From: Candidatus Palauibacter scopulicola
GTDB taxonomy: Bacteria; Gemmatimonadota; Gemmatimonadetes; Palauibacterales; Palauibacteraceae
Reading direction: 5' to 3'
Length of the DNA stretch: 64,000 nt
NCBI RefSeq assembly: GCF_947581915.1
Contig: NZ_CANPWG010000008.1
Coordinates: forward strand, 124,001-188,000
The notes under the pieces: generated by a model
What the model saw: only the letters and a program-made list of their open reading frames with translations
What the model was told of the DNA's origin: nothing
The model's database searches: none
Part shown: in pieces, positions 1 through 64,000 of the stretch
Numbering within the stretch: the stretch's first letter is position 1
How the letters are laid out: the number at the start of each line of letters is the position of its first letter
Program-made: the position numbers and the translations under genes

Positions 1-617
1 TTGTTTATCTCTCTCTCCGGGACACCCGCTTCGAGCAGCACTTTCTTTGGAAACACGTGATGTCGATCCAAGTTCCTCTCCTGCTCAAGTTGCCGGATAT
101 GGGTCGCCCGCAGAAACTCGCCCGTGATCCAATCGACAGGTGTCGTCTTGGACGCCAGAACCCCTGCAACCAAGGCCTTCCCGATCCGGCTTTTTCCGAT
201 CCATCCCACGCTCTCTGCCAACCATTCCGAGGGATAGAGCGGATGATGTTGATCGCTAAAGATCCGCATAGTCCCTACCTCCCTCTCGCCTTTGAGTACG
301 CTCGAGAGCTCCTCCAGATCCTCGTGTAGACGGTCGTTCGCCTGCCGTTCGTGTCGGTTCGTGAATAGAGAGCGCCAATAATATGCATCGATCAGCTGTC
401 GCGCGGCGTTGACTTTCGCGGGATCGTCGTCACGTAACGAGCGCGATCCGACAGCGGTGAGGACGTGCACTGGCGGCCAGCTTGGGAGCGTGGATCGACT
501 CGGCGAGCCCATGTTCGAAACACGCATCAGGGCCCACTCGACATCTCTCAGTACCTCCTCGAAGTTCCCGGGCACCCCACCGTTTTCGTCACTTTCCGTC
601 TCAAATAGGTATTCCAC
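1..617 (-). CDS. HNH nuclease-like protein (DUF262/DUF1524 C-terminal type), partial at window edge
   Basis: Reading frame on the minus strand that leaves the window at base 1. My translation contains a segment like the C-terminal part of GmrSD/DUF262 proteins (residues YYWRSLFTNRH), and near the edge the motif DRHHVFPKKVLL, which matches the D-x-H-H-I/V-F-P HNH signature of DUF1524. In that family the HNH part nicks or cuts DNA; in SspE and GmrSD it is joined to an N-terminal DUF262 nucleotide-sensing domain. No DUF262 N-terminus is present here. The frame is closed by a stop at 639-641, so the first canonical start is GTG at 617, overlapping the end of the preceding gene by 17 nt. A frameshift joining it to an upstream sequence cannot be excluded. 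The family assignment is good; the start is uncertain. Confidence 0.6.
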   Translation of the reverse strand, partial: MEYLFETESDENGGVPGNFEEVLRDVEWALMRVSNMGSPSRSTLPSWPPVHVLTAVGSRSLRDDDPAKVNAARQLIDAYYWRSLFTNRHERQANDRLHEDLEELSSVLKGEREVGTMRIFSDQHHPLYPSEWLAESVGWIGKSRIGKALVAGVLASKTTPVDWITGEFLRATHIRQLEQERNLDRHHVFPKKVLLEAGVPEREIN

Positions 618-1245
618 TCCCTCTGAGGTTGATGGCGGTCACCGCTCGCAGCTGCCGCGCGATATCGACGTCTCCTTGTGCTACTTCCTGCACCAACCAC
701 GCTCTCCACCACGCACGTCCGAAGGGGCAGTCGACGTAGACGGTACGTTTGCCACGGGCTTCCGGGATGCCGCCCAGGCGGCGAAGAACTGTACGCAAGC
801 AGTCGTCGATTGCCTTTTCGCGCGTAGCGCCACTAGACCTCAGAGCCATCTCGATGCGTGCCGCCCCGCTTGGCACGGATGGTGACGTGGCGAGATACGA
901 TGCGTCGATGCGCCCCTCGAGAATGTGTCGGCGGGTCACATTGGCCCAGAAGGTCGTTCGTGACGCGATGCGGCAACCGATCGACTGCCACAACTCGTAC
1001 AGGCGGGTTTCGGTGTCAGATGGTGGATTGCCGAACTCGTTCTCTGTCATCGGCACTTCGCTCAAATCGACTTCAGATTGTCCTACGGTGCCGATCTCAC
1101 GGTCAAGATAGGCCACGAAATCGACGCTGGATTTCGCCGCTTCGAGGAACTCGACCTGTCGTGGGCTCCCCTTCTTGGTCAGGAGCGAGCGGCGGAACTT
1201 CGTGTAGTCTGAATCTGAGAGTTCGCGGTATGTGCGATCCGTCAT
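601..1245 (-). CDS. hypothetical protein, 214 aa, accessory island
   Basis: I do not recognise this protein with certainty. It is soluble, has no signal peptide or membrane segment, and carries aromatic-rich stretches (TTFWANVTRRHI around residue 100 and FGRAWWRAWLV near residue 175) that loosely resemble the DUF6339 family found in restriction-type islands; treat that as a guess. Its ATG overlaps the stop of the upstream 278-aa gene in an ATGA junction, so both are almost certainly translated together with the GHKL ATPase. Its stop lies inside the start region of the HNH gene. The context implies a subunit of one multi-protein system rather than a free-standing enzyme. Confidence 0.65.
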   Translation of the reverse strand: MTDRTYRELSDSDYTKFRRSLLTKKGSPRQVEFLEAAKSSVDFVAYLDREIGTVGQSEVDLSEVPMTENEFGNPPSDTETRLYELWQSIGCRIASRTTFWANVTRRHILEGRIDASYLATSPSVPSGAARIEMALRSSGATREKAIDDCLRTVLRRLGGIPEARGKRTVYVDCPFGRAWWRAWLVQEVAQGDVDIARQLRAVTAINLRGSGIPI

Positions 1246-2078
1246 CGATCTCCGTCCGGGTCAGGGAGCACATGCGGATACAGCACGGTGGCCGCTTCTT
1301 CCGGATGGAAGTCCTCTTCGTCCCATCCGTAGGGGTACTTTCCGGCGAGATGATCCGCGAGGCGGGACAAGTTCCGATCCCACTCCTCGGGATCGCGAAA
1401 CTGCCTCTGCAGCACGGCGAGACACGCTGTAACTACATGTGTCATGATGTTGCTGCGGGTCTCGCTTCGGGGAGCGCTTCGGAAGTAGCGGATCAGTTCC
1501 GGACCACACTTGACGACGAAGCGGAACGGGTCGCTACCTGTATCCACCAGAAACGTGCTTCCGCTCAGGGTCTCGTCCGGCTGTATTGTGATGAGCTGAG
1601 TCACGGACGAGCGTAGGTCGAAGACATGTCCCACGGCGAGCCGTGCGCCACGAGGAATCTCAACGCGGATACCGTGCCAAGCTGGGTGGACTTCGTCACG
1701 GGCAGAGTCGAGGTCAACGGCGACCGCATCGGTACAGAGGATCACCGGCGTGAACAGCGGCGGCTCGCCGAGATCCCGATCACTCCACCTCACGCGCTGG
1801 CTGGGCGAGCGCTGCAGAAGCGTTCGGCGGTAAAACGACTTGGGGGAAGACACGATGCATGCGTATTCCGCCTTCTTCTGGCGGATCAGCCGCTTGATCA
1901 GGCTGGCTCGCTCGACCCGGTGCTCAAGTCTGAGTTCCTCACTGCCGACTCCATCTTCCGGGAAGGCGACAACATACCGACCGTTAGGGAACGAAAGATT
2001 GCCTTCCTCGAGAACGGGATGACGGTAACTCCCTATGGTGTTGGCGGACGCCGCTGCCTCTGTGATGATCTCTATCAT
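1242..2078 (-). CDS. hypothetical protein, 278 aa, accessory island
   Basis: Unrecognised soluble protein, with no transmembrane segment or obvious catalytic motif. It has a basic middle (ERASLIKRLIRQKKAEY near residues 57-71) and an acidic C-terminus. The ATG overlaps the stop of the GHKL ATPase gene (ATGA), and its own stop overlaps the start of the 214-aa gene in the same way. That strict coupling in the order ATPase, 278-aa, 214-aa suggests stoichiometric subunits of one complex. Possible roles are a DNA-binding adaptor or an effector partner of the ATPase; neither is shown by sequence. Confidence 0.65.
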   Translation of the reverse strand: MIEIITEAAASANTIGSYRHPVLEEGNLSFPNGRYVVAFPEDGVGSEELRLEHRVERASLIKRLIRQKKAEYACIVSSPKSFYRRTLLQRSPSQRVRWSDRDLGEPPLFTPVILCTDAVAVDLDSARDEVHPAWHGIRVEIPRGARLAVGHVFDLRSSVTQLITIQPDETLSGSTFLVDTGSDPFRFVVKCGPELIRYFRSAPRSETRSNIMTHVVTACLAVLQRQFRDPEEWDRNLSRLADHLAGKYPYGWDEEDFHPEEAATVLYPHVLPDPDGDR

Positions 2079-4027
2079 GACGCGTTCTTTTCAGAGTCTC
2101 CGGCGGCACTCTCGACAACCTCTACCCACAGGGATGGCTCAGTGCCGCGCCAGGATCCGAACGCATCTGGTGTGCGATAGCCCGTTTCGATACTCACGGT
2201 CGCGCCCTTCTTCAGCGATCCGAGACGCACTCCCACGACATCTTCATCGTGCCAAACGAGATCGGCGGCAGCGACTGGTTTTCCTTCGCGACGTATGTCT
2301 TCAAGGACAACGGGGACGACCTCATGCCAGAGAGAATCGCATGTCGCATCCACGTTTTCGTTCACCCGGAGGCGCAGTATCGCATTCCGGCGCGCTTCGG
2401 CGCATGTTACAGCCACGCGGAAACGACGGTCCGGCAATGGAAGCGAGACCGCTTGATACGCGGGAGGGAGCACGGACGTGCGCCTGGGTCGGTCGAGATT
2501 GGTCTTTCCGCTTCCACCTTCTTTCTTCGGAGAACCTTTTCCGCGACCGACCAGTCCACCTGCATGGCCAGGTACCCGCCGCCGGATGATCGACGGTACG
2601 CCGCGGTAGCCGCCCACGCCCCGCTTACCCGTTCCGGCCACGTCATCGCCGTCAATCACGAGGAAATCATCGACATCGAACGACTCGCCGCTGATCTCGT
2701 CCGTGTTAGCCAACAGCCAATCACGAACCTCGGCCAAAGCGGATCTCAGACTGCTCGCGTCGGTCTGGGATAGGTCTTTGGGACGAATTGCGTCGTGCAG
2801 AGGTCCTTCCGCGTTGCGTACCAGCTCGTGGAGATTGCCGCCATCCCGATCCAAGAGCAGGACGGCGTGGAAGGGCCGACGGTCACCGAACTTATAATAG
2901 AATCCGGGGATCTTCTTGTCGTCCGTGATCCACATGCCGTTCCGGCATAGGTCGACATGCGTTTTCTCCGTCCCCTTGTGGAGTTGAACCCACACCGCCC
3001 CCTCCTCCGTTTGCACCTCCTCGCAGGCTCCGAACCGCAGCGCGCTGTACGCGTCATAGGCTCGGGTACCGCTGAGAAACGCCTGCGCTCGTTTCTGACC
3101 CCGGCATTCGGCCAGCGTATCCGCAAGGTTGGAGGCGTCAAGCGTCAATTCCTGCACCTCCCCAGCAGGATCCTCCACCCATACTTCAAGCTGCCCCTCG
3201 TGGATCGCTGCAAAAAAGTTGCACGCAGCGGCCTTGAGGACGGTCTCACCGAACGAGCGTCGCTCCTCCCGAAAGAAGTTGAACGCAGGGAGGATTACGG
3301 CCGCACCATGGCCGGATGCCTCCTCAATGTCCGCAAGGCGCTTCTGGATGAACGACGGGATGTCACCGCCTTGGGCAAACTGGAACATGGGCGTCGCTGC
3401 TCCGTCCCCGAAAGCGCGGACCAGAAAACCGTCGCCTGAGAGCGGCAACTCGTTGTCTCCCGAATGAGAAGCCAAGACCGCGTGGCCCCCCGACACTTCC
3501 GCGCCGGCTTCGGTTACGCCCCCGTAGAGCGCATAACGCAGGTCAGATGCGGGAATCGGCACGCTATGACCGTTGCCGTACGTCCCAGTGGAACCCGAAC
3601 CGCTCTTGATGCTGACCCCATCGCTGAGCAAGGCCTCCATACGTCTCTCGTCCAAGCCCACGCCGTTATCGAGCACGGAGAGCATGTCCACTTCCGCCCG
3701 CTCCAGGGCAGCGGCAATCGTATCGGCCACACGCTTGGCCTTGGATGGTAGTCCACCCCGCTCCTCCTGAAACTCCAGCGCTGCTGCGAAAGCTCGTTGG
3801 TATGCCTCAATGCCGGGGAGTTCATCCAGAGCACACGTGTCCAGCTGGAAACGAACGATGGCGGTCCCTTCGCCCGCCTCCACGGCTGCGTCAATGGAAT
3901 TTTGGACGAGTTCCCGTACAATGGCGGCGGGACGAAGGTCGTCGAAGGCCGCGATACCCGCCGGCGTGAACCCTGCCGGGCTGCCGGGCATGAAGCGTAG
4001 ATCCAGTTGTCCGTTACTCTTTGACAT
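2075..4027 (-). CDS. GHKL-fold (Hsp90/MutL/TopoVI-type) ATPase of the accessory island
   Basis: About 650 residues. The N-terminus holds a complete Bergerat ATP-binding fold: the N-box RELVQNSIDA (about residue 40, with the Mg-binding Asn), the G1 box DNGVGLDE (about 121) and the G2 loop STGTYGNGHS (about 147). The C-terminal half, which includes a basic glycine-rich linker near residue 500, has no recognised domain. ATPases of this type act as ATP-gated clamps and recur in MutL-, Hsp90- and MORC-like defence proteins. I chose ATG 4027 because AGGTGA stands 6 nt upstream; GTG 4030 is also possible. The gene follows the cysteine desulfurase by 69 nt and overlaps the next gene (ATGA). Probably the motor or switch subunit of the island; its substrate is unknown. 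Confidence 0.8.
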   Translation of the reverse strand: MSKSNGQLDLRFMPGSPAGFTPAGIAAFDDLRPAAIVRELVQNSIDAAVEAGEGTAIVRFQLDTCALDELPGIEAYQRAFAAALEFQEERGGLPSKAKRVADTIAAALERAEVDMLSVLDNGVGLDERRMEALLSDGVSIKSGSGSTGTYGNGHSVPIPASDLRYALYGGVTEAGAEVSGGHAVLASHSGDNELPLSGDGFLVRAFGDGAATPMFQFAQGGDIPSFIQKRLADIEEASGHGAAVILPAFNFFREERRSFGETVLKAAACNFFAAIHEGQLEVWVEDPAGEVQELTLDASNLADTLAECRGQKRAQAFLSGTRAYDAYSALRFGACEEVQTEEGAVWVQLHKGTEKTHVDLCRNGMWITDDKKIPGFYYKFGDRRPFHAVLLLDRDGGNLHELVRNAEGPLHDAIRPKDLSQTDASSLRSALAEVRDWLLANTDEISGESFDVDDFLVIDGDDVAGTGKRGVGGYRGVPSIIRRRVPGHAGGLVGRGKGSPKKEGGSGKTNLDRPRRTSVLPPAYQAVSLPLPDRRFRVAVTCAEARRNAILRLRVNENVDATCDSLWHEVVPVVLEDIRREGKPVAAADLVWHDEDVVGVRLGSLKKGATVSIETGYRTPDAFGSWRGTEPSLWVEVVESAAGDSEKNAS

Positions 4028-4096
4028 CACACGTCACCTGTCTCTCTGGCTCGCTCTTCACAGCGAGGGGACATGATGTTGCTTCTAGCTTGCAGC

Positions 4097-5245
4097 TTAG
4101 AAAGGGGACCGTCCCAAGAAAGTGGAAATGGCAGCGACCGCAACCTCGATGTCGCTCTCGGTGGTGAACCGCCCGAGGCTCAAGCGTACACCGGTTGCGG
4201 CAACTTCGGGATCGACCCCGAGGGCAAGAAGTACCGGCGATGGTTCTACGACAGCAGAAGCACAGGCGGATCCCGTCGAGATCGAGAGGGTGCTGGCGAG
4301 GCCTTGAACTACCTCTCCGGCGGGTATGCCCGGAAAGCCAATGCAGACGCTACCCGGTATCCGGTGCGTCGGATGACCGAACAACCGCATGCCGGGACAG
4401 GCTGCTCGAATCGAGTTCAGTAGATCTTTGGTCAACGTGAACAGGCGTCGCCGCTCGGCCTCCCCTTCGTGAGCGATGATCTCGCACGCAACTCCGAATC
4501 CGACCACCAGCGGCGTGGGTACGGTACCAGGCCGCAATCCACCCTCTTGGCCACCACCCGTTACCACCGCTTCGATGGGGGTTCCCGGTCGAACATAAAG
4601 AAGCCCCACTCCCTTCGGACCGTACGCTTTGTGAGAGGAGGCGCTAAGCAGATCGACGCCCCAACCATCGACCGAGACGACCGCCCGGGCAACCGCTTGC
4701 GTCGCATCGGTATGGAGCAGCACGCCCAATCTGCGGCACAACGTGGCGATCTCAGGTAGCGGCTGGACAACACCCACCTCGTTGTTTGCCGCCATCACGG
4801 AGACCAGTAACGTCTCCCGGTCAATGACTTCGGCCAGGCGTGGCAGGTCGAGCAGGCCGTCGTGCCGCACTGGGAGGACCACGACCTCGACATCTGGCTG
4901 CCGTAGGTCCAGCGCGGTGCTCAGGACCGCCGGGTGTTCCGTGGCCACGGTTACGACCCGCCGACGAGTGCTCCCTCCTCTTAGCGCCGCCCTGACCACG
5001 CCTCTCAGAGCAAGATTGCACGACTCCGTCGCTCCAGACGTAAAGACGATCTCGTCATCGTCCGCCCCAACCAGCGAGGCAACTTGGGTCCGAGCCTCCC
5101 GCACCGCTGCCGCCGCCTCCCACCCATGCCTGTGGTCCACTGAATGCGGATTCCCAAAGCTGTCGTCGAGGAAGGGTGACATGGCGGCTTGCACGCGTGG
5201 GTCGACGGGCGTCGTCGCCTGATAATCCAAATAAACGGGTCGCAT
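4097..5245 (-). CDS. cysteine desulfurase (IscS/NifS/DndA-type)
   Basis: A 382-aa PLP enzyme that takes sulfur from L-cysteine as a protein persulfide. Visible motifs are the N-terminal MRPVYLDYQATTP, GATESCNLAL, the PLP-lysine region SSHKAYGPKGVG, and the mobile active-site loop STGSACAS with the catalytic Cys. All key residues are present and the length is normal. The frame is open further upstream, but family alignment places the start at MRPVYL (5245), leaving a short intergenic space with a 22-bp palindrome. It lies directly downstream of a PAPS-reductase-like gene, the same pairing as DndA-DndC or SspA-SspD in phosphorothioation. A housekeeping Fe-S or tRNA-thiolation role is the alternative, but no iscU or mnmA is adjacent. 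Confidence 0.9.
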   Translation of the reverse strand: MRPVYLDYQATTPVDPRVQAAMSPFLDDSFGNPHSVDHRHGWEAAAAVREARTQVASLVGADDDEIVFTSGATESCNLALRGVVRAALRGGSTRRRVVTVATEHPAVLSTALDLRQPDVEVVVLPVRHDGLLDLPRLAEVIDRETLLVSVMAANNEVGVVQPLPEIATLCRRLGVLLHTDATQAVARAVVSVDGWGVDLLSASSHKAYGPKGVGLLYVRPGTPIEAVVTGGGQEGGLRPGTVPTPLVVGFGVACEIIAHEGEAERRRLFTLTKDLLNSIRAACPGMRLFGHPTHRIPGSVCIGFPGIPAGEVVQGLASTLSISTGSACASAVVEPSPVLLALGVDPEVAATGVRLSLGRFTTESDIEVAVAAISTFLGRSPF

Positions 5246-5266
5246 CCGTTCACTGATGGTCGCTTC

Positions 5267-5288
5267 GGGCGTGGTAGCTACCACGCCC
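5267..5288. promoter_or_regulatory. 22-bp perfect palindrome between the sulfurtransferase and desulfurase genes
   Basis: Both halves read GGGCGTGGTAG on their own strand, giving a 22-bp perfect dyad. It sits between the stop of the PAPS-reductase-like gene (5298) and the chosen start of the desulfurase (5245). It could be a dimeric repressor operator or an RNA hairpin (8-bp GC-rich stem with a UAGCUA loop) controlling readthrough or translation of the downstream genes. No T-run follows, so it is not a typical intrinsic terminator. Confidence 0.6.
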
Positions 5289-5297
5289 ACCATGCCG

Positions 5298-6738
5298 TCA
5301 CTCGGTGCAGTCACACGGTAGCCCCGCGTTCTCGAAGAACTGCTCCCCTCCGGGAGCATCGGCCTGAGCGTCGAGATCTCCGAACACCATACCGCCGAGT
5401 CCGCCGAATCCAATGTGAGCAGGCCCGTCCTCGTCCCGTCGGTTCTCGGCCTTGAGATCGCGACCGTACTCGCGTTCGATCCGGGCCCACCACGCTACAT
5501 CGCACGGGGAGTCCGCCAAGCGGCCGAACCCGGGGACTTCGGTATCTCTCCGCGACTCCATTTGAGCGTGCACGGTGCGCAGGATCGCCCCCCCCTTCAG
5601 GAAACAGAAAACACAGTTCGAAAGCCCTCCCTCGCCCGGCAACTCCAGCTTCCACTCGCGAGCCTCCCAAAAGTCGTTCACCTCGGCGCGGCTCACGCTC
5701 ATGTCGGCGAGAGGCATGTACACATGTTCTCCTGCATGCCCAAGGTTGACCCGGCCCGTTGCGAGCCCTCACGCGCTCGACCCGCGCTTCTTCATCGCCA
5801 CGAAGGCCCACGAAGGCCACGTATTCCGCCCCTCCCTTCCCGAACCGCGCTTGGCCCCCATAGGTGTTTCCGATCAGAAGGTGATTCTGGAACGGTACCC
5901 ACGCCGAGGAGAAGTCTGCGTACCGCTGGTTGGGGCGCACGTGGGGCCTACCCAAAGCGAAGCTACGCTTCTTCAGAAAGATCTCCTTGGGGACGCCTCC
6001 GCGATTGCGCTCGTGCCGACGGTGAAGCGCATCGGGATCCAGCCGAGAGTCTTTGTCGTGATGGCCGAGGCGGGGGATCTGTTCGTTGCCGGCCAGCCAG
6101 TCGGTCATGAACGCCCGCGTCGTCTCCAACTTCAATCCTCCGGTGCAGATGCGCTTGAATTTGTTGGGAAGGTAACCGGACCAAGAGACGAGCTCCTCAA
6201 AGACTTCGCCCCGCCAGTGGAATCCGTCGGTGTTGTCCGGAGACCACGGGTGCCGGTCGACGAGCCGGTACGACGGGAGGCGGGTCCACTCGCCGTTCCG
6301 CGCATCCTCATATGTCTGGTATTCGACCCAGAAGAACGGAATGCCTGACGCCTCGGCACGTTCGGTGCATTCACGGACAAACTCGTACGTCTTGGGGTGC
6401 TCAGCCGAGGTGTTGTTGAAGAGGACGACATCCCCACGCTGTGCGTCCAGCACGTCGTTCTCCAAGAGCGTGAAGAGCAGCATGCCGCTGGAACGCCCTC
6501 CTGAGAACTTCACGACATGGGGCAGCTCCCGATGGGACTTGGATCGGTAACGAAAGGGATCCCGGGAGTCGGGCTGGGAGCGGGACCGCACGCCACGAGC
6601 CGGCGAAGCAGCCTTAGGTCGCAACTCATTTTTGTTTGACGAGTTATGCCCCGCGCGCACGATCCCGGACTCATCATCGGGGGCAGTCGACGAGACAGCG
6701 ATGGAGGAGCCAGAGTCCGCCCTTGAGTCCCGTGACAT
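5298..6738 (-). pseudogene. PAPS-reductase-like (DndC/SspD-related) sulfurtransferase gene, interrupted by a frameshift
   Basis: The N-terminal frame starts at ATG 6738 behind a strong GGGAGGAGG ribosome site. After a charged leader it carries the PP-loop VVKFSGGRSSGML, an NTSAEHP motif, a Cys motif (KRICTGGLKLET) and VGLRGDEEA, equivalent to the family's IGIRADE. The rest of the family signature (EHVYMPLADM, EVNDFWE, and the CxxC in SNCVFCFLKG) continues in another frame (from about 5770 to stop 5298). The two frames must join at about 5760-5772, where one base is missing relative to an intact gene; a TGA at 5769-5771 closes the second frame. Intact homologues adenylate a substrate and accept sulfur through an Fe-S centre. 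As it stands the product would lose the CxxC half. A sequencing error, a true null mutation and programmed frameshifting are all open. Confidence 0.75.
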
Positions 6739-6770
6739 CACAACCTCCTCCCGTGTGCCCAGTCCAAGTC

Positions 6771-8915
6771 CTAGAACAAGGGGAGAACCTGTAGCACCGC
6801 CGCGGCCGCCGCCAGAACAGATTCGGCGACGCCGGTCGCCGCGGCCATCCCGTGCACATCCACGAACCAGGGCGCGAGGACGAGCGAGACGACGCTCATC
6901 AGCTTCACGACGATGTTCATCGACGGCCCGGACGTGTCCTTGAAGGGATCGCCCACCGTGTCGCCGACCACGGCCGCCTTGTGCGGGTCGGACCCCTTCC
7001 CCCCGTGGGCTCCGGTCTCGATGTACTTCTTGGCGTTGTCCCACGCGCCCCCGGAGTTCGCCATGAAGAGCGCGAGCAGCACGCCGCTCACGGTCGCGCC
7101 GGCCAGCGCGCCGCCGAGCGCCGCCACGCCGAGGAAGCGGCCGACCATGATGGGGACGATGATGGCCACCAGGCCCGGTACGATCATCTCCCGGAGCGCC
7201 GCCCTCGTGGAGATGTCCACGCAGCGCGCCGAATCCGGCTTCGCCGTCCCCTCCATGATGCCGGGGATCTCGCGGAACTGGCGACGGACTTCCGCCACCA
7301 TGCCTGCCGCCGCCCGGCCCACCGCCGTCATCGTGAGCGCGGCGATGAAGAAGGGCGTCACGCCGCCGATGAAGAGCCCCATCACGACGAGCGGATCGAT
7401 GAGGTTGATCCCGGTCTCGCGCAGACCCACGGCGTTCGCGTAGGCGGAGAAGAGGGCGAGCGCCGTGAGCGCGGCCGAGCCGACCGCGAATCCCTTCCCG
7501 ATCGCCGCCGTCGTGTTGCCGAGCGAGTCGAGCGAGTCGGTCACCGAGCGGACCTCGGGCCCCAGTTCCGCCATCTCCGAGATGCCGCCGGCGTTGTCCG
7601 CCACCGGACCGTACGCGTCCACCGACATCGTCACGCCGACCGTGGCCAGCATCCCCACGGCGGCGATCCCGATCCCGTACAGGCCGGCGAAGTTGAAGGC
7701 GAGGAAGATGGCGGCGGAAATCAGGAGCATGGGAATCAACGTGGATTCCATCCCGACCGCGAGTCCCGTGATGATGTTCGTGGCGGAGCCGGTTTCGGAG
7801 GCCTCGGCGATGCGCCGGATCGGCTTCTCGGCCGTGTAGTACTCCGTCACGAGGCCGATGGCGATGCCCACGAGCGATCCGAACAGCATGGCCCAGAAGG
7901 GACCGGCGTTCGGGTGGATGAAGACCCACTTGCCCTGCGCCGCCGCGTCGAAGAGCTGGAGGTTCACCGTGATCGCGTACGCGGCGACCCAGAAGATCAC
8001 GGCCCCGATGATCGGCGCCCAGCGCAGGGCCGCCGCGGGACTCATGCGCTCGAGAACGCGGATGGCGAGCACGCCGACCGCGCTCGCGAGGAAGCCGGCC
8101 ATGATGTAGAGGACCGGGAGCGCCACGGCCTGGAGCCGCGCCCCGTCGAGGATCATCGCGCTCGTCACGCCGATGACGATCGTGGCGATGACCGAACCCA
8201 CGTACGACTCGAAGATGTCCGCCCCCATCCCCGCCACGTCGCCCACGTTGTCGCCCACGTTGTCGGCGATCGTCGCCGGGTTGCGCGGATCGTCCTCCGG
8301 GATGCCGGCCTCGACCTTCCCCACCAGGTCCGCGCCGACGTCGGCCGCCTTCGTGTAGATGCCGCCGCCCACGCGCGCGAAGAGCGCGATCGAGGAAGCG
8401 CCCATCGCGAAGCCCGAGATGATCTCGCCGAAGGGCCGGAAGCCGGTTCCCTGGGGATCGTAGATCACGATCACGGCGCCGATCCCGAGCAGGCCGAGCG
8501 CCGCCACCGCGATGCCCATCACGGCTCCCCCGGAGAAGGCGACGCGCAGCGCCTTGGCCTGGCCTTCCGCGCGCGCCGCCTCGGAGGTCCGGACGTTGGC
8601 CGCCGTCGCCGCCTTCATCCCGAAGAACCCCGCCATGATCGAGCACGCGGCGCCGAGCGCGTAGGCCACCGCCGTGTGCGGGCCCACGAGCCAGAACAGG
8701 AGGGCCGCCACGACGACGATGAACGGCAGCAGCACCGTGTACTCGCGCCGCAGAAACGCCATCGCGCCCGAGTGGATCGCCTCCGACAGCTCGGCCATCT
8801 TCTCGTTTCCGACGGGCTGCGCCTTCACGTACATGAAGAGCGCGAAGGAGAAGAAGAGCCCGATCACGCCGAGCCAGACCGCAAAATCGATGTTTCCGAC
8901 GATGTTTCCGACCAC
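6771..8915 (-). CDS. hppA: membrane-bound ion-pumping pyrophosphatase, K+-dependent type
   Basis: A 714-aa integral membrane protein with about 16 hydrophobic segments. It hydrolyses PPi to pump H+ or Na+ across the membrane. The hallmark motifs are present: [20 protein letters not shown], then [16 protein letters not shown] with its Asp/Asn metal ligands, EYYTAEKP, and the C-terminal [26 protein letters not shown] region. The signature [10 protein letters not shown] has Ala where K+-independent enzymes have Lys, so this is the K+-requiring class; whether it pumps Na+ or H+ cannot be decided by eye. Start GTG 8915 has AGGGAG 8-9 nt upstream. The leader holds three tandem repeats, so regulation at the 5' end is plausible. 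Confidence 0.95.
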
Positions 8916-8933
8916 GTTTTCCTGCTCCCTCTG

Positions 8934-8986
8934 CTATCCCCTGATCAGCGCTATCCCCTGATCAGCGGCTATCCCTCGATCAGCGG
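8934..8986. repeat. three tandem 17-18 bp repeats in the hppA leader
   Basis: Units at 8934-8950, 8951-8968 and 8969-8986. The first two share CTATCCCCTGATCAGCG; the third differs at two positions. Each contains a palindromic or near-palindromic TGATCA core. They fill the gap between the pth stop and the hppA start, ending about 19 nt before the GTG. They could be operator sites for a dimeric regulator or slippage-generated repeats in the leader mRNA. Confidence 0.7.
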
Positions 8987-8990
8987 GGAT

Positions 8991-9560
8991 TCACCCCGGA
9001 CGATTGAAGCGGTTCATCGCCGCTTCCGAGCCATGGTCCAGCCAGTACTCCACCGCTTCGGCGGCACGGGGGAAGGCGCCCAGCGCCGCCTCCTCCTCCG
9101 CCCGCGGCATCCGTGACAACGCCCAGGCCGCCAGGTCGATGCGCTCGTCCGGCGGCCGCCCGACGCCGAGCCTGAGGCGGCCGTAGTCGTCGGAGCCTAG
9201 ACTCGCCGATATCGAAGCGAGCCCTTTGTGCCCGCCCGGCGACCCCCTCGCCCGCAGGCGAAAGCGACCCGCCGGCAGCGCGACATCGTCGACGAGGACG
9301 AGCATGTCCGCCGCCGGGTCGAAGCGCCGACGACCCAGCAGCGCCGCCACCGCTTCGCCGCTCAGATTCATGTACGTCCGCGGCTTGTGGATCTCGACGC
9401 CGGGGCGCGCGGCCCCGACCGTCCACGCGGTGGGGCCGTCCGCGCGAAAGGGGCTCCCGCCCCAGCGGTGCGCCAGGCGGTCGGCGAGCCACCAGCCGAT
9501 GTTGTGCCGCGTGTCCCGGTACTTCGCGCCGGGATTCCCCAGAGCCAGCAGCAGCCGCAC
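8991..9560 (-). CDS. pth: peptidyl-tRNA hydrolase
   Basis: A 189-aa cytosolic esterase that frees tRNA from peptidyl-tRNAs dropped by ribosomes. The sequence shows the N-terminal LLLALGNPGAKY, catalytic His19 in TRHNIGWW, KPRTYMNLSG, LVDDVALPAG and SPGGHKGLASI, all at the usual spacing, and the length is normal for the family. It follows rplY by 33 nt in the common bacterial order prs-rplY-pth, so it is probably part of that transcript. Confidence 0.95.
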   Translation of the reverse strand: MRLLLALGNPGAKYRDTRHNIGWWLADRLAHRWGGSPFRADGPTAWTVGAARPGVEIHKPRTYMNLSGEAVAALLGRRRFDPAADMLVLVDDVALPAGRFRLRARGSPGGHKGLASISASLGSDDYGRLRLGVGRPPDERIDLAAWALSRMPRAEEEAALGAFPRAAEAVEYWLDHGSEAAMNRFNRPG

Positions 9561-9593
9561 AGTCCCCCGCGGATCGGTCCCCGGCCGTTCGGC

Positions 9594-10250
9594 TCAGCCC
9601 TCCTCCGCCTCGTCCTCCGGGGCCTCGGCCGCAGCCTCGGCCTCCGCCTCTCCCACTTCCTCGACCTCTTCCTCCTCCTCGACCTCCTCGACGGCAGGTG
9701 GCACGACGGTGCAGATCGTCAACCCCTCGTCGTCGAGGACCTCGACCCCGCCCGTATCGACATCCGAGACGTTCAGCGAATCGCCGATCTCGAGCTCCGA
9801 CACGTCGATGGTGAACTCGGACGGAATCTCGTTCGGCAGGCACTCGACTTCGATTTCGTGCCGGAGGTGCTGGAGTATCCCGCCCATCTCCACTCCGGCG
9901 GGAGTCTCGAGAAGGTGGAGCGGAACCGATACCCGGATCTTCACGTCCGCGCGGATCTCGAAGAAATCCACGTGCAGGAACTGCGGCCGATACGGGTGGC
10001 GCTGTATCTCGCGGATCAGCACCGGGCGCGGCTCGCCGCCGTCGACCTCGAGGTCGATCACCGTCGTGGCCGCGTGGATCCGGCTCAGGAGCCGGGAAAG
10101 CTCGTGCGTGTCCAGCGCCAGCGACTCGGCTTCGTCCCGGCGGCCGTACACGACCGCGGGCAACTGGCCGCTACGGCGAAGCTGCCGCGCGGCACCCTTG
10201 CCGGAGGTGGTGCGTGACCGCGCCGTCAGTTTGACGGATTCGTTCGTCAT
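9594..10250 (-). CDS. rplY: 50S ribosomal protein bL25 (general stress protein Ctc form)
   Basis: A 218-aa protein that binds the 5S rRNA region of the large subunit. The N-terminal half (to about residue 95) is the L25 domain, starting with KLTARSRTTSGKGAARQLRRSGQLPAVVYG. The C-terminal TL5/CTC domain includes VPLHLLETPAGVEMGGI and VECLPNEIPSEF. A very acidic Glu/Ala tail of about 35 residues closes it, as is common in CTC proteins. It lies between prs (20 nt upstream) and pth. Confidence 0.95.
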   Translation of the reverse strand: MTNESVKLTARSRTTSGKGAARQLRRSGQLPAVVYGRRDEAESLALDTHELSRLLSRIHAATTVIDLEVDGGEPRPVLIREIQRHPYRPQFLHVDFFEIRADVKIRVSVPLHLLETPAGVEMGGILQHLRHEIEVECLPNEIPSEFTIDVSELEIGDSLNVSDVDTGGVEVLDDEGLTICTVVPPAVEEVEEEEEVEEVGEAEAEAAAEAPEDEAEEG

Positions 10251-10269
10251 CTTTCTCTCTTACTTGCTC

Positions 10270-11235
10270 TTACTTGAACAGTTTGCTCACGGAGGTGTTC
10301 GCGTGCGTGCTCTCGATCGCCTGCGCGAGGAGGCTCGCCACCGACAGCACGGTCAGGTTCGGGAGCGCTTCCTGCACCCCCGGAGCGAGCGGCACGGTGT
10401 CCGTCACCGTGATCTCCTTCACGTCGGCCGAAGCGAGGCGCTCGAGCGCCGGTCCCGAGAAGAGCGGGTGCGTGGCGAGCACAAAGATGTCCAGCGCTCC
10501 GCGCTCCTTGAGCACTTCGATGGCCGACACCATGGTCCCGGCCGTGTCGATCATGTCGTCGGGCACGATGCAGTGCTTCCCTTCGACGTCGCCCACGATG
10601 TTCGAGACCTCGGCTTCGTTCGGCGCCGGACGCCGCTTGTCGATGATCGCGAGGTCCCCTCCGAGGCGGCGGGCGTAGCCGCGCGCCATCTTCGCCGCGC
10701 TCACGTCCGTCGCGACGACGACGAGGTTGTCCAGCTTCTTCATCTCGTAGTAGCGCCGGAAGACGGGGGCCGCGTACAGGTGGTCCACCGGGATGTCGAA
10801 GAAGCCCTGAATCTGGTGCTGGTGGAAATCGATCGAGAGGACGCGGTCCGCGCCAGCGGCCGTCATCAGGTTCGCGAGCAGCTTCGCCGCGATCGACACG
10901 CGCGGCTGATCCTTCCGGTCCGAACGCCCGTACCCGTAGTAGGGGACGACCGCGGTGACCCTCGCCGCCGAGGCGCGCTTCGCCGCGTCGAGCAGGATCA
11001 GGAGTTCGAGCACATTCTCCGCGGGCGGGTTCGTGGGCTGGATGAGGAAGACGTCGCGCCCGCGCACGTTCTCGTCGATGCGCACGAAGATCTCGCCATC
11101 GGCGAACCGCTTGATCGTGACGTCGCACAGCCGCTCTCCGAGCACGTCGGCGATCCCCTGCGCGAGGGCGGGATTCGCCGTACCCGAAAGCAGCATGATC
11201 GGACTCGTATGGAACGAGAAGTCCGTGGTATCCAT
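10270..11235 (-). CDS. prs: ribose-phosphate pyrophosphokinase
   Basis: A 321-aa enzyme making PRPP from ribose 5-phosphate and ATP for nucleotide, His and Trp synthesis. Motifs are KRFADGEIFVRIDENVRG, the flexible catalytic loop YYGYGRSDRKDQPR, the Mg/ATP region SIDFHQHQIQGFFD, and the PRPP-binding loop VPDDMIDTAGTM. The N-terminus (SPIMLLSGTANP) fits a start at ATG 11235. It is the first gene of the prs-rplY-pth run, behind a candidate sigma-70 promoter at 11393-11422. Confidence 0.97.
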   Translation of the reverse strand: MDTTDFSFHTSPIMLLSGTANPALAQGIADVLGERLCDVTIKRFADGEIFVRIDENVRGRDVFLIQPTNPPAENVLELLILLDAAKRASAARVTAVVPYYGYGRSDRKDQPRVSIAAKLLANLMTAAGADRVLSIDFHQHQIQGFFDIPVDHLYAAPVFRRYYEMKKLDNLVVVATDVSAAKMARGYARRLGGDLAIIDKRRPAPNEAEVSNIVGDVEGKHCIVPDDMIDTAGTMVSAIEVLKERGALDIFVLATHPLFSGPALERLASADVKEITVTDTVPLAPGVQEALPNLTVLSVASLLAQAIESTHANTSVSKLFK

Positions 11236-11392
11236 GCGTGTCGACTGGCTCGCTGGTCTGGTTCCGGCGCTCGCCGCTCCGCGCGCATGCAGCGCGCATG
11301 CAGCGCGCGCGAACCCTGCCGGAATGGAAGAGAAACTGTGTGGGTCCCGAACCCATGCGCCGCGGGGCCGAACCCCTGGGCGACAGCCGCCC

Positions 11393-11422
11393 AGACTATC
11401 GATTCACGCGGGTTTTTGTCAA
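11393..11422 (-). promoter_or_regulatory. candidate sigma-70 promoter of prs
   Basis: On the minus strand, TTGACA (11422-11417) is followed after 18 bp by TAGTCT (11398-11393). The -35 overlaps the stop codon of the upstream mscS gene. The transcript would have a leader of about 150 nt containing two direct copies of GCGCGCATGCA (near 11280-11305). The -10 is weak, so confidence is moderate. Confidence 0.4.
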
Positions 11423-12510
11423 CGAGCGTCCGACGTCGAGCGCCCCGGAATCGTGTAAACGACTTGCGTCGGGTACGCGAATTCGACGCCGTGCCGATCG
11501 AACCGTTCGTGGATCGCCAGCAGCACCGCCTGCTTGGCGTCCATGAAACGGGCATACTCCGGGACGGTCATGTAGAAGATGGTGTCGAACTCAATCGCGG
11601 AGTCCGCGAAGCCCGACAGGTGGCAACGGTCGAAGCGAGTCTCCTCCTGCGCCTCCACGATCTCCTCGATCCAGCCGGGGATCTGCGCCAGGAGGTCGCG
11701 CGGCGTGTCGTAGGTGACGCCGATCTTCAGCGCGCCGCGCCGGTCCTCCATGCGCCCCAGGTTGCGGATGCGGGTGTTGATCACGTCGCTGTTCCCGAGG
11801 ATGAGTTGCTCGCCCCCCAGACTCCGCAGCCGGGTCGTCTTGAGACCGATGTGCTCCACCGACCCCTGGAACTCGCCGATGACGAGGAAGTCGCCGATGA
11901 CGAAGGGCTTGTCGAGGATGATGGAGAGCGATGCGAGCAGGTCTCCGAGGACGTTCTGCGCCGCGAGGGCGACGGCGATGCCGCCGATGCCGAGGCCCGC
12001 CAGCAGGGCCGCCACTTCGACGCCGAGGTTGTCGAGGATGAGGAGGAGGACGACGGACCACACGGCGAGCCGGCCCACGAAGGAGAGCGCCCCGACCATG
12101 GTCACGGCCTCCGCGTCCTCGCCCGCAGTGGCGTCCACGAACCGCCGCACCCAGAAGGCGATCGCGGCGCTCGCCCAGATGCCGCCCTGGACGACGATGG
12201 CGATGACCGCGGCGCGGCGAATCACGAGCGCCACGACGGTATCGAGTTCGAGCACGAGCGAGGCGGCGAAGAGCGCGACGAAGAGGATGAGTCCGAACTT
12301 CGTCTCGCCGAGCACGTCCGCGACGAGATCGTCCAGCGAGGTGCGGGTCTGGCTCGCGAAGCGCGCGAACGCCCGCAGCGCATAGCGTTCGAGAAGCCAC
12401 AGCGCGAGGGTCGTGAGGGCGTAGGTGCCGGCCGCGAGCAGCCAGGTCGAAAGCGTGTTTCCGTAGATCGTCTGGTCCAGGCCCATGCCTCGAACTCCAG
12501 TGTCTGTCAT
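11419..12510 (-). CDS. MscS-family small-conductance mechanosensitive channel
   Basis: A 363-aa membrane protein that gates open under membrane tension during osmotic downshock. Four to five hydrophobic helices are followed by the pore-lining TM3, rich in Gly and Ala (LLAGLGIGGIAVALAAQNVLGD). The cytosolic beta domain comes next (DKPFVIGDFLVIGEFQGSVEHIG, then TTRLRS). The frame is open further upstream, but ATG 12510 (MTDTGVRG) places the first membrane helix correctly and avoids overlap with the DUF255 gene, whose stop is 24 nt upstream. Confidence 0.9.
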   Translation of the reverse strand: MTDTGVRGMGLDQTIYGNTLSTWLLAAGTYALTTLALWLLERYALRAFARFASQTRTSLDDLVADVLGETKFGLILFVALFAASLVLELDTVVALVIRRAAVIAIVVQGGIWASAAIAFWVRRFVDATAGEDAEAVTMVGALSFVGRLAVWSVVLLLILDNLGVEVAALLAGLGIGGIAVALAAQNVLGDLLASLSIILDKPFVIGDFLVIGEFQGSVEHIGLKTTRLRSLGGEQLILGNSDVINTRIRNLGRMEDRRGALKIGVTYDTPRDLLAQIPGWIEEIVEAQEETRFDRCHLSGFADSAIEFDTIFYMTVPEYARFMDAKQAVLLAIHERFDRHGVEFAYPTQVVYTIPGRSTSDAR

Positions 12511-12533
12511 GGGGAGATGTTGCCGTCGGGAGA

Positions 12534-14681
12534 TCAGGCGAGTTGTTCCATCATCTCCTGGATGTTGGTCGTCGGACGCCGGCAGGCGAAGCCGGTGCAA
12601 ACGTATGCCGTCGCCTTCCCGTCCAGCAGATCGTGCGGCGCGGTGAAGGGCGCGACCTCCGCGAGCGGGTCCCCGGCGGTCCCGCCGGGCGCTTCGGACG
12701 CATCGGTGGGGCGGCCCGCCGGCTTGAAGAGGACGGCCGTGCGCGGCGCGTAGCGGCCGGCGAGCGCAGCCAGCATGCGCTGCGTGCCAGGGTCGCCGGG
12801 GTCGCCGGTCACGACGACTTCCTGCGCCGGGCCCAGCGCGAGATCGAGCGCGACGAGCGACATCGTGTGCGCGGAGGGGGCACCGCCGACGGGGCCGGCG
12901 AGTGCCCCGCGCAGCGACTCCGCCCGGTCCAGGAGGTCGAGGTCGCCCGTGAGCCGGCCCAGCCTGAGGAGCACGTACCACGTCGTGGCGTTGGCCGAGG
13001 GCGTGGCGCCGTCGTACAGCTCCTTCTGCCGGACCGGCACGTCGCGCTGCGCCGCGTCCACGTTGAACACGCCGAGCCGCTCAGGGTCCCAGAACCGCTC
13101 CAGGAGCGGGTCGAGCAGGTCGCGCCCTGCGCGGAGCCAGCGCGGGTCGAACGTCGCCCCGTACAGCTCGATCAGCCCCCAGATGAGGCAGGCGTGGTCC
13201 GCCGCGCCCGCGGGGATCGCCGCGTCCCCCTCCCGGTAGCGATGGAGGAGCCGTCCCTCGGCGTCGCGCAACTGCCGGAGGATGAAGTCCGCCGCCCGCG
13301 CCGCCGCGCCGACGAGCGTTTCGTCGCCGAAGGCGAGGCCGCTCCGCGCCAGCGCCGCGATCATGAGCCCGTTCCAGTCCGTCAGGATCTTGTCGTCGAG
13401 CAGCGGGCGCTCCCGCGTCTCCCGCTGCTTGAACAGGACGCGGCGCGCCTCCTCCAGCCGTTCCTCGACGCGGCCGGCGTCCTCCCCCAGCGCCGCCGCG
13501 ATGTCGGCGGGCGTTTCCGCGGCGTGCAGGATGTTCTCGCCGGTCCGGAGCCCCGACGCCTCGTCGGCGAAGTTTCCGCGCGCCTCGACCCCGAAGGCGC
13601 GTCGCGCGAGCCCGGCCGCCTCCTCCCCCAGCGCCCGCGTCATCACTTCGTCGAACTCGTCCCGGGTCCACACGTAGAACGCCCCTTCGCGCCCCTCGCT
13701 GTCCGCGTCCTCCGCCGAATGGAAGCCGCCCTCCGCGTCCGTGAGGTCGCGCGCCACGTACTCGCAGATCTCGAGGGCCACCCTCCGGTGCGCCTCGTCG
13801 CCCGTCACCTGCCACAGCTCCGTGTACGCCATGGCAAGCAGCGCCTGGTCGTACAGCATCTTCTCGAAGTGGGGGACGAGCCAGCGGGCGTCCGTCGAGT
13901 AGCGGTGGAAACCGTACCCGACGTGGTCGAAGACGCCTCCCCGCCGCATGGAGACGAGCGTCTTCTCCACCATCTCCACGCCGCGCCGGTCGCCCGTGCG
14001 GTCGCTCCAGCGCAGGAGGAAGAGGAGTTGATGCGGTGCCGGGAACTTCGGAGCCCGGGAGAACCCTCCCTGGTGGGGGTCGAAGCGGGCCCGCAGGTCG
14101 CTGAAGCCGCGGCGGAGCGTCTCCTCGTCGAGCGCGCCCTCCCCGGAACCGAGCCCGCGGACCTCGACCTCCCGGATGGCGGCCAGAGCCGAAGCCCCGG
14201 CCGCCTCCGCATCCGCCCGGCGCTCACGCCACACAGACGCGAGCCGCGGCAGCAGATCCAGCATCCCCGCCCGCCCCGCCACGCTCTCGCGCGGAAAATA
14301 GGTGCCGGCGAAGAAGGGCTGCTTGTCCGGCGTCATCACGATCGTGAGCGGCCATCCCCCCTGCCCCGTCATGAGTTGGCACGCCGTCATGTAAACGCCG
14401 TCGATGTCCGGCCGTTCCTCGCGGTCCACCTTGATCGGCACGAAGTCCCGGTTGAGGAGCGCGGCCACATCCTCATCCTCGAAGGACTCGCGCTCCATGA
14501 CGTGGCACCAGTGGCAGGTCGCATACCCAATGGAGAGGAAGATCGGGCGGTCCTCGGCACGGGCGAGCGCGAAGGCCTCTTCCCCCCACGGAAGCCAGTC
14601 CACGGGATTGAAGGCGTGCTGGAGAAGGTAGGGACTCTTCTCCCGCGCAAGTCGGTTGGGGCGGGGGCCGGAATCAGGCAT
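12534..14681 (-). CDS. DUF255 thioredoxin-fold protein (YyaL/SPATA20 type)
   Basis: A 715-aa cytosolic protein. The N-terminal thioredoxin-like DUF255 domain has [13 protein letters not shown] and the redox motif CHWCHVM at residues 56-62, then [23 protein letters not shown]. The remaining 500 residues form an (alpha/alpha) barrel like that of the N-acylglucosamine 2-epimerase/cellobiose epimerase superfamily, with [17 protein letters not shown] and [12 protein letters not shown]. The family is widespread and full length here; its biochemical role is not established. It stands just downstream of tRNA-Gln. Confidence 0.92.
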
Positions 14682-14698
14682 GGAAATTAGACATGGGA

Positions 14699-14769
14699 TT
14701 GGCCCCCCAGGGGTCGAACCTGGATCATCGGCTCCAAAGGCCGGTGTCTTGCCATTAGACGAGGGGCCA
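14699..14769 (-). tRNA. tRNA-Gln (anticodon TTG)
   Basis: A cloverleaf can be folded by hand. The acceptor TGGCCCC pairs with GGGGCCA, giving the U1-A72 pair typical of glutamine tRNAs. The D-arm is GTC-TAATGGCAA-GAC, the anticodon loop CTTTGGA (anticodon TTG), and the T-arm CCAGG-TTCGACC-CCTGG. The outermost anticodon-stem pair is a C-A mismatch. The discriminator is A, and CCA is not encoded. It lies between ispE and the DUF255 gene. Confidence 0.95.
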
Positions 14770-14877
14770 GAGGCGCCGAAGATGGCGCGATCCGGCGAGC
14801 GGCGTCAAACCGCGCCGGTGCCTCCCGTGGACCCCGCCTGGACCCGGCCTGAGCGCCGGCTCGGCCTCCGACCGGCC

Positions 14878-15849
14878 TCAGACGGGGAGTGCGACATCCA
14901 GGATCCGGGGGCCTTCGGCGCCTTCGGAGGCGGCCAGCGTTCGGCGGGCGCGGGCGCGCTCGGCCTCGTCGCGGAAGATCGCGAACAGCGTCGAGCCCGA
15001 TCCCGTCATCGCGGCCAGCGCCGGATCGCACGACCCAAGCCCGTCGAGGAGTTCCGACAGTTCCGGATGCCGGGCGAGGACGGGAGCTTCGAGGTCGTTT
15101 CGGGCGAGGCGTTCGAGGGAGTCCCACTCCGCCATCCGCGTCGCGCCCGGAAGGACGGAGGCGGCGCCGACGTCCTCGTCCCCGCGGCCGAGCCAGCCGT
15201 ACGCCTCGGGCGTGGAAACGTGGATGCCGGCGCAGACGAGCAGCGCAGGACGGGGGCGCGGGGGGCGGAGCGGGAGGAGGCGGCGGCCGCGCTCCCAGCC
15301 CAGCGCCATCGGCACGCCGATCAGCGCGAAGGGCACGTCGCTGCCGATCTCGCCCGCAAGCTCCACGAGTTCCCGCGTCTCCAACCGGGGCCAGCGGGCG
15401 GCGAGGAGGCGCAGCGTCGCGCCGGCGTCCGCGCTCCCGCCGCCGAGCCCGCTCCCCATGGGGATTCGCTTGGTGAGGCGGATGTGCACCGCGGGCCACG
15501 TCCGCCTGCCGAAGGCCCGCTCGAAGAACCGCTGCGCCGCCCGCCGGCACAGGTTGTCGGGACCATCGGGGACGCCATCGGCCAGGGGTCCATCGACGGA
15601 GAGGGTGATGCCGCGCCCGGCGCCCTCCGACTCAGCGCCCTCCGGTTCGGCGCCCCCCGGCCGGCCCCGCGCGGGCCCGGCCGCTGAGAGGGTCACCGTG
15701 TCGGACAGGCTTGTGCGGGCGAGCAGGGTTTCGACGCCGTGAAAGCCCGTTTCGTCCCTGGCGAACACGCGCAGGCGCAGGTTGACCTTCGCGTGCGCTT
15801 CGGCCGTCCCGGTCTCCCCGAGGCCCGCCACCTCTCCGACTCCCGTCAC
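14878..15849 (-). CDS. ispE: 4-diphosphocytidyl-2-C-methyl-D-erythritol kinase
   Basis: A 323-aa GHMP kinase of the non-mevalonate isoprenoid pathway. It has the N-terminal AHAKVNLRLRVFARDETGFH, the ATP loop IPMGSGLGGGSADAGATLR, the catalytic Asp in EIGSDVPFALIG, and the C-terminal MTGSGSTLFAIF. A Gly/Ala/Glu-rich insertion near residues 58-80 is longer than usual. Start GTG 15849 has a GAGGGG run just upstream. It follows the UPF0104 gene by 28 nt. Confidence 0.95.
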   Translation of the reverse strand: MTGVGEVAGLGETGTAEAHAKVNLRLRVFARDETGFHGVETLLARTSLSDTVTLSAAGPARGRPGGAEPEGAESEGAGRGITLSVDGPLADGVPDGPDNLCRRAAQRFFERAFGRRTWPAVHIRLTKRIPMGSGLGGGSADAGATLRLLAARWPRLETRELVELAGEIGSDVPFALIGVPMALGWERGRRLLPLRPPRPRPALLVCAGIHVSTPEAYGWLGRGDEDVGAASVLPGATRMAEWDSLERLARNDLEAPVLARHPELSELLDGLGSCDPALAAMTGSGSTLFAIFRDEAERARARRTLAASEGAEGPRILDVALPV

Positions 15850-15877
15850 CCCTCGCTCGTCCCCTCTGCGGCGCTCG

Positions 15878-16927
15878 TCACGCCGAGGCCTCCGGGGCCG
15901 AAGTCTCCGGGGTCGACGTCTCCGGGCCCGGGGCCTCGCTCCGCCCCAGTTCGCGGCGGCTGATTCCGAGGCGCCGCATGTACCAAATCCCCAGCACCGT
16001 GATGGGCAGGAAGGTGAGGATGTGGTAGCCCGCGGCGAAGCTGATGATCCTCGCGGGCTCGATCTGGTGGAGTTCGAGCGCGACGCGGGCGGCCGCCTCG
16101 AACGGTCCGAAGAACCCCGGCGTGGACGGGATCGCGACCGCGAAACTGATCGTCGTCTGGAGGACGAGCGCGCCGAGGAACCCCGGGCCGACGATGCCGA
16201 AGGCGAGAAACCCGAGATAGAACGAGGCGGCGTTCCAGGCCCAGACGGCGAACGACCACAGCATCGCGCGGGCGAAGACGTGCGCGTGGCGCAGCGCCCC
16301 GAGGCCGTCCACGAACGCGGAGAGCACGTCCATGATGCGGTTGGCGACGCGGTCGGGCGCGACCCGGCGGGACCACCTGGCCGCCAGCCGGAGGAAGCGG
16401 TCCGGCGAGCGGACGAGGAGGGCGAGCGCGAGCAGGCTCGCGGAGACGAGGACGACCCCCAGGGTGAACAGGTCCCGCAGCGTCCCGGAGGCGGCTTCGT
16501 CCACCCCGACGATGAAGAAGGCGGGGACGAGGAACACCATGAGGACGATTGCGTCGAGCAGGCGCTCCACGACGAGCGAGGCGAGCGCGGCGCTCAGGGG
16601 CACCGGGGTGATCCGCGACAGCGAGTAGGCGCGGACGAACTCTCCGAGCCGGCCGGGCAGGACGTTGTTCGCCATGAAGCCGATGCACACGGCCGCGTAG
16701 CGCGAACCGAACGGCAGACTTCCGTTCGAGGCGCGGAGGAGGATCTCCCACCGTATCGCGCGGAGGTTGAAGGTGAGCGTGGCCACGACCGTCGCAGCGA
16801 TGAGCAGCCAGACGTTCGCCTCGCCCAGGTGTCGGAGGAGTTCGGCCGCCGAGACGCCCCGCAGCGCCCAGACCAGAAGCGCGACGGAGACGAGGGCGCC
16901 GACGAGGACTGTGAGACGGCCTCTCAC
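15878..16927 (-). CDS. UPF0104 / lysylphosphatidylglycerol synthase-like transmembrane protein
   Basis: A 349-aa polytopic membrane protein of the YbhN/AglD/MprF-N family. It has about eight hydrophobic segments and the conserved [29 protein letters not shown] and [11 protein letters not shown] motifs. The family is linked to lipid flipping or transfer. The longest frame starts inside pdxJ; I prefer GTG 16927, which overlaps the pdxJ stop as GTGA and begins right before the first helix. No MprF-type synthase domain is present. Confidence 0.88.
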
Positions 16928-17679
16928 CCGCGCGCCTCGCGCACGAGTTCCGACATCTCGAGCACCGCGCGTTCGATCCCCACGAGCACGGAGCGGCTCA
17001 CGATCGAGTGGCCGATGTTGAGTTCCTCGCACTCCAGGATCGCCGCCACCGGCTGGACGTTCTCGTAGGTGAGCCCGTGTCCGGCGTGCACCGCGAGGCC
17101 GGCGCCCTCGGCCCGCATCGCCGCCTCCTCCAGCCGCGAGAGTTCACGGTCGGCGCTCGCCCGGTCCGGGGCGTTGGCGTATTCGCCGGTGTGAAGTTCG
17201 ATCGCCGCCGCACCCGCCTCGGCCGAGGCGTCGACGGAGGCGGGATCGGGGTCGATGAAAAGCGACGTGCGGATCCCGGCGTCCTGGAGCCGCGCCACGG
17301 CGGCGGCGATGCGGGCGGGATCGACGGACAGGTCGAGCCCGCCTTCGGTCGTCAGTTCCTCCCTCTTCTCGGGCACGAGCGTGGCCTGAGCCGGGCGCCA
17401 GCTCTCGGCGAGGGCGAGCACCTCCTCCTCGGCCGCGAGTTCGAGGTTGACGAAGGTGCGGACGGTCGCCAGCAGGAGTTCCACATCACGGTCCTGGATG
17501 TGCCGGCGGTCCTCGCGGAGGTGCACGGTGATCCCGTTCGCGCCCCCGAGTTCGGCGAGGACGGCGGCCCGCACCGGGTCGGGCTCGTCCGTGCCGCGCG
17601 CCTGCCGGACGGTCGCCACGTGATCGATGTTCACGCAGAGCCGGCAATCGACCAGATGCGAGAAGCTGCTGTTCGCCAT
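16924..17679 (-). CDS. pdxJ: pyridoxine 5'-phosphate synthase
   Basis: A 251-aa TIM-barrel enzyme that condenses 1-deoxy-xylulose 5-phosphate with 3-amino-2-oxopropyl phosphate in vitamin B6 synthesis. Motifs are [15 protein letters not shown] at the N-terminus, [42 protein letters not shown] and [12 protein letters not shown]. Start ATG 17679 has GGGAG at the proper spacing. It is followed by the UPF0104 gene with a GTGA overlap. Confidence 0.96.
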
Positions 17680-17724
17680 GATGTGCTCCCGGTGCTCCCG
17701 TTTTCGGCTCGACCGTCCGCCGCG

Positions 17725-19011
17725 TCAGGCGGCGTCGGCCCGCTCCACGACCAGGCCGCTCTCGCGCCAGCGGCCGGCCACTCCGGCGGGCACGCGGGCC
17801 ACGATGACCACGCACCCCGCTTCGTACGCGCGCTCCAGCACCTCGCCCTCCCGGTACGCCTCGGCGAGCCGCGCGCCGTCCCCGGCCGGCAGGCTCACCC
17901 GCACCGTCTCGAGGCGGGCCCTCATCGCGGCTTGAAGGGCCTCGCGCAACGGCTGCAGCCCGCCCCTCTCCACGACGGAGGTCAGGACGTGCGGCCGACC
18001 GTCCGCCGCGGCCCGCTCGCGCAGCGCCCGCTCCTCCTCGTGCGTGAGCCGGTCGATCTTGTTGAAGACCTCGATCACGGGACGGTCCGCCACGCCGGCC
18101 TCCGCCAGCACCTCCTCCACGGCCTCGCGCTGCTCGTCCCGGCTCGGCGACGAGGCGTCGATCACGTGCAGGAGGAGGTCCGCTTCGGCGAGTTCCTCCA
18201 TAGTCGCCCGGAAGGACGCCACGAGATGGTGCGGCAGCTTCCGGATGAACCCGACCGTGTCGGTGAGGAGGATCGGGCCCGGACCTTCGAGATCGCAAAC
18301 CCGGGTCGCCGAGTCCACCGTCGCGAACAGCCGGTCCTCCACGAAGACGTCGGAGCCCGACAGCGCGCGCAGGATGGAGGACTTGCCCGCGTTCGTATAG
18401 CCCGTGAGCGCCACGGTGAACTGCTCGCTCCGCGCCCGGCGCTGCGTGACGCGCGCCCGCGCGATGTGGTCGAGCTTGCGCCGCAGCCGGGCCAGGCGCC
18501 GGTCGATGAGCCGGCGGTCGGTTTCGATCTGCTGCTCCCCGGGCCCGCGCGCGCCGATGCCTCCGCCCTCTCGCGAGAGGTGGGTCCACATCCGCTTCAA
18601 CCGTGTCCGCATGTACTGAAGCTGGGCGAGTTCGACCTGGAGCTTCGCTTCCGAGGTCCGGGCCCGGAGCGCGAAGATGTCGAGGATGAGTTCGGTCCGG
18701 TCGAGCGCGCGCACGCCGAGCGCGGTTTCGAGGTTCGCGCCCTGGGCCGGCGTGAGTTCCTCGTCGAAGATGGCGAGCGTCGCGTCGTGCTCCCGGAGCG
18801 CCCGCCCCAGGCTTTCGACCTTCCCCTTGCCGATGTAGGTCGAGGCGTTCGGCGTGCGCAGCCGCTGGACGACGGCGCCCCGGACATCGGCTCCCGCCGT
18901 CCCGGCGAGACGGGCGAGTTCCTCGAGGTGTTCGTCCACCGTCTCCTGGGGCATGTCGCGCGGCGGCGCCCCCACGAGCACCGCGCGTTCCGTCGCCTCG
19001 TCCGACCTCAC
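17725..19011 (-). CDS. hflX: GTPase HflX
   Basis: A 428-aa ribosome-associated GTPase that splits stalled or stressed ribosomes. The N-terminal HflX domain has the glycine-rich ASTYIGKGKVE and GGGIGARGPGEQQIETDRR; the G domain has G1 GYTNAGKSS, G3 DTVGF and G4 NKID. Length is normal. Start GTG 19011 overlaps the rarA stop as GTGA, so the two are coupled. Confidence 0.96.
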   Translation of the reverse strand: MRSDEATERAVLVGAPPRDMPQETVDEHLEELARLAGTAGADVRGAVVQRLRTPNASTYIGKGKVESLGRALREHDATLAIFDEELTPAQGANLETALGVRALDRTELILDIFALRARTSEAKLQVELAQLQYMRTRLKRMWTHLSREGGGIGARGPGEQQIETDRRLIDRRLARLRRKLDHIARARVTQRRARSEQFTVALTGYTNAGKSSILRALSGSDVFVEDRLFATVDSATRVCDLEGPGPILLTDTVGFIRKLPHHLVASFRATMEELAEADLLLHVIDASSPSRDEQREAVEEVLAEAGVADRPVIEVFNKIDRLTHEEERALRERAAADGRPHVLTSVVERGGLQPLREALQAAMRARLETVRVSLPAGDGARLAEAYREGEVLERAYEAGCVVIVARVPAGVAGRWRESGLVVERADAA

Positions 19012-20456
19012 TCTGTCGATCGATCCTCCTCCATGGTCTCGGCCCCCGCCACTTCCGCCGCCGCCCGCGCCCGGCTGGCGCGGATCGCTTCGAGCCTGCG
19101 CCTCGCCTCCGCTTCCCAGCCGCGCCCCGCCGGATCGTACCAGCGGCCTCCGCGCAGCGACTCCGGAAGGTAGGACTGGGCGGCCACGCCGTCTGCCTCG
19201 TCGTGATCGTAGCGATACCCCGATCCGTACCCGAGTTCCTTCATGAGCCGCGTGGGCGCGTTCCGGATATGGAACGGGACGGGCTCGGCCGGCGTTTCGC
19301 GCGCCGCCCGGGCTGCGCCGCCGAACGCCCGGTAGACCGCGTTCGACTTCGGGGCGATCGCCAGGTAGGTCACCGCCTGCGCCAGCGCCAGGTCTCCTTC
19401 GGGGCTGCCGAGAAAGTGGTACGCGTCGCGCGCCGCGATCGTAACCGCCAGCGCGCCGGGATCCGCGAGTCCGACATCCTCGGCGGCCATGCGCACGATG
19501 CGCCGCGCCAGGTACATGGGGTCCTCGCCGCCGTCCAGCATCCGCGCGAGCCAGTAGAGCGCGGCGTCCGCGTCCGAGCCGCGCACGGCCTTGTGCAGGG
19601 CGGAGATGAGGTTGAAGTGCTCCTCGCCCGACTTGTCGTAGCGCGCGAACCGTTTCTGCAGCGCCGCGGCCACGTGATCCGCGGAGATCGCGGGGGCGCC
19701 GGCGACGCCGGCCAGGTCCGCCGCCGTCTCGAGCGCGTTGAGGGCGCGGCGGGCGTCTCCGTCCGACTCGATGCCGAGCCGGGCCAGGGCGTCCTCCTCG
19801 ATGGAGAGACCCGTGGCTCCGAGTCCGCGCTCCCGGTCGCGCAGCGCCCGGGCGCAGATCTCCGCGACATCCTCCGGCGCCAGCGGCTCGAGGACGAAGA
19901 CGCGGGTACGCGAGAGGAGCGGGCCCACGACCTCGAAGCTGGGGTTCTCCGTCGTGGCCCCGATGAGGGTGACGGCGCCGCGCTCGACGTGCGGAAGGAG
20001 GGCGTCCTGCTGCGCCCGGTTGAAGCGGTGGATCTCATCGACGAAGAGAACGGTGCCGCGGCCGGTGGCGGCGCGGCGCGCCTTCGCCTCCTCGAGCACG
20101 CGGCGGACGCGGGGGATGCCGTCGGTCACGGCGGAGAAGGGGACGAACGCGGCTTCCATCCGGCCGGCCAGCAGCCCGGCGAGCGTGGTCTTCCCCGTGC
20201 CCGGCGGGCCCCAGAAGATGAGGCTGGGAACGCGTCCGCTCTCGATGAGCTGGCGTAGCGGCCGGCCCTCGCCGACGAGCTTCGGCTGCCCGACGAACGC
20301 CTCCAGCGTCCGCGGCCGCATGCGGGCGGCGAGCGGCGCGTCGGCCAGGCCGGCGTCCGGAGCCCCGGCGTCCCCCGGCCCGCCCGCATCCGCAGGGGCG
20401 CCGGGACGGGCGGCGGGCGGTTCCACGCCGGCGAACAGGCTCGGCTCGTCAGTCAT
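19008..20456 (-). CDS. rarA: replication-associated recombination protein A (RarA/MgsA)
   Basis: A 482-aa AAA+ ATPase acting at stalled replication forks. It shows PRTLEAFVGQPKLVGEG, Walker A GPPGTGKTTLA, Walker B VLFVDEIHRFNRAQQD, sensor 1 ATTENPSFEV, and the C-terminal tetramerisation domain with DEADGVAAQSYLPESL. An N-terminal Ala/Gly/Pro-rich tail of about 40 residues precedes the core. The start overlaps the cca stop by 8 nt. Confidence 0.95.
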   Translation of the reverse strand: MTDEPSLFAGVEPPAARPGAPADAGGPGDAGAPDAGLADAPLAARMRPRTLEAFVGQPKLVGEGRPLRQLIESGRVPSLIFWGPPGTGKTTLAGLLAGRMEAAFVPFSAVTDGIPRVRRVLEEAKARRAATGRGTVLFVDEIHRFNRAQQDALLPHVERGAVTLIGATTENPSFEVVGPLLSRTRVFVLEPLAPEDVAEICARALRDRERGLGATGLSIEEDALARLGIESDGDARRALNALETAADLAGVAGAPAISADHVAAALQKRFARYDKSGEEHFNLISALHKAVRGSDADAALYWLARMLDGGEDPMYLARRIVRMAAEDVGLADPGALAVTIAARDAYHFLGSPEGDLALAQAVTYLAIAPKSNAVYRAFGGAARAARETPAEPVPFHIRNAPTRLMKELGYGSGYRYDHDEADGVAAQSYLPESLRGGRWYDPAGRGWEAEARRRLEAIRASRARAAAEVAGAETMEEDRSTE

Positions 20457-21846
20457 CGGCGCCGGGCAGCCCGTTGGCGGCCGGGGGTACGTCGCGCGGC
20501 CGGGACGCCTCGGCGAGCGAGCCGATCTCGATCAGCCGGCGGGCCTCTTCGAGGAGGGTCTCGTGGTCGTTACGGCCGGGGTCCTCGATGACCTGTTCGA
20601 GCAACTCCTCCAGCAGCAGCCGAACGAGCGGACCCGGCGACATGCCGAGCGCAAGGAGGTCGTCTCCCTTGACCGCGAGACCCGCCAGGTCGAGCGCCGG
20701 GTCGCCCGCGCGTTCTTCCCGGACGCGCTCCCGGGTCGCCTCCAGGTAGCGCTCCGCGAGCGTCTCCCCCGCCGCGCGTGCGACGGCGAAGTGGAGTTCG
20801 AACAGGTCCTCCCACGCGTCGCCGACCGAGGCGAGCCAGCGCCGGTGCTCCGCCGCCGAGTCCAGCGCCCCGACGAAGGGGAGATAAAGCCGGGCGAGCC
20901 GGGCGAGGTAGCGCCGGTCCGCGTTGGAGAACTTCAACCGCGAGAGCAGCGACTCGGCCGCCTCGGCCCGCCCCTCCGGCGTTTCGGACCCGCACACGAG
21001 CAAGCTCGCGACGCGCACATTCGGGGCCTGCGCCGGGGCCGCATCGACGGCGCCGAGCGCGGACCTCCACGCGTCGCCGTCCGCCGCGAGCCCGACCAGC
21101 TCCGGATACCAGTGGCCCAGCGCCCCGCAGTCAGCGTACAGCTCCAGCGCGGCCGACGGCTTCGGGTCGGCCATGACCTTGAGCAGCTCCTCCCGCACGC
21201 GCTCGGCCGACAGCCCGGACAGGCCGCCCACCGCCTCCCGCATCGCTTCGTCCGTGCGCGCCTCCACCGCCCACCCGAAGCGTCCCGCGAAGCGGAAGCC
21301 GCGCAGGACGCGCAGATAGTCCTCGCGGAAGCGCGCTTCGGGTTCACCGACGGCGCGCAGGATCCCGTCTTCGATGTCCTCCGCGCCGCCCCATTCGTCG
21401 CGCAACTCGTCCGAGGCGGGCCGCCAGGCGATGGCGTTCGCCGTGAAGTCCCGGCGGCTCAGGTCGTCGTCGATGGAATCGGCGAAGGCCACCCGCGCGT
21501 GGCGGCCATCCGTTTCGACATCGCGCCGGAAGGTCGTCACCTCGTACCCATCGTCCCCATCGAGAACCTTGACGGTCCCGTGCGACACGCCGACCGGGAC
21601 CGTCCGCCGGAAGAGGCGCATGACGTCATCGGGCCGCGCGTCCGTTGTCAGGTCCTCCCATGCCGGCTCGGGTCGGGCAGGCGTCCCTCCGATCTGGGAG
21701 ACGTAGGCATCGCGGACCGCGCCGCCCACGGCCCAGGCTTCGAAGCCCGCGGCCTCGAGCCGTTCCGCGGTGCGGGAGAACCCGGGCGGCGGGGAGAATC
21801 GGCCCGGATCGATCGCGCTCACGGCATTCTCAGCCGCACAGCACAC
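20449..21846 (-). CDS. cca: CCA tRNA nucleotidyltransferase / poly(A) polymerase family
   Basis: A 465-aa class II nucleotidyltransferase. It has WAVGGAVRDAY, then a catalytic-Asp region where the usual DxD is embedded in WEDLTTDARPDD, VSHGTVKVL, VTTFRRDVETDGR, the DDLSRRDFTANAIAW motif and the RFREDYLRVLRGFRFAGRFG neck. The single encoded tRNA in this window lacks CCA, which fits a need for this enzyme. Start GTG 21846 overlaps the SDR gene by 17 nt. Confidence 0.93.
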   Translation of the reverse strand: MCCAAENAVSAIDPGRFSPPPGFSRTAERLEAAGFEAWAVGGAVRDAYVSQIGGTPARPEPAWEDLTTDARPDDVMRLFRRTVPVGVSHGTVKVLDGDDGYEVTTFRRDVETDGRHARVAFADSIDDDLSRRDFTANAIAWRPASDELRDEWGGAEDIEDGILRAVGEPEARFREDYLRVLRGFRFAGRFGWAVEARTDEAMREAVGGLSGLSAERVREELLKVMADPKPSAALELYADCGALGHWYPELVGLAADGDAWRSALGAVDAAPAQAPNVRVASLLVCGSETPEGRAEAAESLLSRLKFSNADRRYLARLARLYLPFVGALDSAAEHRRWLASVGDAWEDLFELHFAVARAAGETLAERYLEATRERVREERAGDPALDLAGLAVKGDDLLALGMSPGPLVRLLLEELLEQVIEDPGRNDHETLLEEARRLIEIGSLAEASRPRDVPPAANGLPGADD

Positions 21847-22612
21847 TGCCGCCGTTCACGTTGAGGATCTCGCCCGTGATGTGCCGCGCCGCGTCGGAGA
21901 GGAGGAAGCAGATGGGTCCGGCGATGTCTTCGGCCGTTGCGACGCGGCCGAGCGGGATGAGGGCCAGCGCGGCGCGGCCGGCCTCTCCCTGAAGCGCCGG
22001 CGACGACATGTCCGTGTCGACCCAGCCGGGGGCGACGGCGTTCACGTTGATCGACCTTGGGCCGAGTTCGGTCGCGACCGATTTGCAGAACGCGTTGATC
22101 GCCCCCTTGGACGCGGCGTAGTGGCTGTGCTCCGCCTCACCCCGCTGGGACGCCGTGGAGGAGACGAGGACGATTCTTCCGTCCGGCCGCATGCGAAGCG
22201 CCGCCTCGCGCGTGCCCGCGTAGATCGACGTGAGGTTGGTCTCGATCATGTGTCGCCACTCGTCCGCCTCGAGCGACTCGATGGGCCGCGCGTCCACGTT
22301 CCAGATGCCGGCGTTGCCGACGAACCCGTCCAGTCCGCCGAACTCGGCGTCCGCGCACTCGAACAGGGTCCGGCACTCGGCGGGCTCGGCCAGATCCGCG
22401 CCGGCGCACCAGTGGCGCCCGTCGGGGGCGAGCGCGTACGCCTCCTCGACCGCCCGCCGCGCGTCGGCTTCCGCCCGGTGGTAGGCGATACCGACGGACG
22501 CGCCCGACGCCGCGAGGCACCGCGCGGTGGCGCGTCCGATCCCGCGCGAGCCACCGGTAACGAGCACGCGCTTGCCCGCGAGACCGGGCAACCCCGGCAC
22601 CGTCGCTGTCAT
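21830..22612 (-). CDS. short-chain dehydrogenase/reductase (FabG-like)
   Basis: A 260-aa Rossmann-fold NAD(P)-dependent oxidoreductase. It shows the cofactor motif VTGGSRGIGRATA, NAG in FVGNAGIW, and the Ser-Tyr-Lys active site (VSSTASQ, then HYAASKG), followed by VNAVAPGWVDTDM. It could be 3-ketoacyl-ACP reductase or a general SDR; no fatty-acid genes are adjacent. The longest frame extends upstream, but ATG 22612 overlaps the preceding stop (ATGA) and begins at the right point before the Rossmann strand. Confidence 0.9.
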   Translation of the reverse strand: MTATVPGLPGLAGKRVLVTGGSRGIGRATARCLAASGASVGIAYHRAEADARRAVEEAYALAPDGRHWCAGADLAEPAECRTLFECADAEFGGLDGFVGNAGIWNVDARPIESLEADEWRHMIETNLTSIYAGTREAALRMRPDGRIVLVSSTASQRGEAEHSHYAASKGAINAFCKSVATELGPRSINVNAVAPGWVDTDMSSPALQGEAGRAALALIPLGRVATAEDIAGPICFLLSDAARHITGEILNVNGGSVLCG

Positions 22613-22974
22613 TCCGTCATCTCCCCCTCGTTGAATCGTTTGCCGATCAACCCGCCCGGACCCGCCCGCCGGGCGAGTCGGCTCGCCCGCGCGGCGCTTC
22701 CCCCCAGGGCCGGATCCGCGGCCGCCTCGAGCGCGTAAGTGAGGATCGCGTCCGCGGCGAGCAGGGTCACCGCCTCGGCGCGGGTCGCTTCCCCCTCCGC
22801 GGCGACAGCCAGCGCATCGAGCGCCGCGTGGACGAGCCCGTCCTCTCCGTCGGCCAGGCGCCCTCGAACCAGCGGCCACACCGCTTCCGCCAGCTCCGGC
22901 GGCGCGCTATCGAGCCGCCCCGCGAGCCACGTCTCGAGCGTGAGAGGGCCGGATTCGCCCGGCACGTCAGCCAC
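22609..22974 (-). CDS. hypothetical protein, 121 aa
   Basis: Small alanine-rich, probably all-helical soluble protein that I do not recognise. It overlaps the alaS stop by 8 nt at its GTG start and the SDR start by 4 nt (ATGA) at its end. That packing between two solid genes, with no competing frame, argues that it is translated. A short leader-like LETWLAGRLD segment and evenly spaced Leu/Ala suggest a helical bundle. Role unknown. Confidence 0.7.
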   Translation of the reverse strand: MADVPGESGPLTLETWLAGRLDSAPPELAEAVWPLVRGRLADGEDGLVHAALDALAVAAEGEATRAEAVTLLAADAILTYALEAAADPALGGSAARASRLARRAGPGGLIGKRFNEGEMTE

Positions 22975-25651
22975 CGGACAGGGCGGGCACCCGCTCGGAC
23001 GCCCAGGCCCGGGCCGCTCCGAGCCCGTCGTCCGTTCGCGACGGATCGCCCACGCCCCCCTGCGCGAAGCGGGCGCCGCCGCCGCCGCCAGAACCCGTCG
23101 CCCGGCTCGACACGCGGACGAGGTCCCCCGCCTTCACGCCCAGCCGGATGAGGTCGTCGGAAACGACGGAGATGAACGCGTGGCGGTCCTCGTCCTGGAA
23201 CACGACGTGCACGACGGCGGCGCCCGACCCCATTCCGCCGCGCAGGCGATCGCCGAGCGCGCCGAGGTCCGTGCCTGCGGGCACCTCCAGGCGCCCCGAC
23301 ACGAAGCGGGCCCCGTTCGCGTCCTCCGCGCCCGCTGCAACCGCGCGAGCGAGCAGCGTCTCCAGTTGTCGCTCCGCCGCATCTCCCCGCTGTCCGCGAA
23401 CCTCCTCGGCGAGCGCGTCGCGTTCCTCGAGGAGACGGTCCATGCGGGCCGCCAGGTCCCCCGGCTGGCAGCGCAGCCGCGCGGCCAGTTCGGCGAGGAG
23501 CCGGTCTCGTTCCACTTCGCGCCGGTATGCCCCCTGCCCCGTCAAGGCTTCGATGCGCCGGATGCCCGCCGCGACGCCCGTCTCGGACACGAGCCGGAAC
23601 GTCCCGATCTGGCCCGTCGTCCGGACGTGGGTGCCGCCGCACAGCTCCAGGCTGAGTCCCGGAACCTCGATCACGCGGACGATGTCCCCGTACTTCTCGC
23701 CGAAGAGGGCCATGGCCCCAGCCGCGATCGCCTCGTCGTAGCCCCGCTCCGACGCGTCGACGTCGTGATTACCGAGGATCGCCTCCGTTACCTCCGCTTC
23801 GATGTCCGCCCGTTCCTCGGGGGTCAGCGGACCCCTGTGGCTAAAATCGAAGCGCAGCCGATCCGGGGCCACGAGCGAGCCGGCCTGCTGCACGTGCTCG
23901 CCCAGCCGGTTGCGGAGCGCGGCGTGCAACAGGTGCGTCGCCGTGTGATTCCGCTCCGTCTCGCGCCGCGCCGGATCCACCCGCGCGAGCACCGTGTCCT
24001 CGACAACGCCGTCCGCCCCGGGAAGCGAGCCCTCGGCCAGCGACCCCGCGACGACGGTCCGCCCGTCCGCGCCCCACACCGCGGAGATGTCGACTGCCCA
24101 ACCGTCCCCGATGACGCGCCCGGTGTCGGAGACCTGCCCGCCGCTCTCCAGGTAGAAGGGATTCCGCTCGAGCAGGAACGCGTGTCGCCCGTCGGCGGAC
24201 CACCGCCGGCAGTCCGTCTCGATATCGAGACTCCCGTAGCCTACGAACTCCTGTTTCGCGTCCCCGCCCGGCGGGGTGACCCTGAGACTGCCCCCAAACC
24301 CGACGGCGGCGGTGACGCCACCCTTCAACTCGACGACGCTGCGCGAGCGGGCGCGCTGGGCTTCCAGCGCCTCGTCAAAGCCCTTCCAGTCCACGTCGTA
24401 GCCGCGCTCGCGGGCGATGAGGCCGGTGAGGTCCTCGGGGATACCGTGGGTGTCCTTGAGCTTGAAGGCGACGCCACCCTCGACCGTGCCCGAGCCTCCC
24501 TCCGGCATCGCGCGGTCGATCTCGCGCATGCCGCCCTCGATGGTCGAGAGGAAGAGTTCCTCCTCCGCCCGCGTCGTGGAGAGCAGGTGCTCCCGCCGCG
24601 TCTCCAACTCCGGGAAGGTGGCCGACATGCGGTCCGCGACGACGCCTACGAGGTCGTGCAGGAGCGGGTCGCGCCGGCCCAGCAGCCAGTAGTGCCGGAC
24701 CGCCCGGCGCAGGATCCGGCGCAGCACGTATCCGCGCTTCTCGTTCGACGGGAAGACGCCATCGGCGAGCAGGAACGCCACGGCCCGGGCGTGATCCGCC
24801 AGGACGCGGAAGGCGACGCCGTCGTCCCAGTCCTCGGGCGCCCGCGAGTACTCGATCCCGAGCCCCTCCTCCGCCGCCTCGATGATCGGGAGGAAGAGGT
24901 CCGTGTGGTAGTTGGTGCCCACGCCCTGCAGCAGCGCCGCGATCCGTTCGAGTCCGGCGCCGGTGTCGATCGAAGGCGCGGGGAGTGGCGTGTCCGTCCC
25001 GTCCGGCGCGCGGTCGAACTGCATGAACACGAGGTTCCAGAACTCGATGATCCGGTCCGCCTCGCCCGCCGCCTCGAACTGCGCGTCGGTGATGCGGTCG
25101 TCGCGCTCCGTCCGCAGGTCGTAGTGCAGTTCCGAGCAGGGGCCGCACGGACCCGTGTCGCCCATCTGCCAGAAGTTGTCCTTGTCCCCCATGCGCCGGA
25201 TCCGCGATTCCGGGATCGAGGTCCGCTTCAGCCAGAGGTCGAAGGCGTCATCGTCGTCGTGGTGGACCGTGGCCCACAGGCGGCCGGGCTCCAGGCCGAG
25301 ATCCTCGGTCACCCACTCCCAGGCGAAGTCGATCGCGTCGCGCTTGAAGTAGTCGCCGAAGGAGAAGTTCCCGAGCATCTCGAAGAAGGTGTGGTGGCGC
25401 GCGGTCCGCCCCACTTCCTCGAGGTCGTTGTGCTTGCCGCTCACGCGGAGGCATTTCTGCGACGTGACGGCGCGGGGGGGACTCGGGCGCTCCGTCTCTC
25501 CCGTGAAGATGCCCTTGAACTGCACCATCCCGGCGTTCGTGAACATGAGGGTCGGGTCATCAGCGGGGACGAGCGGGCCGCTGGGCCGATGCTCGTGCCC
25601 CTGCCGCTCGAAGTAGGAGATGAAACTCCGCCGGAGTTCGTCCGCCTTCAT
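22967..25651 (-). CDS. alaS: alanine--tRNA ligase
   Basis: An 894-aa class II synthetase that charges tRNA-Ala and edits Ser/Gly mischarging. The catalytic core has FISYFERQGHEHRPS, MFTNAGMVQFK and the NLVFMQFDR region. The editing domain has NHTATHLLHAALR and CGGTHVRTTGQIG with its zinc ligands. The C-terminal oligomerisation domain is complete. It overlaps recX at its start (ATGA) and the 121-aa gene at its end. Confidence 0.98.
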   Translation of the reverse strand: MKADELRRSFISYFERQGHEHRPSGPLVPADDPTLMFTNAGMVQFKGIFTGETERPSPPRAVTSQKCLRVSGKHNDLEEVGRTARHHTFFEMLGNFSFGDYFKRDAIDFAWEWVTEDLGLEPGRLWATVHHDDDDAFDLWLKRTSIPESRIRRMGDKDNFWQMGDTGPCGPCSELHYDLRTERDDRITDAQFEAAGEADRIIEFWNLVFMQFDRAPDGTDTPLPAPSIDTGAGLERIAALLQGVGTNYHTDLFLPIIEAAEEGLGIEYSRAPEDWDDGVAFRVLADHARAVAFLLADGVFPSNEKRGYVLRRILRRAVRHYWLLGRRDPLLHDLVGVVADRMSATFPELETRREHLLSTTRAEEELFLSTIEGGMREIDRAMPEGGSGTVEGGVAFKLKDTHGIPEDLTGLIARERGYDVDWKGFDEALEAQRARSRSVVELKGGVTAAVGFGGSLRVTPPGGDAKQEFVGYGSLDIETDCRRWSADGRHAFLLERNPFYLESGGQVSDTGRVIGDGWAVDISAVWGADGRTVVAGSLAEGSLPGADGVVEDTVLARVDPARRETERNHTATHLLHAALRNRLGEHVQQAGSLVAPDRLRFDFSHRGPLTPEERADIEAEVTEAILGNHDVDASERGYDEAIAAGAMALFGEKYGDIVRVIEVPGLSLELCGGTHVRTTGQIGTFRLVSETGVAAGIRRIEALTGQGAYRREVERDRLLAELAARLRCQPGDLAARMDRLLEERDALAEEVRGQRGDAAERQLETLLARAVAAGAEDANGARFVSGRLEVPAGTDLGALGDRLRGGMGSGAAVVHVVFQDEDRHAFISVVSDDLIRLGVKAGDLVRVSSRATGSGGGGGARFAQGGVGDPSRTDDGLGAARAWASERVPALSGG

Positions 25652-26235
25652 CGTGTATCCTCAGCCTGCCAGTTGACCTCGATCCACGCCCGGATGCGAC
25701 TCGCTGCGAACCCGCGCCGGGCCAGGTAGTCGAACAGCCGCCGACGCGCTTTCGTCGGGTCCGCCCCGGTCAGCCTCCGCGCCCGGGCCGTCGCCACGCG
25801 CTCGAGCAGCGCCTCCTCCGTCGCGCCTTCCTCCGCCATCGCTTCGCGGATGCCGCGGTCCGCATCCTCCCGCGACACACCCCGGGCGAGAAGGTCGGAC
25901 TGCATGCGACGGGTTCCACAGGGCCGGAGCCGGATACGGTCCCGCGCGAAGCTGGCAGCGAACTGCGCGTCGTCGAGATACCCCAGCGCCGCGAGACGTT
26001 CCAGTGCGTGTTGAATCGCCGCCGGGTCGATCCGGTCCCGCCGCAGCCGGCGCTCCGTTTCCCGGCGACTCCTCGGACGCACGGAAAGGTAGCGCAGCCC
26101 GACGAACATCGCTTCGGCGCGCCCGCCCGCGGCCCGGACGGCTTCGAGTTCCGCGGACTCGAGCCGAATCCCGACATCGAGCCGCAGTCGGTGCACGTCT
26201 TCGTCCCGAAGCCGACAGAGGGAAGCGCCGTCCAA
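25648..26235 (-). CDS. recX: regulatory protein RecX
   Basis: A tandem three-helix-repeat protein that binds RecA filaments and restrains recombinase activity. Visible are SRRETERRLRRDRID, ALERLAALGYLDDAQFAASFARDR and DYLARRGFAASRIRAWIEV. The only canonical start is TTG 26235. The frame upstream is still open and reads ITDLVPVKRRSGWTEVQLDG, which matches the normal RecX N-terminus. Translation may therefore begin earlier on a non-standard codon, for example CTG 26322, which overlaps the recA stop. recA lies immediately upstream, the classic arrangement. Confidence 0.88.
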   Translation of the reverse strand: MDGASLCRLRDEDVHRLRLDVGIRLESAELEAVRAAGGRAEAMFVGLRYLSVRPRSRRETERRLRRDRIDPAAIQHALERLAALGYLDDAQFAASFARDRIRLRPCGTRRMQSDLLARGVSREDADRGIREAMAEEGATEEALLERVATARARRLTGADPTKARRRLFDYLARRGFAASRIRAWIEVNWQAEDTR

Positions 26236-26318
26236 CTGGACCTCGGTCCAGCCGGAGCGGCGCTTGACCGGGACGAGGTCGGTGATCTCCCCGGTTGTGT
26301 GGCGGTCGTGGCCGGAAT

Positions 26319-27419
<1,101 letters not shown>

Positions 27420-27494
27420 TACACGCTCTCCCGATTTCCGAGGGGCCCGCCGGGCCGATGACGGGGAGTCGATCACCCGCCGCAGCGGAGGTTG

Positions 27495-27523
27495 ACAATA
27501 CCACGCCGGATGACCTTTCGCAA
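27495..27523 (-). promoter_or_regulatory. candidate sigma-70 promoter upstream of recA
   Basis: In the 235-bp gap before recA, TTGCGA (27523-27518) is separated by 17 bp from TATTGT (27500-27495) on the minus strand. The local sequence is AT-rich compared with its surroundings. A leader of about 70 nt would result. Both hexamers deviate from consensus. Confidence 0.35.
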
Positions 27524-27654
27524 TTTCTTCGGTTTTGCTCGAATCGCGAAGTCCGGCCGTCCAGAATCAGGATGGAGCCACGTCTCAACGGGGGCTCAAG
27601 AGAGCGAGGCCGACGGTAGGGTCGGCGGGCTCGCCTGGGGCTGCGGCGGGGGCG

Positions 27655-28041
27655 TCAGGCGCGGGGGACGAGGTCGATTCCGCAGGCGGGACAGAAGGCT
27701 TCGTCGCCGGTCAGTGACGCGGCGCATTCGGGGCATGGGCGGGGGGAAGCCGGGAGCTCCCGGGGCTCCGGGGCAGGAGCCTCTGCGGGTCCCCGGGCGG
27801 CGGCGTCCCGGGCGTCGAGGGCCGTGCGCTCCAGGCGCGCCCGCGTGGCTCGGTACTCCTCCTCCTGGAGCTTGCCCGTGCGGTACTCCAGTTCGAGATC
27901 GCGGAGCGCCTCGATGGCGGCGTCGCGTCGCTCCGCGGCGCCGAGCGACGCGCCCGTGTCTTCGCCGGACCGGATCGCCGCCCAGATGATCGTGCCCAGC
28001 AGCACCGCGAGGATGACCCCAAAGAGGATGAACCCGGTCAC
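27655..28041 (-). CDS. membrane-anchored zinc-ribbon protein
   Basis: A 128-aa protein with one N-terminal hydrophobic helix (FILFGVILAVLLGTIIWAAI), a charged coiled-coil-like segment (AAIEALRDLELEYRTGKLQEEEYRATRARLE resembles a CcmI-like or SHOCT-like helical hairpin), a Pro/Ala linker, and a C-terminal zinc ribbon with two CPxC knuckles (CPEC and CPAC). The start overlaps the LOG-family gene's stop (ATGA). Such proteins are usually of unknown role, sometimes linked to cytochrome c maturation; no such genes are nearby. Confidence 0.8.
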   Translation of the reverse strand: MTGFILFGVILAVLLGTIIWAAIRSGEDTGASLGAAERRDAAIEALRDLELEYRTGKLQEEEYRATRARLERTALDARDAAARGPAEAPAPEPRELPASPRPCPECAASLTGDEAFCPACGIDLVPRA

Positions 28042-28541
28042 TCGTTCACCTCACTTGGCGTACGTCCCTCCCGCCGCGCCGCCGCGAGCTCGACGGCCCG
28101 CGCGGCCGCTTCCGCCGCGTCCTCGGCCGTCTCATCGACGACACCCTCGGGCAGCGAACACGCGAGGCCGATCACGGGCACGCCGAACTTCCGGCAGAAG
28201 GCCGCCTCGCTGAGCGTGCCCCACTCGCCGGCGATCGCGACCACGGCCTCGGAGGCCCGTGCCACGATGACGTTGCGCGCCTCTCCGAGTCCGGTGGCGA
28301 TAGGGATGGTGACACCGTCCGCCGCCGCCCGCGGGTCCCCACCGGGCAGAATCCCCACCACGGTCCCCCCTTCCGAGGAAGCTCCGTCCGCCACCGCCCG
28401 CATGACGCCGCCCATGCCGCCGCACACGACGATGGCCCCGGCGCGGGCGAGGGCGACCCCCACGGCATGGGCCAGGCCCGCCTCCGCCGGCGCCGCGGCT
28501 CCCGAGCCGATGACGCCGATCCGCAGCGGTCGCACCGTCAC
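28038..28541 (-). CDS. LOG-family protein (TIGR00725, lysine decarboxylase-like fold)
   Basis: A 167-aa Rossmann-like protein related to cytokinin-activating LOG phosphoribohydrolases and DprA/SLOG domains. It shows IGVIGSGAAAP, VVCGGMGGVMRAVADGA, GGTVVGILPGGDP, ARNVIVARASEAVVAIAG and GEWGTLSEAAFC. The canonical LOG motif PGGxGTxxE appears as GEWGTLSE, typical of the TIGR00725 branch. Start GTG 28541 overlaps the dtd stop as GTGA. Confidence 0.88.
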   Translation of the reverse strand: MTVRPLRIGVIGSGAAAPAEAGLAHAVGVALARAGAIVVCGGMGGVMRAVADGASSEGGTVVGILPGGDPRAAADGVTIPIATGLGEARNVIVARASEAVVAIAGEWGTLSEAAFCRKFGVPVIGLACSLPEGVVDETAEDAAEAAARAVELAAARREGRTPSEVNE

Positions 28542-28972
28542 CGCTCGAGCTGCAGGGTCACGGGGCCGTCGTTGACCAGTTCCACCTCCATCATTGCTCC
28601 GAACTCCCCCTCGGCGACCTCGCCGCCTCTCCGGCACAACTCCACGAAGCGAGCGTAGAGCGCCCGGGCCTCGTTCGGCCGCGCGGCCCCCGTGAAGGAC
28701 GGGCGCCGACCCCTCCTCGCATCTCCGTACAGCGTGAACTGGGACACGATCAGCAGCGCCCCTCCGACCTCCCGGGCGGAGCGGTTCATGCGGCCCGCGG
28801 CGTCCGCGAACAGGCGCAGGTCCCAGAGCTTGTCCGCCATCCAGGCCATCGTCCCCTCGGAGTCGTTCGGGGCGAAACCCGCCAGCACGACGAGGCCGGA
28901 GCCGATCTCCCCCACAACCTCGCCTCCGACCCGGACGCGGGCCTGGCTGACTCGCTGAATCACGACTCGCAA
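28538..28972 (-). CDS. dtd: D-aminoacyl-tRNA deacylase
   Basis: A 144-aa proofreading enzyme that removes D-amino acids and glycine from mischarged tRNAs. It contains VVIQRVSQARVRVGGEVVGEIGSG, the catalytic SQFTLYGDARRGRRPSF, and the Gly-cisPro-like motif as NDGPVTLQLE near the end. The frame is open further upstream; TTG 28972 gives MRVVIQRV, the normal family N-terminus and length (GTG 28963 is an alternative). It heads a coupled run dtd-LOG-zinc ribbon. Confidence 0.93.
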   Translation of the reverse strand: MRVVIQRVSQARVRVGGEVVGEIGSGLVVLAGFAPNDSEGTMAWMADKLWDLRLFADAAGRMNRSAREVGGALLIVSQFTLYGDARRGRRPSFTGAARPNEARALYARFVELCRRGGEVAEGEFGAMMEVELVNDGPVTLQLER

Positions 28973-29251
28973 TAGCGTCGTCCCGTTGCCGACCCGGCCT
29001 TTCGCGCCACGCCGGTTTTCCACAGCACGCCAAAAGCGGTGAACGACGAAAAGATGCGACAGCGCTCGGTCCCGGGCGACTCCGCCGGCGGTCGAGCGGG
29101 TGGCCGATTTCAAAATCCACGTTATTTGGACAAGATATCCACAGTTTTTGGACATCATTTTTTTGAAAAAAACAAGACACGCCGCCCCCGCGTGGGCCGG
29201 CCCTCTCCGGTCAGGACGGCGCCGCCTCGGCCGCCAGCCGGGATACGAGCG

Positions 29252-29305
29252 GAAGGAGCGCGTGAAGGAGCGTGAAGGAGCGCGTGAAGGAGCGTGAAGG
29301 AGCGT
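29252..29305. repeat. 22-bp tandem repeat, about 2.5 copies
   Basis: Copies at 29252-29273 and 29274-29295, with a partial third copy to 29305. Each unit is itself built from GAAGGAGCG and GTGAAGGAGCG. It lies in non-coding DNA and is a likely replication-slippage product. Confidence 0.75.
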
Positions 29306-29417
29306 CCAGCGCCCGGCCCGGTCGCCGTGATCGGAGAACGATCCGCAGGACGCCCGCGAGCCTCGCCGAGCGGGGAACGCCGGAGGCCGCGAGCAAGCGA
29401 AGAGGTGGGTAGATGCA

Positions 29418-29454
29418 CTCAGCCCCTGGCCACCCGAAGGTGTCAGGGGCTGAG
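29418..29454. other. long perfect-arm hairpin in non-coding DNA
   Basis: CTCAGCCCCTG at 29418-29428 pairs perfectly with CAGGGGCTGAG at 29444-29454. An inner CACC-CGAA-GGTG stem-loop nearly continues the helix, giving a stem of about 15 bp capped by a CGAA tetraloop. There is no T-run on either side, so it is more like part of a structured RNA than an intrinsic terminator. Confidence 0.6.
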
Positions 29455-29852
29455 CAAGGAGGCTTGTTTACGGCCAACTACCGCCCGGTCCTGGTAGCTT
29501 GCGCGGTCTTCCAGAACCTCTCCGCGAGCCTGGTACCGTCTGCCCAACCAGCTGTGCTCGATCCCTCTTCCCTCGATCGCTTCGTTCCGTCGCCGGAACT
29601 CCGCTCCCTCAGGCCCGGGGCTCGCGCCCCGGTTTCGCGATCTCGCGTCGGGCAACTCGCGGTGCGGTCATCGGCCTCGACCCTCCGGTCGGTCGGTGCC
29701 GCCTCCCTTAGCACGCCCTGATTCTAAAAAGATTTTTTTGGGTCGTCAACCTCGAACCGTTGCGAGTTGCATTTTTTTCAAAAATTCATCGATTGAATCG
29801 CCATTCCCCGTACCGATCCGCGGGAAAAAACCGGATTTTGGGCGGCTTCCAG

Positions 29853-31886
29853 TCAGCCTCCGCTCCAGAGGTCGGTGGGAGTGGCGTCGATGCGGGAGCC
29901 GGTTCGCTGGACCTGGGCGAGGAGGCGGTTGAGGAGGGCTTCGGGGGGCAGGGTGCGGCGCAGGCCGGCAACGGTGGCGACGATGACAAGGCGTTCGCGG
30001 GCTCGGGAGAGGGCGACGTTGAGGAGGCGGGGGAAGTCGCGGTTTCGGCGCTCGTCGAGGAACCAGCTGCGGCCGGGAGGCGCGTCCACCGTGTCGATCA
30101 GGACGAGGCGCTTCTCCCGCCCCTGGAAGCGATGGATCGTGCTGACTTCGAGATCGGCCGGCGCGGCGCGACCGAGCCGGCGGCGGATGAGATCGTTCAG
30201 GTGGCGGGTCTGGGCGCGGTAGGGGGAGACCACCGCGATGTCCCGGACCCCGTCGCGGGCCGCGGCGCCGAGGAAGTCCGCCACGGCCTCGGCGTGGGCG
30301 CGGTTCCGGCGTGAGCCGTCCACCCGTTCGACCCGCGGATCGAGGCCGCTCGTGTCGAGCACGGTGAGGGCGGCCCGCTCCGCAGCGCTCCCCGCCGCCC
30401 GTTCCGCCGCGCGCTCGGCGATCTCCGGTGCGTCCCGGAGCCGTCCGCCGTAGAAGAACTCGCTCACCAATTCGCGGATGTCGGGCGCCATCCGGTACTG
30501 AAGGTCGAGCATCGCGCACAGCCCGTCCTTCGGGGAGGGCAGCGCGCTGACGGCGCCCGGCCCGCCGGCGGCCTCCGCAGGGTCGCCGGCCCCCGCCCCG
30601 CCCACGACGCCCGCTTCCCGGAACAGATCCGTCCGCAGCCAGCGCATGGCCGCGGGGGCCGCGCTCGACACGACCGGGGGCAGCTGCTGGAAGTCGCCGA
30701 CGGCGATCGCGGGGCCCGCGACCCTCGAGGCGGCGAACGCCACATAGGGGAGCGGCGCCGTGCTCGCCTCGTCGATGAGCAGGGATTCGAACCGCAATTC
30801 GCGGAGTTCCTCCCGGATCGAGAGCCGGGCGAAGGTGGTGAGGACGATGTCCGCCTCTTCCAGCACGCGTTCCGCCTGGCGGGCGATCTCGAGCATGACG
30901 CGGCCCAGGTCGCGGGCGGACTCCGCATCGCTGCGCGAGCGCGCGAGCGCGAGCAGGCGTCCGGCGCGGGCGTAGGGGTTGAGGGCGGGGGCCCCGTCGC
31001 GCGCCCCGGCCGCCGGACGGGCCCCAAGCCGCCCCTCTTGCTCCACGAGCGTGCGGTCCACGCCGCCGGCGCCGCCCTCGATCCGCCGCGCCAGCGCCGC
31101 GCCGAGGTCGATGCGCGAGTCCGGCGAGGCGCCGAGGTCGAACCCTACGCGGATGATGCGGTCGCGTGCGAGCATGGCCGGGTCGGCGATGGAGGCGAGG
31201 CGGCGCGCGATCTCGTCCACGGCCCCGTTCGTCGTCGCCGCCACGAGCACCCGGCCGCGGAGCGCGAGTTCGAGCGCGGCGCGCGCCACGAGGCGGGACT
31301 TGCCGGTCCCCGGCGGACCCCAGACGAGTTGGGCGCTGCTTCCCAGCACCCGTTCCAGGGCGTCCCGCTGCGGCGCGTTCAGGTCACCCGACGAGTCCAG
31401 GCGCGGCGATTCCCGGCCGAGGCGCGGGGGCAGCCGGCCGAAGACCCCGAGCACCGTGTCCGGGAAGTAGTCCTCCGGGTCCTGACCGACCTCGGCCAGG
31501 CGCGTGGAGAGTTCCTGCAGGAGCCACGTGGGATCGAACTCCAGTTCGGCGCCGTCGAGGCGTTCGCCAAGCCACTCCGGGCTCACGACCTGCAGAAGCC
31601 CGAGCGTGCGGTCGAAACGGTGGACGACGCCGAGCGCGTCCCGCCCGCCGGTGTGGATGCGCACGCGGTCGTCGGCGCGAATGTCGTATGTTCCCCCCGC
31701 GATCTGGAAGGCGTAGCGGTACCCGGTCCCCACCTCTCCCCGCAGGCGTCCGGAGAGCGCCGGAATCGGCCGGTCCAGACGGCGGCGGGCGAGGTCGGCC
31801 GCGACCGCCTCGATCTCCTCCTCGATCGCGCCGCGGAGATCCGCCAACAGAAGCCACAACGACTCCCGGGAGTCAGGAGTTTGCAT
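29853..31886 (-). CDS. SF1 DNA/RNA helicase (Upf1/IGHMBP2/Dna2-like)
   Basis: A 677-aa superfamily 1B-type helicase. It shows Walker A WGPPGTGKSRL, motif Ia VLVAATTNGAVDE, Walker B SLLIDEAST, motif III VGDFQQLPPVV, DLQYRMAP (motif IV region), VVSPYRAQT, STIHRFQGREKRLVLIDTVD (motif V) and NVALSRARERLVIV (motif VI). The N-terminal region is a beta-barrel-like 1B domain, as in IGHMBP2 (GTYDIRADDRVRIHTGG). I chose ATG 31886. It shares bases with the divergent decarboxylase start, so one of the two genes probably starts further inside. Likely role: nucleic-acid unwinding in repair or RNA metabolism. Confidence 0.88.
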   Translation of the reverse strand: MQTPDSRESLWLLLADLRGAIEEEIEAVAADLARRRLDRPIPALSGRLRGEVGTGYRYAFQIAGGTYDIRADDRVRIHTGGRDALGVVHRFDRTLGLLQVVSPEWLGERLDGAELEFDPTWLLQELSTRLAEVGQDPEDYFPDTVLGVFGRLPPRLGRESPRLDSSGDLNAPQRDALERVLGSSAQLVWGPPGTGKSRLVARAALELALRGRVLVAATTNGAVDEIARRLASIADPAMLARDRIIRVGFDLGASPDSRIDLGAALARRIEGGAGGVDRTLVEQEGRLGARPAAGARDGAPALNPYARAGRLLALARSRSDAESARDLGRVMLEIARQAERVLEEADIVLTTFARLSIREELRELRFESLLIDEASTAPLPYVAFAASRVAGPAIAVGDFQQLPPVVSSAAPAAMRWLRTDLFREAGVVGGAGAGDPAEAAGGPGAVSALPSPKDGLCAMLDLQYRMAPDIRELVSEFFYGGRLRDAPEIAERAAERAAGSAAERAALTVLDTSGLDPRVERVDGSRRNRAHAEAVADFLGAAARDGVRDIAVVSPYRAQTRHLNDLIRRRLGRAAPADLEVSTIHRFQGREKRLVLIDTVDAPPGRSWFLDERRNRDFPRLLNVALSRARERLVIVATVAGLRRTLPPEALLNRLLAQVQRTGSRIDATPTDLWSGG

Positions 31887-33381
31887 GCCGGACCACATCG
31901 ATCGAGCGAACCCCGAGACCACCGCCGACGCGGAGGCTGCCGCCGATGCGACAGCCGGGGACTGGAGCGGCGAGGCGCTGCGCGCGGCGCTCGGGCGCGC
32001 GGCGGACTGGACCGTCGACTACCGGAAGCGGATCGAGGAACGGCCGGTCCTCCCTGACGTCGCGCCGGGCGACGTGCGCCGCGCGCTCGCCAAGGCGCCG
32101 CCGTGCTCCCCCGAACCCTTCGAGCGCATCCTGGCCGACTTCGACGAGCACATCGCCTCCGGTCTCACCCACTGGAATCATCCGGGTTTCCTCGCCTATT
32201 TCTCGAGCTCCACGCGGGCACCGAGCATCGTGGCGGAACTCCTCGTCGCCGCCGTCGGTGTGAACGCAATGTTGTGGCGAACCTCCCCCGCCGCGACCGA
32301 GGTCGAGCGGACCGCGGTGGACTGGCTGCGGCAGGCCGTCGGCCTCCCCGACACCTTCACGGGATTGATCTTCGACACGGCGTCGACCGCCACCTTCACG
32401 GCGCTTCTGGCCGCGCGCGAGCGCGCCGGGGACGGGGTTCGGGACGACGGACTCCCCGGCGGTCCGGCCCTCGCCGTCTACACGTCCGAACAATCCCACT
32501 CCTCGGTGGAGAAATCCGCCATCGCCGCCGGACTCGGCCGAGGCTCCGTCCGCCGCATCGAGACCGACGACGCCTTCCGCATGCGCCCGGACGCACTGAA
32601 GGCCGCCATCGGAGAGGACATCGAAGGCGGGATTCGTCCCGCCATGGTGTGCGCGACGATCGGCACGACCTCGACGGCGAGCGTCGACCCCGTCGCGGAG
32701 GTGGCGGCCATCGCCCGCCGGCACGGCGTCTGGCTCCACGTGGATGCCGCGTACGCGGGGCCAGCGGCCATGGTCGCCGAGCAGCGGGCCCTGTTCCGCG
32801 GCTGGGAGGCGGCGGACTCCATCGTCCTCAACCCCCACAAGTGGCTGGGGACCTCGCTCGACTGTTCCGTCCTCCTGTACCGCGACGCGGATCCCTTCCG
32901 GGCTTCGCTCGCGCTGACGCCGACCTACCTGGAATCGGAGGACGACGAGACGAACCTCATGGACATCGGCCTCGCGCTCGGCCGCCGCTTCCGCGGGCTC
33001 AAGCTGTGGGTGCTGTTCCGGTGCGTGGGGACGGACGGGCTGGCCGAGACGATGCGGCGACACATCGCGATGGCCGAAGCGGCGGCGGCGCGGCTCGCCG
33101 AGGGGGGCGTGTTCGAACTCGCCGCGCCGGTCTCCTTCAGCACCGTTTGTTTCCGGGCCGCGCGGGAGGGCGACCCGGCGGGCGAGGAGCGGTGGAACCG
33201 CGACATCCTCGCCCGGGTTAATGCAGGTGGACGCTCGTTTCTCTCGCACACCGAACTCGACGGGCGTTATACTGTACGGTTGTCCGTCGGGAGCGTTCAC
33301 ACGGAGGAACGCCACCTCGACGACGCGCTCGAGGCGCTCCACCGGGCCGCCGCCGACCTCTCACCGGGAGAACCGGGTTGA
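31885..33381 (+). CDS. PLP-dependent group II (aromatic L-amino acid type) decarboxylase
   Basis: A 498-aa fold-type I PLP enzyme. It shows WNHPGFLAYFSSSTRAPSIVAELL, the TASTATFTALLAARERAG cofactor region, VHVDAAYAGPAAM (Asp to the pyridine N), and the PLP-lysine motif NPHKWLGTSLDCS. The family decarboxylates Tyr, Trp, DOPA or related substrates; the exact one cannot be read from sequence. The N-terminal 30 residues are Ala/Asp-rich and unconserved, so the true start may be downstream of ATG 31885. The stop overlaps the DsbA-like gene start (TTGA). Confidence 0.88.
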   Translation: MPDHIDRANPETTADAEAAADATAGDWSGEALRAALGRAADWTVDYRKRIEERPVLPDVAPGDVRRALAKAPPCSPEPFERILADFDEHIASGLTHWNHPGFLAYFSSSTRAPSIVAELLVAAVGVNAMLWRTSPAATEVERTAVDWLRQAVGLPDTFTGLIFDTASTATFTALLAARERAGDGVRDDGLPGGPALAVYTSEQSHSSVEKSAIAAGLGRGSVRRIETDDAFRMRPDALKAAIGEDIEGGIRPAMVCATIGTTSTASVDPVAEVAAIARRHGVWLHVDAAYAGPAAMVAEQRALFRGWEAADSIVLNPHKWLGTSLDCSVLLYRDADPFRASLALTPTYLESEDDETNLMDIGLALGRRFRGLKLWVLFRCVGTDGLAETMRRHIAMAEAAAARLAEGGVFELAAPVSFSTVCFRAAREGDPAGEERWNRDILARVNAGGRSFLSHTELDGRYTVRLSVGSVHTEERHLDDALEALHRAAADLSPGEPG

Positions 33382-34097
33382 ACGCCAGATTCCGTTTCGG
33401 ACCCAGCTTCGGACCTTTCGCAGCCGTTGCCGGCCTGCTCTCCGGCATCGTCCTCGTGGTCGCTGGCTGCGCGGCCGAGGCCGAGGCCGGGAGCACGCAG
33501 GAACGCTCCATCGTCCCGCCCGACGCCCAGGTGGCCCGCGAACGCGCGGACCGCAGCCGCATCAAGGGGGAGGAGGGGGCGCCCGTCCGCGTGGTGGAGA
33601 TCTCCGACTTCCAGTGCCCCTACTGCCGGCAGTTCCACGAGCAGACGCTGACGAAGATCGACAGCGCCTACATTTCCCAGGGCAAGGTCAGCTACCTGTG
33701 GATCGCCTACGCGAACCCCGGGCATGCGGAGGCCTTCGTGTCGACGGAAGCGGCGTACTGCGCGGGGGCCACGGGCAAGTTCTGGCCCATGCACGACATC
33801 CTGTTCGAGCGCCAGGACGAGTGGAGCGGCGCCGCGGATCCCTACGAACTGTTCGTCGGGTACGCGGAGGAGATCGACATCGACCCCGAGTCGTTCGGCT
33901 CCTGCGTGCGGAACAGCACGCTCGCCCCGCTCGTGCTGCGCGACTACACCAGCGTCACGCAGGCCGGGATCTCGAGCACGCCCTACTTCATCCTCGGCGA
34001 CAGCGTGGCGCTTCGAGGCGCCGCCGACTTCGGCACCTTCTCCTCCGCGATCGACACCCTGCTCGTCCTCAAGGGCGGCGAGACCCAACCGCAGTAG
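33378..34097 (+). CDS. DsbA-family thioredoxin-fold lipoprotein
   Basis: A 239-aa secreted disulfide oxidoreductase or isomerase. It has an N-terminal signal helix ending in the lipobox VVAGC (Cys about residue 31), then a thioredoxin-like domain with ISDFQCPYCRQFHEQT (CPYC redox motif), a helical insertion, and cis-Pro in ISSTPYFILGD. It acts in the periplasm anchored to a membrane. The TTG start overlaps the decarboxylase stop and has GGGAG upstream. Confidence 0.9.
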   Translation: MNARFRFGPSFGPFAAVAGLLSGIVLVVAGCAAEAEAGSTQERSIVPPDAQVARERADRSRIKGEEGAPVRVVEISDFQCPYCRQFHEQTLTKIDSAYISQGKVSYLWIAYANPGHAEAFVSTEAAYCAGATGKFWPMHDILFERQDEWSGAADPYELFVGYAEEIDIDPESFGSCVRNSTLAPLVLRDYTSVTQAGISSTPYFILGDSVALRGAADFGTFSSAIDTLLVLKGGETQPQ

Positions 34098-34242
34098 GCG
34101 TCTTCGCCACTCCGCCGCCGGCCCCGCTTCACGCTCGCCGCCCAACCCGGCGGCGGCAGTTCTTCCGGGCCCGAAAACCTCCGCCGCCGCCGCCGCGATG
34201 GTGCCGTATTACGCCCGGGGGCCGTGGATCCGCTCACAATCT

Positions 34243-34280
34243 CCCCCCAAAACCAGGTGCAAGCCCCCAAAATTGGGGGG
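34243..34280. promoter_or_regulatory. paired C-run/AAAA/G-run operator-like sites upstream of the first LuxR gene
   Basis: Site a (34243-34257) has CCCCCC-AAAA with a degenerate right arm. Site b (34264-34280) has arms CCCCCAA and TTGGGGG around AA. The A-tracts are 20 bp apart, about two helical turns, so both sites face the same side of the helix. The pair ends about 80 bp before the gene start. The same arrangement precedes the paralogous regulator. Confidence 0.7.
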
Positions 34281-34360
34281 TCCCTGCACGCGGCCGAAGG
34301 CGTAACATGTATGCGTAGTAGAGCGATCTGTATGTGCATGCGGAGCGGGCGAGGGCGACG

Positions 34361-35533
34361 GTGCGCGCAAACAAATCTCCAGACGGTTCGTTCGACCGCA
34401 TCCTTGCGTCGTTGCATGCGACCACTCTCGACGAAGCGCGGTGGCCCGAGACGGATCGCCTGATCGCTGAAATCAGCGGTGCGAGCAGCAGCGGCCTGGG
34501 GCTGTTCAGCGGGACGTCTCAGGCCGACGGGACGGCATACCTCATTCGGATCTCCCTTCACGGCCAGCGCCGCAAGGACTGGGAGCGCAGGTATTTCGAG
34601 GACTACTGGCCCGAAGACGAACGGATCCCGCGCATCGCTCGGCAGGCGTACGGGCGCCTGGTGCCCACGGGCGATCTGTACGCGGCCGCGGAGAAGAAGA
34701 CGTCGCCCGCCTACAACGAGATGCTGCTCGAAGCCAGGATGCAGCAGGGCCTCAACATGCGGCTGAAGGGCACGAAGGGCCTGAATGCCGTCATATGGAT
34801 CGTCGGCGATCCCGTTGAGCGGGGAGGCTGGCGCTCCGATCAGATCCGCCTGATCCAGCGACTCCAGCCGCACATTCGCCAGTTTGCGCTCGTGAGCCAC
34901 GCACTCTCCGAAGCGAACCTCACGGGCACAACCATGATGGAACTGCTCGCCACCCCGCGTTTCGGCGTCATCCATCTCGACCGGCGCGGCCGGATCATGA
35001 GGGCGAACGACCGGGCGCTGGAAATCCTGCGGGAGGGCGATGCCCTGATGGACCGGGACGGGTTCCTGCGTACACGCTTGCCGGACGAACACGCCGAACT
35101 GTCTCGCCTGCTGGGACTCGCCCTGCCGCCCTGGGGAGTGCAGGGCTCCGCCGGCTCGATGACGGTCACGTCGCCGTCCTCCTCTCCCCCAAAAAGGTTG
35201 GCCCTGCACTTCACGCCCCTGGGCGATGACTATCCGCACTTCAGAACGCGCAGACTCGGCGCGATGGTCCTCGTCGTGGATCCCGCCGGCCGCTCCCTGA
35301 TCGATCCGGTCCACGTCGCGGCCGCTCTGGACCTGACGTCGATGGAGAGCGAACTGGCCGTCGAGCTGGCCGCCGGACGGACGGTGCAGGACATCGCGCG
35401 CAGAATCGGGCGCACGGAAGCGACCGTTCGGTGGCACGTGAAGCAGATCTACCGCAAGCAGGGCATCTCGCGGCAGGTGGACCTGGTGCGGCGAGTCCTG
35501 TCCCTGGAGGGCTTTGGCGGGACCCGCCCGTGA
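34361..35533 (+). CDS. LuxR-family helix-turn-helix regulator, paralogue 1
   Basis: A 390-aa transcription factor. The C-terminal 60 residues are a LuxR/FixJ-type HTH (SELAVELAAGRTVQDIARRIGRTEATVRWHVKQIYRKQG). A PAS-like segment lies in the middle (FGVIHLDRRGRIMRANDRALEIL), and the N-terminal 170 residues are an unrecognised sensor-like domain. It is not a TraR-type acyl-homoserine-lactone domain by eye, and no receiver domain is present. I chose GTG 34361 (GAGGG just upstream), aligning with the second paralogue; GTG 34334 is the longest option. The paired inverted repeats upstream suggest autoregulation or cross-regulation. Confidence 0.85.
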   Translation: MRANKSPDGSFDRILASLHATTLDEARWPETDRLIAEISGASSSGLGLFSGTSQADGTAYLIRISLHGQRRKDWERRYFEDYWPEDERIPRIARQAYGRLVPTGDLYAAAEKKTSPAYNEMLLEARMQQGLNMRLKGTKGLNAVIWIVGDPVERGGWRSDQIRLIQRLQPHIRQFALVSHALSEANLTGTTMMELLATPRFGVIHLDRRGRIMRANDRALEILREGDALMDRDGFLRTRLPDEHAELSRLLGLALPPWGVQGSAGSMTVTSPSSSPPKRLALHFTPLGDDYPHFRTRRLGAMVLVVDPAGRSLIDPVHVAAALDLTSMESELAVELAAGRTVQDIARRIGRTEATVRWHVKQIYRKQGISRQVDLVRRVLSLEGFGGTRP

Positions 35534-35587
35534 TCCTCTGACAGCCCGTAAAAAGTTCGTTTGCAGGCAGATAGGCTTTGCCTCTCA

Positions 35588-35624
35588 CCCCCTAAAATAG
35601 GGGGGCATACCCCCAAAATTGGGG
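35588..35624. promoter_or_regulatory. paired C-run/AAAA/G-run operator-like sites upstream of the second LuxR gene
   Basis: Site a (35588-35604) has arms CCCCCTA and TAGGGGG around AAA. Site b (35610-35624) has arms CCCCAA and TTGGGG around AA. The A-tracts are 21 bp apart, and the pair ends 88 bp before the gene start. A CACGCGG-to-CGTAAC segment just downstream also resembles the one after the first pair. Confidence 0.72.
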
Positions 35625-35712
35625 AGTAGTCACGCGGGCGCCGTGCCCGTAACCATCGTCGGTGGTGACGCACGATACCAGCGACCGGGTTACGAGGGCG
35701 GCACATACGCAG

Positions 35713-36873
35713 ATGACATCCCGAGGGGATCCATACGATCGGATCGTGGGGTTGTTGAACGACGCCACGTTCGACGAAGCGCGGTGGGGCGAGGTGATTC
35801 GCCAAATCGGCGAAGTCGGTCGCATGAGCGGCAGCGCCCTGACGCTCTATGACACACAGGGGGCCGATGTGGCGGTCTTCCTGAACCAGGTCTTCCTCCT
35901 GGGACAACGGCGCAAGGACTGGGAGCACAGGTACTTCACGGATTACTGGGCCCGAGACGAACGTGTCCCGCGCGTCGCCCAACTGGAGCACGGGCACCTC
36001 GTGTCCACGGGGGGTCTGTACACGGACGCCGAGAAGAAGACGTCGCCCACCTGGAACGAAGCGCTGGTCGCCGCACAGGCGCAGGACGGCCTCTGCGTGC
36101 GGCTGGACGGCCCGAATGGCGTGGGCCTCGTATGGGAGCTGTGCGATTCCACGGAGCGGGGAGGCTGGAGTTCCGATCAGATCCGGCTGATCGAGCAACT
36201 CCAGCCGCACCTTCTGCAGCTCGCGATCGTGCGCCACGCGCTGGTCGAAGCCGAGGTGGGGGGCAGGTCCGCAACGGATTGGCTCGCCAACCCGCGTGCC
36301 GGGATCATCCATCTCGACCGACGCGGCCGGATCATGGCGACGAACGACCGGGCGCTGGACACCTTGCGGCGGCGCGATGGCCTGATGGACCTGGAGGGCT
36401 TCCTGCATGCCCGGATGCCGGAGGAGAACGCCGAACTGTCTCGCCTGCTGGCGCTCGCCCTGCGGCGCTGGGGAGTGCGGAGCTCCGGCGGCTCGATGGC
36501 GATCACTCAGCTCTCTTCTCGCCCGCGACGGCTGGCGCTGCACGTCACTCCGGTGGGCGATGACTACCCGCACTTCAGAACGCGCAGGCTCGGCGCGGTC
36601 GTGCTCCTCGTGGATCCCACCAGTCGGGCCCGGCTCGACGCGGTTCATGTGGCCAAGGCCCTGGACCTCACGAGGACGGAGAGCGAGCTGGCGGTGGCGC
36701 TTGCGGCCGGAAGGACGGTGAAGGACTTCGCGCAGATGATCGGTCGCACGGAAGCGACCGTTCGGTGGCATCTGAAGCAGCTTTACCGCAAGCAGGGCAT
36801 CTCGCGGCAGGTGGACCTGGTGCGGCGGGTCCTGTCCCTGGAGGGCTTGGGCGCGGCGCCCCGCGACCTCTAG
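35713..36873 (+). CDS. LuxR-family helix-turn-helix regulator, paralogue 2
   Basis: A 386-aa close paralogue of the preceding gene, alignable along the whole length. Shared landmarks include QRRKDWE(R/H)RYF, EKKTSP, ERGGW-SDQIRLI, FGVIHLDRRGRIM (here AGIIHLDRRGRIM) and the HTH ending KQGISRQVDLVRRVLSLEG. Divergence is greatest in the first 170 residues, so the two probably sense different signals but could recognise the same DNA. I chose ATG 35713 from alignment with paralogue 1; GTG 35662 is the longest option. It ends 10 bp from the convergent CRTAC1 gene. Confidence 0.85.
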   Translation: MTSRGDPYDRIVGLLNDATFDEARWGEVIRQIGEVGRMSGSALTLYDTQGADVAVFLNQVFLLGQRRKDWEHRYFTDYWARDERVPRVAQLEHGHLVSTGGLYTDAEKKTSPTWNEALVAAQAQDGLCVRLDGPNGVGLVWELCDSTERGGWSSDQIRLIEQLQPHLLQLAIVRHALVEAEVGGRSATDWLANPRAGIIHLDRRGRIMATNDRALDTLRRRDGLMDLEGFLHARMPEENAELSRLLALALRRWGVRSSGGSMAITQLSSRPRRLALHVTPVGDDYPHFRTRRLGAVVLLVDPTSRARLDAVHVAKALDLTRTESELAVALAAGRTVKDFAQMIGRTEATVRWHLKQLYRKQGISRQVDLVRRVLSLEGLGAAPRDL

Positions 36874-36882
36874 ACCGGGCTC

Positions 36883-39174
36883 TCAGCCGCCGCCGAGGCG
36901 GATCCGGGGCCTCTCCAGCGGCTCGGCGATCCCGGTGCCCTCCCGGATGCGATAGGCGCGGTCGAGCGCGAGGCCGGTGAGCCGGTCGACCGTGCCCGAG
37001 CCCGGCCAGCGGATCTCGACGGACTCGATCCGCGTCGCCCGGCCGAGGCCGATCTCCTGGCGGAGCGGGTTGGAGCCGAAGCTCCCGCCCGTGCCGGCGC
37101 GGCGGTGGATGCGTCTCGTCCCCTCCGGCCCCTCGACCGTCACCGCGATGCGGGCGCCGATTCCGGACCGGTTCGCCCGTTCGCCCACCAGCGTGAGCGC
37201 GACCCAGCGGTGGTCGAACCCGGGGTTCTCGTAGAGCGCGTTCGGCGAAAGGTCCCCCTCCATGGCGCCGCCGAGCTGGATGTGGACGTCGGTGTCCCCG
37301 TCGTTGTCGATGTCCACGAAGGAGACTGCGTGTCCCTTGTGCAGGCTCCCGAACCCGCCCGCGCCGGTGACCTCCTCGAAGCGGTCGCCGAGGTTGCGGA
37401 ACATCCGGTTCGGCATCAGCTGCCGGAGGTCGGGGTCGCCCGTCCCGACGAGGAAGTCGAGCCAGCCGTCGCCGTCGACATCGCCGTAGTTCGACCCCAT
37501 CGCGTACATGATCCGGTCGAGGCCCTGGGCGGCCGTGACATCGGCGAAGGCGCCGTCCCCCAGGTTCCGGTACAGGCGCGGGAGGGCAGCGGAGTGCGGT
37601 TCGCCGGTCATTTCGCGTACGAGGTCGGCTGTCTGCGCGGCGTAGCCCGCGACGTAGACGTCGAGCCAGCCGTCGTTGTCGAAGTCCCAGAACCAGGTCG
37701 GGAAGCTGGCCTGCGGTTCCCCGACGCCGGCCACCGCGGTCACATCCTCGAAGGCCCAGCCTCCATCTTCCGCCGGACCCAGGTTCCGGTACAGGCGGTT
37801 GGAAGCGTGGAGGACCGACAGGTACAGGTCCGGGCGGCCGTCGTTATCGTAGTCCCCCCAGGTGACGCCCTTCACGAAGTCGGTCACGTCGATGCCAACG
37901 GCCGCGGCGACCTCCTCGAACGTGCCGTCGCCGCGGTTCCGGTACAGTTCGCTGCGGTGAGACAGGCTGTCCCTCGACTCGTTTCCGATGAAGAGATCGA
38001 GCCAGCCGTCGCCGTCGAAGTCGGCCCATGCGCCGGTCTGGGTGGGGTGCTCGGAGTAGAGTCCGGCCTCCCGCGTCACGTCGGCGAAGACGCCGCCGTC
38101 GTTGCGCAGGAGGGAGTTGGGGAGCGGCTGGACGAGCCAGCCGCCGCGGAGGACGAAGACATCGGCGTCGCCGTCGTTGTCGTAGTCCGCGTGGACGAGG
38201 TTGAGCCCGCCCAGGAGGCCCTCGAGGCCCGCCTCGACCGTCCGGTCGACGAAGCGGCCCGCGCCATCGCTCTCGAAGTAGCGGAGTGGGTGCAGCAGGC
38301 CCCGGGAGGACGTCATCACGTCCGGCAGGCCGTCTCCGTTGAGGTCATCGACGATGGCGCCGCCGGAGAGGGAGACCGCGTCCAGGCCCGCGCGCGTGGC
38401 CACCTCCTCGAAGCGGGGGAGCTCCCCGGCTCCGCCCACGGCCGCCGCCTCGATCCGGTACTCGGGCGGGACGCTGTCGGGCCAAGTGCCGACCGTCATG
38501 GCGGCGAGGTTCAGGGCCCAGCGCGCGCGCAGGTCGTCGGGCCGCAACTGCAGGAGCGACCGGTGCCAGCCGATCGCCGCGTTGAGGGCCACGCGGGCGG
38601 AATCGGAGACGGGGGCGGGGGCGGAGGCGGCCGGGGGCACGGCGGGCCAGCACGGGGAGCGCTCCAGGGCCGGCTCGACGGTGCCCGCGGCGGACCCCGC
38701 GGCGGGGCATGCGACCTCGGCGCCGAGACGCAGGAAGGCGATCCCGATGAGTTCCTCGATCGAGCGGCGGAAGCCGGGGAAGGGCTCGGCCGGGGTCCCT
38801 TCCAGCGTCCGGTCGACGAAGATGAGCTGTTCGAGCGCGGGCTGGGTGTGCCCCGCGTTCAGGAGTTCGCGCGCGGCGTTCGCGACGCGCACGAGCATCT
38901 CCGCGCCGTCCGGCGACGGCGGCAGGTTCGTGAGGTAGCGGAGGCGCGCGGTGTTGAGTTGCTCGTCGAGCAGGGGGTCCGCCGAGTCGGCCAACGCGAG
39001 CAGGCGGGCCGACATCTCGATCGTCCCGTCCGAGGGGCCGCCGCGGCCCGGGGGTTCGGCGGACGGATCTCCGCAGCCGATGGGCAGCGCGAAAGCGAGC
39101 AGCGCGGCGGTGAGCGGCCCCGCCGCCGTGGTGTGCCGGCCCCGCGTCCGGGCCGCCGCATCGCCGGGGCTCAT
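36883..39174 (-). CDS. CRTAC1/UnbV-family FG-GAP propeller lipoprotein A
   Basis: A 763-aa secreted protein. The N-terminal signal helix ends in a lipobox-like PIGCGD (Cys about residue 34), followed by a helical region of about 200 residues. Then come repeated VCBS/FG-GAP blades with calcium-binding DxDxDG loops such as DLNGDGLPD, DYDNDGDAD, DFDGDGWLD and DVDGDGWLD. An ASPIC/UnbV domain closes the protein (HRWVALTLVGERANRSGIGARI, then RRAGTGGSFGSNPLRQEIGLG, then EIRWPGSG). These domains mediate extracellular binding; no enzyme activity is implied. The ATG overlaps the upstream gene's stop (ATGA), so it is co-translated with protein B. Confidence 0.9.
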   Translation of the reverse strand: MSPGDAAARTRGRHTTAAGPLTAALLAFALPIGCGDPSAEPPGRGGPSDGTIEMSARLLALADSADPLLDEQLNTARLRYLTNLPPSPDGAEMLVRVANAARELLNAGHTQPALEQLIFVDRTLEGTPAEPFPGFRRSIEELIGIAFLRLGAEVACPAAGSAAGTVEPALERSPCWPAVPPAASAPAPVSDSARVALNAAIGWHRSLLQLRPDDLRARWALNLAAMTVGTWPDSVPPEYRIEAAAVGGAGELPRFEEVATRAGLDAVSLSGGAIVDDLNGDGLPDVMTSSRGLLHPLRYFESDGAGRFVDRTVEAGLEGLLGGLNLVHADYDNDGDADVFVLRGGWLVQPLPNSLLRNDGGVFADVTREAGLYSEHPTQTGAWADFDGDGWLDLFIGNESRDSLSHRSELYRNRGDGTFEEVAAAVGIDVTDFVKGVTWGDYDNDGRPDLYLSVLHASNRLYRNLGPAEDGGWAFEDVTAVAGVGEPQASFPTWFWDFDNDGWLDVYVAGYAAQTADLVREMTGEPHSAALPRLYRNLGDGAFADVTAAQGLDRIMYAMGSNYGDVDGDGWLDFLVGTGDPDLRQLMPNRMFRNLGDRFEEVTGAGGFGSLHKGHAVSFVDIDNDGDTDVHIQLGGAMEGDLSPNALYENPGFDHRWVALTLVGERANRSGIGARIAVTVEGPEGTRRIHRRAGTGGSFGSNPLRQEIGLGRATRIESVEIRWPGSGTVDRLTGLALDRAYRIREGTGIAEPLERPRIRLGGG

Positions 39175-42100
39175 GAGCCTTCGCCCCGTCTCAGCGTGAC
39201 CTCCCGCGCTCCGGCCCCGGCCTCCGGCGCCCCGGCCTCCACCGGGAACGTCTCCTCGAGCCCATCCGCCCAGCGAACCGTCAGGGCGCGGATGTCCGCC
39301 GCGCGCCCCAGCACCTGTACGAACCCGTTGAAGGACCAATACCCGCTCCCGAACTGGATCTCCCGCGCGGGACCCTCGCTTCCGTCGGCGTACCTCGGGC
39401 GCAACCGCGCACCACCCGCGCCGGAAGGCGCCCCGCCCGCGGACAGCCGAACGCGCAGCCCGGGCGCTCCGCCCCGCCCCCGCAAGATGAGGGTCTCGGC
39501 ACCGTTCTGCCCGACGGCCAGGTCCCAGCGCCCATCGGCGTCGAAGTCGGCCACGGCGGCCGCGCGGGCGTCCCCGTACACCTCGACCCCGCTCTGCCGA
39601 GCGTCGAGGATCTCGAATCCGCCCGTCCCGTCCCCGAGCAGCACGGCTCCGCGACCCGCGTCGTGGCGCCCGAGACCCTGCGGGGTCGCGAAGTAGTTCT
39701 GCGCCAGGAAGAGGTCTTCGCGGCCGTCCCGGTCGAAGTCCGCCACGGCCACCCCGAAGGCGGGGGCGAGTTGGGCGGCCGCAGGCAGCGGGCGCGGCTC
39801 GAACCGCCCGCCGAGGTTGAGAAACGCCGTGTGCAGCAGCGTGACGGCGCTCGTCCGGTAGAGTCCCGTGCGTCCCGTTCCGAGGAGGTCTTCGACGGAG
39901 CTTCCCGCGAAGGCCTCGAACGTCGGGGCCTCCCGCCGCAGGAAGGGGAGCGTCCTTCCGAGCGTGAGGTAGTCGCGCACGGGCCACCGGACGCCGTCCG
40001 CCCCGGTCTCGAACTCGACGAGGTCGACGAGCCCGTTCCCGTCGAAGTCGGACGCGACCGCGCCGACGGGTCGCTCGGGGCTCGCGAAGCGGCCGGTGTT
40101 CGTACCCCACGCCGTCACCGCGAGGTCCGGGAGGCCATCCGCGTTGAAGTCTCCCGTCGCGACGCCGTTCCAGCGGCCGGTGTGCGTGTCCAGACCCCAG
40201 GCCGCCGTCGCGTCGGTGAAGCGTCCCCCGTCGTTCTCCAGCAGCCGCACGGGTCCCCACTCCAGGGCGAGGAGGAGGTCGGGATCGCCGTCTCCGTCCA
40301 CGTCGGAGAACACGGCCCCGGAGACGAGGCCGATCTGCCGCAGGACCTCGGCGGCCTCGGCGTCAACGACCCAGTCGCCGCCCTCGGCCAGGAGCAGTCT
40401 CGAGTCGGCGGGCAGGGGGTAGGCGCCGGGGGTGGCGCGGGCGCCGGCGAAGAGGTCGAGGTCGCCGTCTCCGTCGACGTCGGCGGCCGCCAGGGGGCCC
40501 GTCGCGTGGCGGGTCGGCGGGACGGCCGGCGCGGGGTCCGGATCGAGGCGGGCGAGGGGTGGAATCGCGTCGAGGTCGGCCGGCGAGCGGGCTTCCCAGG
40601 CGCTGACGCCCGCGATGATGACCGGGCGGCCGGCTGTGGGGAGCGCGATGATGGACGTGTGGTCGCCGACGGCGGGGGCGCCGATGGGCACGGGGTCCGC
40701 CAGCCGCCCGGCTTCGTTGACGGCGAGCTGGGCGCGGCCTCCCGCCCCCGCCCCGACGAGCAGGTCCGGGTCGCCGTCCGCATCCGCATCCACCCACGCC
40801 ACGCCCGGGCCGCCGCGGGACAGCTCGAGCGGCACGAGCGGCTGCCGGGCCAGCTCGTCGAAGGCCGATTCGCCGTGCCGCCCGACGGGCTCCGCCTCCG
40901 CGAAGAGCGCCGCACCGCTCCCCGCGCCGACAGCGCCACCCGGCCCGGCTTCGGCGCCCGCCCGGGCCACACCCTCCGGGCCGGCCGCGCCCTCGGGGCC
41001 ACCCTCCCCCGCCCCGCCATCCGGGGGCGGCCCCACCTCGTAGGCGTGGTTCGCGAGCACCCGGACCGTCCGGCTCCGCCCCGAGGGCCAGACGATCGTC
41101 GCTTCGGCCGCCTCGCGGTCGCCCATCGCGAACACGAGCCCCGGGTCCGAGCCGGAGAGGTACATGCCGCCGGAGGTCACCTGCCGCGTCTGGAGAGGGA
41201 CCGTGTCCGAGGCCGCGCCGGAGACGGCGCCCGGCGGCCCGGCCAGCGTCACGCGCGCCCCGATCGCCTGCGTGTTCCCCCCTTCCCCGAGCACGCGCAG
41301 GGCGACCCGCGCCCGCCCGGCGTCGTTGCGCAGGATGAGGGGCGGTTCGTCCAGCCGCGTGATCACGACGTCCCGGTCGCCGTCGCGGTCGAAGTCCGCC
41401 GCCGCGATCCCGTGGCTCACGTCCGGCTCCGTCCCGTATCCCCAACTCCGGGTCATGTCGACGAAGGCGCCGTCGCCGAGATTGCGGAACGCGAGGTTCC
41501 GCAGCCGGAGCGGCGGAAACACCCCGAGTTCCTCGCGCCAGTCCACCTGGATGCGGCCGGTCCGCAACGCCTCCTGCGTGTCCCCGTCGAGCGGGTCCCA
41601 GCCGTGTCCGTTCGTGATCAGGAGGTCCTCGTAGCCGTCGAGTTCCACGTCCAAGAACATCGCGCCCCACGTCCATTCCGAGGCGTCGAGCCCCGCCGCG
41701 CGCGCCGTTTCGGCCCAGGTCCCGTCGCCGCGGTTGAGTTGCAGCGTGTTCCGGTCCGCCGACGCCCGCGTTCCGTGTCCGCCGGGGGGCGTCCACCCGG
41801 CCGCGCCGAGGGCGACCTGCTCCCGTCTCCGCACCGGATCGGGCGAGAGCATCTCCGTCGTCACGAAATCGGTGTAGCCATCTCCGTCGATGTCCGAGAA
41901 GTCGACCCCCATCGAGGAGGCGCTCTCGGTGCGGAACGCGAACTCCGACGCGGCGGTGAAGACGCCGCCCTCGTTGAGCCAGAACTCGTCCCGGCTTCCC
42001 AGGTCGTTGGCGACGAAGAGGTCGGCGTCCCCGTCGTCGTCCGCGTCGAAGAAGCGCGCGACCAGTCCCCACGCCCTCGGCACATCGGCGACCGGTTCGC

Positions 42101-42971
42101 CGTCCTCGCTCCGAAACGCGCCACCTCCGGGGTCGACGGGCTCGAAGCGGCCCGACCCATCGTTGAGGTAGAACTCGTCCGGATCCGCGAGTTCGAACCG
42201 CAGCACCAACTCGCCGTCCAACCGCATCCGGTAGTGGCGGTCGTACGGCGGCCTCACGATCAGCTCGTCCCCCACCCGATCGGCCATCTCGCGCGGACTC
42301 CGCTCCGCGGGGCTGAAGAGGTCGTCCGCCTGGACCGTCTTGTAGTTGGCGAAGTACGCGTCGAGGTCCCCGTCCCCGTCGGTGTCCGCGAGCGCGAGCG
42401 TGCTGCTCCCCCATTCTCCCTCGAACCCCGCATCGACCTCCTCGAAGACTCCGCTCCCGTCGTTCAGGAGGAGCGCGTTCGTCCCCCCGTGCACTGCCAC
42501 GAAGAGATCCAGGTCGCCGTCGCCCTCCGCATCGGCGAGGACGGCGCCCCGAGACAGCCGGTCCCCGAGTCCGGCGCCGGAGCGCTCCGTCACGTCCTCG
42601 AAGCGCCACCCTCCCAGGTTGCGGTAGAGGACGTTCGGCCGGTCCAGCATGCAGAGGTAGAGGTCGACCCAGCCGTCCCCGTCCACGTCCCCGAGCGCCG
42701 CGCCGACGCCGTGAATGAGCGTGCGGTTCGCGAGCCGGGCCTCCCGCGAGACGGCGGGGACCGCCTGGATGCCCGTGCTCCGCGGCGCCAGCGACGTGAA
42801 GCCGCCCTCGGCCTCCCCCCGGAACGACAGGAGACGCGCGCGGGTTCCGTCACCCTCCTCGACCCAGTCGATCGAGACCGGCGGGGCGGAGGCATCGCAG
42901 CCGGCGAAGAGGCCGGCGGCGCAGGCTGCGGCGGGAAGGAGGCGGGAGCGGGTTTTGCCGCGGGCGGCTAT
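39171..42971 (-). CDS. CRTAC1/UnbV-family FG-GAP propeller lipoprotein B, apparent ATA start
   Basis: About 1266 aa. It has at least two propeller/ASPIC halves: blades with DVDGDGWVD, DTDGDGDLD, DADDDGDAD and DIDGDGYTD; a first ASPIC domain (TQAIGARVTLAGPPG, then TIVWPSGRSRTVRVL); more blades; and a second ASPIC-like end (FGSGYWSFNGFVQVLG). The first canonical start (42686) lies inside a propeller blade. Upstream, the open frame encodes a lipoprotein signal: AARGKTRSRLL, a hydrophobic Ala-rich stretch and lipobox LFAGCD. No ATG, GTG, TTG or CTG exists there. The best start is ATA 42971, overlapping the previous TAG stop as ATAG, just where an ATG would be expected. Confidence 0.75.
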   Translation of the reverse strand: MAARGKTRSRLLPAAACAAGLFAGCDASAPPVSIDWVEEGDGTRARLLSFRGEAEGGFTSLAPRSTGIQAVPAVSREARLANRTLIHGVGAALGDVDGDGWVDLYLCMLDRPNVLYRNLGGWRFEDVTERSGAGLGDRLSRGAVLADAEGDGDLDLFVAVHGGTNALLLNDGSGVFEEVDAGFEGEWGSSTLALADTDGDGDLDAYFANYKTVQADDLFSPAERSPREMADRVGDELIVRPPYDRHYRMRLDGELVLRFELADPDEFYLNDGSGRFEPVDPGGGAFRSEDGEPVADVPRAWGLVARFFDADDDGDADLFVANDLGSRDEFWLNEGGVFTAASEFAFRTESASSMGVDFSDIDGDGYTDFVTTEMLSPDPVRRREQVALGAAGWTPPGGHGTRASADRNTLQLNRGDGTWAETARAAGLDASEWTWGAMFLDVELDGYEDLLITNGHGWDPLDGDTQEALRTGRIQVDWREELGVFPPLRLRNLAFRNLGDGAFVDMTRSWGYGTEPDVSHGIAAADFDRDGDRDVVITRLDEPPLILRNDAGRARVALRVLGEGGNTQAIGARVTLAGPPGAVSGAASDTVPLQTRQVTSGGMYLSGSDPGLVFAMGDREAAEATIVWPSGRSRTVRVLANHAYEVGPPPDGGAGEGGPEGAAGPEGVARAGAEAGPGGAVGAGSGAALFAEAEPVGRHGESAFDELARQPLVPLELSRGGPGVAWVDADADGDPDLLVGAGAGGRAQLAVNEAGRLADPVPIGAPAVGDHTSIIALPTAGRPVIIAGVSAWEARSPADLDAIPPLARLDPDPAPAVPPTRHATGPLAAADVDGDGDLDLFAGARATPGAYPLPADSRLLLAEGGDWVVDAEAAEVLRQIGLVSGAVFSDVDGDGDPDLLLALEWGPVRLLENDGGRFTDATAAWGLDTHTGRWNGVATGDFNADGLPDLAVTAWGTNTGRFASPERPVGAVASDFDGNGLVDLVEFETGADGVRWPVRDYLTLGRTLPFLRREAPTFEAFAGSSVEDLLGTGRTGLYRTSAVTLLHTAFLNLGGRFEPRPLPAAAQLAPAFGVAVADFDRDGREDLFLAQNYFATPQGLGRHDAGRGAVLLGDGTGGFEILDARQSGVEVYGDARAAAVADFDADGRWDLAVGQNGAETLILRGRGGAPGLRVRLSAGGAPSGAGGARLRPRYADGSEGPAREIQFGSGYWSFNGFVQVLGRAADIRALTVRWADGLEETFPVEAGAPEAGAGAREVTLRRGEGS

Positions 42972-43651
42972 TCGCCGTCTCCGCGGAAGACAGACCGCAT
43001 CCCCTCCACCGCGTCGCGGGCCCCTTCCGCCGCCCGCGCGAAGACCTTTGCCAGTTCCCGCTTCCCCGTGCCGACGAGCGGGATGTCGAAGGTGAAGTGG
43101 ACCGCCACGCCGGCCGGGCGGACGTTCTCCGTCGGATCCGTCCAGCCGCCGTTCGGATCGAGGGCGCCCTCGATGTGCACTTCGACCGTGTCCGAGACCG
43201 CCCCGACCTCCTGCGCCACCTTGGAGAGCCGGGTCGCGAGCGCGTCGTTGCGCGAGGGGTTCGACTCCCGCTCGTCGAGCCAGAGGGCGGGCGGCGCGAC
43301 GTCGATGTGGACGTACCCGAGCATCACCTCGCCATCGAGTTCCAGCGCGTCGTGGCCCGGGACGTCCGACGCGGGCGTGGCCAGGTAGGTACCGAGCCCC
43401 TCGGTGCCGATGTTGGCGAGTCCGAGCGCCATTTCGTCGATGACGAGTTCGACCATCGCCGAGGGCGCGTGGAGGGCGTCCAGCGCGCCGGACTCGAGGA
43501 TGTCGAGTTCGGACTGGTCGTAGGCGATGACGCGGAAGAACCAGGAGAGCGGTTCCTGGCGGCCCTCGAAGAGATCCCGCGCGCCCAGTCCCCGGTCGCG
43601 GAGGGCGCTGAGGAGGAGCGCGCTCAACTGGTGTCGGGTGATTTCAGCCAC
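42968..43651 (-). CDS. hypothetical cytosolic protein, 227 aa
   Basis: Not recognised. No signal peptide or membrane segment is visible, and the composition is acidic with a regular alpha/beta pattern. A central stretch (GEVMLGYVHIDVAPPALWLDERESN) and a C-terminal FTFDIPLVGTGKRELAKVF are its most distinctive parts. The stop overlaps the start of lipoprotein B, so it is probably made from the same mRNA. Its partner could be the secreted unknown immediately upstream. Confidence 0.65.
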   Translation of the reverse strand: MAEITRHQLSALLLSALRDRGLGARDLFEGRQEPLSWFFRVIAYDQSELDILESGALDALHAPSAMVELVIDEMALGLANIGTEGLGTYLATPASDVPGHDALELDGEVMLGYVHIDVAPPALWLDERESNPSRNDALATRLSKVAQEVGAVSDTVEVHIEGALDPNGGWTDPTENVRPAGVAVHFTFDIPLVGTGKRELAKVFARAAEGARDAVEGMRSVFRGDGE

Positions 43652-43690
43652 GGTTCGTCCGACGCTCCGGGATCGTCTGGTGTCGTGTCG

Positions 43691-44266
43691 CTAGGGCGTG
43701 ATCATGACGTGGGCGTTCGCCGTGCCCGCCGCCATCAGCCATGCGCCCCGGGTCGCCCTCGTGGGAAGTCCCAGGTCCTCGGCCGTCGCGAAGGGCGTGT
43801 AGATGACCGACTGGTGGCGCTGCACCGCGTCCATGTCCCCGGACCAGCCCTCGGCCGCGTAGATCGCGTGCAGGAAGGCGTAGCTCGGCATCTCCAGCGT
43901 GCCCGCCTCGATCTCGGCCATCCGCTGCTCGACGTTGGGCCGGCCGACGGTCCCCTGCGAGGTGAGTTCGCGGCCGCGCGCCATGTAGGGCTCGAGCGAC
44001 GTATGGTAGCAGGCGGAGTGGAACCCGTCGGCGGCCGGGTCATCCGCGATGCAGATGAACGGCCCGGCGCCCTCGCGCAGCGTCACCCACTCGTCCCCCT
44101 GCTTCTGGATGACCTTCGCGGTCGCCTGCTCCGTCTCGGTGGGGATGGGCGCGATGGCGAGCGCGACCGCGTCCTGGGCGGCCAGGTCCGATGCGACGGC
44201 CGACAGCGCGGCAGCCGACAGCGCGGCGGCCGTTACGGCGAAGGCGGTGAACGAACGGCGAAACAT
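43691..44266 (-). CDS. secreted hypothetical protein
   Basis: A 191-aa protein with a clear N-terminal signal peptide (MFRRSFTAFAVTAAALSAAAL, cleavage near AAQDA). The mature part is about 165 residues and has two Cys (FICIAD, SACYHTS) that could form a disulfide. I do not recognise the family. I chose ATG 44266 because GGGAGG lies 5-6 nt upstream and the signal peptide begins there. It heads the minus-strand run leading to the two CRTAC1 lipoproteins. Confidence 0.72.
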   Translation of the reverse strand: MFRRSFTAFAVTAAALSAAALSAVASDLAAQDAVALAIAPIPTETEQATAKVIQKQGDEWVTLREGAGPFICIADDPAADGFHSACYHTSLEPYMARGRELTSQGTVGRPNVEQRMAEIEAGTLEMPSYAFLHAIYAAEGWSGDMDAVQRHQSVIYTPFATAEDLGLPTRATRGAWLMAAGTANAHVMITP

Positions 44267-44434
44267 GCGGTCCTCCCGGGGCTGGAACTTTCGGGGAATA
44301 GGCACTCACCGGCGCCGCCGCGCAATCGAGAGCCCGCGGTGCGTTGCGCGCGGCGGTCGTGCGGTCAAGATTCGCGGCGCCGCCGCATACGCAGCCGGAC
44401 CGTGGATCAACACCGTGGATGATGGGAGTCGCCC

Positions 44435-45565
44435 TTGAGCGTTCGAATCTGTGTCCCGCGGGAGACCGCCGCCGGGGAGTCGCGGGTCGCCCTCACGCCG
44501 GACGGGGCCAGGCGCCTGCTCTCGGATGACATTTCGATCGCCGTCGAGGCGGGCGCGGGACGGGCGGCCGGCTTCCCCGACGCGGACTACGAGGACGCGG
44601 GGGTGGAAATCGTCCCCGACGCCGGCCGGCTCCTGGGCGAGGCCGACATCGTGTTCAAGGTCGCTCCGCCCTCGGAGACCGAGGCGGACGGACTCCGGGA
44701 GGGTTCGATCCTCGCGTGTCTCCTCCAACCGCACGAGAACGCGGCGCTGATCGAGCGCCTCGCCGACGGCGGGATCACGGCGCTGGCGCTGGAACTGGTG
44801 CCGCGAATCACGCGCGCGCAGTCGATGGACGCCCTCTCGTCGCAGAGCAACCTGGCGGGCTACAAGGCCGTCCTCCTCGGCGCGAACTCGCTCGGACGGA
44901 TCTTCCCCCTCCTCATGACGGCGGCCGGGACGCTCTCCCCGGCGCGCGTGCTCGTGCTCGGGGCCGGGGTCGCGGGGCTGCAGGCGATCGCGACGGCGCG
45001 CCGGCTCGGGGCGGACACCTGGGGCTACGACATCCGCGCCGCCGTGCGCGAGGAGGTGGAGAGCCTCGGGGCGAAGTTCGTGGACCTCCAGGAGGGCGCC
45101 GAGGGCGCGGCGGAGGACGCCGAGACGGAGGGCGGCTACGCGAAAGAACTGGAGGAGGCGGAGCAGGCGCGGCAGCGGGAGTTGCTCGCGCAGCACGTGG
45201 CGCGGGCGGACGTCGTCATCACGACGGCGCTCGTACCCGGCCGACCCGCCCCTGTACTCATCACCGAGGAGACGATGGACCGGATGAAGGATGGCTCGGT
45301 GATCGTCGACCTGGCGGGCGAGGCGGGAGGCAACTGCGCCCTGTCGACGCCGGGCGAGACGGTGGTGGAGCGCGGCGTCACGATCCACGCTCCGCTCAAC
45401 GTGCCGGGGTCGCTTCCCTACCACGCCAGCCAGTTGCTCGGACGCAACCTCTCCGCGCTCGTGAAGCCGATGATCGGGGAGGAGGGCGTGTCCGTGGACC
45501 TGGCGGACGACGTGATCGGGCCCTGCTGCGTGACGCACGCGGGCGAGGTCCGGTTCGGCGCGTGA
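44435..45565 (+). CDS. pntAA: NAD(P) transhydrogenase subunit alpha 1 (soluble NAD-binding)
   Basis: A 376-aa cytosolic domain I of the H+-translocating transhydrogenase, belonging to the alanine dehydrogenase/PNT superfamily. It has ICVPRETAAGESRVALTPDGARRL, the RITRAQSMDALSSQSNLAGYKAV loop, the NAD-binding VLVLGAGVAGLQAIATARRLGA, and VDLAGEAGGNCALSTPGE. The TTG start has GGGAG 8 nt upstream. It begins a three-gene operon (split alpha, as in Rhodospirillum and many bacteria) with pntAB and pntB. Confidence 0.95.
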   Translation: MSVRICVPRETAAGESRVALTPDGARRLLSDDISIAVEAGAGRAAGFPDADYEDAGVEIVPDAGRLLGEADIVFKVAPPSETEADGLREGSILACLLQPHENAALIERLADGGITALALELVPRITRAQSMDALSSQSNLAGYKAVLLGANSLGRIFPLLMTAAGTLSPARVLVLGAGVAGLQAIATARRLGADTWGYDIRAAVREEVESLGAKFVDLQEGAEGAAEDAETEGGYAKELEEAEQARQRELLAQHVARADVVITTALVPGRPAPVLITEETMDRMKDGSVIVDLAGEAGGNCALSTPGETVVERGVTIHAPLNVPGSLPYHASQLLGRNLSALVKPMIGEEGVSVDLADDVIGPCCVTHAGEVRFGA

Positions 45566-45631
45566 CGCACGCATGATGACGGAGCCCGGAGCCGTCGCTC
45601 CCGGGCGCAACCCAACGACGAGGCCTGGCCG

Positions 45632-45925
45632 ATGGAAGGAACGCTCCTGATCGGACTGTATGTGTTCGTGCTCGCGATGTTCGTGGGCTTCGAACTCATC
45701 ACGAAGGTGCCGCCCACGCTGCACACCCCCCTCATGTCGGGATCCAACGCGATCTCCGGGATCTCGATCGTGGGCGCGCTGCTCGTGATCGGACGCGCCG
45801 GAGACGCGGTTCTCATGCGGTGGATCGGGCTCGCCGCGCTGATCCTCGCCACGATCAACGTCGTGGGCGGTTTTCTCGTCACCGACCGCATGCTCCAGAT
45901 GTTCAAGAGCAAGGACGCGAGCTGA
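45632..45925 (+). CDS. pntAB: NAD(P) transhydrogenase subunit alpha 2 (membrane)
   Basis: A 97-aa membrane protein with three helices: LLIGLYVFVLAMFVGFELIT, NAISGISIVGALLVIG and IGLAALILATINVVGGFLVTD. The signature THLHTPLMSGSNAISG-like segment appears as TLHTPLMSGSNAISGIS. It forms part of the proton channel between pntAA and pntB; pntB starts 3 nt after its stop. Confidence 0.95.
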   Translation: MEGTLLIGLYVFVLAMFVGFELITKVPPTLHTPLMSGSNAISGISIVGALLVIGRAGDAVLMRWIGLAALILATINVVGGFLVTDRMLQMFKSKDAS

Positions 45926-45928
45926 GCG

Positions 45929-47332
45929 ATGGAAATGTCAGGATTCTCCGCGATTATCCCGCTCGCCTACCTGGCGTCCGCCGTCCTCTTCATCCTCGGG
46001 ATCAAGCGGCTCAGCCATCCGGACACGGCGGCGGGCGGCAACCGGCTCGCCGCCATCGGCATGCTGCTCGCGGTGATCGCGACGCTGCTCGAGAGCGGTC
46101 TGGAATACACCTGGATCATCGCCGGCGTCGCCATCGGAGGGCTGATCGGCGCCATCATGGCCCGGACGGTGAAGATGACCGCCATGCCGGAGATGGTGGC
46201 GGTGTTCAACGGGTTCGGCGGGGCCGCGTCCGGGCTCGTCGCGGTCGGGGAGTACCTGCGGGTCGCGGGGGGCGCGGGTGCGGAGACGCTCGCCATCGAC
46301 TCCGGGGTGTCGATCATGGCCGGGACGCTGATCGGCGCCGTCACCTTCTCGGGCAGCATGATCGCGTTCGGGAAGCTGCAGGGGTTCGTGACCGGCAACG
46401 CCATCTCGAACCCGCTCGTGAAGTTCTCCGCCGGCCTCCTCCTTGGCTTCGCCGTGGTCCTGGCGGTCTACCTGGTCGGCTTCGAATCCAACCTCGTCTT
46501 CTACTGGTGTCTCATCGCGGCCGCGCTCATCCTCGGCGTCCTGTTCGTGATCCCCATCGGGGGCGCGGACATGCCGGTCGTGGTGGCGCTGCTCAACTCC
46601 TATTCCGGGCTCGCGGCGGCGTCGGCCGGGTTCGTGCTGGAGAACAACGCGCTCATCATCTCGGGCGCGCTGGTCGGCGCCTCGGGACTCATCCTCACGG
46701 GCATCATGTGCCGCGCGATGAACCGCTCGCTCGCGAACGTCCTGTTCAGCGCCTTCGGCACGGGGGCGGCGACGGCGGGGCGCGCGGCGGACGGCGACCG
46801 GGTGGCGACGCCGATCGAGGCCGAGGACTCCGCCATGGTCCTGGGCTACGCCTCGCAGGTCATCTTCGTCCCGGGCTACGGGCTCGCGGTGGCGCAGGCG
46901 CAGCACCGGGTGCGTGAACTCGCCGACCTGCTGACCGAGCGCGGCGTCTCGGTGCGCTACTGCGTGCACCCGGTGGCGGGTCGGATGCCCGGCCACATGA
47001 ACGTCCTCCTCGCCGAGGCGAACGTGCCCTACGAGCAGCTCTGCGAGCCCGAGGACGTGAACCCGGACATGGAGAACATCGACGTCGCCGTGGTCGTGGG
47101 GGCGAACGACGTCGTGAACCCGCTCGCCCGCGACGACCCCCAGAGCCCGATCGGCGGCATGCCGATCATCGAGACGGACCGCGCGAAGACGTGCATCGTC
47201 ATCAAGCGCTCGCTCTCGGTGGGCTACGCGGGCATCGACAACCCGCTCTTCTACCTGCGGAACAACCGCATGTTCTTCGGAGACGCCTCCGACGCCCTCG
47301 CCCGCATCACGGAGGAAGTGAAGCAACTCTGA
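45929..47332 (+). CDS. pntB: NAD(P) transhydrogenase subunit beta
   Basis: A 467-aa protein. The first 270 residues contain about nine membrane helices, including FNGFGGAASGLVA. The C-terminal domain III binds NADP(H), with PGYGLAVAQAQHRVREL, VRYCVHPVAGRMPGHMNVLLAEA, GANDVVNPLARDDP and IKRSLSVGYAGIDNPLF. With pntAA and pntAB it uses the proton-motive force to make NADPH from NADH. It is the last gene of the operon. Confidence 0.96.
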   Translation: MEMSGFSAIIPLAYLASAVLFILGIKRLSHPDTAAGGNRLAAIGMLLAVIATLLESGLEYTWIIAGVAIGGLIGAIMARTVKMTAMPEMVAVFNGFGGAASGLVAVGEYLRVAGGAGAETLAIDSGVSIMAGTLIGAVTFSGSMIAFGKLQGFVTGNAISNPLVKFSAGLLLGFAVVLAVYLVGFESNLVFYWCLIAAALILGVLFVIPIGGADMPVVVALLNSYSGLAAASAGFVLENNALIISGALVGASGLILTGIMCRAMNRSLANVLFSAFGTGAATAGRAADGDRVATPIEAEDSAMVLGYASQVIFVPGYGLAVAQAQHRVRELADLLTERGVSVRYCVHPVAGRMPGHMNVLLAEANVPYEQLCEPEDVNPDMENIDVAVVVGANDVVNPLARDDPQSPIGGMPIIETDRAKTCIVIKRSLSVGYAGIDNPLFYLRNNRMFFGDASDALARITEEVKQL

Positions 47333-47608
47333 CGGCGGGGCGTGTCAGGTCTCCTCCAACGCCTCGGGGTCGGCAACGCGAAGCTCACAGTCGAGGCCCA
47401 CCGGATAGCGGGCGCTTTCCGGTACCTACCGACTCGTGAGGCTGCCGATGCCCGTGCCGCGTTCGCCGGACGCGGGTGCCTGGCGTGATTGTCGCGGCGG
47501 GCTTTGTCCATCTAGGTTGGCGCTCCCGTGCGACCCGACCGCGCCAGGCCGTCGGTGCCGCGCGTCCGCAACCGGACTACGTGCCGCCGTAACAGGAGCG
47601 AGAGCCCC

Positions 47609-50600
47609 ATGCGCAAGCTGGCCATCATCACGCCGACCACGCTCACCCTCGCCGCAGCCGTCTTCGTCGCGGCGGACCTCGCCGTCGCGCCCTCGGCGCT
47701 CGCCGCCCAGGAGGCGGTGGTGTTCGACTCCGCCGACGTCGCGGGCCTCAACTTCCGGTCCATCGGGCCGCCCCGGGGCGGGCGAAGCACCGCCGTGGCG
47801 GGGATCACCGAGCAGCCGCTCACCTACTTCATGGGCGCGACCGGCGGCGGCGTGTGGCGCACGGACGACGCCGGCCTCAACTGGCGCAACATCTCCGACG
47901 GCTACTTCGGGACGGGGGCCATCGGGTCGATCGACGTGGCGGACAGCGACGCGAACGTCATCTACGTGGGCACGGGATCGTCCTGCATCCGCGGCAACAT
48001 CTCGAAGGGAATCGGCCTCTACCGCAGCACCAACGGCGGCGACTCGTGGACCCACATCGGGCTCCCGAACTCGGGCCAGATCGGCGACATCCAGGTCCAC
48101 CCGCACGATGCCGACATCGCTTTTGTGGCGGCGCTCGGCGATCCCTTCGGCCCCAACCCGGAGCGCGGCGTGTTCCGCACGACGGACGGCGGCGACACGT
48201 GGGACCACGTCCTCGCGATCTCCGACTCCACGGGCGCCGTGGACCTCGCGATCAACCCGTCGAATCCGCGCATCGTCTTCGCCTCGGCGTGGCGGGCCGA
48301 GCGGAAGCCCTGGACCGCGACGTCGGGCTCGGAGGAGTCCGGCGTCTTCCGGTCGACCGATGGCGGGGACACGTGGGACCGGCTCGAGGGCGGGCTCCCC
48401 ACCGGCCTCGTCGGCAAGTCCGCCGTCACCGTCTCCCGGGCGAACCCCGACCGCGTGTGGGTGCTCATCGAGGCGTCCGACGACCGCGGCGGCGTCTACC
48501 GCTCCGAGGACGGCGGCGACACCTGGCGGCGGGTGAACAGCGACCGCGGACTCCTGCAGCGGGCGTGGTACTACACGCACATCTACGCGGACCCGGTGGA
48601 CGAGAACACGGTCTACGCCCTCAACGTGGGCTACAACAAGTCGGTCGACGGGGGCGTGACGTGGCAGAGCTACGGCGTCCCGCACGGGGACGTGCACGAC
48701 CTCTGGATCAACTACGAGAACCCCGACTTCCAGGTCGTGGCGAACGACGGCGGCGGCCAAGTGACGACGACCGGCGCGGAGAGCTGGTCCACCTACTACA
48801 ACCAGCCCACCGCCGAGATGTACCGCGTGTTCGTCGACAACCAGTTCCCCTACCGCGTGTACGGTTCGCAGCAGGACAACTCCACGATCATGGTGCCGAG
48901 CCGCGGCATGCCGGCGGTGCAGCAGGCGCAGCACTGGGCGGCGGTCGGGGGCTGCGAGAGCGGTCACATCGCGATCGATCCGCGGAACCCGAACGTGACG
49001 TACGCGGGCTGCTACGGCGGCAGCATCAACCGGGTGGACCGCGAGACGGGCGACGTGCGGCAGATGCTCCTCTACCCGCAGCTCCAGCTGGGGCAGGCGC
49101 CGAAGACGATGAAGCACCGCTTCCAGTGGAACGCGCCCATCCGGATCTCCCCGCACGACCACGACGTCATCTATCACACCTCGCAGTACGTGAACCGGAC
49201 CTCCGACGCGGGATACTCGTGGGAGACGATCAGCCCCGACCTCACGCGCAACGACACGACGAAGATGTTGCACGCGGGCGGACGCATCACGTGGGACAAC
49301 ACCGGAGTGGAGATGTACGGGACGATCTTCGCCTTCGAGGAATCGCCGCACGAGGCGGGGGTCCTGTGGGCGGGCTCCGACGACGGCCTCATCCACATCT
49401 CCCGCGACGACGGGGCGAGCTGGGAGAACGTGACGCCGGGCGACCTGCCCGAGTTCTCGACGGTCAACGGGATCGACCTCTCGGCGCACGGCCCGGGGCG
49501 GGCGCACGTCGCCGTCTACCGCTACCGGATGCAGGACGACACGCCCTACATGTGGCGCACCGACGACTACGGGGCGAGCTGGACCCGCCTCTCGGCGGAC
49601 GGGATCGAGCCCGGCCACTTCGTGCGCGTCGTGCGCGAGGATCCGGTGCGGGAGGGCCTCCTCTACGCGGGCACCGAGTTCGGGTTCTACGTGAGCTTCG
49701 ACGGCGGCGACAGCTGGCAGCGCTTCCAGCAGAACCTGCCGATCACGCCGATCACGGACATGCAGGTGCACGAGGGCGACCTCGTCATCGGCACGCAGGG
49801 CCGCTCGTTCTGGATCCTCGACGACGTGACGCCGCTGCGGGCGATGTCCCCGGCCTCGCTGGCGGCCGACGTCCACCTCTACCCGCCGCGCGATGCGGTG
49901 CGCGCGCAGGTCGTCTTCCCCAACGGGGCAACGATTCACTTCGCGCTCGGCGAGGGGATGGAGGAGACGATCGACGTCGAGATCGTGGATGGGGGCGGCG
50001 AGGTCGTGCGGGTGTACTCCTCGAACCCCGGTTCGTGGGACGATGAGGCGAAGGCGGCGATCGGGCGCGCGTCGACGTGGTCGCCGGATCGGCTGCAGAC
50101 GAGCGCGGGTCTGAACCGGATGGTGTGGAACCTCCAGGGAGAAGGGCCCGATCTCGTTCAGGGCGCGCGGATCTGGGGCTTCACGGGCCGGGTGCCCGCC
50201 GTGCCCGGGCGCTATGAGGTGCGCCTGACGGCGGGCGAGGCGACGCAGACGCAGCCGCTGGCGGTCCACATCGATCCGCGGGTGGCCGACCAGGTCACGG
50301 TCGCCGACCTGCGGCAGCAGCACGAGCTGATGGTCCGGGTGCGCGGCCTCCTCCAGCAGTCGCACGACGCCGTGCGCGAGGTGCGGTCGATCCGGTCGCA
50401 GATGAGCGACATCGCGACGTCCGTCGAAGAGGCCGGCTACGGCGACGACTTCACGGAGATGGCGGACGCCGCGGGCGAGAAGCTCACGGATGTCGAGGAG
50501 GAACTCTTCCAGACGCGGAACCGCTCGGGGCAGGACATGCTCAACTTCCCGCCCATGCTCGACAACGAGATCGCCAACCTGTACGGCTACATCGCGTCCA

Positions 50601-50782
50601 CCTACGACCGGCCCAACGCGGTCGCGGCCGTCCGCGCCGACGAAATCGAGGCCGAACTCGGCGGGTGGCTGACCACGCTCCAGCAAATCATCGACACGGA
50701 CGTCGCGGAGTTCAACAACCGCCTGCGCGAGGCCGGCGTCCCCGGCGTCATCGTGCGCACCCCGCCCCGCGCCACGAGCTGA
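47609..50782 (+). CDS. secreted Asp-box beta-propeller protein (VPS10/sortilin-like)
   Basis: A 1057-aa exported protein. A signal peptide is followed by two seven-bladed-type propeller regions with at least eight Asp-box/BNR motifs (STNGGDSWTH, TTDGGDTWDH, SEDGGDTWRR, SRDDGASWEN, SFDGGDSWQR). Family members are usually annotated as VPS10-domain or glycosyl-hydrolase-like proteins; no catalytic residues are established. The C-terminal 180 residues are helical. It is probably a periplasmic or surface ligand-binding protein. I chose ATG 47609 because AGGAG precedes it and the signal peptide (MRKLAIITP) begins there. A 276-bp gap upstream separates it from pntB. Confidence 0.88.
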   Translation: MRKLAIITPTTLTLAAAVFVAADLAVAPSALAAQEAVVFDSADVAGLNFRSIGPPRGGRSTAVAGITEQPLTYFMGATGGGVWRTDDAGLNWRNISDGYFGTGAIGSIDVADSDANVIYVGTGSSCIRGNISKGIGLYRSTNGGDSWTHIGLPNSGQIGDIQVHPHDADIAFVAALGDPFGPNPERGVFRTTDGGDTWDHVLAISDSTGAVDLAINPSNPRIVFASAWRAERKPWTATSGSEESGVFRSTDGGDTWDRLEGGLPTGLVGKSAVTVSRANPDRVWVLIEASDDRGGVYRSEDGGDTWRRVNSDRGLLQRAWYYTHIYADPVDENTVYALNVGYNKSVDGGVTWQSYGVPHGDVHDLWINYENPDFQVVANDGGGQVTTTGAESWSTYYNQPTAEMYRVFVDNQFPYRVYGSQQDNSTIMVPSRGMPAVQQAQHWAAVGGCESGHIAIDPRNPNVTYAGCYGGSINRVDRETGDVRQMLLYPQLQLGQAPKTMKHRFQWNAPIRISPHDHDVIYHTSQYVNRTSDAGYSWETISPDLTRNDTTKMLHAGGRITWDNTGVEMYGTIFAFEESPHEAGVLWAGSDDGLIHISRDDGASWENVTPGDLPEFSTVNGIDLSAHGPGRAHVAVYRYRMQDDTPYMWRTDDYGASWTRLSADGIEPGHFVRVVREDPVREGLLYAGTEFGFYVSFDGGDSWQRFQQNLPITPITDMQVHEGDLVIGTQGRSFWILDDVTPLRAMSPASLAADVHLYPPRDAVRAQVVFPNGATIHFALGEGMEETIDVEIVDGGGEVVRVYSSNPGSWDDEAKAAIGRASTWSPDRLQTSAGLNRMVWNLQGEGPDLVQGARIWGFTGRVPAVPGRYEVRLTAGEATQTQPLAVHIDPRVADQVTVADLRQQHELMVRVRGLLQQSHDAVREVRSIRSQMSDIATSVEEAGYGDDFTEMADAAGEKLTDVEEELFQTRNRSGQDMLNFPPMLDNEIANLYGYIASTYDRPNAVAAVRADEIEAELGGWLTTLQQIIDTDVAEFNNRLREAGVPGVIVRTPPRATS

Positions 50783-50825
50783 CCGGCGTGGGCGCCCGTT
50801 GGCGGCGGTCGTCGCACGTCGTGCC

Positions 50826-53429
50826 GTGAGCCGACGGGGAAGGGGCTCGCCGGTCGTATCGGCGGGCCTGATGGCGCTCGTGGTCCTCTCGGCCGCGGCG
50901 TGCAGGGACGAAGCCACGGCGCCGCCCACGGCTTCTCCCAACCGGCGGCCGACGCCGACGAGCACGATCCCGCCGCAGGAACTGGCGGCGGGCGATACGC
51001 TCACGCTGGACGCGTCGGCCTATTTCACGGACCCGGACGGGGACGCGCTCACGTTCTCGGTCGAGACCTCCGACCGCGGCGTCGCGTCGGCTTCACTCTC
51101 GGGCGCCACCGTCGCCGTCGTCGGGGTCGCGCCGGGCGAGGCGCGGGTCACGATCCGGGCCCGCGATCCCCGTGCGCTGCAGGCCCGGCTGGACTTCACC
51201 GTCCTCGTGCCCGTGCCCGTGACGGCGGACCACGTCGTGCTCCGGGCGCTCTACGAGGCGACGGGGGGCGAGGGCTGGACGCACGACGACAACTGGCTGA
51301 CCGGGCGGCCGCTCGACACGTGGTACGGCGTGGGCGTGGATGCGGAGGGGCGGGTGACGGACCTCCGCCTCGACTTCAACGGGCTCCGGGGACCGTTGCC
51401 CCCGGAACTCGGCGATCTCGACCGGCTCCAGTCGCTCGTGCTGTCGCGAAACGAACTTACCGGGGCCGTCCCACCGGAACTGGGCCGGCTGCCGATCCTT
51501 GTGCACCTGGATCTTCGCAACAATCGCTTCGCGGGTGAAATCCCGCCGCTGATCGGCGACTTCGGCTATCTGGACGTGCTGGATCTCGCCGGCAACGAAT
51601 TCGAGGGGCCGATCCCGGTCGCGCTGGGCAAACTCGGCGCGCTGCGGTGGCTGGACCTGAGCGACAACCATCTGACGGGACCGGTCCCGTCCGAACTCGG
51701 CGGCCTGGGCCGGATCGAGACCCTGCTGCTCATGCGGAACGACCTCGAGGGGCCGGTGCCCGCGGCGTTCGGGCGTCTGGCCGCGCTCCGCGTCCTCAAC
51801 CTGTCGGGCAACGCAGGACTGTCCGGCCCCGTGCCCGTCGAGTGGACGTCGATGCGGCGGCTGTCCCAGCTCCACCTGGGCGGCTCGACGCTCTGTGCGC
51901 CCGCCGCACCCGCCTTCCGGGACTGGCTCGAGCGGCTGTACCGATACCGGCTCGCCGCGTGCGGGCAGGACGCGTCGATCGTCCTCACGCAGGCCGTGCA
52001 GTCGTCACGATTCCCGGTGCCGCTCGTCGCCGGGGACTCCGCGCTCCTGCGCGTGTTTCTCACGACTCCTGAAGGCGCGTCCGTCGATTTCCCGGCGGTC
52101 CGGGCCCGGTTCTACCTGGACGGCGCCGAGACCCACGTCGTCGACATTCCCGCGCAGTCGAACCCCGTGCCGACCGTGATCGAGGAAGGCGACCTCGCCG
52201 CATCCGCGAACGCCGTGATTCCCGGACGGGTCGTGCAGCCCGGGCTCGAAATCGTCGTCGAGACGGATCCCGGCGCCACGCTGAACCCGGCCCTCGGACT
52301 CACGCGGCGAATCCCCGACAACGGCCGGCGCGCCGTCGATGTCCGGCGGATGCCCACCTTCAATCTCACGGTGATTCCGTTCGTGCTCGCGTCCGAACCG
52401 GACAACTCGATCGTGGGCTACGTGAACGATCTGACGCCGGAGCACGAACTCTTCTGGGACACGCATACGCTGCTCCCCGTCGGAGCCATGACAGTCCGGG
52501 CGCACGAGGCCGTGATGGTGTCCACCAACAGCCAGGGCGCGCTGTTGAGCCGGACGGCGATGATCCGCGCCGCCGAGGGATCTATCGGGCACTACATGGG
52601 CACGATGACGAACAGCGACGGCGGCGGCCTGGCCTACGTCGGCGGGTTCGCCAGCTTCTCCAGCCACGACCGGGCCGACATCGTCGCGCACGAGTTCGGG
52701 CACAACATGAGCCTCAGCCACGCCCCGTGCAGCGCGACCGGTCCCGATCCGTGGTATCCCGGGGGGACCGGGCACATCGGCGCGTGGGGATACGATTTTC
52801 GCGATGGCGGAGAACTCGTGCCGCCGGAGCGGCCCGACATCATGGGATACTGCGATCCGCACTGGATCGGGGACTATCACTTCTACAATGCGATGCGCTT
52901 CCGCCTCCGCACCGAGCCGACCGCTTCCGCCTCGCGAGCGGCAGGCGGCGGCAATGACCGCTCGCTGCTGCTTTGGGGCGGCGTGAGCGAAGCAGGCGTT
53001 CCCTACCTGGAGCCCGCCTTCGTTCTCGACGCTCCGCCCTCCTTGCCCCGCCCCGGCGGCGACCATCGGATTCGCGGTCGGAACGCGTCCGGTGAAGAAC
53101 TGTTCGCGTTGCGCTTCGACATGTGGCACATCGACCACGGGAACGGAGCCCTGGGCTTCGCCTTCGCCGTGCCCGTCCAGCCCGAGTGGTCGCGGGCGCT
53201 CGCGAGTCTCACGCTCTCCGGGCCCGAGGGATCCTTCACGCTCGACGGCGAGAGCGACCTACCCACCGCCATCGTGCGCAATCCCGCGACCCGGCAGGTG
53301 CGCGCGATCCTTCAGGATCCGTCAGCCGCCGGCCTCGCCGGCGCGGTGGCGGAGGCGCTGGCTCCGGATCCCGCTCTGGAGGCGATGGTCAGCCGCGGGC
53401 TACCGGACCCCGCGGACTGGGACCGGTAG
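50826..53429 (+). CDS. lipoprotein with plant-type leucine-rich repeats and a metzincin-like metalloprotease domain
   Basis: About 867 aa. The signal ends in lipobox LSAAAC; then a cadherin-like beta segment (residues about 35-130), then seven to eight 24-residue LRRs of the GxIPxxLGxLxxLxxLxLxxNxL type (for example LPPELGDLDRLQSLVLSRNE). A beta-rich spacer follows. The protease domain has HEFGHNMSLSH (three zinc His, Ser where metzincins usually have Gly) and the Met-turn DIMGYCD. The start could be TTG 50799; GTG 50826 gives a better signal peptide (SRRGRG then hydrophobic core). It is a surface protein likely to bind and cleave proteins. The LRR type is typical of eukaryotic receptors. Confidence 0.85.
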   Translation: MSRRGRGSPVVSAGLMALVVLSAAACRDEATAPPTASPNRRPTPTSTIPPQELAAGDTLTLDASAYFTDPDGDALTFSVETSDRGVASASLSGATVAVVGVAPGEARVTIRARDPRALQARLDFTVLVPVPVTADHVVLRALYEATGGEGWTHDDNWLTGRPLDTWYGVGVDAEGRVTDLRLDFNGLRGPLPPELGDLDRLQSLVLSRNELTGAVPPELGRLPILVHLDLRNNRFAGEIPPLIGDFGYLDVLDLAGNEFEGPIPVALGKLGALRWLDLSDNHLTGPVPSELGGLGRIETLLLMRNDLEGPVPAAFGRLAALRVLNLSGNAGLSGPVPVEWTSMRRLSQLHLGGSTLCAPAAPAFRDWLERLYRYRLAACGQDASIVLTQAVQSSRFPVPLVAGDSALLRVFLTTPEGASVDFPAVRARFYLDGAETHVVDIPAQSNPVPTVIEEGDLAASANAVIPGRVVQPGLEIVVETDPGATLNPALGLTRRIPDNGRRAVDVRRMPTFNLTVIPFVLASEPDNSIVGYVNDLTPEHELFWDTHTLLPVGAMTVRAHEAVMVSTNSQGALLSRTAMIRAAEGSIGHYMGTMTNSDGGGLAYVGGFASFSSHDRADIVAHEFGHNMSLSHAPCSATGPDPWYPGGTGHIGAWGYDFRDGGELVPPERPDIMGYCDPHWIGDYHFYNAMRFRLRTEPTASASRAAGGGNDRSLLLWGGVSEAGVPYLEPAFVLDAPPSLPRPGGDHRIRGRNASGEELFALRFDMWHIDHGNGALGFAFAVPVQPEWSRALASLTLSGPEGSFTLDGESDLPTAIVRNPATRQVRAILQDPSAAGLAGAVAEALAPDPALEAMVSRGLPDPADWDR

Positions 53430-53438
53430 CCCCCAGCG

Positions 53439-54161
53439 CTACCCGCCTTCGCGGTCGCGCAGGTCGGCGAGAGCGTCGGTGTCGATCGCGTCGCGAAGCT
53501 CGTGGAGTTCGTCGATCGTCAGGTTCCGCCCCTCCAGCGCGACGACGAAACGATCCTCGATGAACCAGGTGAACTCCGCGCGGCCGCGGTCGCCGCGGGT
53601 GCGGCGGAACTCCTCGATGGCCGGATAGCCCTCGTATTCGATCGTGCGCTCCCACCCGCGGTCGCTCTCCTGGTCGACCGAGAGGTCGAGCCACTCCACG
53701 AAGCCCTCCGAGCCGATCAGGGGAATCGCGCCGATGTCGGCGATGGAGATTTCGACCTCCGCTCCGTTCCTCCCCTCGTACTCCGCTTCGGCGACGGACA
53801 CGTGGAACCCGAGAGCTCCGCCCGTCGCCCCCTCGCGCGAGACCCGCCTCAGGTTCCCCGCCCGCTCCGGCAGGAGACCGTAGAACTCGCGAAAGGAGAT
53901 CGGGCGATCGACCAGCGTCTCGGCACTCAGGTCTTCGGCGAGATCGGACACGTGCTCGCCGATCTCCTCCACCGCGTCGGTAATGCTGGCCGCGATTTCG
54001 TCGGCGGCATCGCGCAGGTCCTCCCGCACTTCCACGGCTTCGTCCCGAGACTCGTTGTCGCCGACGAAGATGCAGCCCGCCGACGTGAAGCCGCAGACGA
54101 GGGCGCCCGCGAGGGCGATCCGCCGCGCGGGGCGGCCGAGAGAGTGGCGTTTCCGGAACAT
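53439..54161 (-). CDS. hypothetical lipoprotein, 240 aa
   Basis: A signal peptide with basic n-region (FRKRHSLGRPARR), hydrophobic core and lipobox TSAGC is followed by an acidic amphipathic helix (about residues 40-85, EVREDLRDAADEIAASITDAVEEI) and a beta-rich domain with conserved-looking YPAIEEFRRT and FIEDRFVVALEGRNL. I do not recognise the family. It is convergent with the LRR protease (9 bp apart) and divergent from the glycosidase operon. Confidence 0.75.
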   Translation of the reverse strand: MFRKRHSLGRPARRIALAGALVCGFTSAGCIFVGDNESRDEAVEVREDLRDAADEIAASITDAVEEIGEHVSDLAEDLSAETLVDRPISFREFYGLLPERAGNLRRVSREGATGGALGFHVSVAEAEYEGRNGAEVEISIADIGAIPLIGSEGFVEWLDLSVDQESDRGWERTIEYEGYPAIEEFRRTRGDRGRAEFTWFIEDRFVVALEGRNLTIDELHELRDAIDTDALADLRDREGG

Positions 54162-54249
54162 CTCTTTCCTCCAGGCGCTGTACGCAGAGTTAGGGGACCT
54201 GTGCGCGCCTACGCGCCTCGCCGTGAGGAAGTGTCAGACCGCGCGGACG

Positions 54250-54312
54250 GGAGGCCCCGGGCCGTCGATCGGAGGCGCCGGGCAGTTGACCGGAGGCGTC
54301 GGGCCGTTGACC
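54250..54312. repeat. three imperfect 21-bp tandem repeats upstream of the glycosidase operon
   Basis: Units at 54250-54270, 54271-54291 and 54292-54312, related to GGAGGCGCCGGGCAGTTGAC. They lie in the divergent promoter region between the lipoprotein and the glycosidase. The 21-bp period (two helical turns) would suit a cooperative regulator. The same frame is open into the glycosidase, so an unusual Gly/Pro-rich N-terminus is the other possibility. Confidence 0.55.
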
Positions 54313-54330
54313 GCCGACCCGGGCGGTTCG

Positions 54331-56664
54331 ATGGTGTTCTCCATGAACAGCGCTCCGTCCGATCCCGCCGTGTCGCCCAGGGCTCGCATCGCGGCGCTGG
54401 CCCGGGACGACAAGTGGTTCCTGGGGGGGCTGGACGGCGTGGTGTGGGCACCGCCATTCCCGCAGTGGCTGCACCGGCCGGGGTTCTGGGACCCGGCTCA
54501 CCTGTTGCAGCACGAGGTCGGGCCCGGGTTCTCGATCGCCCTCGTGGGCTCGGACGGGCGGGAGAGCCCGCTCCACCGGGCGGCCCCCGGCCCGGACGAT
54601 GGCGAGCCGGCGGTCGGCAGGTGGCGGCCCGGGCGACTGGTCGTCACGTGGGCCGACGAGCGCGGCACTCTCGTCGAGGAGCGCCGCCGGGTGCTGCCGG
54701 GCGGCATCCTGGAATCCGCCTGGGGCGTCCCCCGAGACTTCGAGGGCCATCTCGTCGCCTTCACCGCGCAGCCCGCGGGCGCGACGCACGGGGTGGCGCC
54801 CACGGCGGATGGGGTGGGCTGGACGCGGGTCGTCTCGGACCGGCGCGGGCAGGAACTGGCCCTGCGCATGGAACTCGCGGGCTCGGGATCGCCCGCGTGG
54901 CGGCGCGTCGTACCGTCCGAGGGGCGCGGGGTGCCCGAATGGCGGCACTCACCCTTCGCGGAGGAGGTCGGCGCCCCCGAGAGCGCCGCGGCCGCGGGCG
55001 CCGACCCCACGTCCGGCCCGCCCCACGATCCGAACTCCGGCCCGCGCACCCACCGCACGGGATGGATCTGGATCGCCGTCGCGTTTCCGCTGACGGGGAT
55101 CGACGGTGGGGGGGCGCCGGCCATTCGGCTGAACCTCCGCCTCCGGGAGACCGAGTCTCGGCGCCGGGCCGCGACGCCCTCGATAACCCCGGCTCCGACA
55201 TCCTCGACGCCCCCGTCCGACGAGATCCCGACGCCCTCCGGCTGGGAGTCCTTCTTCGGCGGTTTTCCGCATTTCGAGAGCGGGGATCCCTATCTGGACC
55301 GCACCTTCGACTACCGGATCTACGGCCTCGGCCTGAACCGCATCGAGGGTCGCTGGGGCCCCGTACGGCGCCCCGCCATCGCCGAGGGCCCGGAGTACTT
55401 CCACGTGCCGATCGCGTACAGCGCACAGTGCCACATGATGGAGATGCGGTGGCGGAAGGGCGGGCGCGAGGCGTGGGGCTCGCTCCTGAACTTCGTCGAC
55501 AACCAGAAGCCGGATGGCTCCTTCCACGGGCGCCTCTATCCGGAGCGCCTCGAGGGAACGGACTTCTACCACGCGAACTGGGGCGATGCGCTGCTCGCGG
55601 TCGATGACATGCATCCCGATGCGGCGGCGCTGGCCCGCTGCTACGAGGGGTTGTCGCGCTACGCCCGCTGGCTGAAGGCGGCGCGCGACTCGGAGGCCTC
55701 GGGGATGTTCACCGTCACGAACCACTTCGAGACGGGACAGGAGTACATGTCGCGCTACATGGCCGTTGACGAGGAGGCCGACGTGGCCGGGTGGCGTCCC
55801 CGGCTGCGCCTCAAGGGGATCGATGTCACGGTGTACGCACACCAGTTGTTTCGCGCCCTCGCCGCCGTGGCGCGCCGTCTGGAGCGGCCCGGCGACGAGG
55901 CCGGGTGGCGCGGGCTCGAGGCACGCTGCCGGAGGGCGATCGACGAGCACATGTGGTCTGCGGAGGCCGGGCTTTTCACGGATGTGGACGGACGCACCGG
56001 CGAGCGGACCGGCGTGAAGGCGGCGGTGGGGTTCTATCCGCTGCTCATCGGAGGGGTGGAGGGCACGCGGCTCGATGCCCTGCTCGACCACCTGGAGGAT
56101 CCCGGAACCTTCGGCACGCGCTTTCCCCTGCCTTCGTCGAGCGTGGACGATCCGCGGTTTTCGGCGGAGGGCATCTGGCGCGGGAAGCGCCGCAACTGCC
56201 CCTGGAACGGACGCGTCTGGCCGATGACGACGAGCCACGTGATCGAAGGGCTGCTGCGCTGCTGGCGCGGCGGGAACGCGCGGGCGGGGGCGCTGGCGGC
56301 CGACATGCTCCGCCGCTTCGCCCGCATGATGTTCACCGATGGCGATCCCTCGCGCCCGAACTGCTTCGAGCACTACAACCCGCACACGGGGCGCGCGTGC
56401 CACTTCCGGGGGATCGACGACTACCAGCACTCGTGGATCCTCGACCTGCTGGCGCGCGGATTCGGCGGGCTTCACGTGGACGCGTCGGGCATCGAAGTGC
56501 GGCCGCTGCCGAACGGTCCCCCCCGCGTGTCGCTGGGACCGGTCTTCGCTCGGGGCCGGGAGCTTCGCGTGCAGGTGGGGCCCGAACGGGTGCGCCTCGA
56601 GGTGGACGGCGAGCGGTTCGAAGGGCCGCGTGGCGAGGCCCTGCGGGTGCCGTGGATCCGGTGA
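54331..56664 (+). CDS. (alpha/alpha)6-barrel glycoside hydrolase (amylo-glucosidase/MGH1-like)
   Basis: About 777 aa, no signal peptide. The N-terminal 300 residues are a beta-sandwich-like domain with a Thr/Pro-rich linker. The C-terminal barrel shows RIYGLGLNRIEG, GPEYFHVPIAYSAQCHMMEMRW, LLNFVDNQKPDGSFHG, FYHANWGDALLAVD, PWNGRVWPMTTSHVIEGLLR and DDYQHSWILDLLARGFGG. This is the pattern of GH63/GH15-like trehalase or glucosidase barrels. The start is uncertain (ATG 54331 or 54343). The stop overlaps the ABC ATPase start (GTGA), so it belongs to the sugar operon and probably processes imported glycosides. Confidence 0.78.
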   Translation: MVFSMNSAPSDPAVSPRARIAALARDDKWFLGGLDGVVWAPPFPQWLHRPGFWDPAHLLQHEVGPGFSIALVGSDGRESPLHRAAPGPDDGEPAVGRWRPGRLVVTWADERGTLVEERRRVLPGGILESAWGVPRDFEGHLVAFTAQPAGATHGVAPTADGVGWTRVVSDRRGQELALRMELAGSGSPAWRRVVPSEGRGVPEWRHSPFAEEVGAPESAAAAGADPTSGPPHDPNSGPRTHRTGWIWIAVAFPLTGIDGGGAPAIRLNLRLRETESRRRAATPSITPAPTSSTPPSDEIPTPSGWESFFGGFPHFESGDPYLDRTFDYRIYGLGLNRIEGRWGPVRRPAIAEGPEYFHVPIAYSAQCHMMEMRWRKGGREAWGSLLNFVDNQKPDGSFHGRLYPERLEGTDFYHANWGDALLAVDDMHPDAAALARCYEGLSRYARWLKAARDSEASGMFTVTNHFETGQEYMSRYMAVDEEADVAGWRPRLRLKGIDVTVYAHQLFRALAAVARRLERPGDEAGWRGLEARCRRAIDEHMWSAEAGLFTDVDGRTGERTGVKAAVGFYPLLIGGVEGTRLDALLDHLEDPGTFGTRFPLPSSSVDDPRFSAEGIWRGKRRNCPWNGRVWPMTTSHVIEGLLRCWRGGNARAGALAADMLRRFARMMFTDGDPSRPNCFEHYNPHTGRACHFRGIDDYQHSWILDLLARGFGGLHVDASGIEVRPLPNGPPRVSLGPVFARGRELRVQVGPERVRLEVDGERFEGPRGEALRVPWIR

Positions 56665-57803
56665 GTGCCGTGAGTCGCGCGCCGCAGGGCGTGGAGCTGC
56701 GCGGCGTGGAGAAGCGGTACGGCAACGTCGTGGCCGTCCGTGCGCTGGATCTGGAGGTCGGGCCGGGAGAACTGGTCGTGCTGGTGGGACCCTCGGGGTG
56801 CGGGAAGAGCACGCTGCTACGCCTCATCGCCGGGCTCATCGAACCCACCGCCGGGGAGGTGTGGATCGGGGGGCGGCGGGTGGACGACGTCGGGCCGGGC
56901 GCCCGCGACGTGTCCATGGTGTTTCAGAGCTACGCGCTCTATCCGCATATGACCGTGGCCGGGAATCTGGGCTTCGGCCTGCGCGTGCGGGGCACGCCGC
57001 GCGAGGAGATCGAGCGTCGCGTCGCTGACGCCGCCGCCGCGCTCGGGCTCGCCGAACTGCTGTCGCGGAAGCCCGGCGAACTGTCCGGCGGACAGCGCCA
57101 GCGCGTCGCTTTGGGGCGGGCCATGGTCCGGGACCCGGGCGTATTCCTGTTCGACGAGCCGCTCTCGAATCTCGACGCGGAACTGCGGCTGCGGACCCGG
57201 GACGAGATCGCCGCCCTGCACCGGCGTCTCGGCACGACGATGATCTTCGTGACGCACGACCAGGTGGAGGCGCTGTCGCTGGGCCAGCGGGTCGCGGTGA
57301 TGGACCGCGGCCGGCTTCAGCAGGTGGGCACGCCGGATGAGGTGTACCGCTGGCCGAGGAACCTGTTCGTCGCGGGGTTCGTGGGCTCGCCGACCATCAA
57401 CCGCATCCCGCTCGTCCGCGACGAGGGGGGACGCCTCGCGGGCGGTCCGTTCGCCCTGCACGGGCCGCCGGAGCTCGACCGGGCGACGCTCGCGGTGCGG
57501 CCGGAGGATCTCGCGGTCGTCCCTGCCCGGGGGCACGATTCAAGCGAGGCCGGCGACGCGACCGAAGTGAGCGACTTTCGGGCCGCCGTGCTCCGGGTGG
57601 AGGCGCTCGGCAGCGAGCAGCGCGTGCACCTGGACGGCCCCGGCGACGCGGCGTGGGTGGCGCGCGCGGGCCCCGCACAGCGGATCGCGCCGAGCGACCG
57701 GGTGAATGTCTCTGTCGCGTGGGAGCGCAGCCACCTGTTCGGCCCGGATGGCCACCGCGAGGAGGCCGCACCGCGACCGATCGGCCGCCCGGGCCCCGGA
57801 TGA
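56661..57803 (+). CDS. carbohydrate ABC transporter ATP-binding protein (MsmK/UgpC type)
   Basis: A 380-aa ATPase of the CUT1 family. It shows Walker A GPSGCGKSTLL, Q-loop FQSYALYPHMTV, signature LSGGQRQRVALGRAMV, Walker B VFLFDEPLSNLDAELR and H-loop VTHDQVEAL. A C-terminal TOBE-type regulatory domain begins about residue 240 (AVRPEDLAVV). Start GTG 56661 overlaps the glycosidase stop, and the stop overlaps the binding-protein start (ATGA). Confidence 0.95.
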   Translation: MSAVSRAPQGVELRGVEKRYGNVVAVRALDLEVGPGELVVLVGPSGCGKSTLLRLIAGLIEPTAGEVWIGGRRVDDVGPGARDVSMVFQSYALYPHMTVAGNLGFGLRVRGTPREEIERRVADAAAALGLAELLSRKPGELSGGQRQRVALGRAMVRDPGVFLFDEPLSNLDAELRLRTRDEIAALHRRLGTTMIFVTHDQVEALSLGQRVAVMDRGRLQQVGTPDEVYRWPRNLFVAGFVGSPTINRIPLVRDEGGRLAGGPFALHGPPELDRATLAVRPEDLAVVPARGHDSSEAGDATEVSDFRAAVLRVEALGSEQRVHLDGPGDAAWVARAGPAQRIAPSDRVNVSVAWERSHLFGPDGHREEAAPRPIGRPGPG

Positions 57804-59167
57804 CAGGCCCCAGGCCGCGCATGCCCCGGTCGACCACGCGCCGGTCGGCGCCGGCGACGACGTTTCGCGCCAAGGGCGTCGCCGCCGCCCTCCCCCGCGC
57901 GACCCTTGTCCTCGCTGCCCTCGGCCTCGCGGCGGCTGGCTGCGCGCCCGGCGAGTCGGGCAACGTGCTGCGCGTGGCCCTCTGGGCCGGCGGACACGAA
58001 CTCGAGATCGAGCGGCAGGTGGCCGACCGCTACGAGGCGCTGCACCCCGGCGTGCGGGTCGTGCTCGAATCGGCCCCCAACGGGTACGAGGAGCGGCTGC
58101 TGACCTCGATCGCGGCGGGGCGTCCGCCCGATGTCTACCTCATGGATTCGCCGGACATTCCGACCTTCGTGGAGCGCGGGCTGGCGCTGGATCTCGCACC
58201 GTACACGGAAGCGCTCGGCTTTCGGCCGGACAGCGTGTTCGGGCAGGTAGTGGACGCGTTTCGCCGGGGCGCATCCGTGTTCGCGCTGCCGAAGGACTTC
58301 ACGCCGATGGTCCTGTACGCGAACCGGCGCGTGCTCGCCGCCGCGGGGGTCGAAGGCCTTCTGCCCGCGGCCGGGTGGACGTGGACGGACTTCCGGCGGG
58401 CCGCGGAGGCAGTTGTCGCGGACACGGACGGCGATGGCCGGAACGACGTGTTCGGCTTCGACTTCCCGCGCAATCTCTACCAGTGGGTGCCGTTCGTGTG
58501 GTCGGCGGGCGGCGACATTCTCGGCCCTGCCGGCAGCGGGGCGGTGGGTTACCTGGACGGGCCGGAAGCGCTGGAGGCGTACCGCTTCCTTACCGCCCTG
58601 GCGGAGGACGGCCTCACGCCGGGCGCGCAGTTCGTCCAGCAGGGAGACCCCGCGCGAGAGGCGCGCTTCGCATCGGGGGGCCAGGCGTTCCTCCTGTCGG
58701 GTCACTGGACGCTCCCCGTGTTCCGGAATCTCGTGGAGACGGGCGACCTGGAACTGGCCATCGTCCCCATCCCGCACCACCCGTCGCAGACCGCGGCGAC
58801 GAGCGTGGTGTACGCGTCCGGGTGGGCCGTGCCGCCGAACGCACGGCACCTGCGGCGGGCGATCGACCTGGCCGGCTTCCTCGCCTCGCCCGAGGCGCAG
58901 CGTATTCGGGCACGGTCGGGACTCGCGATTCCGTCGCGGATCGATGTGGCCGCGGAGATCGCGGCGGCGGACCGCACGGGCGTCGAGGACGCGTTCATCG
59001 CGCTGGTGGAGGGCGCGCGGATGACGTGGGGCGCCCGGGTGCGCGACTTCTCCCGCATCGAGGCGCTGGCGGTGGAAATCATGGACCGCCGCCTGATTCG
59101 GGGAGAGCCCCTCGCCTCGAGCGCCTCGGACGTGGCCCGTCGCATCGACGCGGAGTTCGAGCGGTGA
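57800..59167 (+). CDS. carbohydrate ABC transporter substrate-binding lipoprotein
   Basis: A 455-aa family 1 solute-binding protein. The signal peptide ends in lipobox LAAAGC (about residue 48, after a long basic n-region). The mature part begins VLRVALWAGGHELEIERQVADRYEALHPGVRV and includes PPDVYLMDSPDIPTFVERGLALDL, a GHWTLPVFRN segment and WAVPPNARHLRRAIDLAGFL. The ligand cannot be named from sequence. It is coupled to both neighbours (ATGA upstream, GTGA downstream). Confidence 0.92.
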   Translation: MTGPRPRMPRSTTRRSAPATTFRAKGVAAALPRATLVLAALGLAAAGCAPGESGNVLRVALWAGGHELEIERQVADRYEALHPGVRVVLESAPNGYEERLLTSIAAGRPPDVYLMDSPDIPTFVERGLALDLAPYTEALGFRPDSVFGQVVDAFRRGASVFALPKDFTPMVLYANRRVLAAAGVEGLLPAAGWTWTDFRRAAEAVVADTDGDGRNDVFGFDFPRNLYQWVPFVWSAGGDILGPAGSGAVGYLDGPEALEAYRFLTALAEDGLTPGAQFVQQGDPAREARFASGGQAFLLSGHWTLPVFRNLVETGDLELAIVPIPHHPSQTAATSVVYASGWAVPPNARHLRRAIDLAGFLASPEAQRIRARSGLAIPSRIDVAAEIAAADRTGVEDAFIALVEGARMTWGARVRDFSRIEALAVEIMDRRLIRGEPLASSASDVARRIDAEFER

Positions 59168-60945
59168 GCCGCGCGCGGCAGCCGGCTCTCGCTCCCCTCG
59201 CCGCCGTCGTCCTGGCCGCCGGCCTGGCGCTGGTTGTGGCCATCGCCGCCGGTCGGGTGCAGAGCGTGCGGGTGGCGTCGGCGGAGGCCGAGGCGCGCAT
59301 GGCGGCCGCGCTGTGGGAGGCGGGGGGCGGCGTCCCGGCCGTCGTCGGACTACTCGGCGAGCGGGCCACGATGCTCGGCGCGGGCGACGGAGGCGAAGGG
59401 GCGGGGGCATACGCGTACGAGGCCGGCGCGCTCGAGCCCGCCGCCTGGATCGCGGTCGCGCCACGCGGCGCGGGCGGACGGCTGGGCGCCCTCCCCGGCG
59501 CCGCCCTCGCCATCGCGCTGGCGGGCGCGGCGATCATCGCGGGCTGGGCGGCGGGCCGGCGCCGCGGGCCGGCCCGCTCTCGCTACCCGGGCGGCATCGC
59601 ACTCCTCTCGATCAGTTGCATCGCCCTCGCGGCGGCTACCGCCGGGCGGTGGGCGGACCGCGAACTCCGATTGCTGAGCGCCGCCACGGTGGCCCAGGGC
59701 GCGCAGGCTGTCGAGCTGGCCCTGGCGGGCGGCGCGGAGCCGGCGCGCGCCGCCCGGGTCGCGCGCCTTCCCTGGGCCAGCGACGGATCACTGGCGTCCG
59801 CGGACGGGCAGTGGACCATGCCGTCCGAGGTGGCGGCGGCCATCGCCGCCGCGCCGGACCGAGGGTCGCAGCCGGCGGGGGCGCCGGCAGGGGCGCCACA
59901 CACGGTGGAGGCGGGCGGCGCTACGTGGCACGCGGCCCGCGCCGCCGACATCCACCTCGCCCTCCTCGGATACGAGCGCACCGCCTCGCCCGCCCTCGCG
60001 CTGGCCGCCGCGGGCGGGCTCGCGACCCTGCTGGTCGTGCTGGCGCTCCACCTGGTGCAACTCGCGGCCCGTCCCCGCGCCCTGCGTCGAACCCTCGCGG
60101 CCTGGGGCCTCCTCGCGCCGGCGGCGGCCCTCATCCTCGCGTTCACCCTCGGGCCGCTCGTCTTCTCGCTGTGGATCTCGCTGCACGAGTGGCGCCTCAT
60201 CGACCCCGCGCCGCTCTTTCTCGGATTCGACAACTACGCGGCGCTGCTCGCGGACGGCGAGTGGTGGTCGGCGATCGGGAACACGGCGCTGTTCACGCTG
60301 CACGTGCCCGCCGCGATGGCCATCGCCCTCGCCCTCGCGCTCCTCACCCGCGGATCGCGCCGCGCCATGCGCTGGGCCCGGCTCGCCCTCTTCCTCCCCG
60401 GAATCACGAGCGTGGCGGCGATCGCGGTGGTGTGGAAGTGGCTGCTGAGCGACCGGTACGGGCTGCTGAACCGGGGCCTGGAGCGCGTCGGGCTCGAGTC
60501 CGTCCCCTGGCTCACCTCGCCCGACACCGCGCTCATCAGCCTGATGATGATCGGCGTCTGGATGGTCCTGGGCTACCAGATGGTCGTCTTCCAGGCGGGC
60601 CTCGCCGCGATCCCGCGCGACTGGTACGACGCGGCACGGGTCGACGGCGCGGGGCCGTGGCAGCGCTTCCGTCACGTCACCCTCCCCGGCCTGCGCCACA
60701 CCCTCTTCTTCGTGCTCGTCACGTCCGTCATCGGGTCCTTCCAGGTGTTCGGACTCGTCTATGTGATGACCGAGGGCGGTCCGCTGGGCGCCACCGACGT
60801 CGCCGTCTATCACATCTACCGGGAGGCGTGGGAGTTCCTGCAGTTCGGCAACGCGGCGGCGATGAGCTGGATGCTGTTCGCGGTTGTATTCGCCGCCACC
60901 TGGCTGCACTTCCGCTTCCTCGATGCGCGGCGCGCCCATGGCTGA
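59164..60945 (+). CDS. carbohydrate ABC permease (MalF-like) with long N-terminal membrane extension
   Basis: 593 aa, about twice the normal length. The last 300 residues are a standard binding-protein-dependent permease with six helices and the EAA loop DAARVDGAGPWQRFRHVTLPG. The first 290 residues hold three to four extra helices (AAVVLAAGLALVVAIAAG, ALAIALAGAAIIAGWAAG, ISCIALAAATAG) around non-cytoplasmic Ala/Gly-rich loops of no recognised family. One continuous frame with no internal stop and a coupled start (GTGA) argues for a genuine fusion or extension, like the large periplasmic insert of enteric MalF but differently placed. Confidence 0.88.
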   Translation: MSRARQPALAPLAAVVLAAGLALVVAIAAGRVQSVRVASAEAEARMAAALWEAGGGVPAVVGLLGERATMLGAGDGGEGAGAYAYEAGALEPAAWIAVAPRGAGGRLGALPGAALAIALAGAAIIAGWAAGRRRGPARSRYPGGIALLSISCIALAAATAGRWADRELRLLSAATVAQGAQAVELALAGGAEPARAARVARLPWASDGSLASADGQWTMPSEVAAAIAAAPDRGSQPAGAPAGAPHTVEAGGATWHAARAADIHLALLGYERTASPALALAAAGGLATLLVVLALHLVQLAARPRALRRTLAAWGLLAPAAALILAFTLGPLVFSLWISLHEWRLIDPAPLFLGFDNYAALLADGEWWSAIGNTALFTLHVPAAMAIALALALLTRGSRRAMRWARLALFLPGITSVAAIAVVWKWLLSDRYGLLNRGLERVGLESVPWLTSPDTALISLMMIGVWMVLGYQMVVFQAGLAAIPRDWYDAARVDGAGPWQRFRHVTLPGLRHTLFFVLVTSVIGSFQVFGLVYVMTEGGPLGATDVAVYHIYREAWEFLQFGNAAAMSWMLFAVVFAATWLHFRFLDARRAHG

Positions 60946-61759
60946 GCGCGCGGTCCCGCCCCGGACGGCGCGTGGCCTCCTGCTCGCCGCCGCCTGCCTC
61001 GTCATGGCCGCGCCCTTCGCGTGGATGGCGCTCACGAGCCTCATGGGACAGCTCGAAGTGTTCGCCGGCGGGGGTCTCCTGCCGCGGCCGCCGCGGTGGT
61101 CCAACTATCCGGAGGCGCTCACGGCCCAGCCCTTCGGGCGCTACTTCCTGAACTCGCTCGTGTTCGCGACCGCGGTGGCGGCGGGCCAGGTCGCAACCTC
61201 GGCCACCGCCGGGTATGCCTTCGCCCGCCTCGACTTTCCGGGACGGGATGGACTGTTCATGCTCTTTCTGTCGACGATGATGGTGCCCGCGGTCGTCATC
61301 CTCATCCCTCGCTTCCTCATGATCGAGGCGCTCGGCTGGATCGACACCTACCAGGGACTCATCTCCACGGAACTCGTCTCCGTGTGGGGCATATTTCTCA
61401 TGCGGCAGTACTTCCGGACGGTGCCGCGCGAGCTGGAGGACGCCGCGCGCGTGGACGGTGCCGGGCGCGTGCGCATCTTCTGGAGCGTCGCGCTGCCGCT
61501 CGCGAAGCCCGCCGTGGCCACGCTCGCCCTGTTCGCGTTCGTCGACGCGTGGAAGAATCTTCTGTGGCCGCTCCTCGTGACCCGCTCCATGGAGATGCGC
61601 GTCGTCGAGGTGGGAATCGCGGCCTTCCATTCCACCTACGAAATCAACTGGCCCTACCAGATGGCGGCCGGCGTCGCCGCGGTTCTGCCCATCGCCCTCC
61701 TCTTCCTCTTCACCCAACGGTACTTCGTGCGCGGCATCCAACTGGAAGGCATCCGCTAG
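60938..61759 (+). CDS. carbohydrate ABC permease (MalG-like)
   Basis: A 273-aa inner-membrane protein with six helices. It has TAGYAFARLDFPGRDGLF, a MMVPAVVILIPRFLM helix, and the EAA loop DAARVDGAGRVRIFWSVALPLAKPA, ending FTQRYFVRGIQLEGIR, a tail common to the MalG/LacG group. The frame opens earlier, but ATG 60938 fits family length and overlaps the previous stop by 8 nt. Confidence 0.93.
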   Translation: MAERAVPPRTARGLLLAAACLVMAAPFAWMALTSLMGQLEVFAGGGLLPRPPRWSNYPEALTAQPFGRYFLNSLVFATAVAAGQVATSATAGYAFARLDFPGRDGLFMLFLSTMMVPAVVILIPRFLMIEALGWIDTYQGLISTELVSVWGIFLMRQYFRTVPRELEDAARVDGAGRVRIFWSVALPLAKPAVATLALFAFVDAWKNLLWPLLVTRSMEMRVVEVGIAAFHSTYEINWPYQMAAGVAAVLPIALLFLFTQRYFVRGIQLEGIR

Positions 61760-61760
61760 C

Positions 61761-63620
61761 GTGATGCGGGTCGGGGCGCTTGAGGCGCGGCGCTGGGCGG
61801 GGCTCGTGTTTGCGGCCGGACCCGGCGACGGGATCGGCCTTCGACTCGTCTTCACGACTCCGAGCGGTGAGCAGCGGGAGTTGGAGGACTGGTACTGGAT
61901 GGTCTCCCGCGTCGGTCCCCACGCGCCGGATGGATTTTATGCGCGCATGGAGTTCGACCTCGCCGCCGAGCCGTCGTCGGATTCCCGCCCTGCGGAGGGC
62001 ACGCTGATCCTGGAGTGGTCGCGCTGCGAGAATGCCCTGGCGCTGCGGGCTGTGGCGCGCGTGCCCGGCCGCGTGGAACTGGTGGGGGATGATCCGTGGG
62101 GGTGGAAGGCGCGGTGGGACCAGGCATCCGATGGCTGGCGGGCCGCGCTGGAAGGCGTGGAGATCGCCGCCGCCTTCGCGCCGCGGGCGGGGGAACGCGC
62201 GGCCACGGTCGTCGCCTGGGAGCCGAAGGGGGCGCGGCCCGGATCCACGCCCGCCCTGGACCGCGCCCGACGGCTTCTCCCGGAGCTGGACCGCTGGATC
62301 GACGACGCGCGCGCCGACTGGGACCGCCGCCGCCCCCGTGGGTCCGGGGCCGCGGAAGAACTCGTCGAAGCCGTCGCGGACCACTCGATGTGGAACGTCC
62401 TCCTCCAACCGGAAACGGGACGCCTGTACGCGCCGGCCGGCCGCCGCTGGATCTTCCCGAAGCCGGGGGGCAGCGGACGCGGGGACGGCGCGGCGGAGCC
62501 GGACGACTGGACGGTGTTCGGGTGGGATTCGTTCTTCAACGCGCTCGCGCTCGCCACGGCGTCGGGGCGGTTGGCGTGGGACGTCCTCCTCGCCGGGCTC
62601 GAGTCGCGTTATCCGAACGGGAACGTGCCCAACTGGAGGAGCCGCCTCGGCGGCACGCCCGATCGCTCCCAGCCCCCGGTGGGGTCGTTCGCGGCGCTGA
62701 AACTGCACCTCGCCTGTCCCGACGAAGACGCGCTGGCCGCGGCCTGGACCGGGCTCCGCGAGTGGAACGACTGGTGGGTGGCGGACAAGGGTGGGCGGCC
62801 GCGCCGGGAGGGCCTCACGCCGGGGCTTCTGGCCTGGGGTTCGGATACGGCGCGGGTTCCGCCGCGCGAGCAGCTTCCGGAGTGGGAGGTGAGCGCAAGC
62901 GGCCACCAGCGGGGGGCATGGGAATCGGGGCAGGACGACCTGCCGCTGTGGGAGGAGGCGGCATGGGATCCGGAGCGGGAAGTCCTCGCCATGTCCGCCG
63001 TCGATCTGTGCAGCTACCGCGCCCTGGACCTCGAATGCCTGGCGCGGATCGCCCGCATTCTGGGCCACGGGGGGGAGGCGGAGCGGCTTGAGGCGGAGCG
63101 CTGCCGGCTCGTCCGGACGATGAACCGGGTGCTTTGGTCCGAAGCCGCGGGGCTGTACCTGGACGAGCTGCCCGGCGGCCACTCCCCTCGCGTGGCCGCG
63201 TCGAACTTCCTTCCCCTGGTTGCCGGCGCGCCATCGGCTCGCCGGGCGCGGCGCATGGCCGGTGTGCTTCGCAACCCCGCGCGCTTCCGGGGCGAGTGGG
63301 TGCTGCCCACGATCTCGCGCGACGACCCCGCCTTTGACGACCAGCAGTACTGGCGCGGTTCCATTTGGCCGCCCATGAATTACCTCGTGCTGCAGGGACT
63401 GCGGCGGTACGGGTTCGACGAACTGGCGAGTGAACTCGCATGGAAAGGGGCGCTCATGTTCCTGGCCGATCTCCGGCGTACGGGGTTCTGCCGCGAGAAC
63501 TTCGACGCGCGCAGCGGCCGGGGGCGAGGGCACCGGTTCCAGAGTTGGGGACCGCTGCTCGCGCTGGGCGCGATCGAGGAGTCCGTCGCCGCGTGTCCTT
63601 GGCGGGGACGGTCGAGTTGA
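61761..63620 (+). CDS. GH63/MGH-like glycoside hydrolase
   Basis: A 619-aa protein, no signal peptide. The N-terminal 200 residues are beta-rich. The (alpha/alpha)6 barrel has FGWDSFFNALALATASGRLAWD, YPNGNVPNW, SGQDDLPLWEEAAWDPE, SAVDLCSYRALDLECLARIARILG and YWRGSIWPPMNYLVLQGLRRYG. This layout matches GH63 bacterial enzymes, including mannosyl- and glucosylglycerate hydrolases and alpha-glucosidases; the usual SGMDNSP is altered to SGQDDLP. It is probably a cytosolic enzyme acting on the sugar brought in by the adjacent transporter. The start is GTG 61761 or ATG 61764. Confidence 0.82.
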   Translation: MMRVGALEARRWAGLVFAAGPGDGIGLRLVFTTPSGEQRELEDWYWMVSRVGPHAPDGFYARMEFDLAAEPSSDSRPAEGTLILEWSRCENALALRAVARVPGRVELVGDDPWGWKARWDQASDGWRAALEGVEIAAAFAPRAGERAATVVAWEPKGARPGSTPALDRARRLLPELDRWIDDARADWDRRRPRGSGAAEELVEAVADHSMWNVLLQPETGRLYAPAGRRWIFPKPGGSGRGDGAAEPDDWTVFGWDSFFNALALATASGRLAWDVLLAGLESRYPNGNVPNWRSRLGGTPDRSQPPVGSFAALKLHLACPDEDALAAAWTGLREWNDWWVADKGGRPRREGLTPGLLAWGSDTARVPPREQLPEWEVSASGHQRGAWESGQDDLPLWEEAAWDPEREVLAMSAVDLCSYRALDLECLARIARILGHGGEAERLEAERCRLVRTMNRVLWSEAAGLYLDELPGGHSPRVAASNFLPLVAGAPSARRARRMAGVLRNPARFRGEWVLPTISRDDPAFDDQQYWRGSIWPPMNYLVLQGLRRYGFDELASELAWKGALMFLADLRRTGFCRENFDARSGRGRGHRFQSWGPLLALGAIEESVAACPWRGRSS

Positions 63621-63624
63621 CGCC

Positions 63625-64000: not shown

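Follow-up and report, generated by a model that had tools for sequence, protein, structure and literature searches.

Paired palindromes upstream of tandem PAS-type LuxR genes in Palauibacter: probable operators of an adhesin regulon

The stretch of DNA analysed here (the window, 64,000 nucleotides) comes from a genome of the genus Palauibacter (Gemmatimonadota) and carries two tandem paralogous genes, LuxR-a and LuxR-b, which are 61% identical. A pair of sites and presumed promoter elements precede each gene, and a remnant of another gene lies upstream of LuxR-a. The features are as follows.

34107–34240, forward strand: scar left by an autotransporter adhesin gene, lying between LuxR-a and the DsbA-like gene (78% match over 242 bp).
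34243–34259, forward strand: LuxR-a distal site, CCCCCCAAAACCAGGTG, read from the sequence; half-palindromic, with a degenerate right arm.
34264–34280, forward strand: LuxR-a proximal site, CCCCCAAAATTGGGGGG, from the sequence, its shuffles (0 of 40) and orthologues.
34303–34308, forward strand: presumed −10 box of LuxR-a, TAACAT, placed by a register peak across promoter groups.
34334–35533, forward strand: LuxR-a gene, starting at GTG 34334 or GTG 34361; a sensor/PAS-like part and a C-terminal LuxR HTH, from PF00196 (9e-07), alignments and a structure model.
35588–35605, forward strand: LuxR-b distal site, CCCCCTAAAATAGGGGGG, from the sequence, its shuffles (0 of 40) and four orthologues.
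35610–35626, forward strand: LuxR-b proximal site, CCCCCAAAATTGGGGAG, from the sequence and four orthologues.
35627–35632, forward strand: presumed −35 box of LuxR-b, TAGTCA, abutting the proximal site and invariant in four orthologues.
35650–35655, forward strand: presumed −10 box of LuxR-b, TAACCA, placed by the conserved CGTAAC and the register peak.
35713–36873, forward strand: LuxR-b gene, from ATG 35713 (longest open frame from GTG 35662); LuxR-a paralogue, PF00196 (2.4e-05).

The C-terminal GerE HTH family PF00196 is found above cut-off in both proteins, which places them among LuxR/GerE-type regulators. Pfam PAS matches fall below the cut-off; a structure model and fold search put a PAS-like domain beside the HTH. 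No match to the Pfam autoinducer-binding domain appears in either protein up to E 0.1. The LuxR-a model (mean pLDDT 75.6) presents an N-terminal domain like the LasR and CviR ligand domains, followed by the PAS-like domain and the HTH. Its fold-search matches include VqmA and EL222, along with the LasR/CviR ligand domains at a target TM of ~0.6; only the domain order is usable, because whole-chain TM scores are low. The nearest named matches to LuxR-a are from Ca. Palauibacter rhopaloidicola (83%) and Ca. P. denitrificans (64%).

The original prediction described two inverted repeats, each a C-run, an A/T centre and a G-run, in front of each LuxR gene. The pairs stood, with the correction that the LuxR-a distal site is a half-palindrome only; its half-site CCCCCCAAAA..CAGGTGCAA is kept in the Ca. 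P. rhopaloidicola and G019 orthologues. The claimed spacing of 20–21 bp agrees with a centre-to-centre distance of ~21 bp in both pairs. The sites were also said to end 80–88 bp before the start, which holds for starts at 34361 and 35713, while GTG 34334 leaves 54 bp for LuxR-a. Site arms built of a C-run and a G-run bear out the view that this is not a classical lux box.

The paired palindromes are genuine and occur far more often than chance would give. Within the window, the exact pattern CCCCNAAAWTNGGGG is confined to the LuxR-a and LuxR-b loci. Genome-wide it has 9+6 matches (15 overlapping, at 10 places), with 0.24 expected from base composition, and the control pattern, read backwards, has 0 matches in the genome. 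Out of 40 dinucleotide shuffles made for each upstream region, none attained the palindrome score of the sites.

A common flank, CACGCGG...CGTAAC, had been pointed out as well, and it coincides with the presumed −35/−10 region. Across six unrelated promoter groups, likeness to TATAAT peaks 22–24 nt past the proximal site (~4.2/6 vs a background of ~1.9), a register in which the sites fall near −44 and −65. An RNA hairpin, serving as a leader element or terminator, could fold from the five G-C pairs around a 4–6 base loop, but the presumed −10 lies downstream and would leave the sites outside the transcript, the pair spacing corresponds to near-whole helical turns, and no T-run follows the sites. 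Nor do they share flanks, as copies of a dispersed repeat element would. That the palindromes are either of these things is highly improbable.

Lying on one helix face beside weak −35 boxes, the sites are likely laid out as for an activator in contact with polymerase. The LuxR proteins could instead bind and repress, blocking polymerase at −35 in a negative autoregulation that would also keep the adhesins described below silent as long as no signal lifts the block. Such self-repression is common, and the proximal site directly adjoins the presumed −35. The distal site near −65 and the weak −35 boxes nonetheless fit activation better. PAS-LuxR relatives such as PimM, moreover, activate (PMC9774167), and repression appears unlikely here.

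Conservation was followed in a LuxR clade of 14 genes at least 58% identical to LuxR-a, the window pair included, where a site was a palindrome within 350 bp upstream unmatched by any of 40 shuffles. Copies near related LuxR genes, which the original prediction called for, were found: 11 of the 14 members have a strong upstream site, and these 11 head their own transcription unit. The three without a site are internal to transcription units: G031a comes directly after G031b, and G030a and G032a lie ~24 bp behind a DsbA-like gene. The four LuxR-b orthologues retain both sites, followed by invariant TAGTCA and conserved CGTAAC boxes. In LuxR-a orthologues the proximal site is a full palindrome and the distal one a half-palindrome; a third subgroup has a site pair 34 bp apart. 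In G020, both arms of the second site are altered and the palindrome is preserved (CCCGCCAAGTTGGCGGG).

Tandem paralogues at 61% identity could owe their upstream likeness to a recent duplication of LuxR gene plus promoter, an alternative that the original prediction had itself raised. When the LuxR-a and LuxR-b upstream regions of the window are compared in register, however, the sites show 64% identity, against 27% for the flanks on either side, so recent duplication is not the explanation. The sites also recur before non-homologous genes, and the chance that they are such a leftover is negligible. As a separate observation, LuxR-a is only a fragment in G019 C131 (L113:2918-3266), but the two-site promoter of that gene remains whole in front of LuxR-b.

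A sequence-only model built on 17 two-site promoters (R1) has matches in 9 of 9 genus genomes with a close LuxR vs 0 of 8 without one (Fisher 4e-5 over 17 genomes, ignoring phylogeny; these are not independent, because the co-occurrence is confined to one genus). G024, which is without the LuxR, has one motif match. In a sample of 249 phylum genomes, searched at E ≤ 0.001 with stricter filters under which the weaker G021 and G032 matches were lost, R1 has one match outside the genus, inside a coding frame. This match (G201) was rejected; the open frame that holds it reads by eye like a TonB-type receptor.

Distant LuxR homologues have palindromes of their own. A Chloroflexi homologue carries CCCTCCGTTTGGAGGG at the same place with a partner 21 bp away, a Binatia homologue carries CCCCGTAAAATTACCGGGG at the same place, and those of G022 and G025 share TACC(T/C)CATTTGAGGTA at a similar position, weak against shuffles (L048, L049, L064). 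Different palindromes at the same position are the expectation if operator and HTH diverge together. From the sequences we infer that LuxR-a and/or LuxR-b bind the sites. Another regulator might own them and control both the LuxR genes and the adhesins, with the LuxR proteins as mere targets. G030 and G032, which have the LuxR with no site upstream of it and keep a site elsewhere, speak for this and against the LuxR proteins as owners. Motif presence tracks the LuxR clade in the 17 genomes, however, and that, together with the different palindromes of the distant homologues, makes an outside owner of the sites decidedly improbable.

A genome scan had been proposed as the way to define a regulon, and the sites do define one. 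Large secreted proteins carrying Fn3/cadherin, LRR, Big and RCC1 domains are encoded behind the same site or pair. The G020 target, of at least 1969 aa, combines Fn3, SWM and cadherin domains, and two more relatives of this adhesin lie behind the site in G019 (C167 and C2). LRR and Big_2 proteins stand behind it in the source genome (C53) and in G026 (C47), as does an Fn3/He_PIG protein in G026 (C53). Outside its training set, R1 found an LRR/Big protein in the source genome (C65), a Big_9 protein, an RCC1 and Big_2 protein, and an amidohydrolase (G031). The source genome has ~28 open frames with Big_2 or LRR_8, and because such genes make up roughly one in a hundred, the Big/LRR company of the sites is unlikely by chance, although few targets are readable in that genome. 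The predicted regulon consists of large secreted, eukaryote-like repeat proteins, a class absent from the original prediction.

Weighing against the operator reading, some single sites precede genes whose connection is not evident (AraC-like, a 183-aa membrane protein, an amidohydrolase), and others fall between genes (C54:12049 and C45 of the source genome; G019 C38). Two paralogous 183-aa membrane proteins, for which Pfam gave no match, each lie behind one CCCCCGAAATTGGGGG site (L034:4776-4791, 17155-17171; G020 C74 = L068, L077). A conserved single site is found 5′ of a BTAD-type regulator gene in G030 C35 (L116:1-2700), G031 C28 and G032 C4, with a weaker one at C46:94432 of the source genome; that C46 site, CCCCCAAATGAGGGG, and several one-site matches are uncertain as true sites. 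Site pairs between large repeat-protein genes in G019 C38 and G026 C60 (L117:3659-3698, L199:3339-3378) have no clear downstream start, and a small gene or RNA may have been overlooked there. In G031 C16 (L191:1-361), an R1-predicted two-site promoter leads into an 8-nt repeat, GGCGAGCA, at the contig end.

Several contigs end in a (GCAG)n tract, in an open frame directly after a presumed start codon (C12 and C44 of the source genome; G019 C91 and C81; G026 C20 and C49). Contigs break or are gapped at these tracts (examples are L031:1-60, L032:8374-8427, L110, L150 and L152), and we infer an adhesin beyond them from G020, where both sides join across a gap. Contig breaks conceal several of the targets. 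A repeat unit not divisible by three inside a reading frame, a feature of contingency genes, is present in C12, C44 and their relatives, and the adhesin-type genes with (GCAG)n tracts are likely to be phase-variable. A (GCAG)13 tract is also found inside an Eco57I-type DNA methylase gene (C1:17753 of the source genome, L149:3754-3805; G025 C17, L151); in the source assembly, the tract separates two parts of this gene that do not share a frame.

The locus itself retains a trace of an adhesin gene. The 242-bp match that reveals the scar covers the LuxR-a promoter of Ca. P. rhopaloidicola and the 3′ end of the autotransporter gene that precedes LuxR-a in that species. The G019 counterpart of that neighbour has Big_9/cadherin repeats and an autotransporter barrel. 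The scar here and the intact adhesin neighbour in relatives indicate that the regulator adjoins an adhesin gene in the relatives and that this gene was lost from the source genome.

Clade conservation, the regulon and motif–LuxR co-occurrence support the original interpretation that conserved sites and geometry mark functional operators. The best reading of the whole, held with good though not full confidence, is that the sites are operators of the adjacent PAS-type LuxR proteins, autoregulatory, probably activating, and driving an adhesin regulon. Each palindrome would fit one protein dimer, and the two sites, at about −65 and −44, would lie on the same helix face immediately 5′ of a weak −35. 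The sites would be bound by one or both of the PAS-type LuxR proteins encoded alongside, which would so control their own genes, and the same two-site promoter would drive the large secreted Fn3/cadherin, LRR-Big and RCC1-Big proteins. By position, the LuxR proteins would most likely activate transcription; a ligand of the N-terminal sensor/PAS part would trigger activation through signal sensing, and the regulon may serve contact with a sponge or coral host.

Reports of eukaryote-like repeat proteins in sponge symbionts are frequent. The sites are probably the control switch of a gene set for host interaction. A wider picture is offered only tentatively, as a possibility that we would not favour at present: a host-interaction switch of two layers in an uncultured lineage of sponge symbionts, in which a self-regulating LuxR-solo pair would sense a host or community signal and control eukaryote-like adhesins, whose expression would be further randomised cell by cell by frame-shifting tracts, with the design recurring in other phyla under lineage-specific operators. 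If true, these proposals would provide a testable operator, regulator and target list for a phylum with almost no genetics, and would tie a LuxR solo to symbiosis-type surface genes, not to antibiotic synthesis or classical quorum sensing. The literature searched contained neither the motif, nor anything joining Gemmatimonadota, LuxR, sponge and quorum sensing, nor a described regulator of sponge-symbiont eukaryote-like repeat proteins; the Palauibacterales paper makes no mention of LuxR or adhesins.

A comparison with known systems places these regulators among several families. The N-terminal domain of the LuxR-a model resembles the ligand domains of LasR and CviR, and the proximal site lies at a position that we take to be near that of the lux box. 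The AHL LuxR receptors (LasR, CviR, LuxR) differ, however, by their autoinducer-binding Pfam domain and lux-box operator, neither of which is found here. VqmA and EL222, which join PAS or LOV to a LuxR HTH, are structure matches for the PAS-HTH part and weak sequence matches in the HTH. This modelled likeness covers the PAS-HTH part, whereas LuxR-a is longer and has a further N-terminal domain.

The closest known kind are PimM, PteF and their Streptomyces relatives, which combine a PAS-like part with a C-terminal LuxR HTH, as the LuxR-a model suggests for the proteins here. These PAS-LuxR activators recognise CTVGGGAWWTCCCBAG, a 16-bp palindrome placed in the −35 region of their targets (PMC9774167). 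The operators are alike in plan: in the PimM type, too, G/C runs flank an A/T centre (PMC9774167), and the position of the sites here relative to the presumed −10 fits. Despite this, the operator here, CCCCCAAAATTGGGGG, does not match CTVGGGAWWTCCCBAG. Unlike the PimM type, the system here has an extra N-terminal domain, two helix-phased sites and its own promoter as a target, and its predicted regulon comprises adhesins, whereas the PimM type controls antibiotic genes. The system is filed here as a variant of LuxR-type regulation, distinct from the PimM family.
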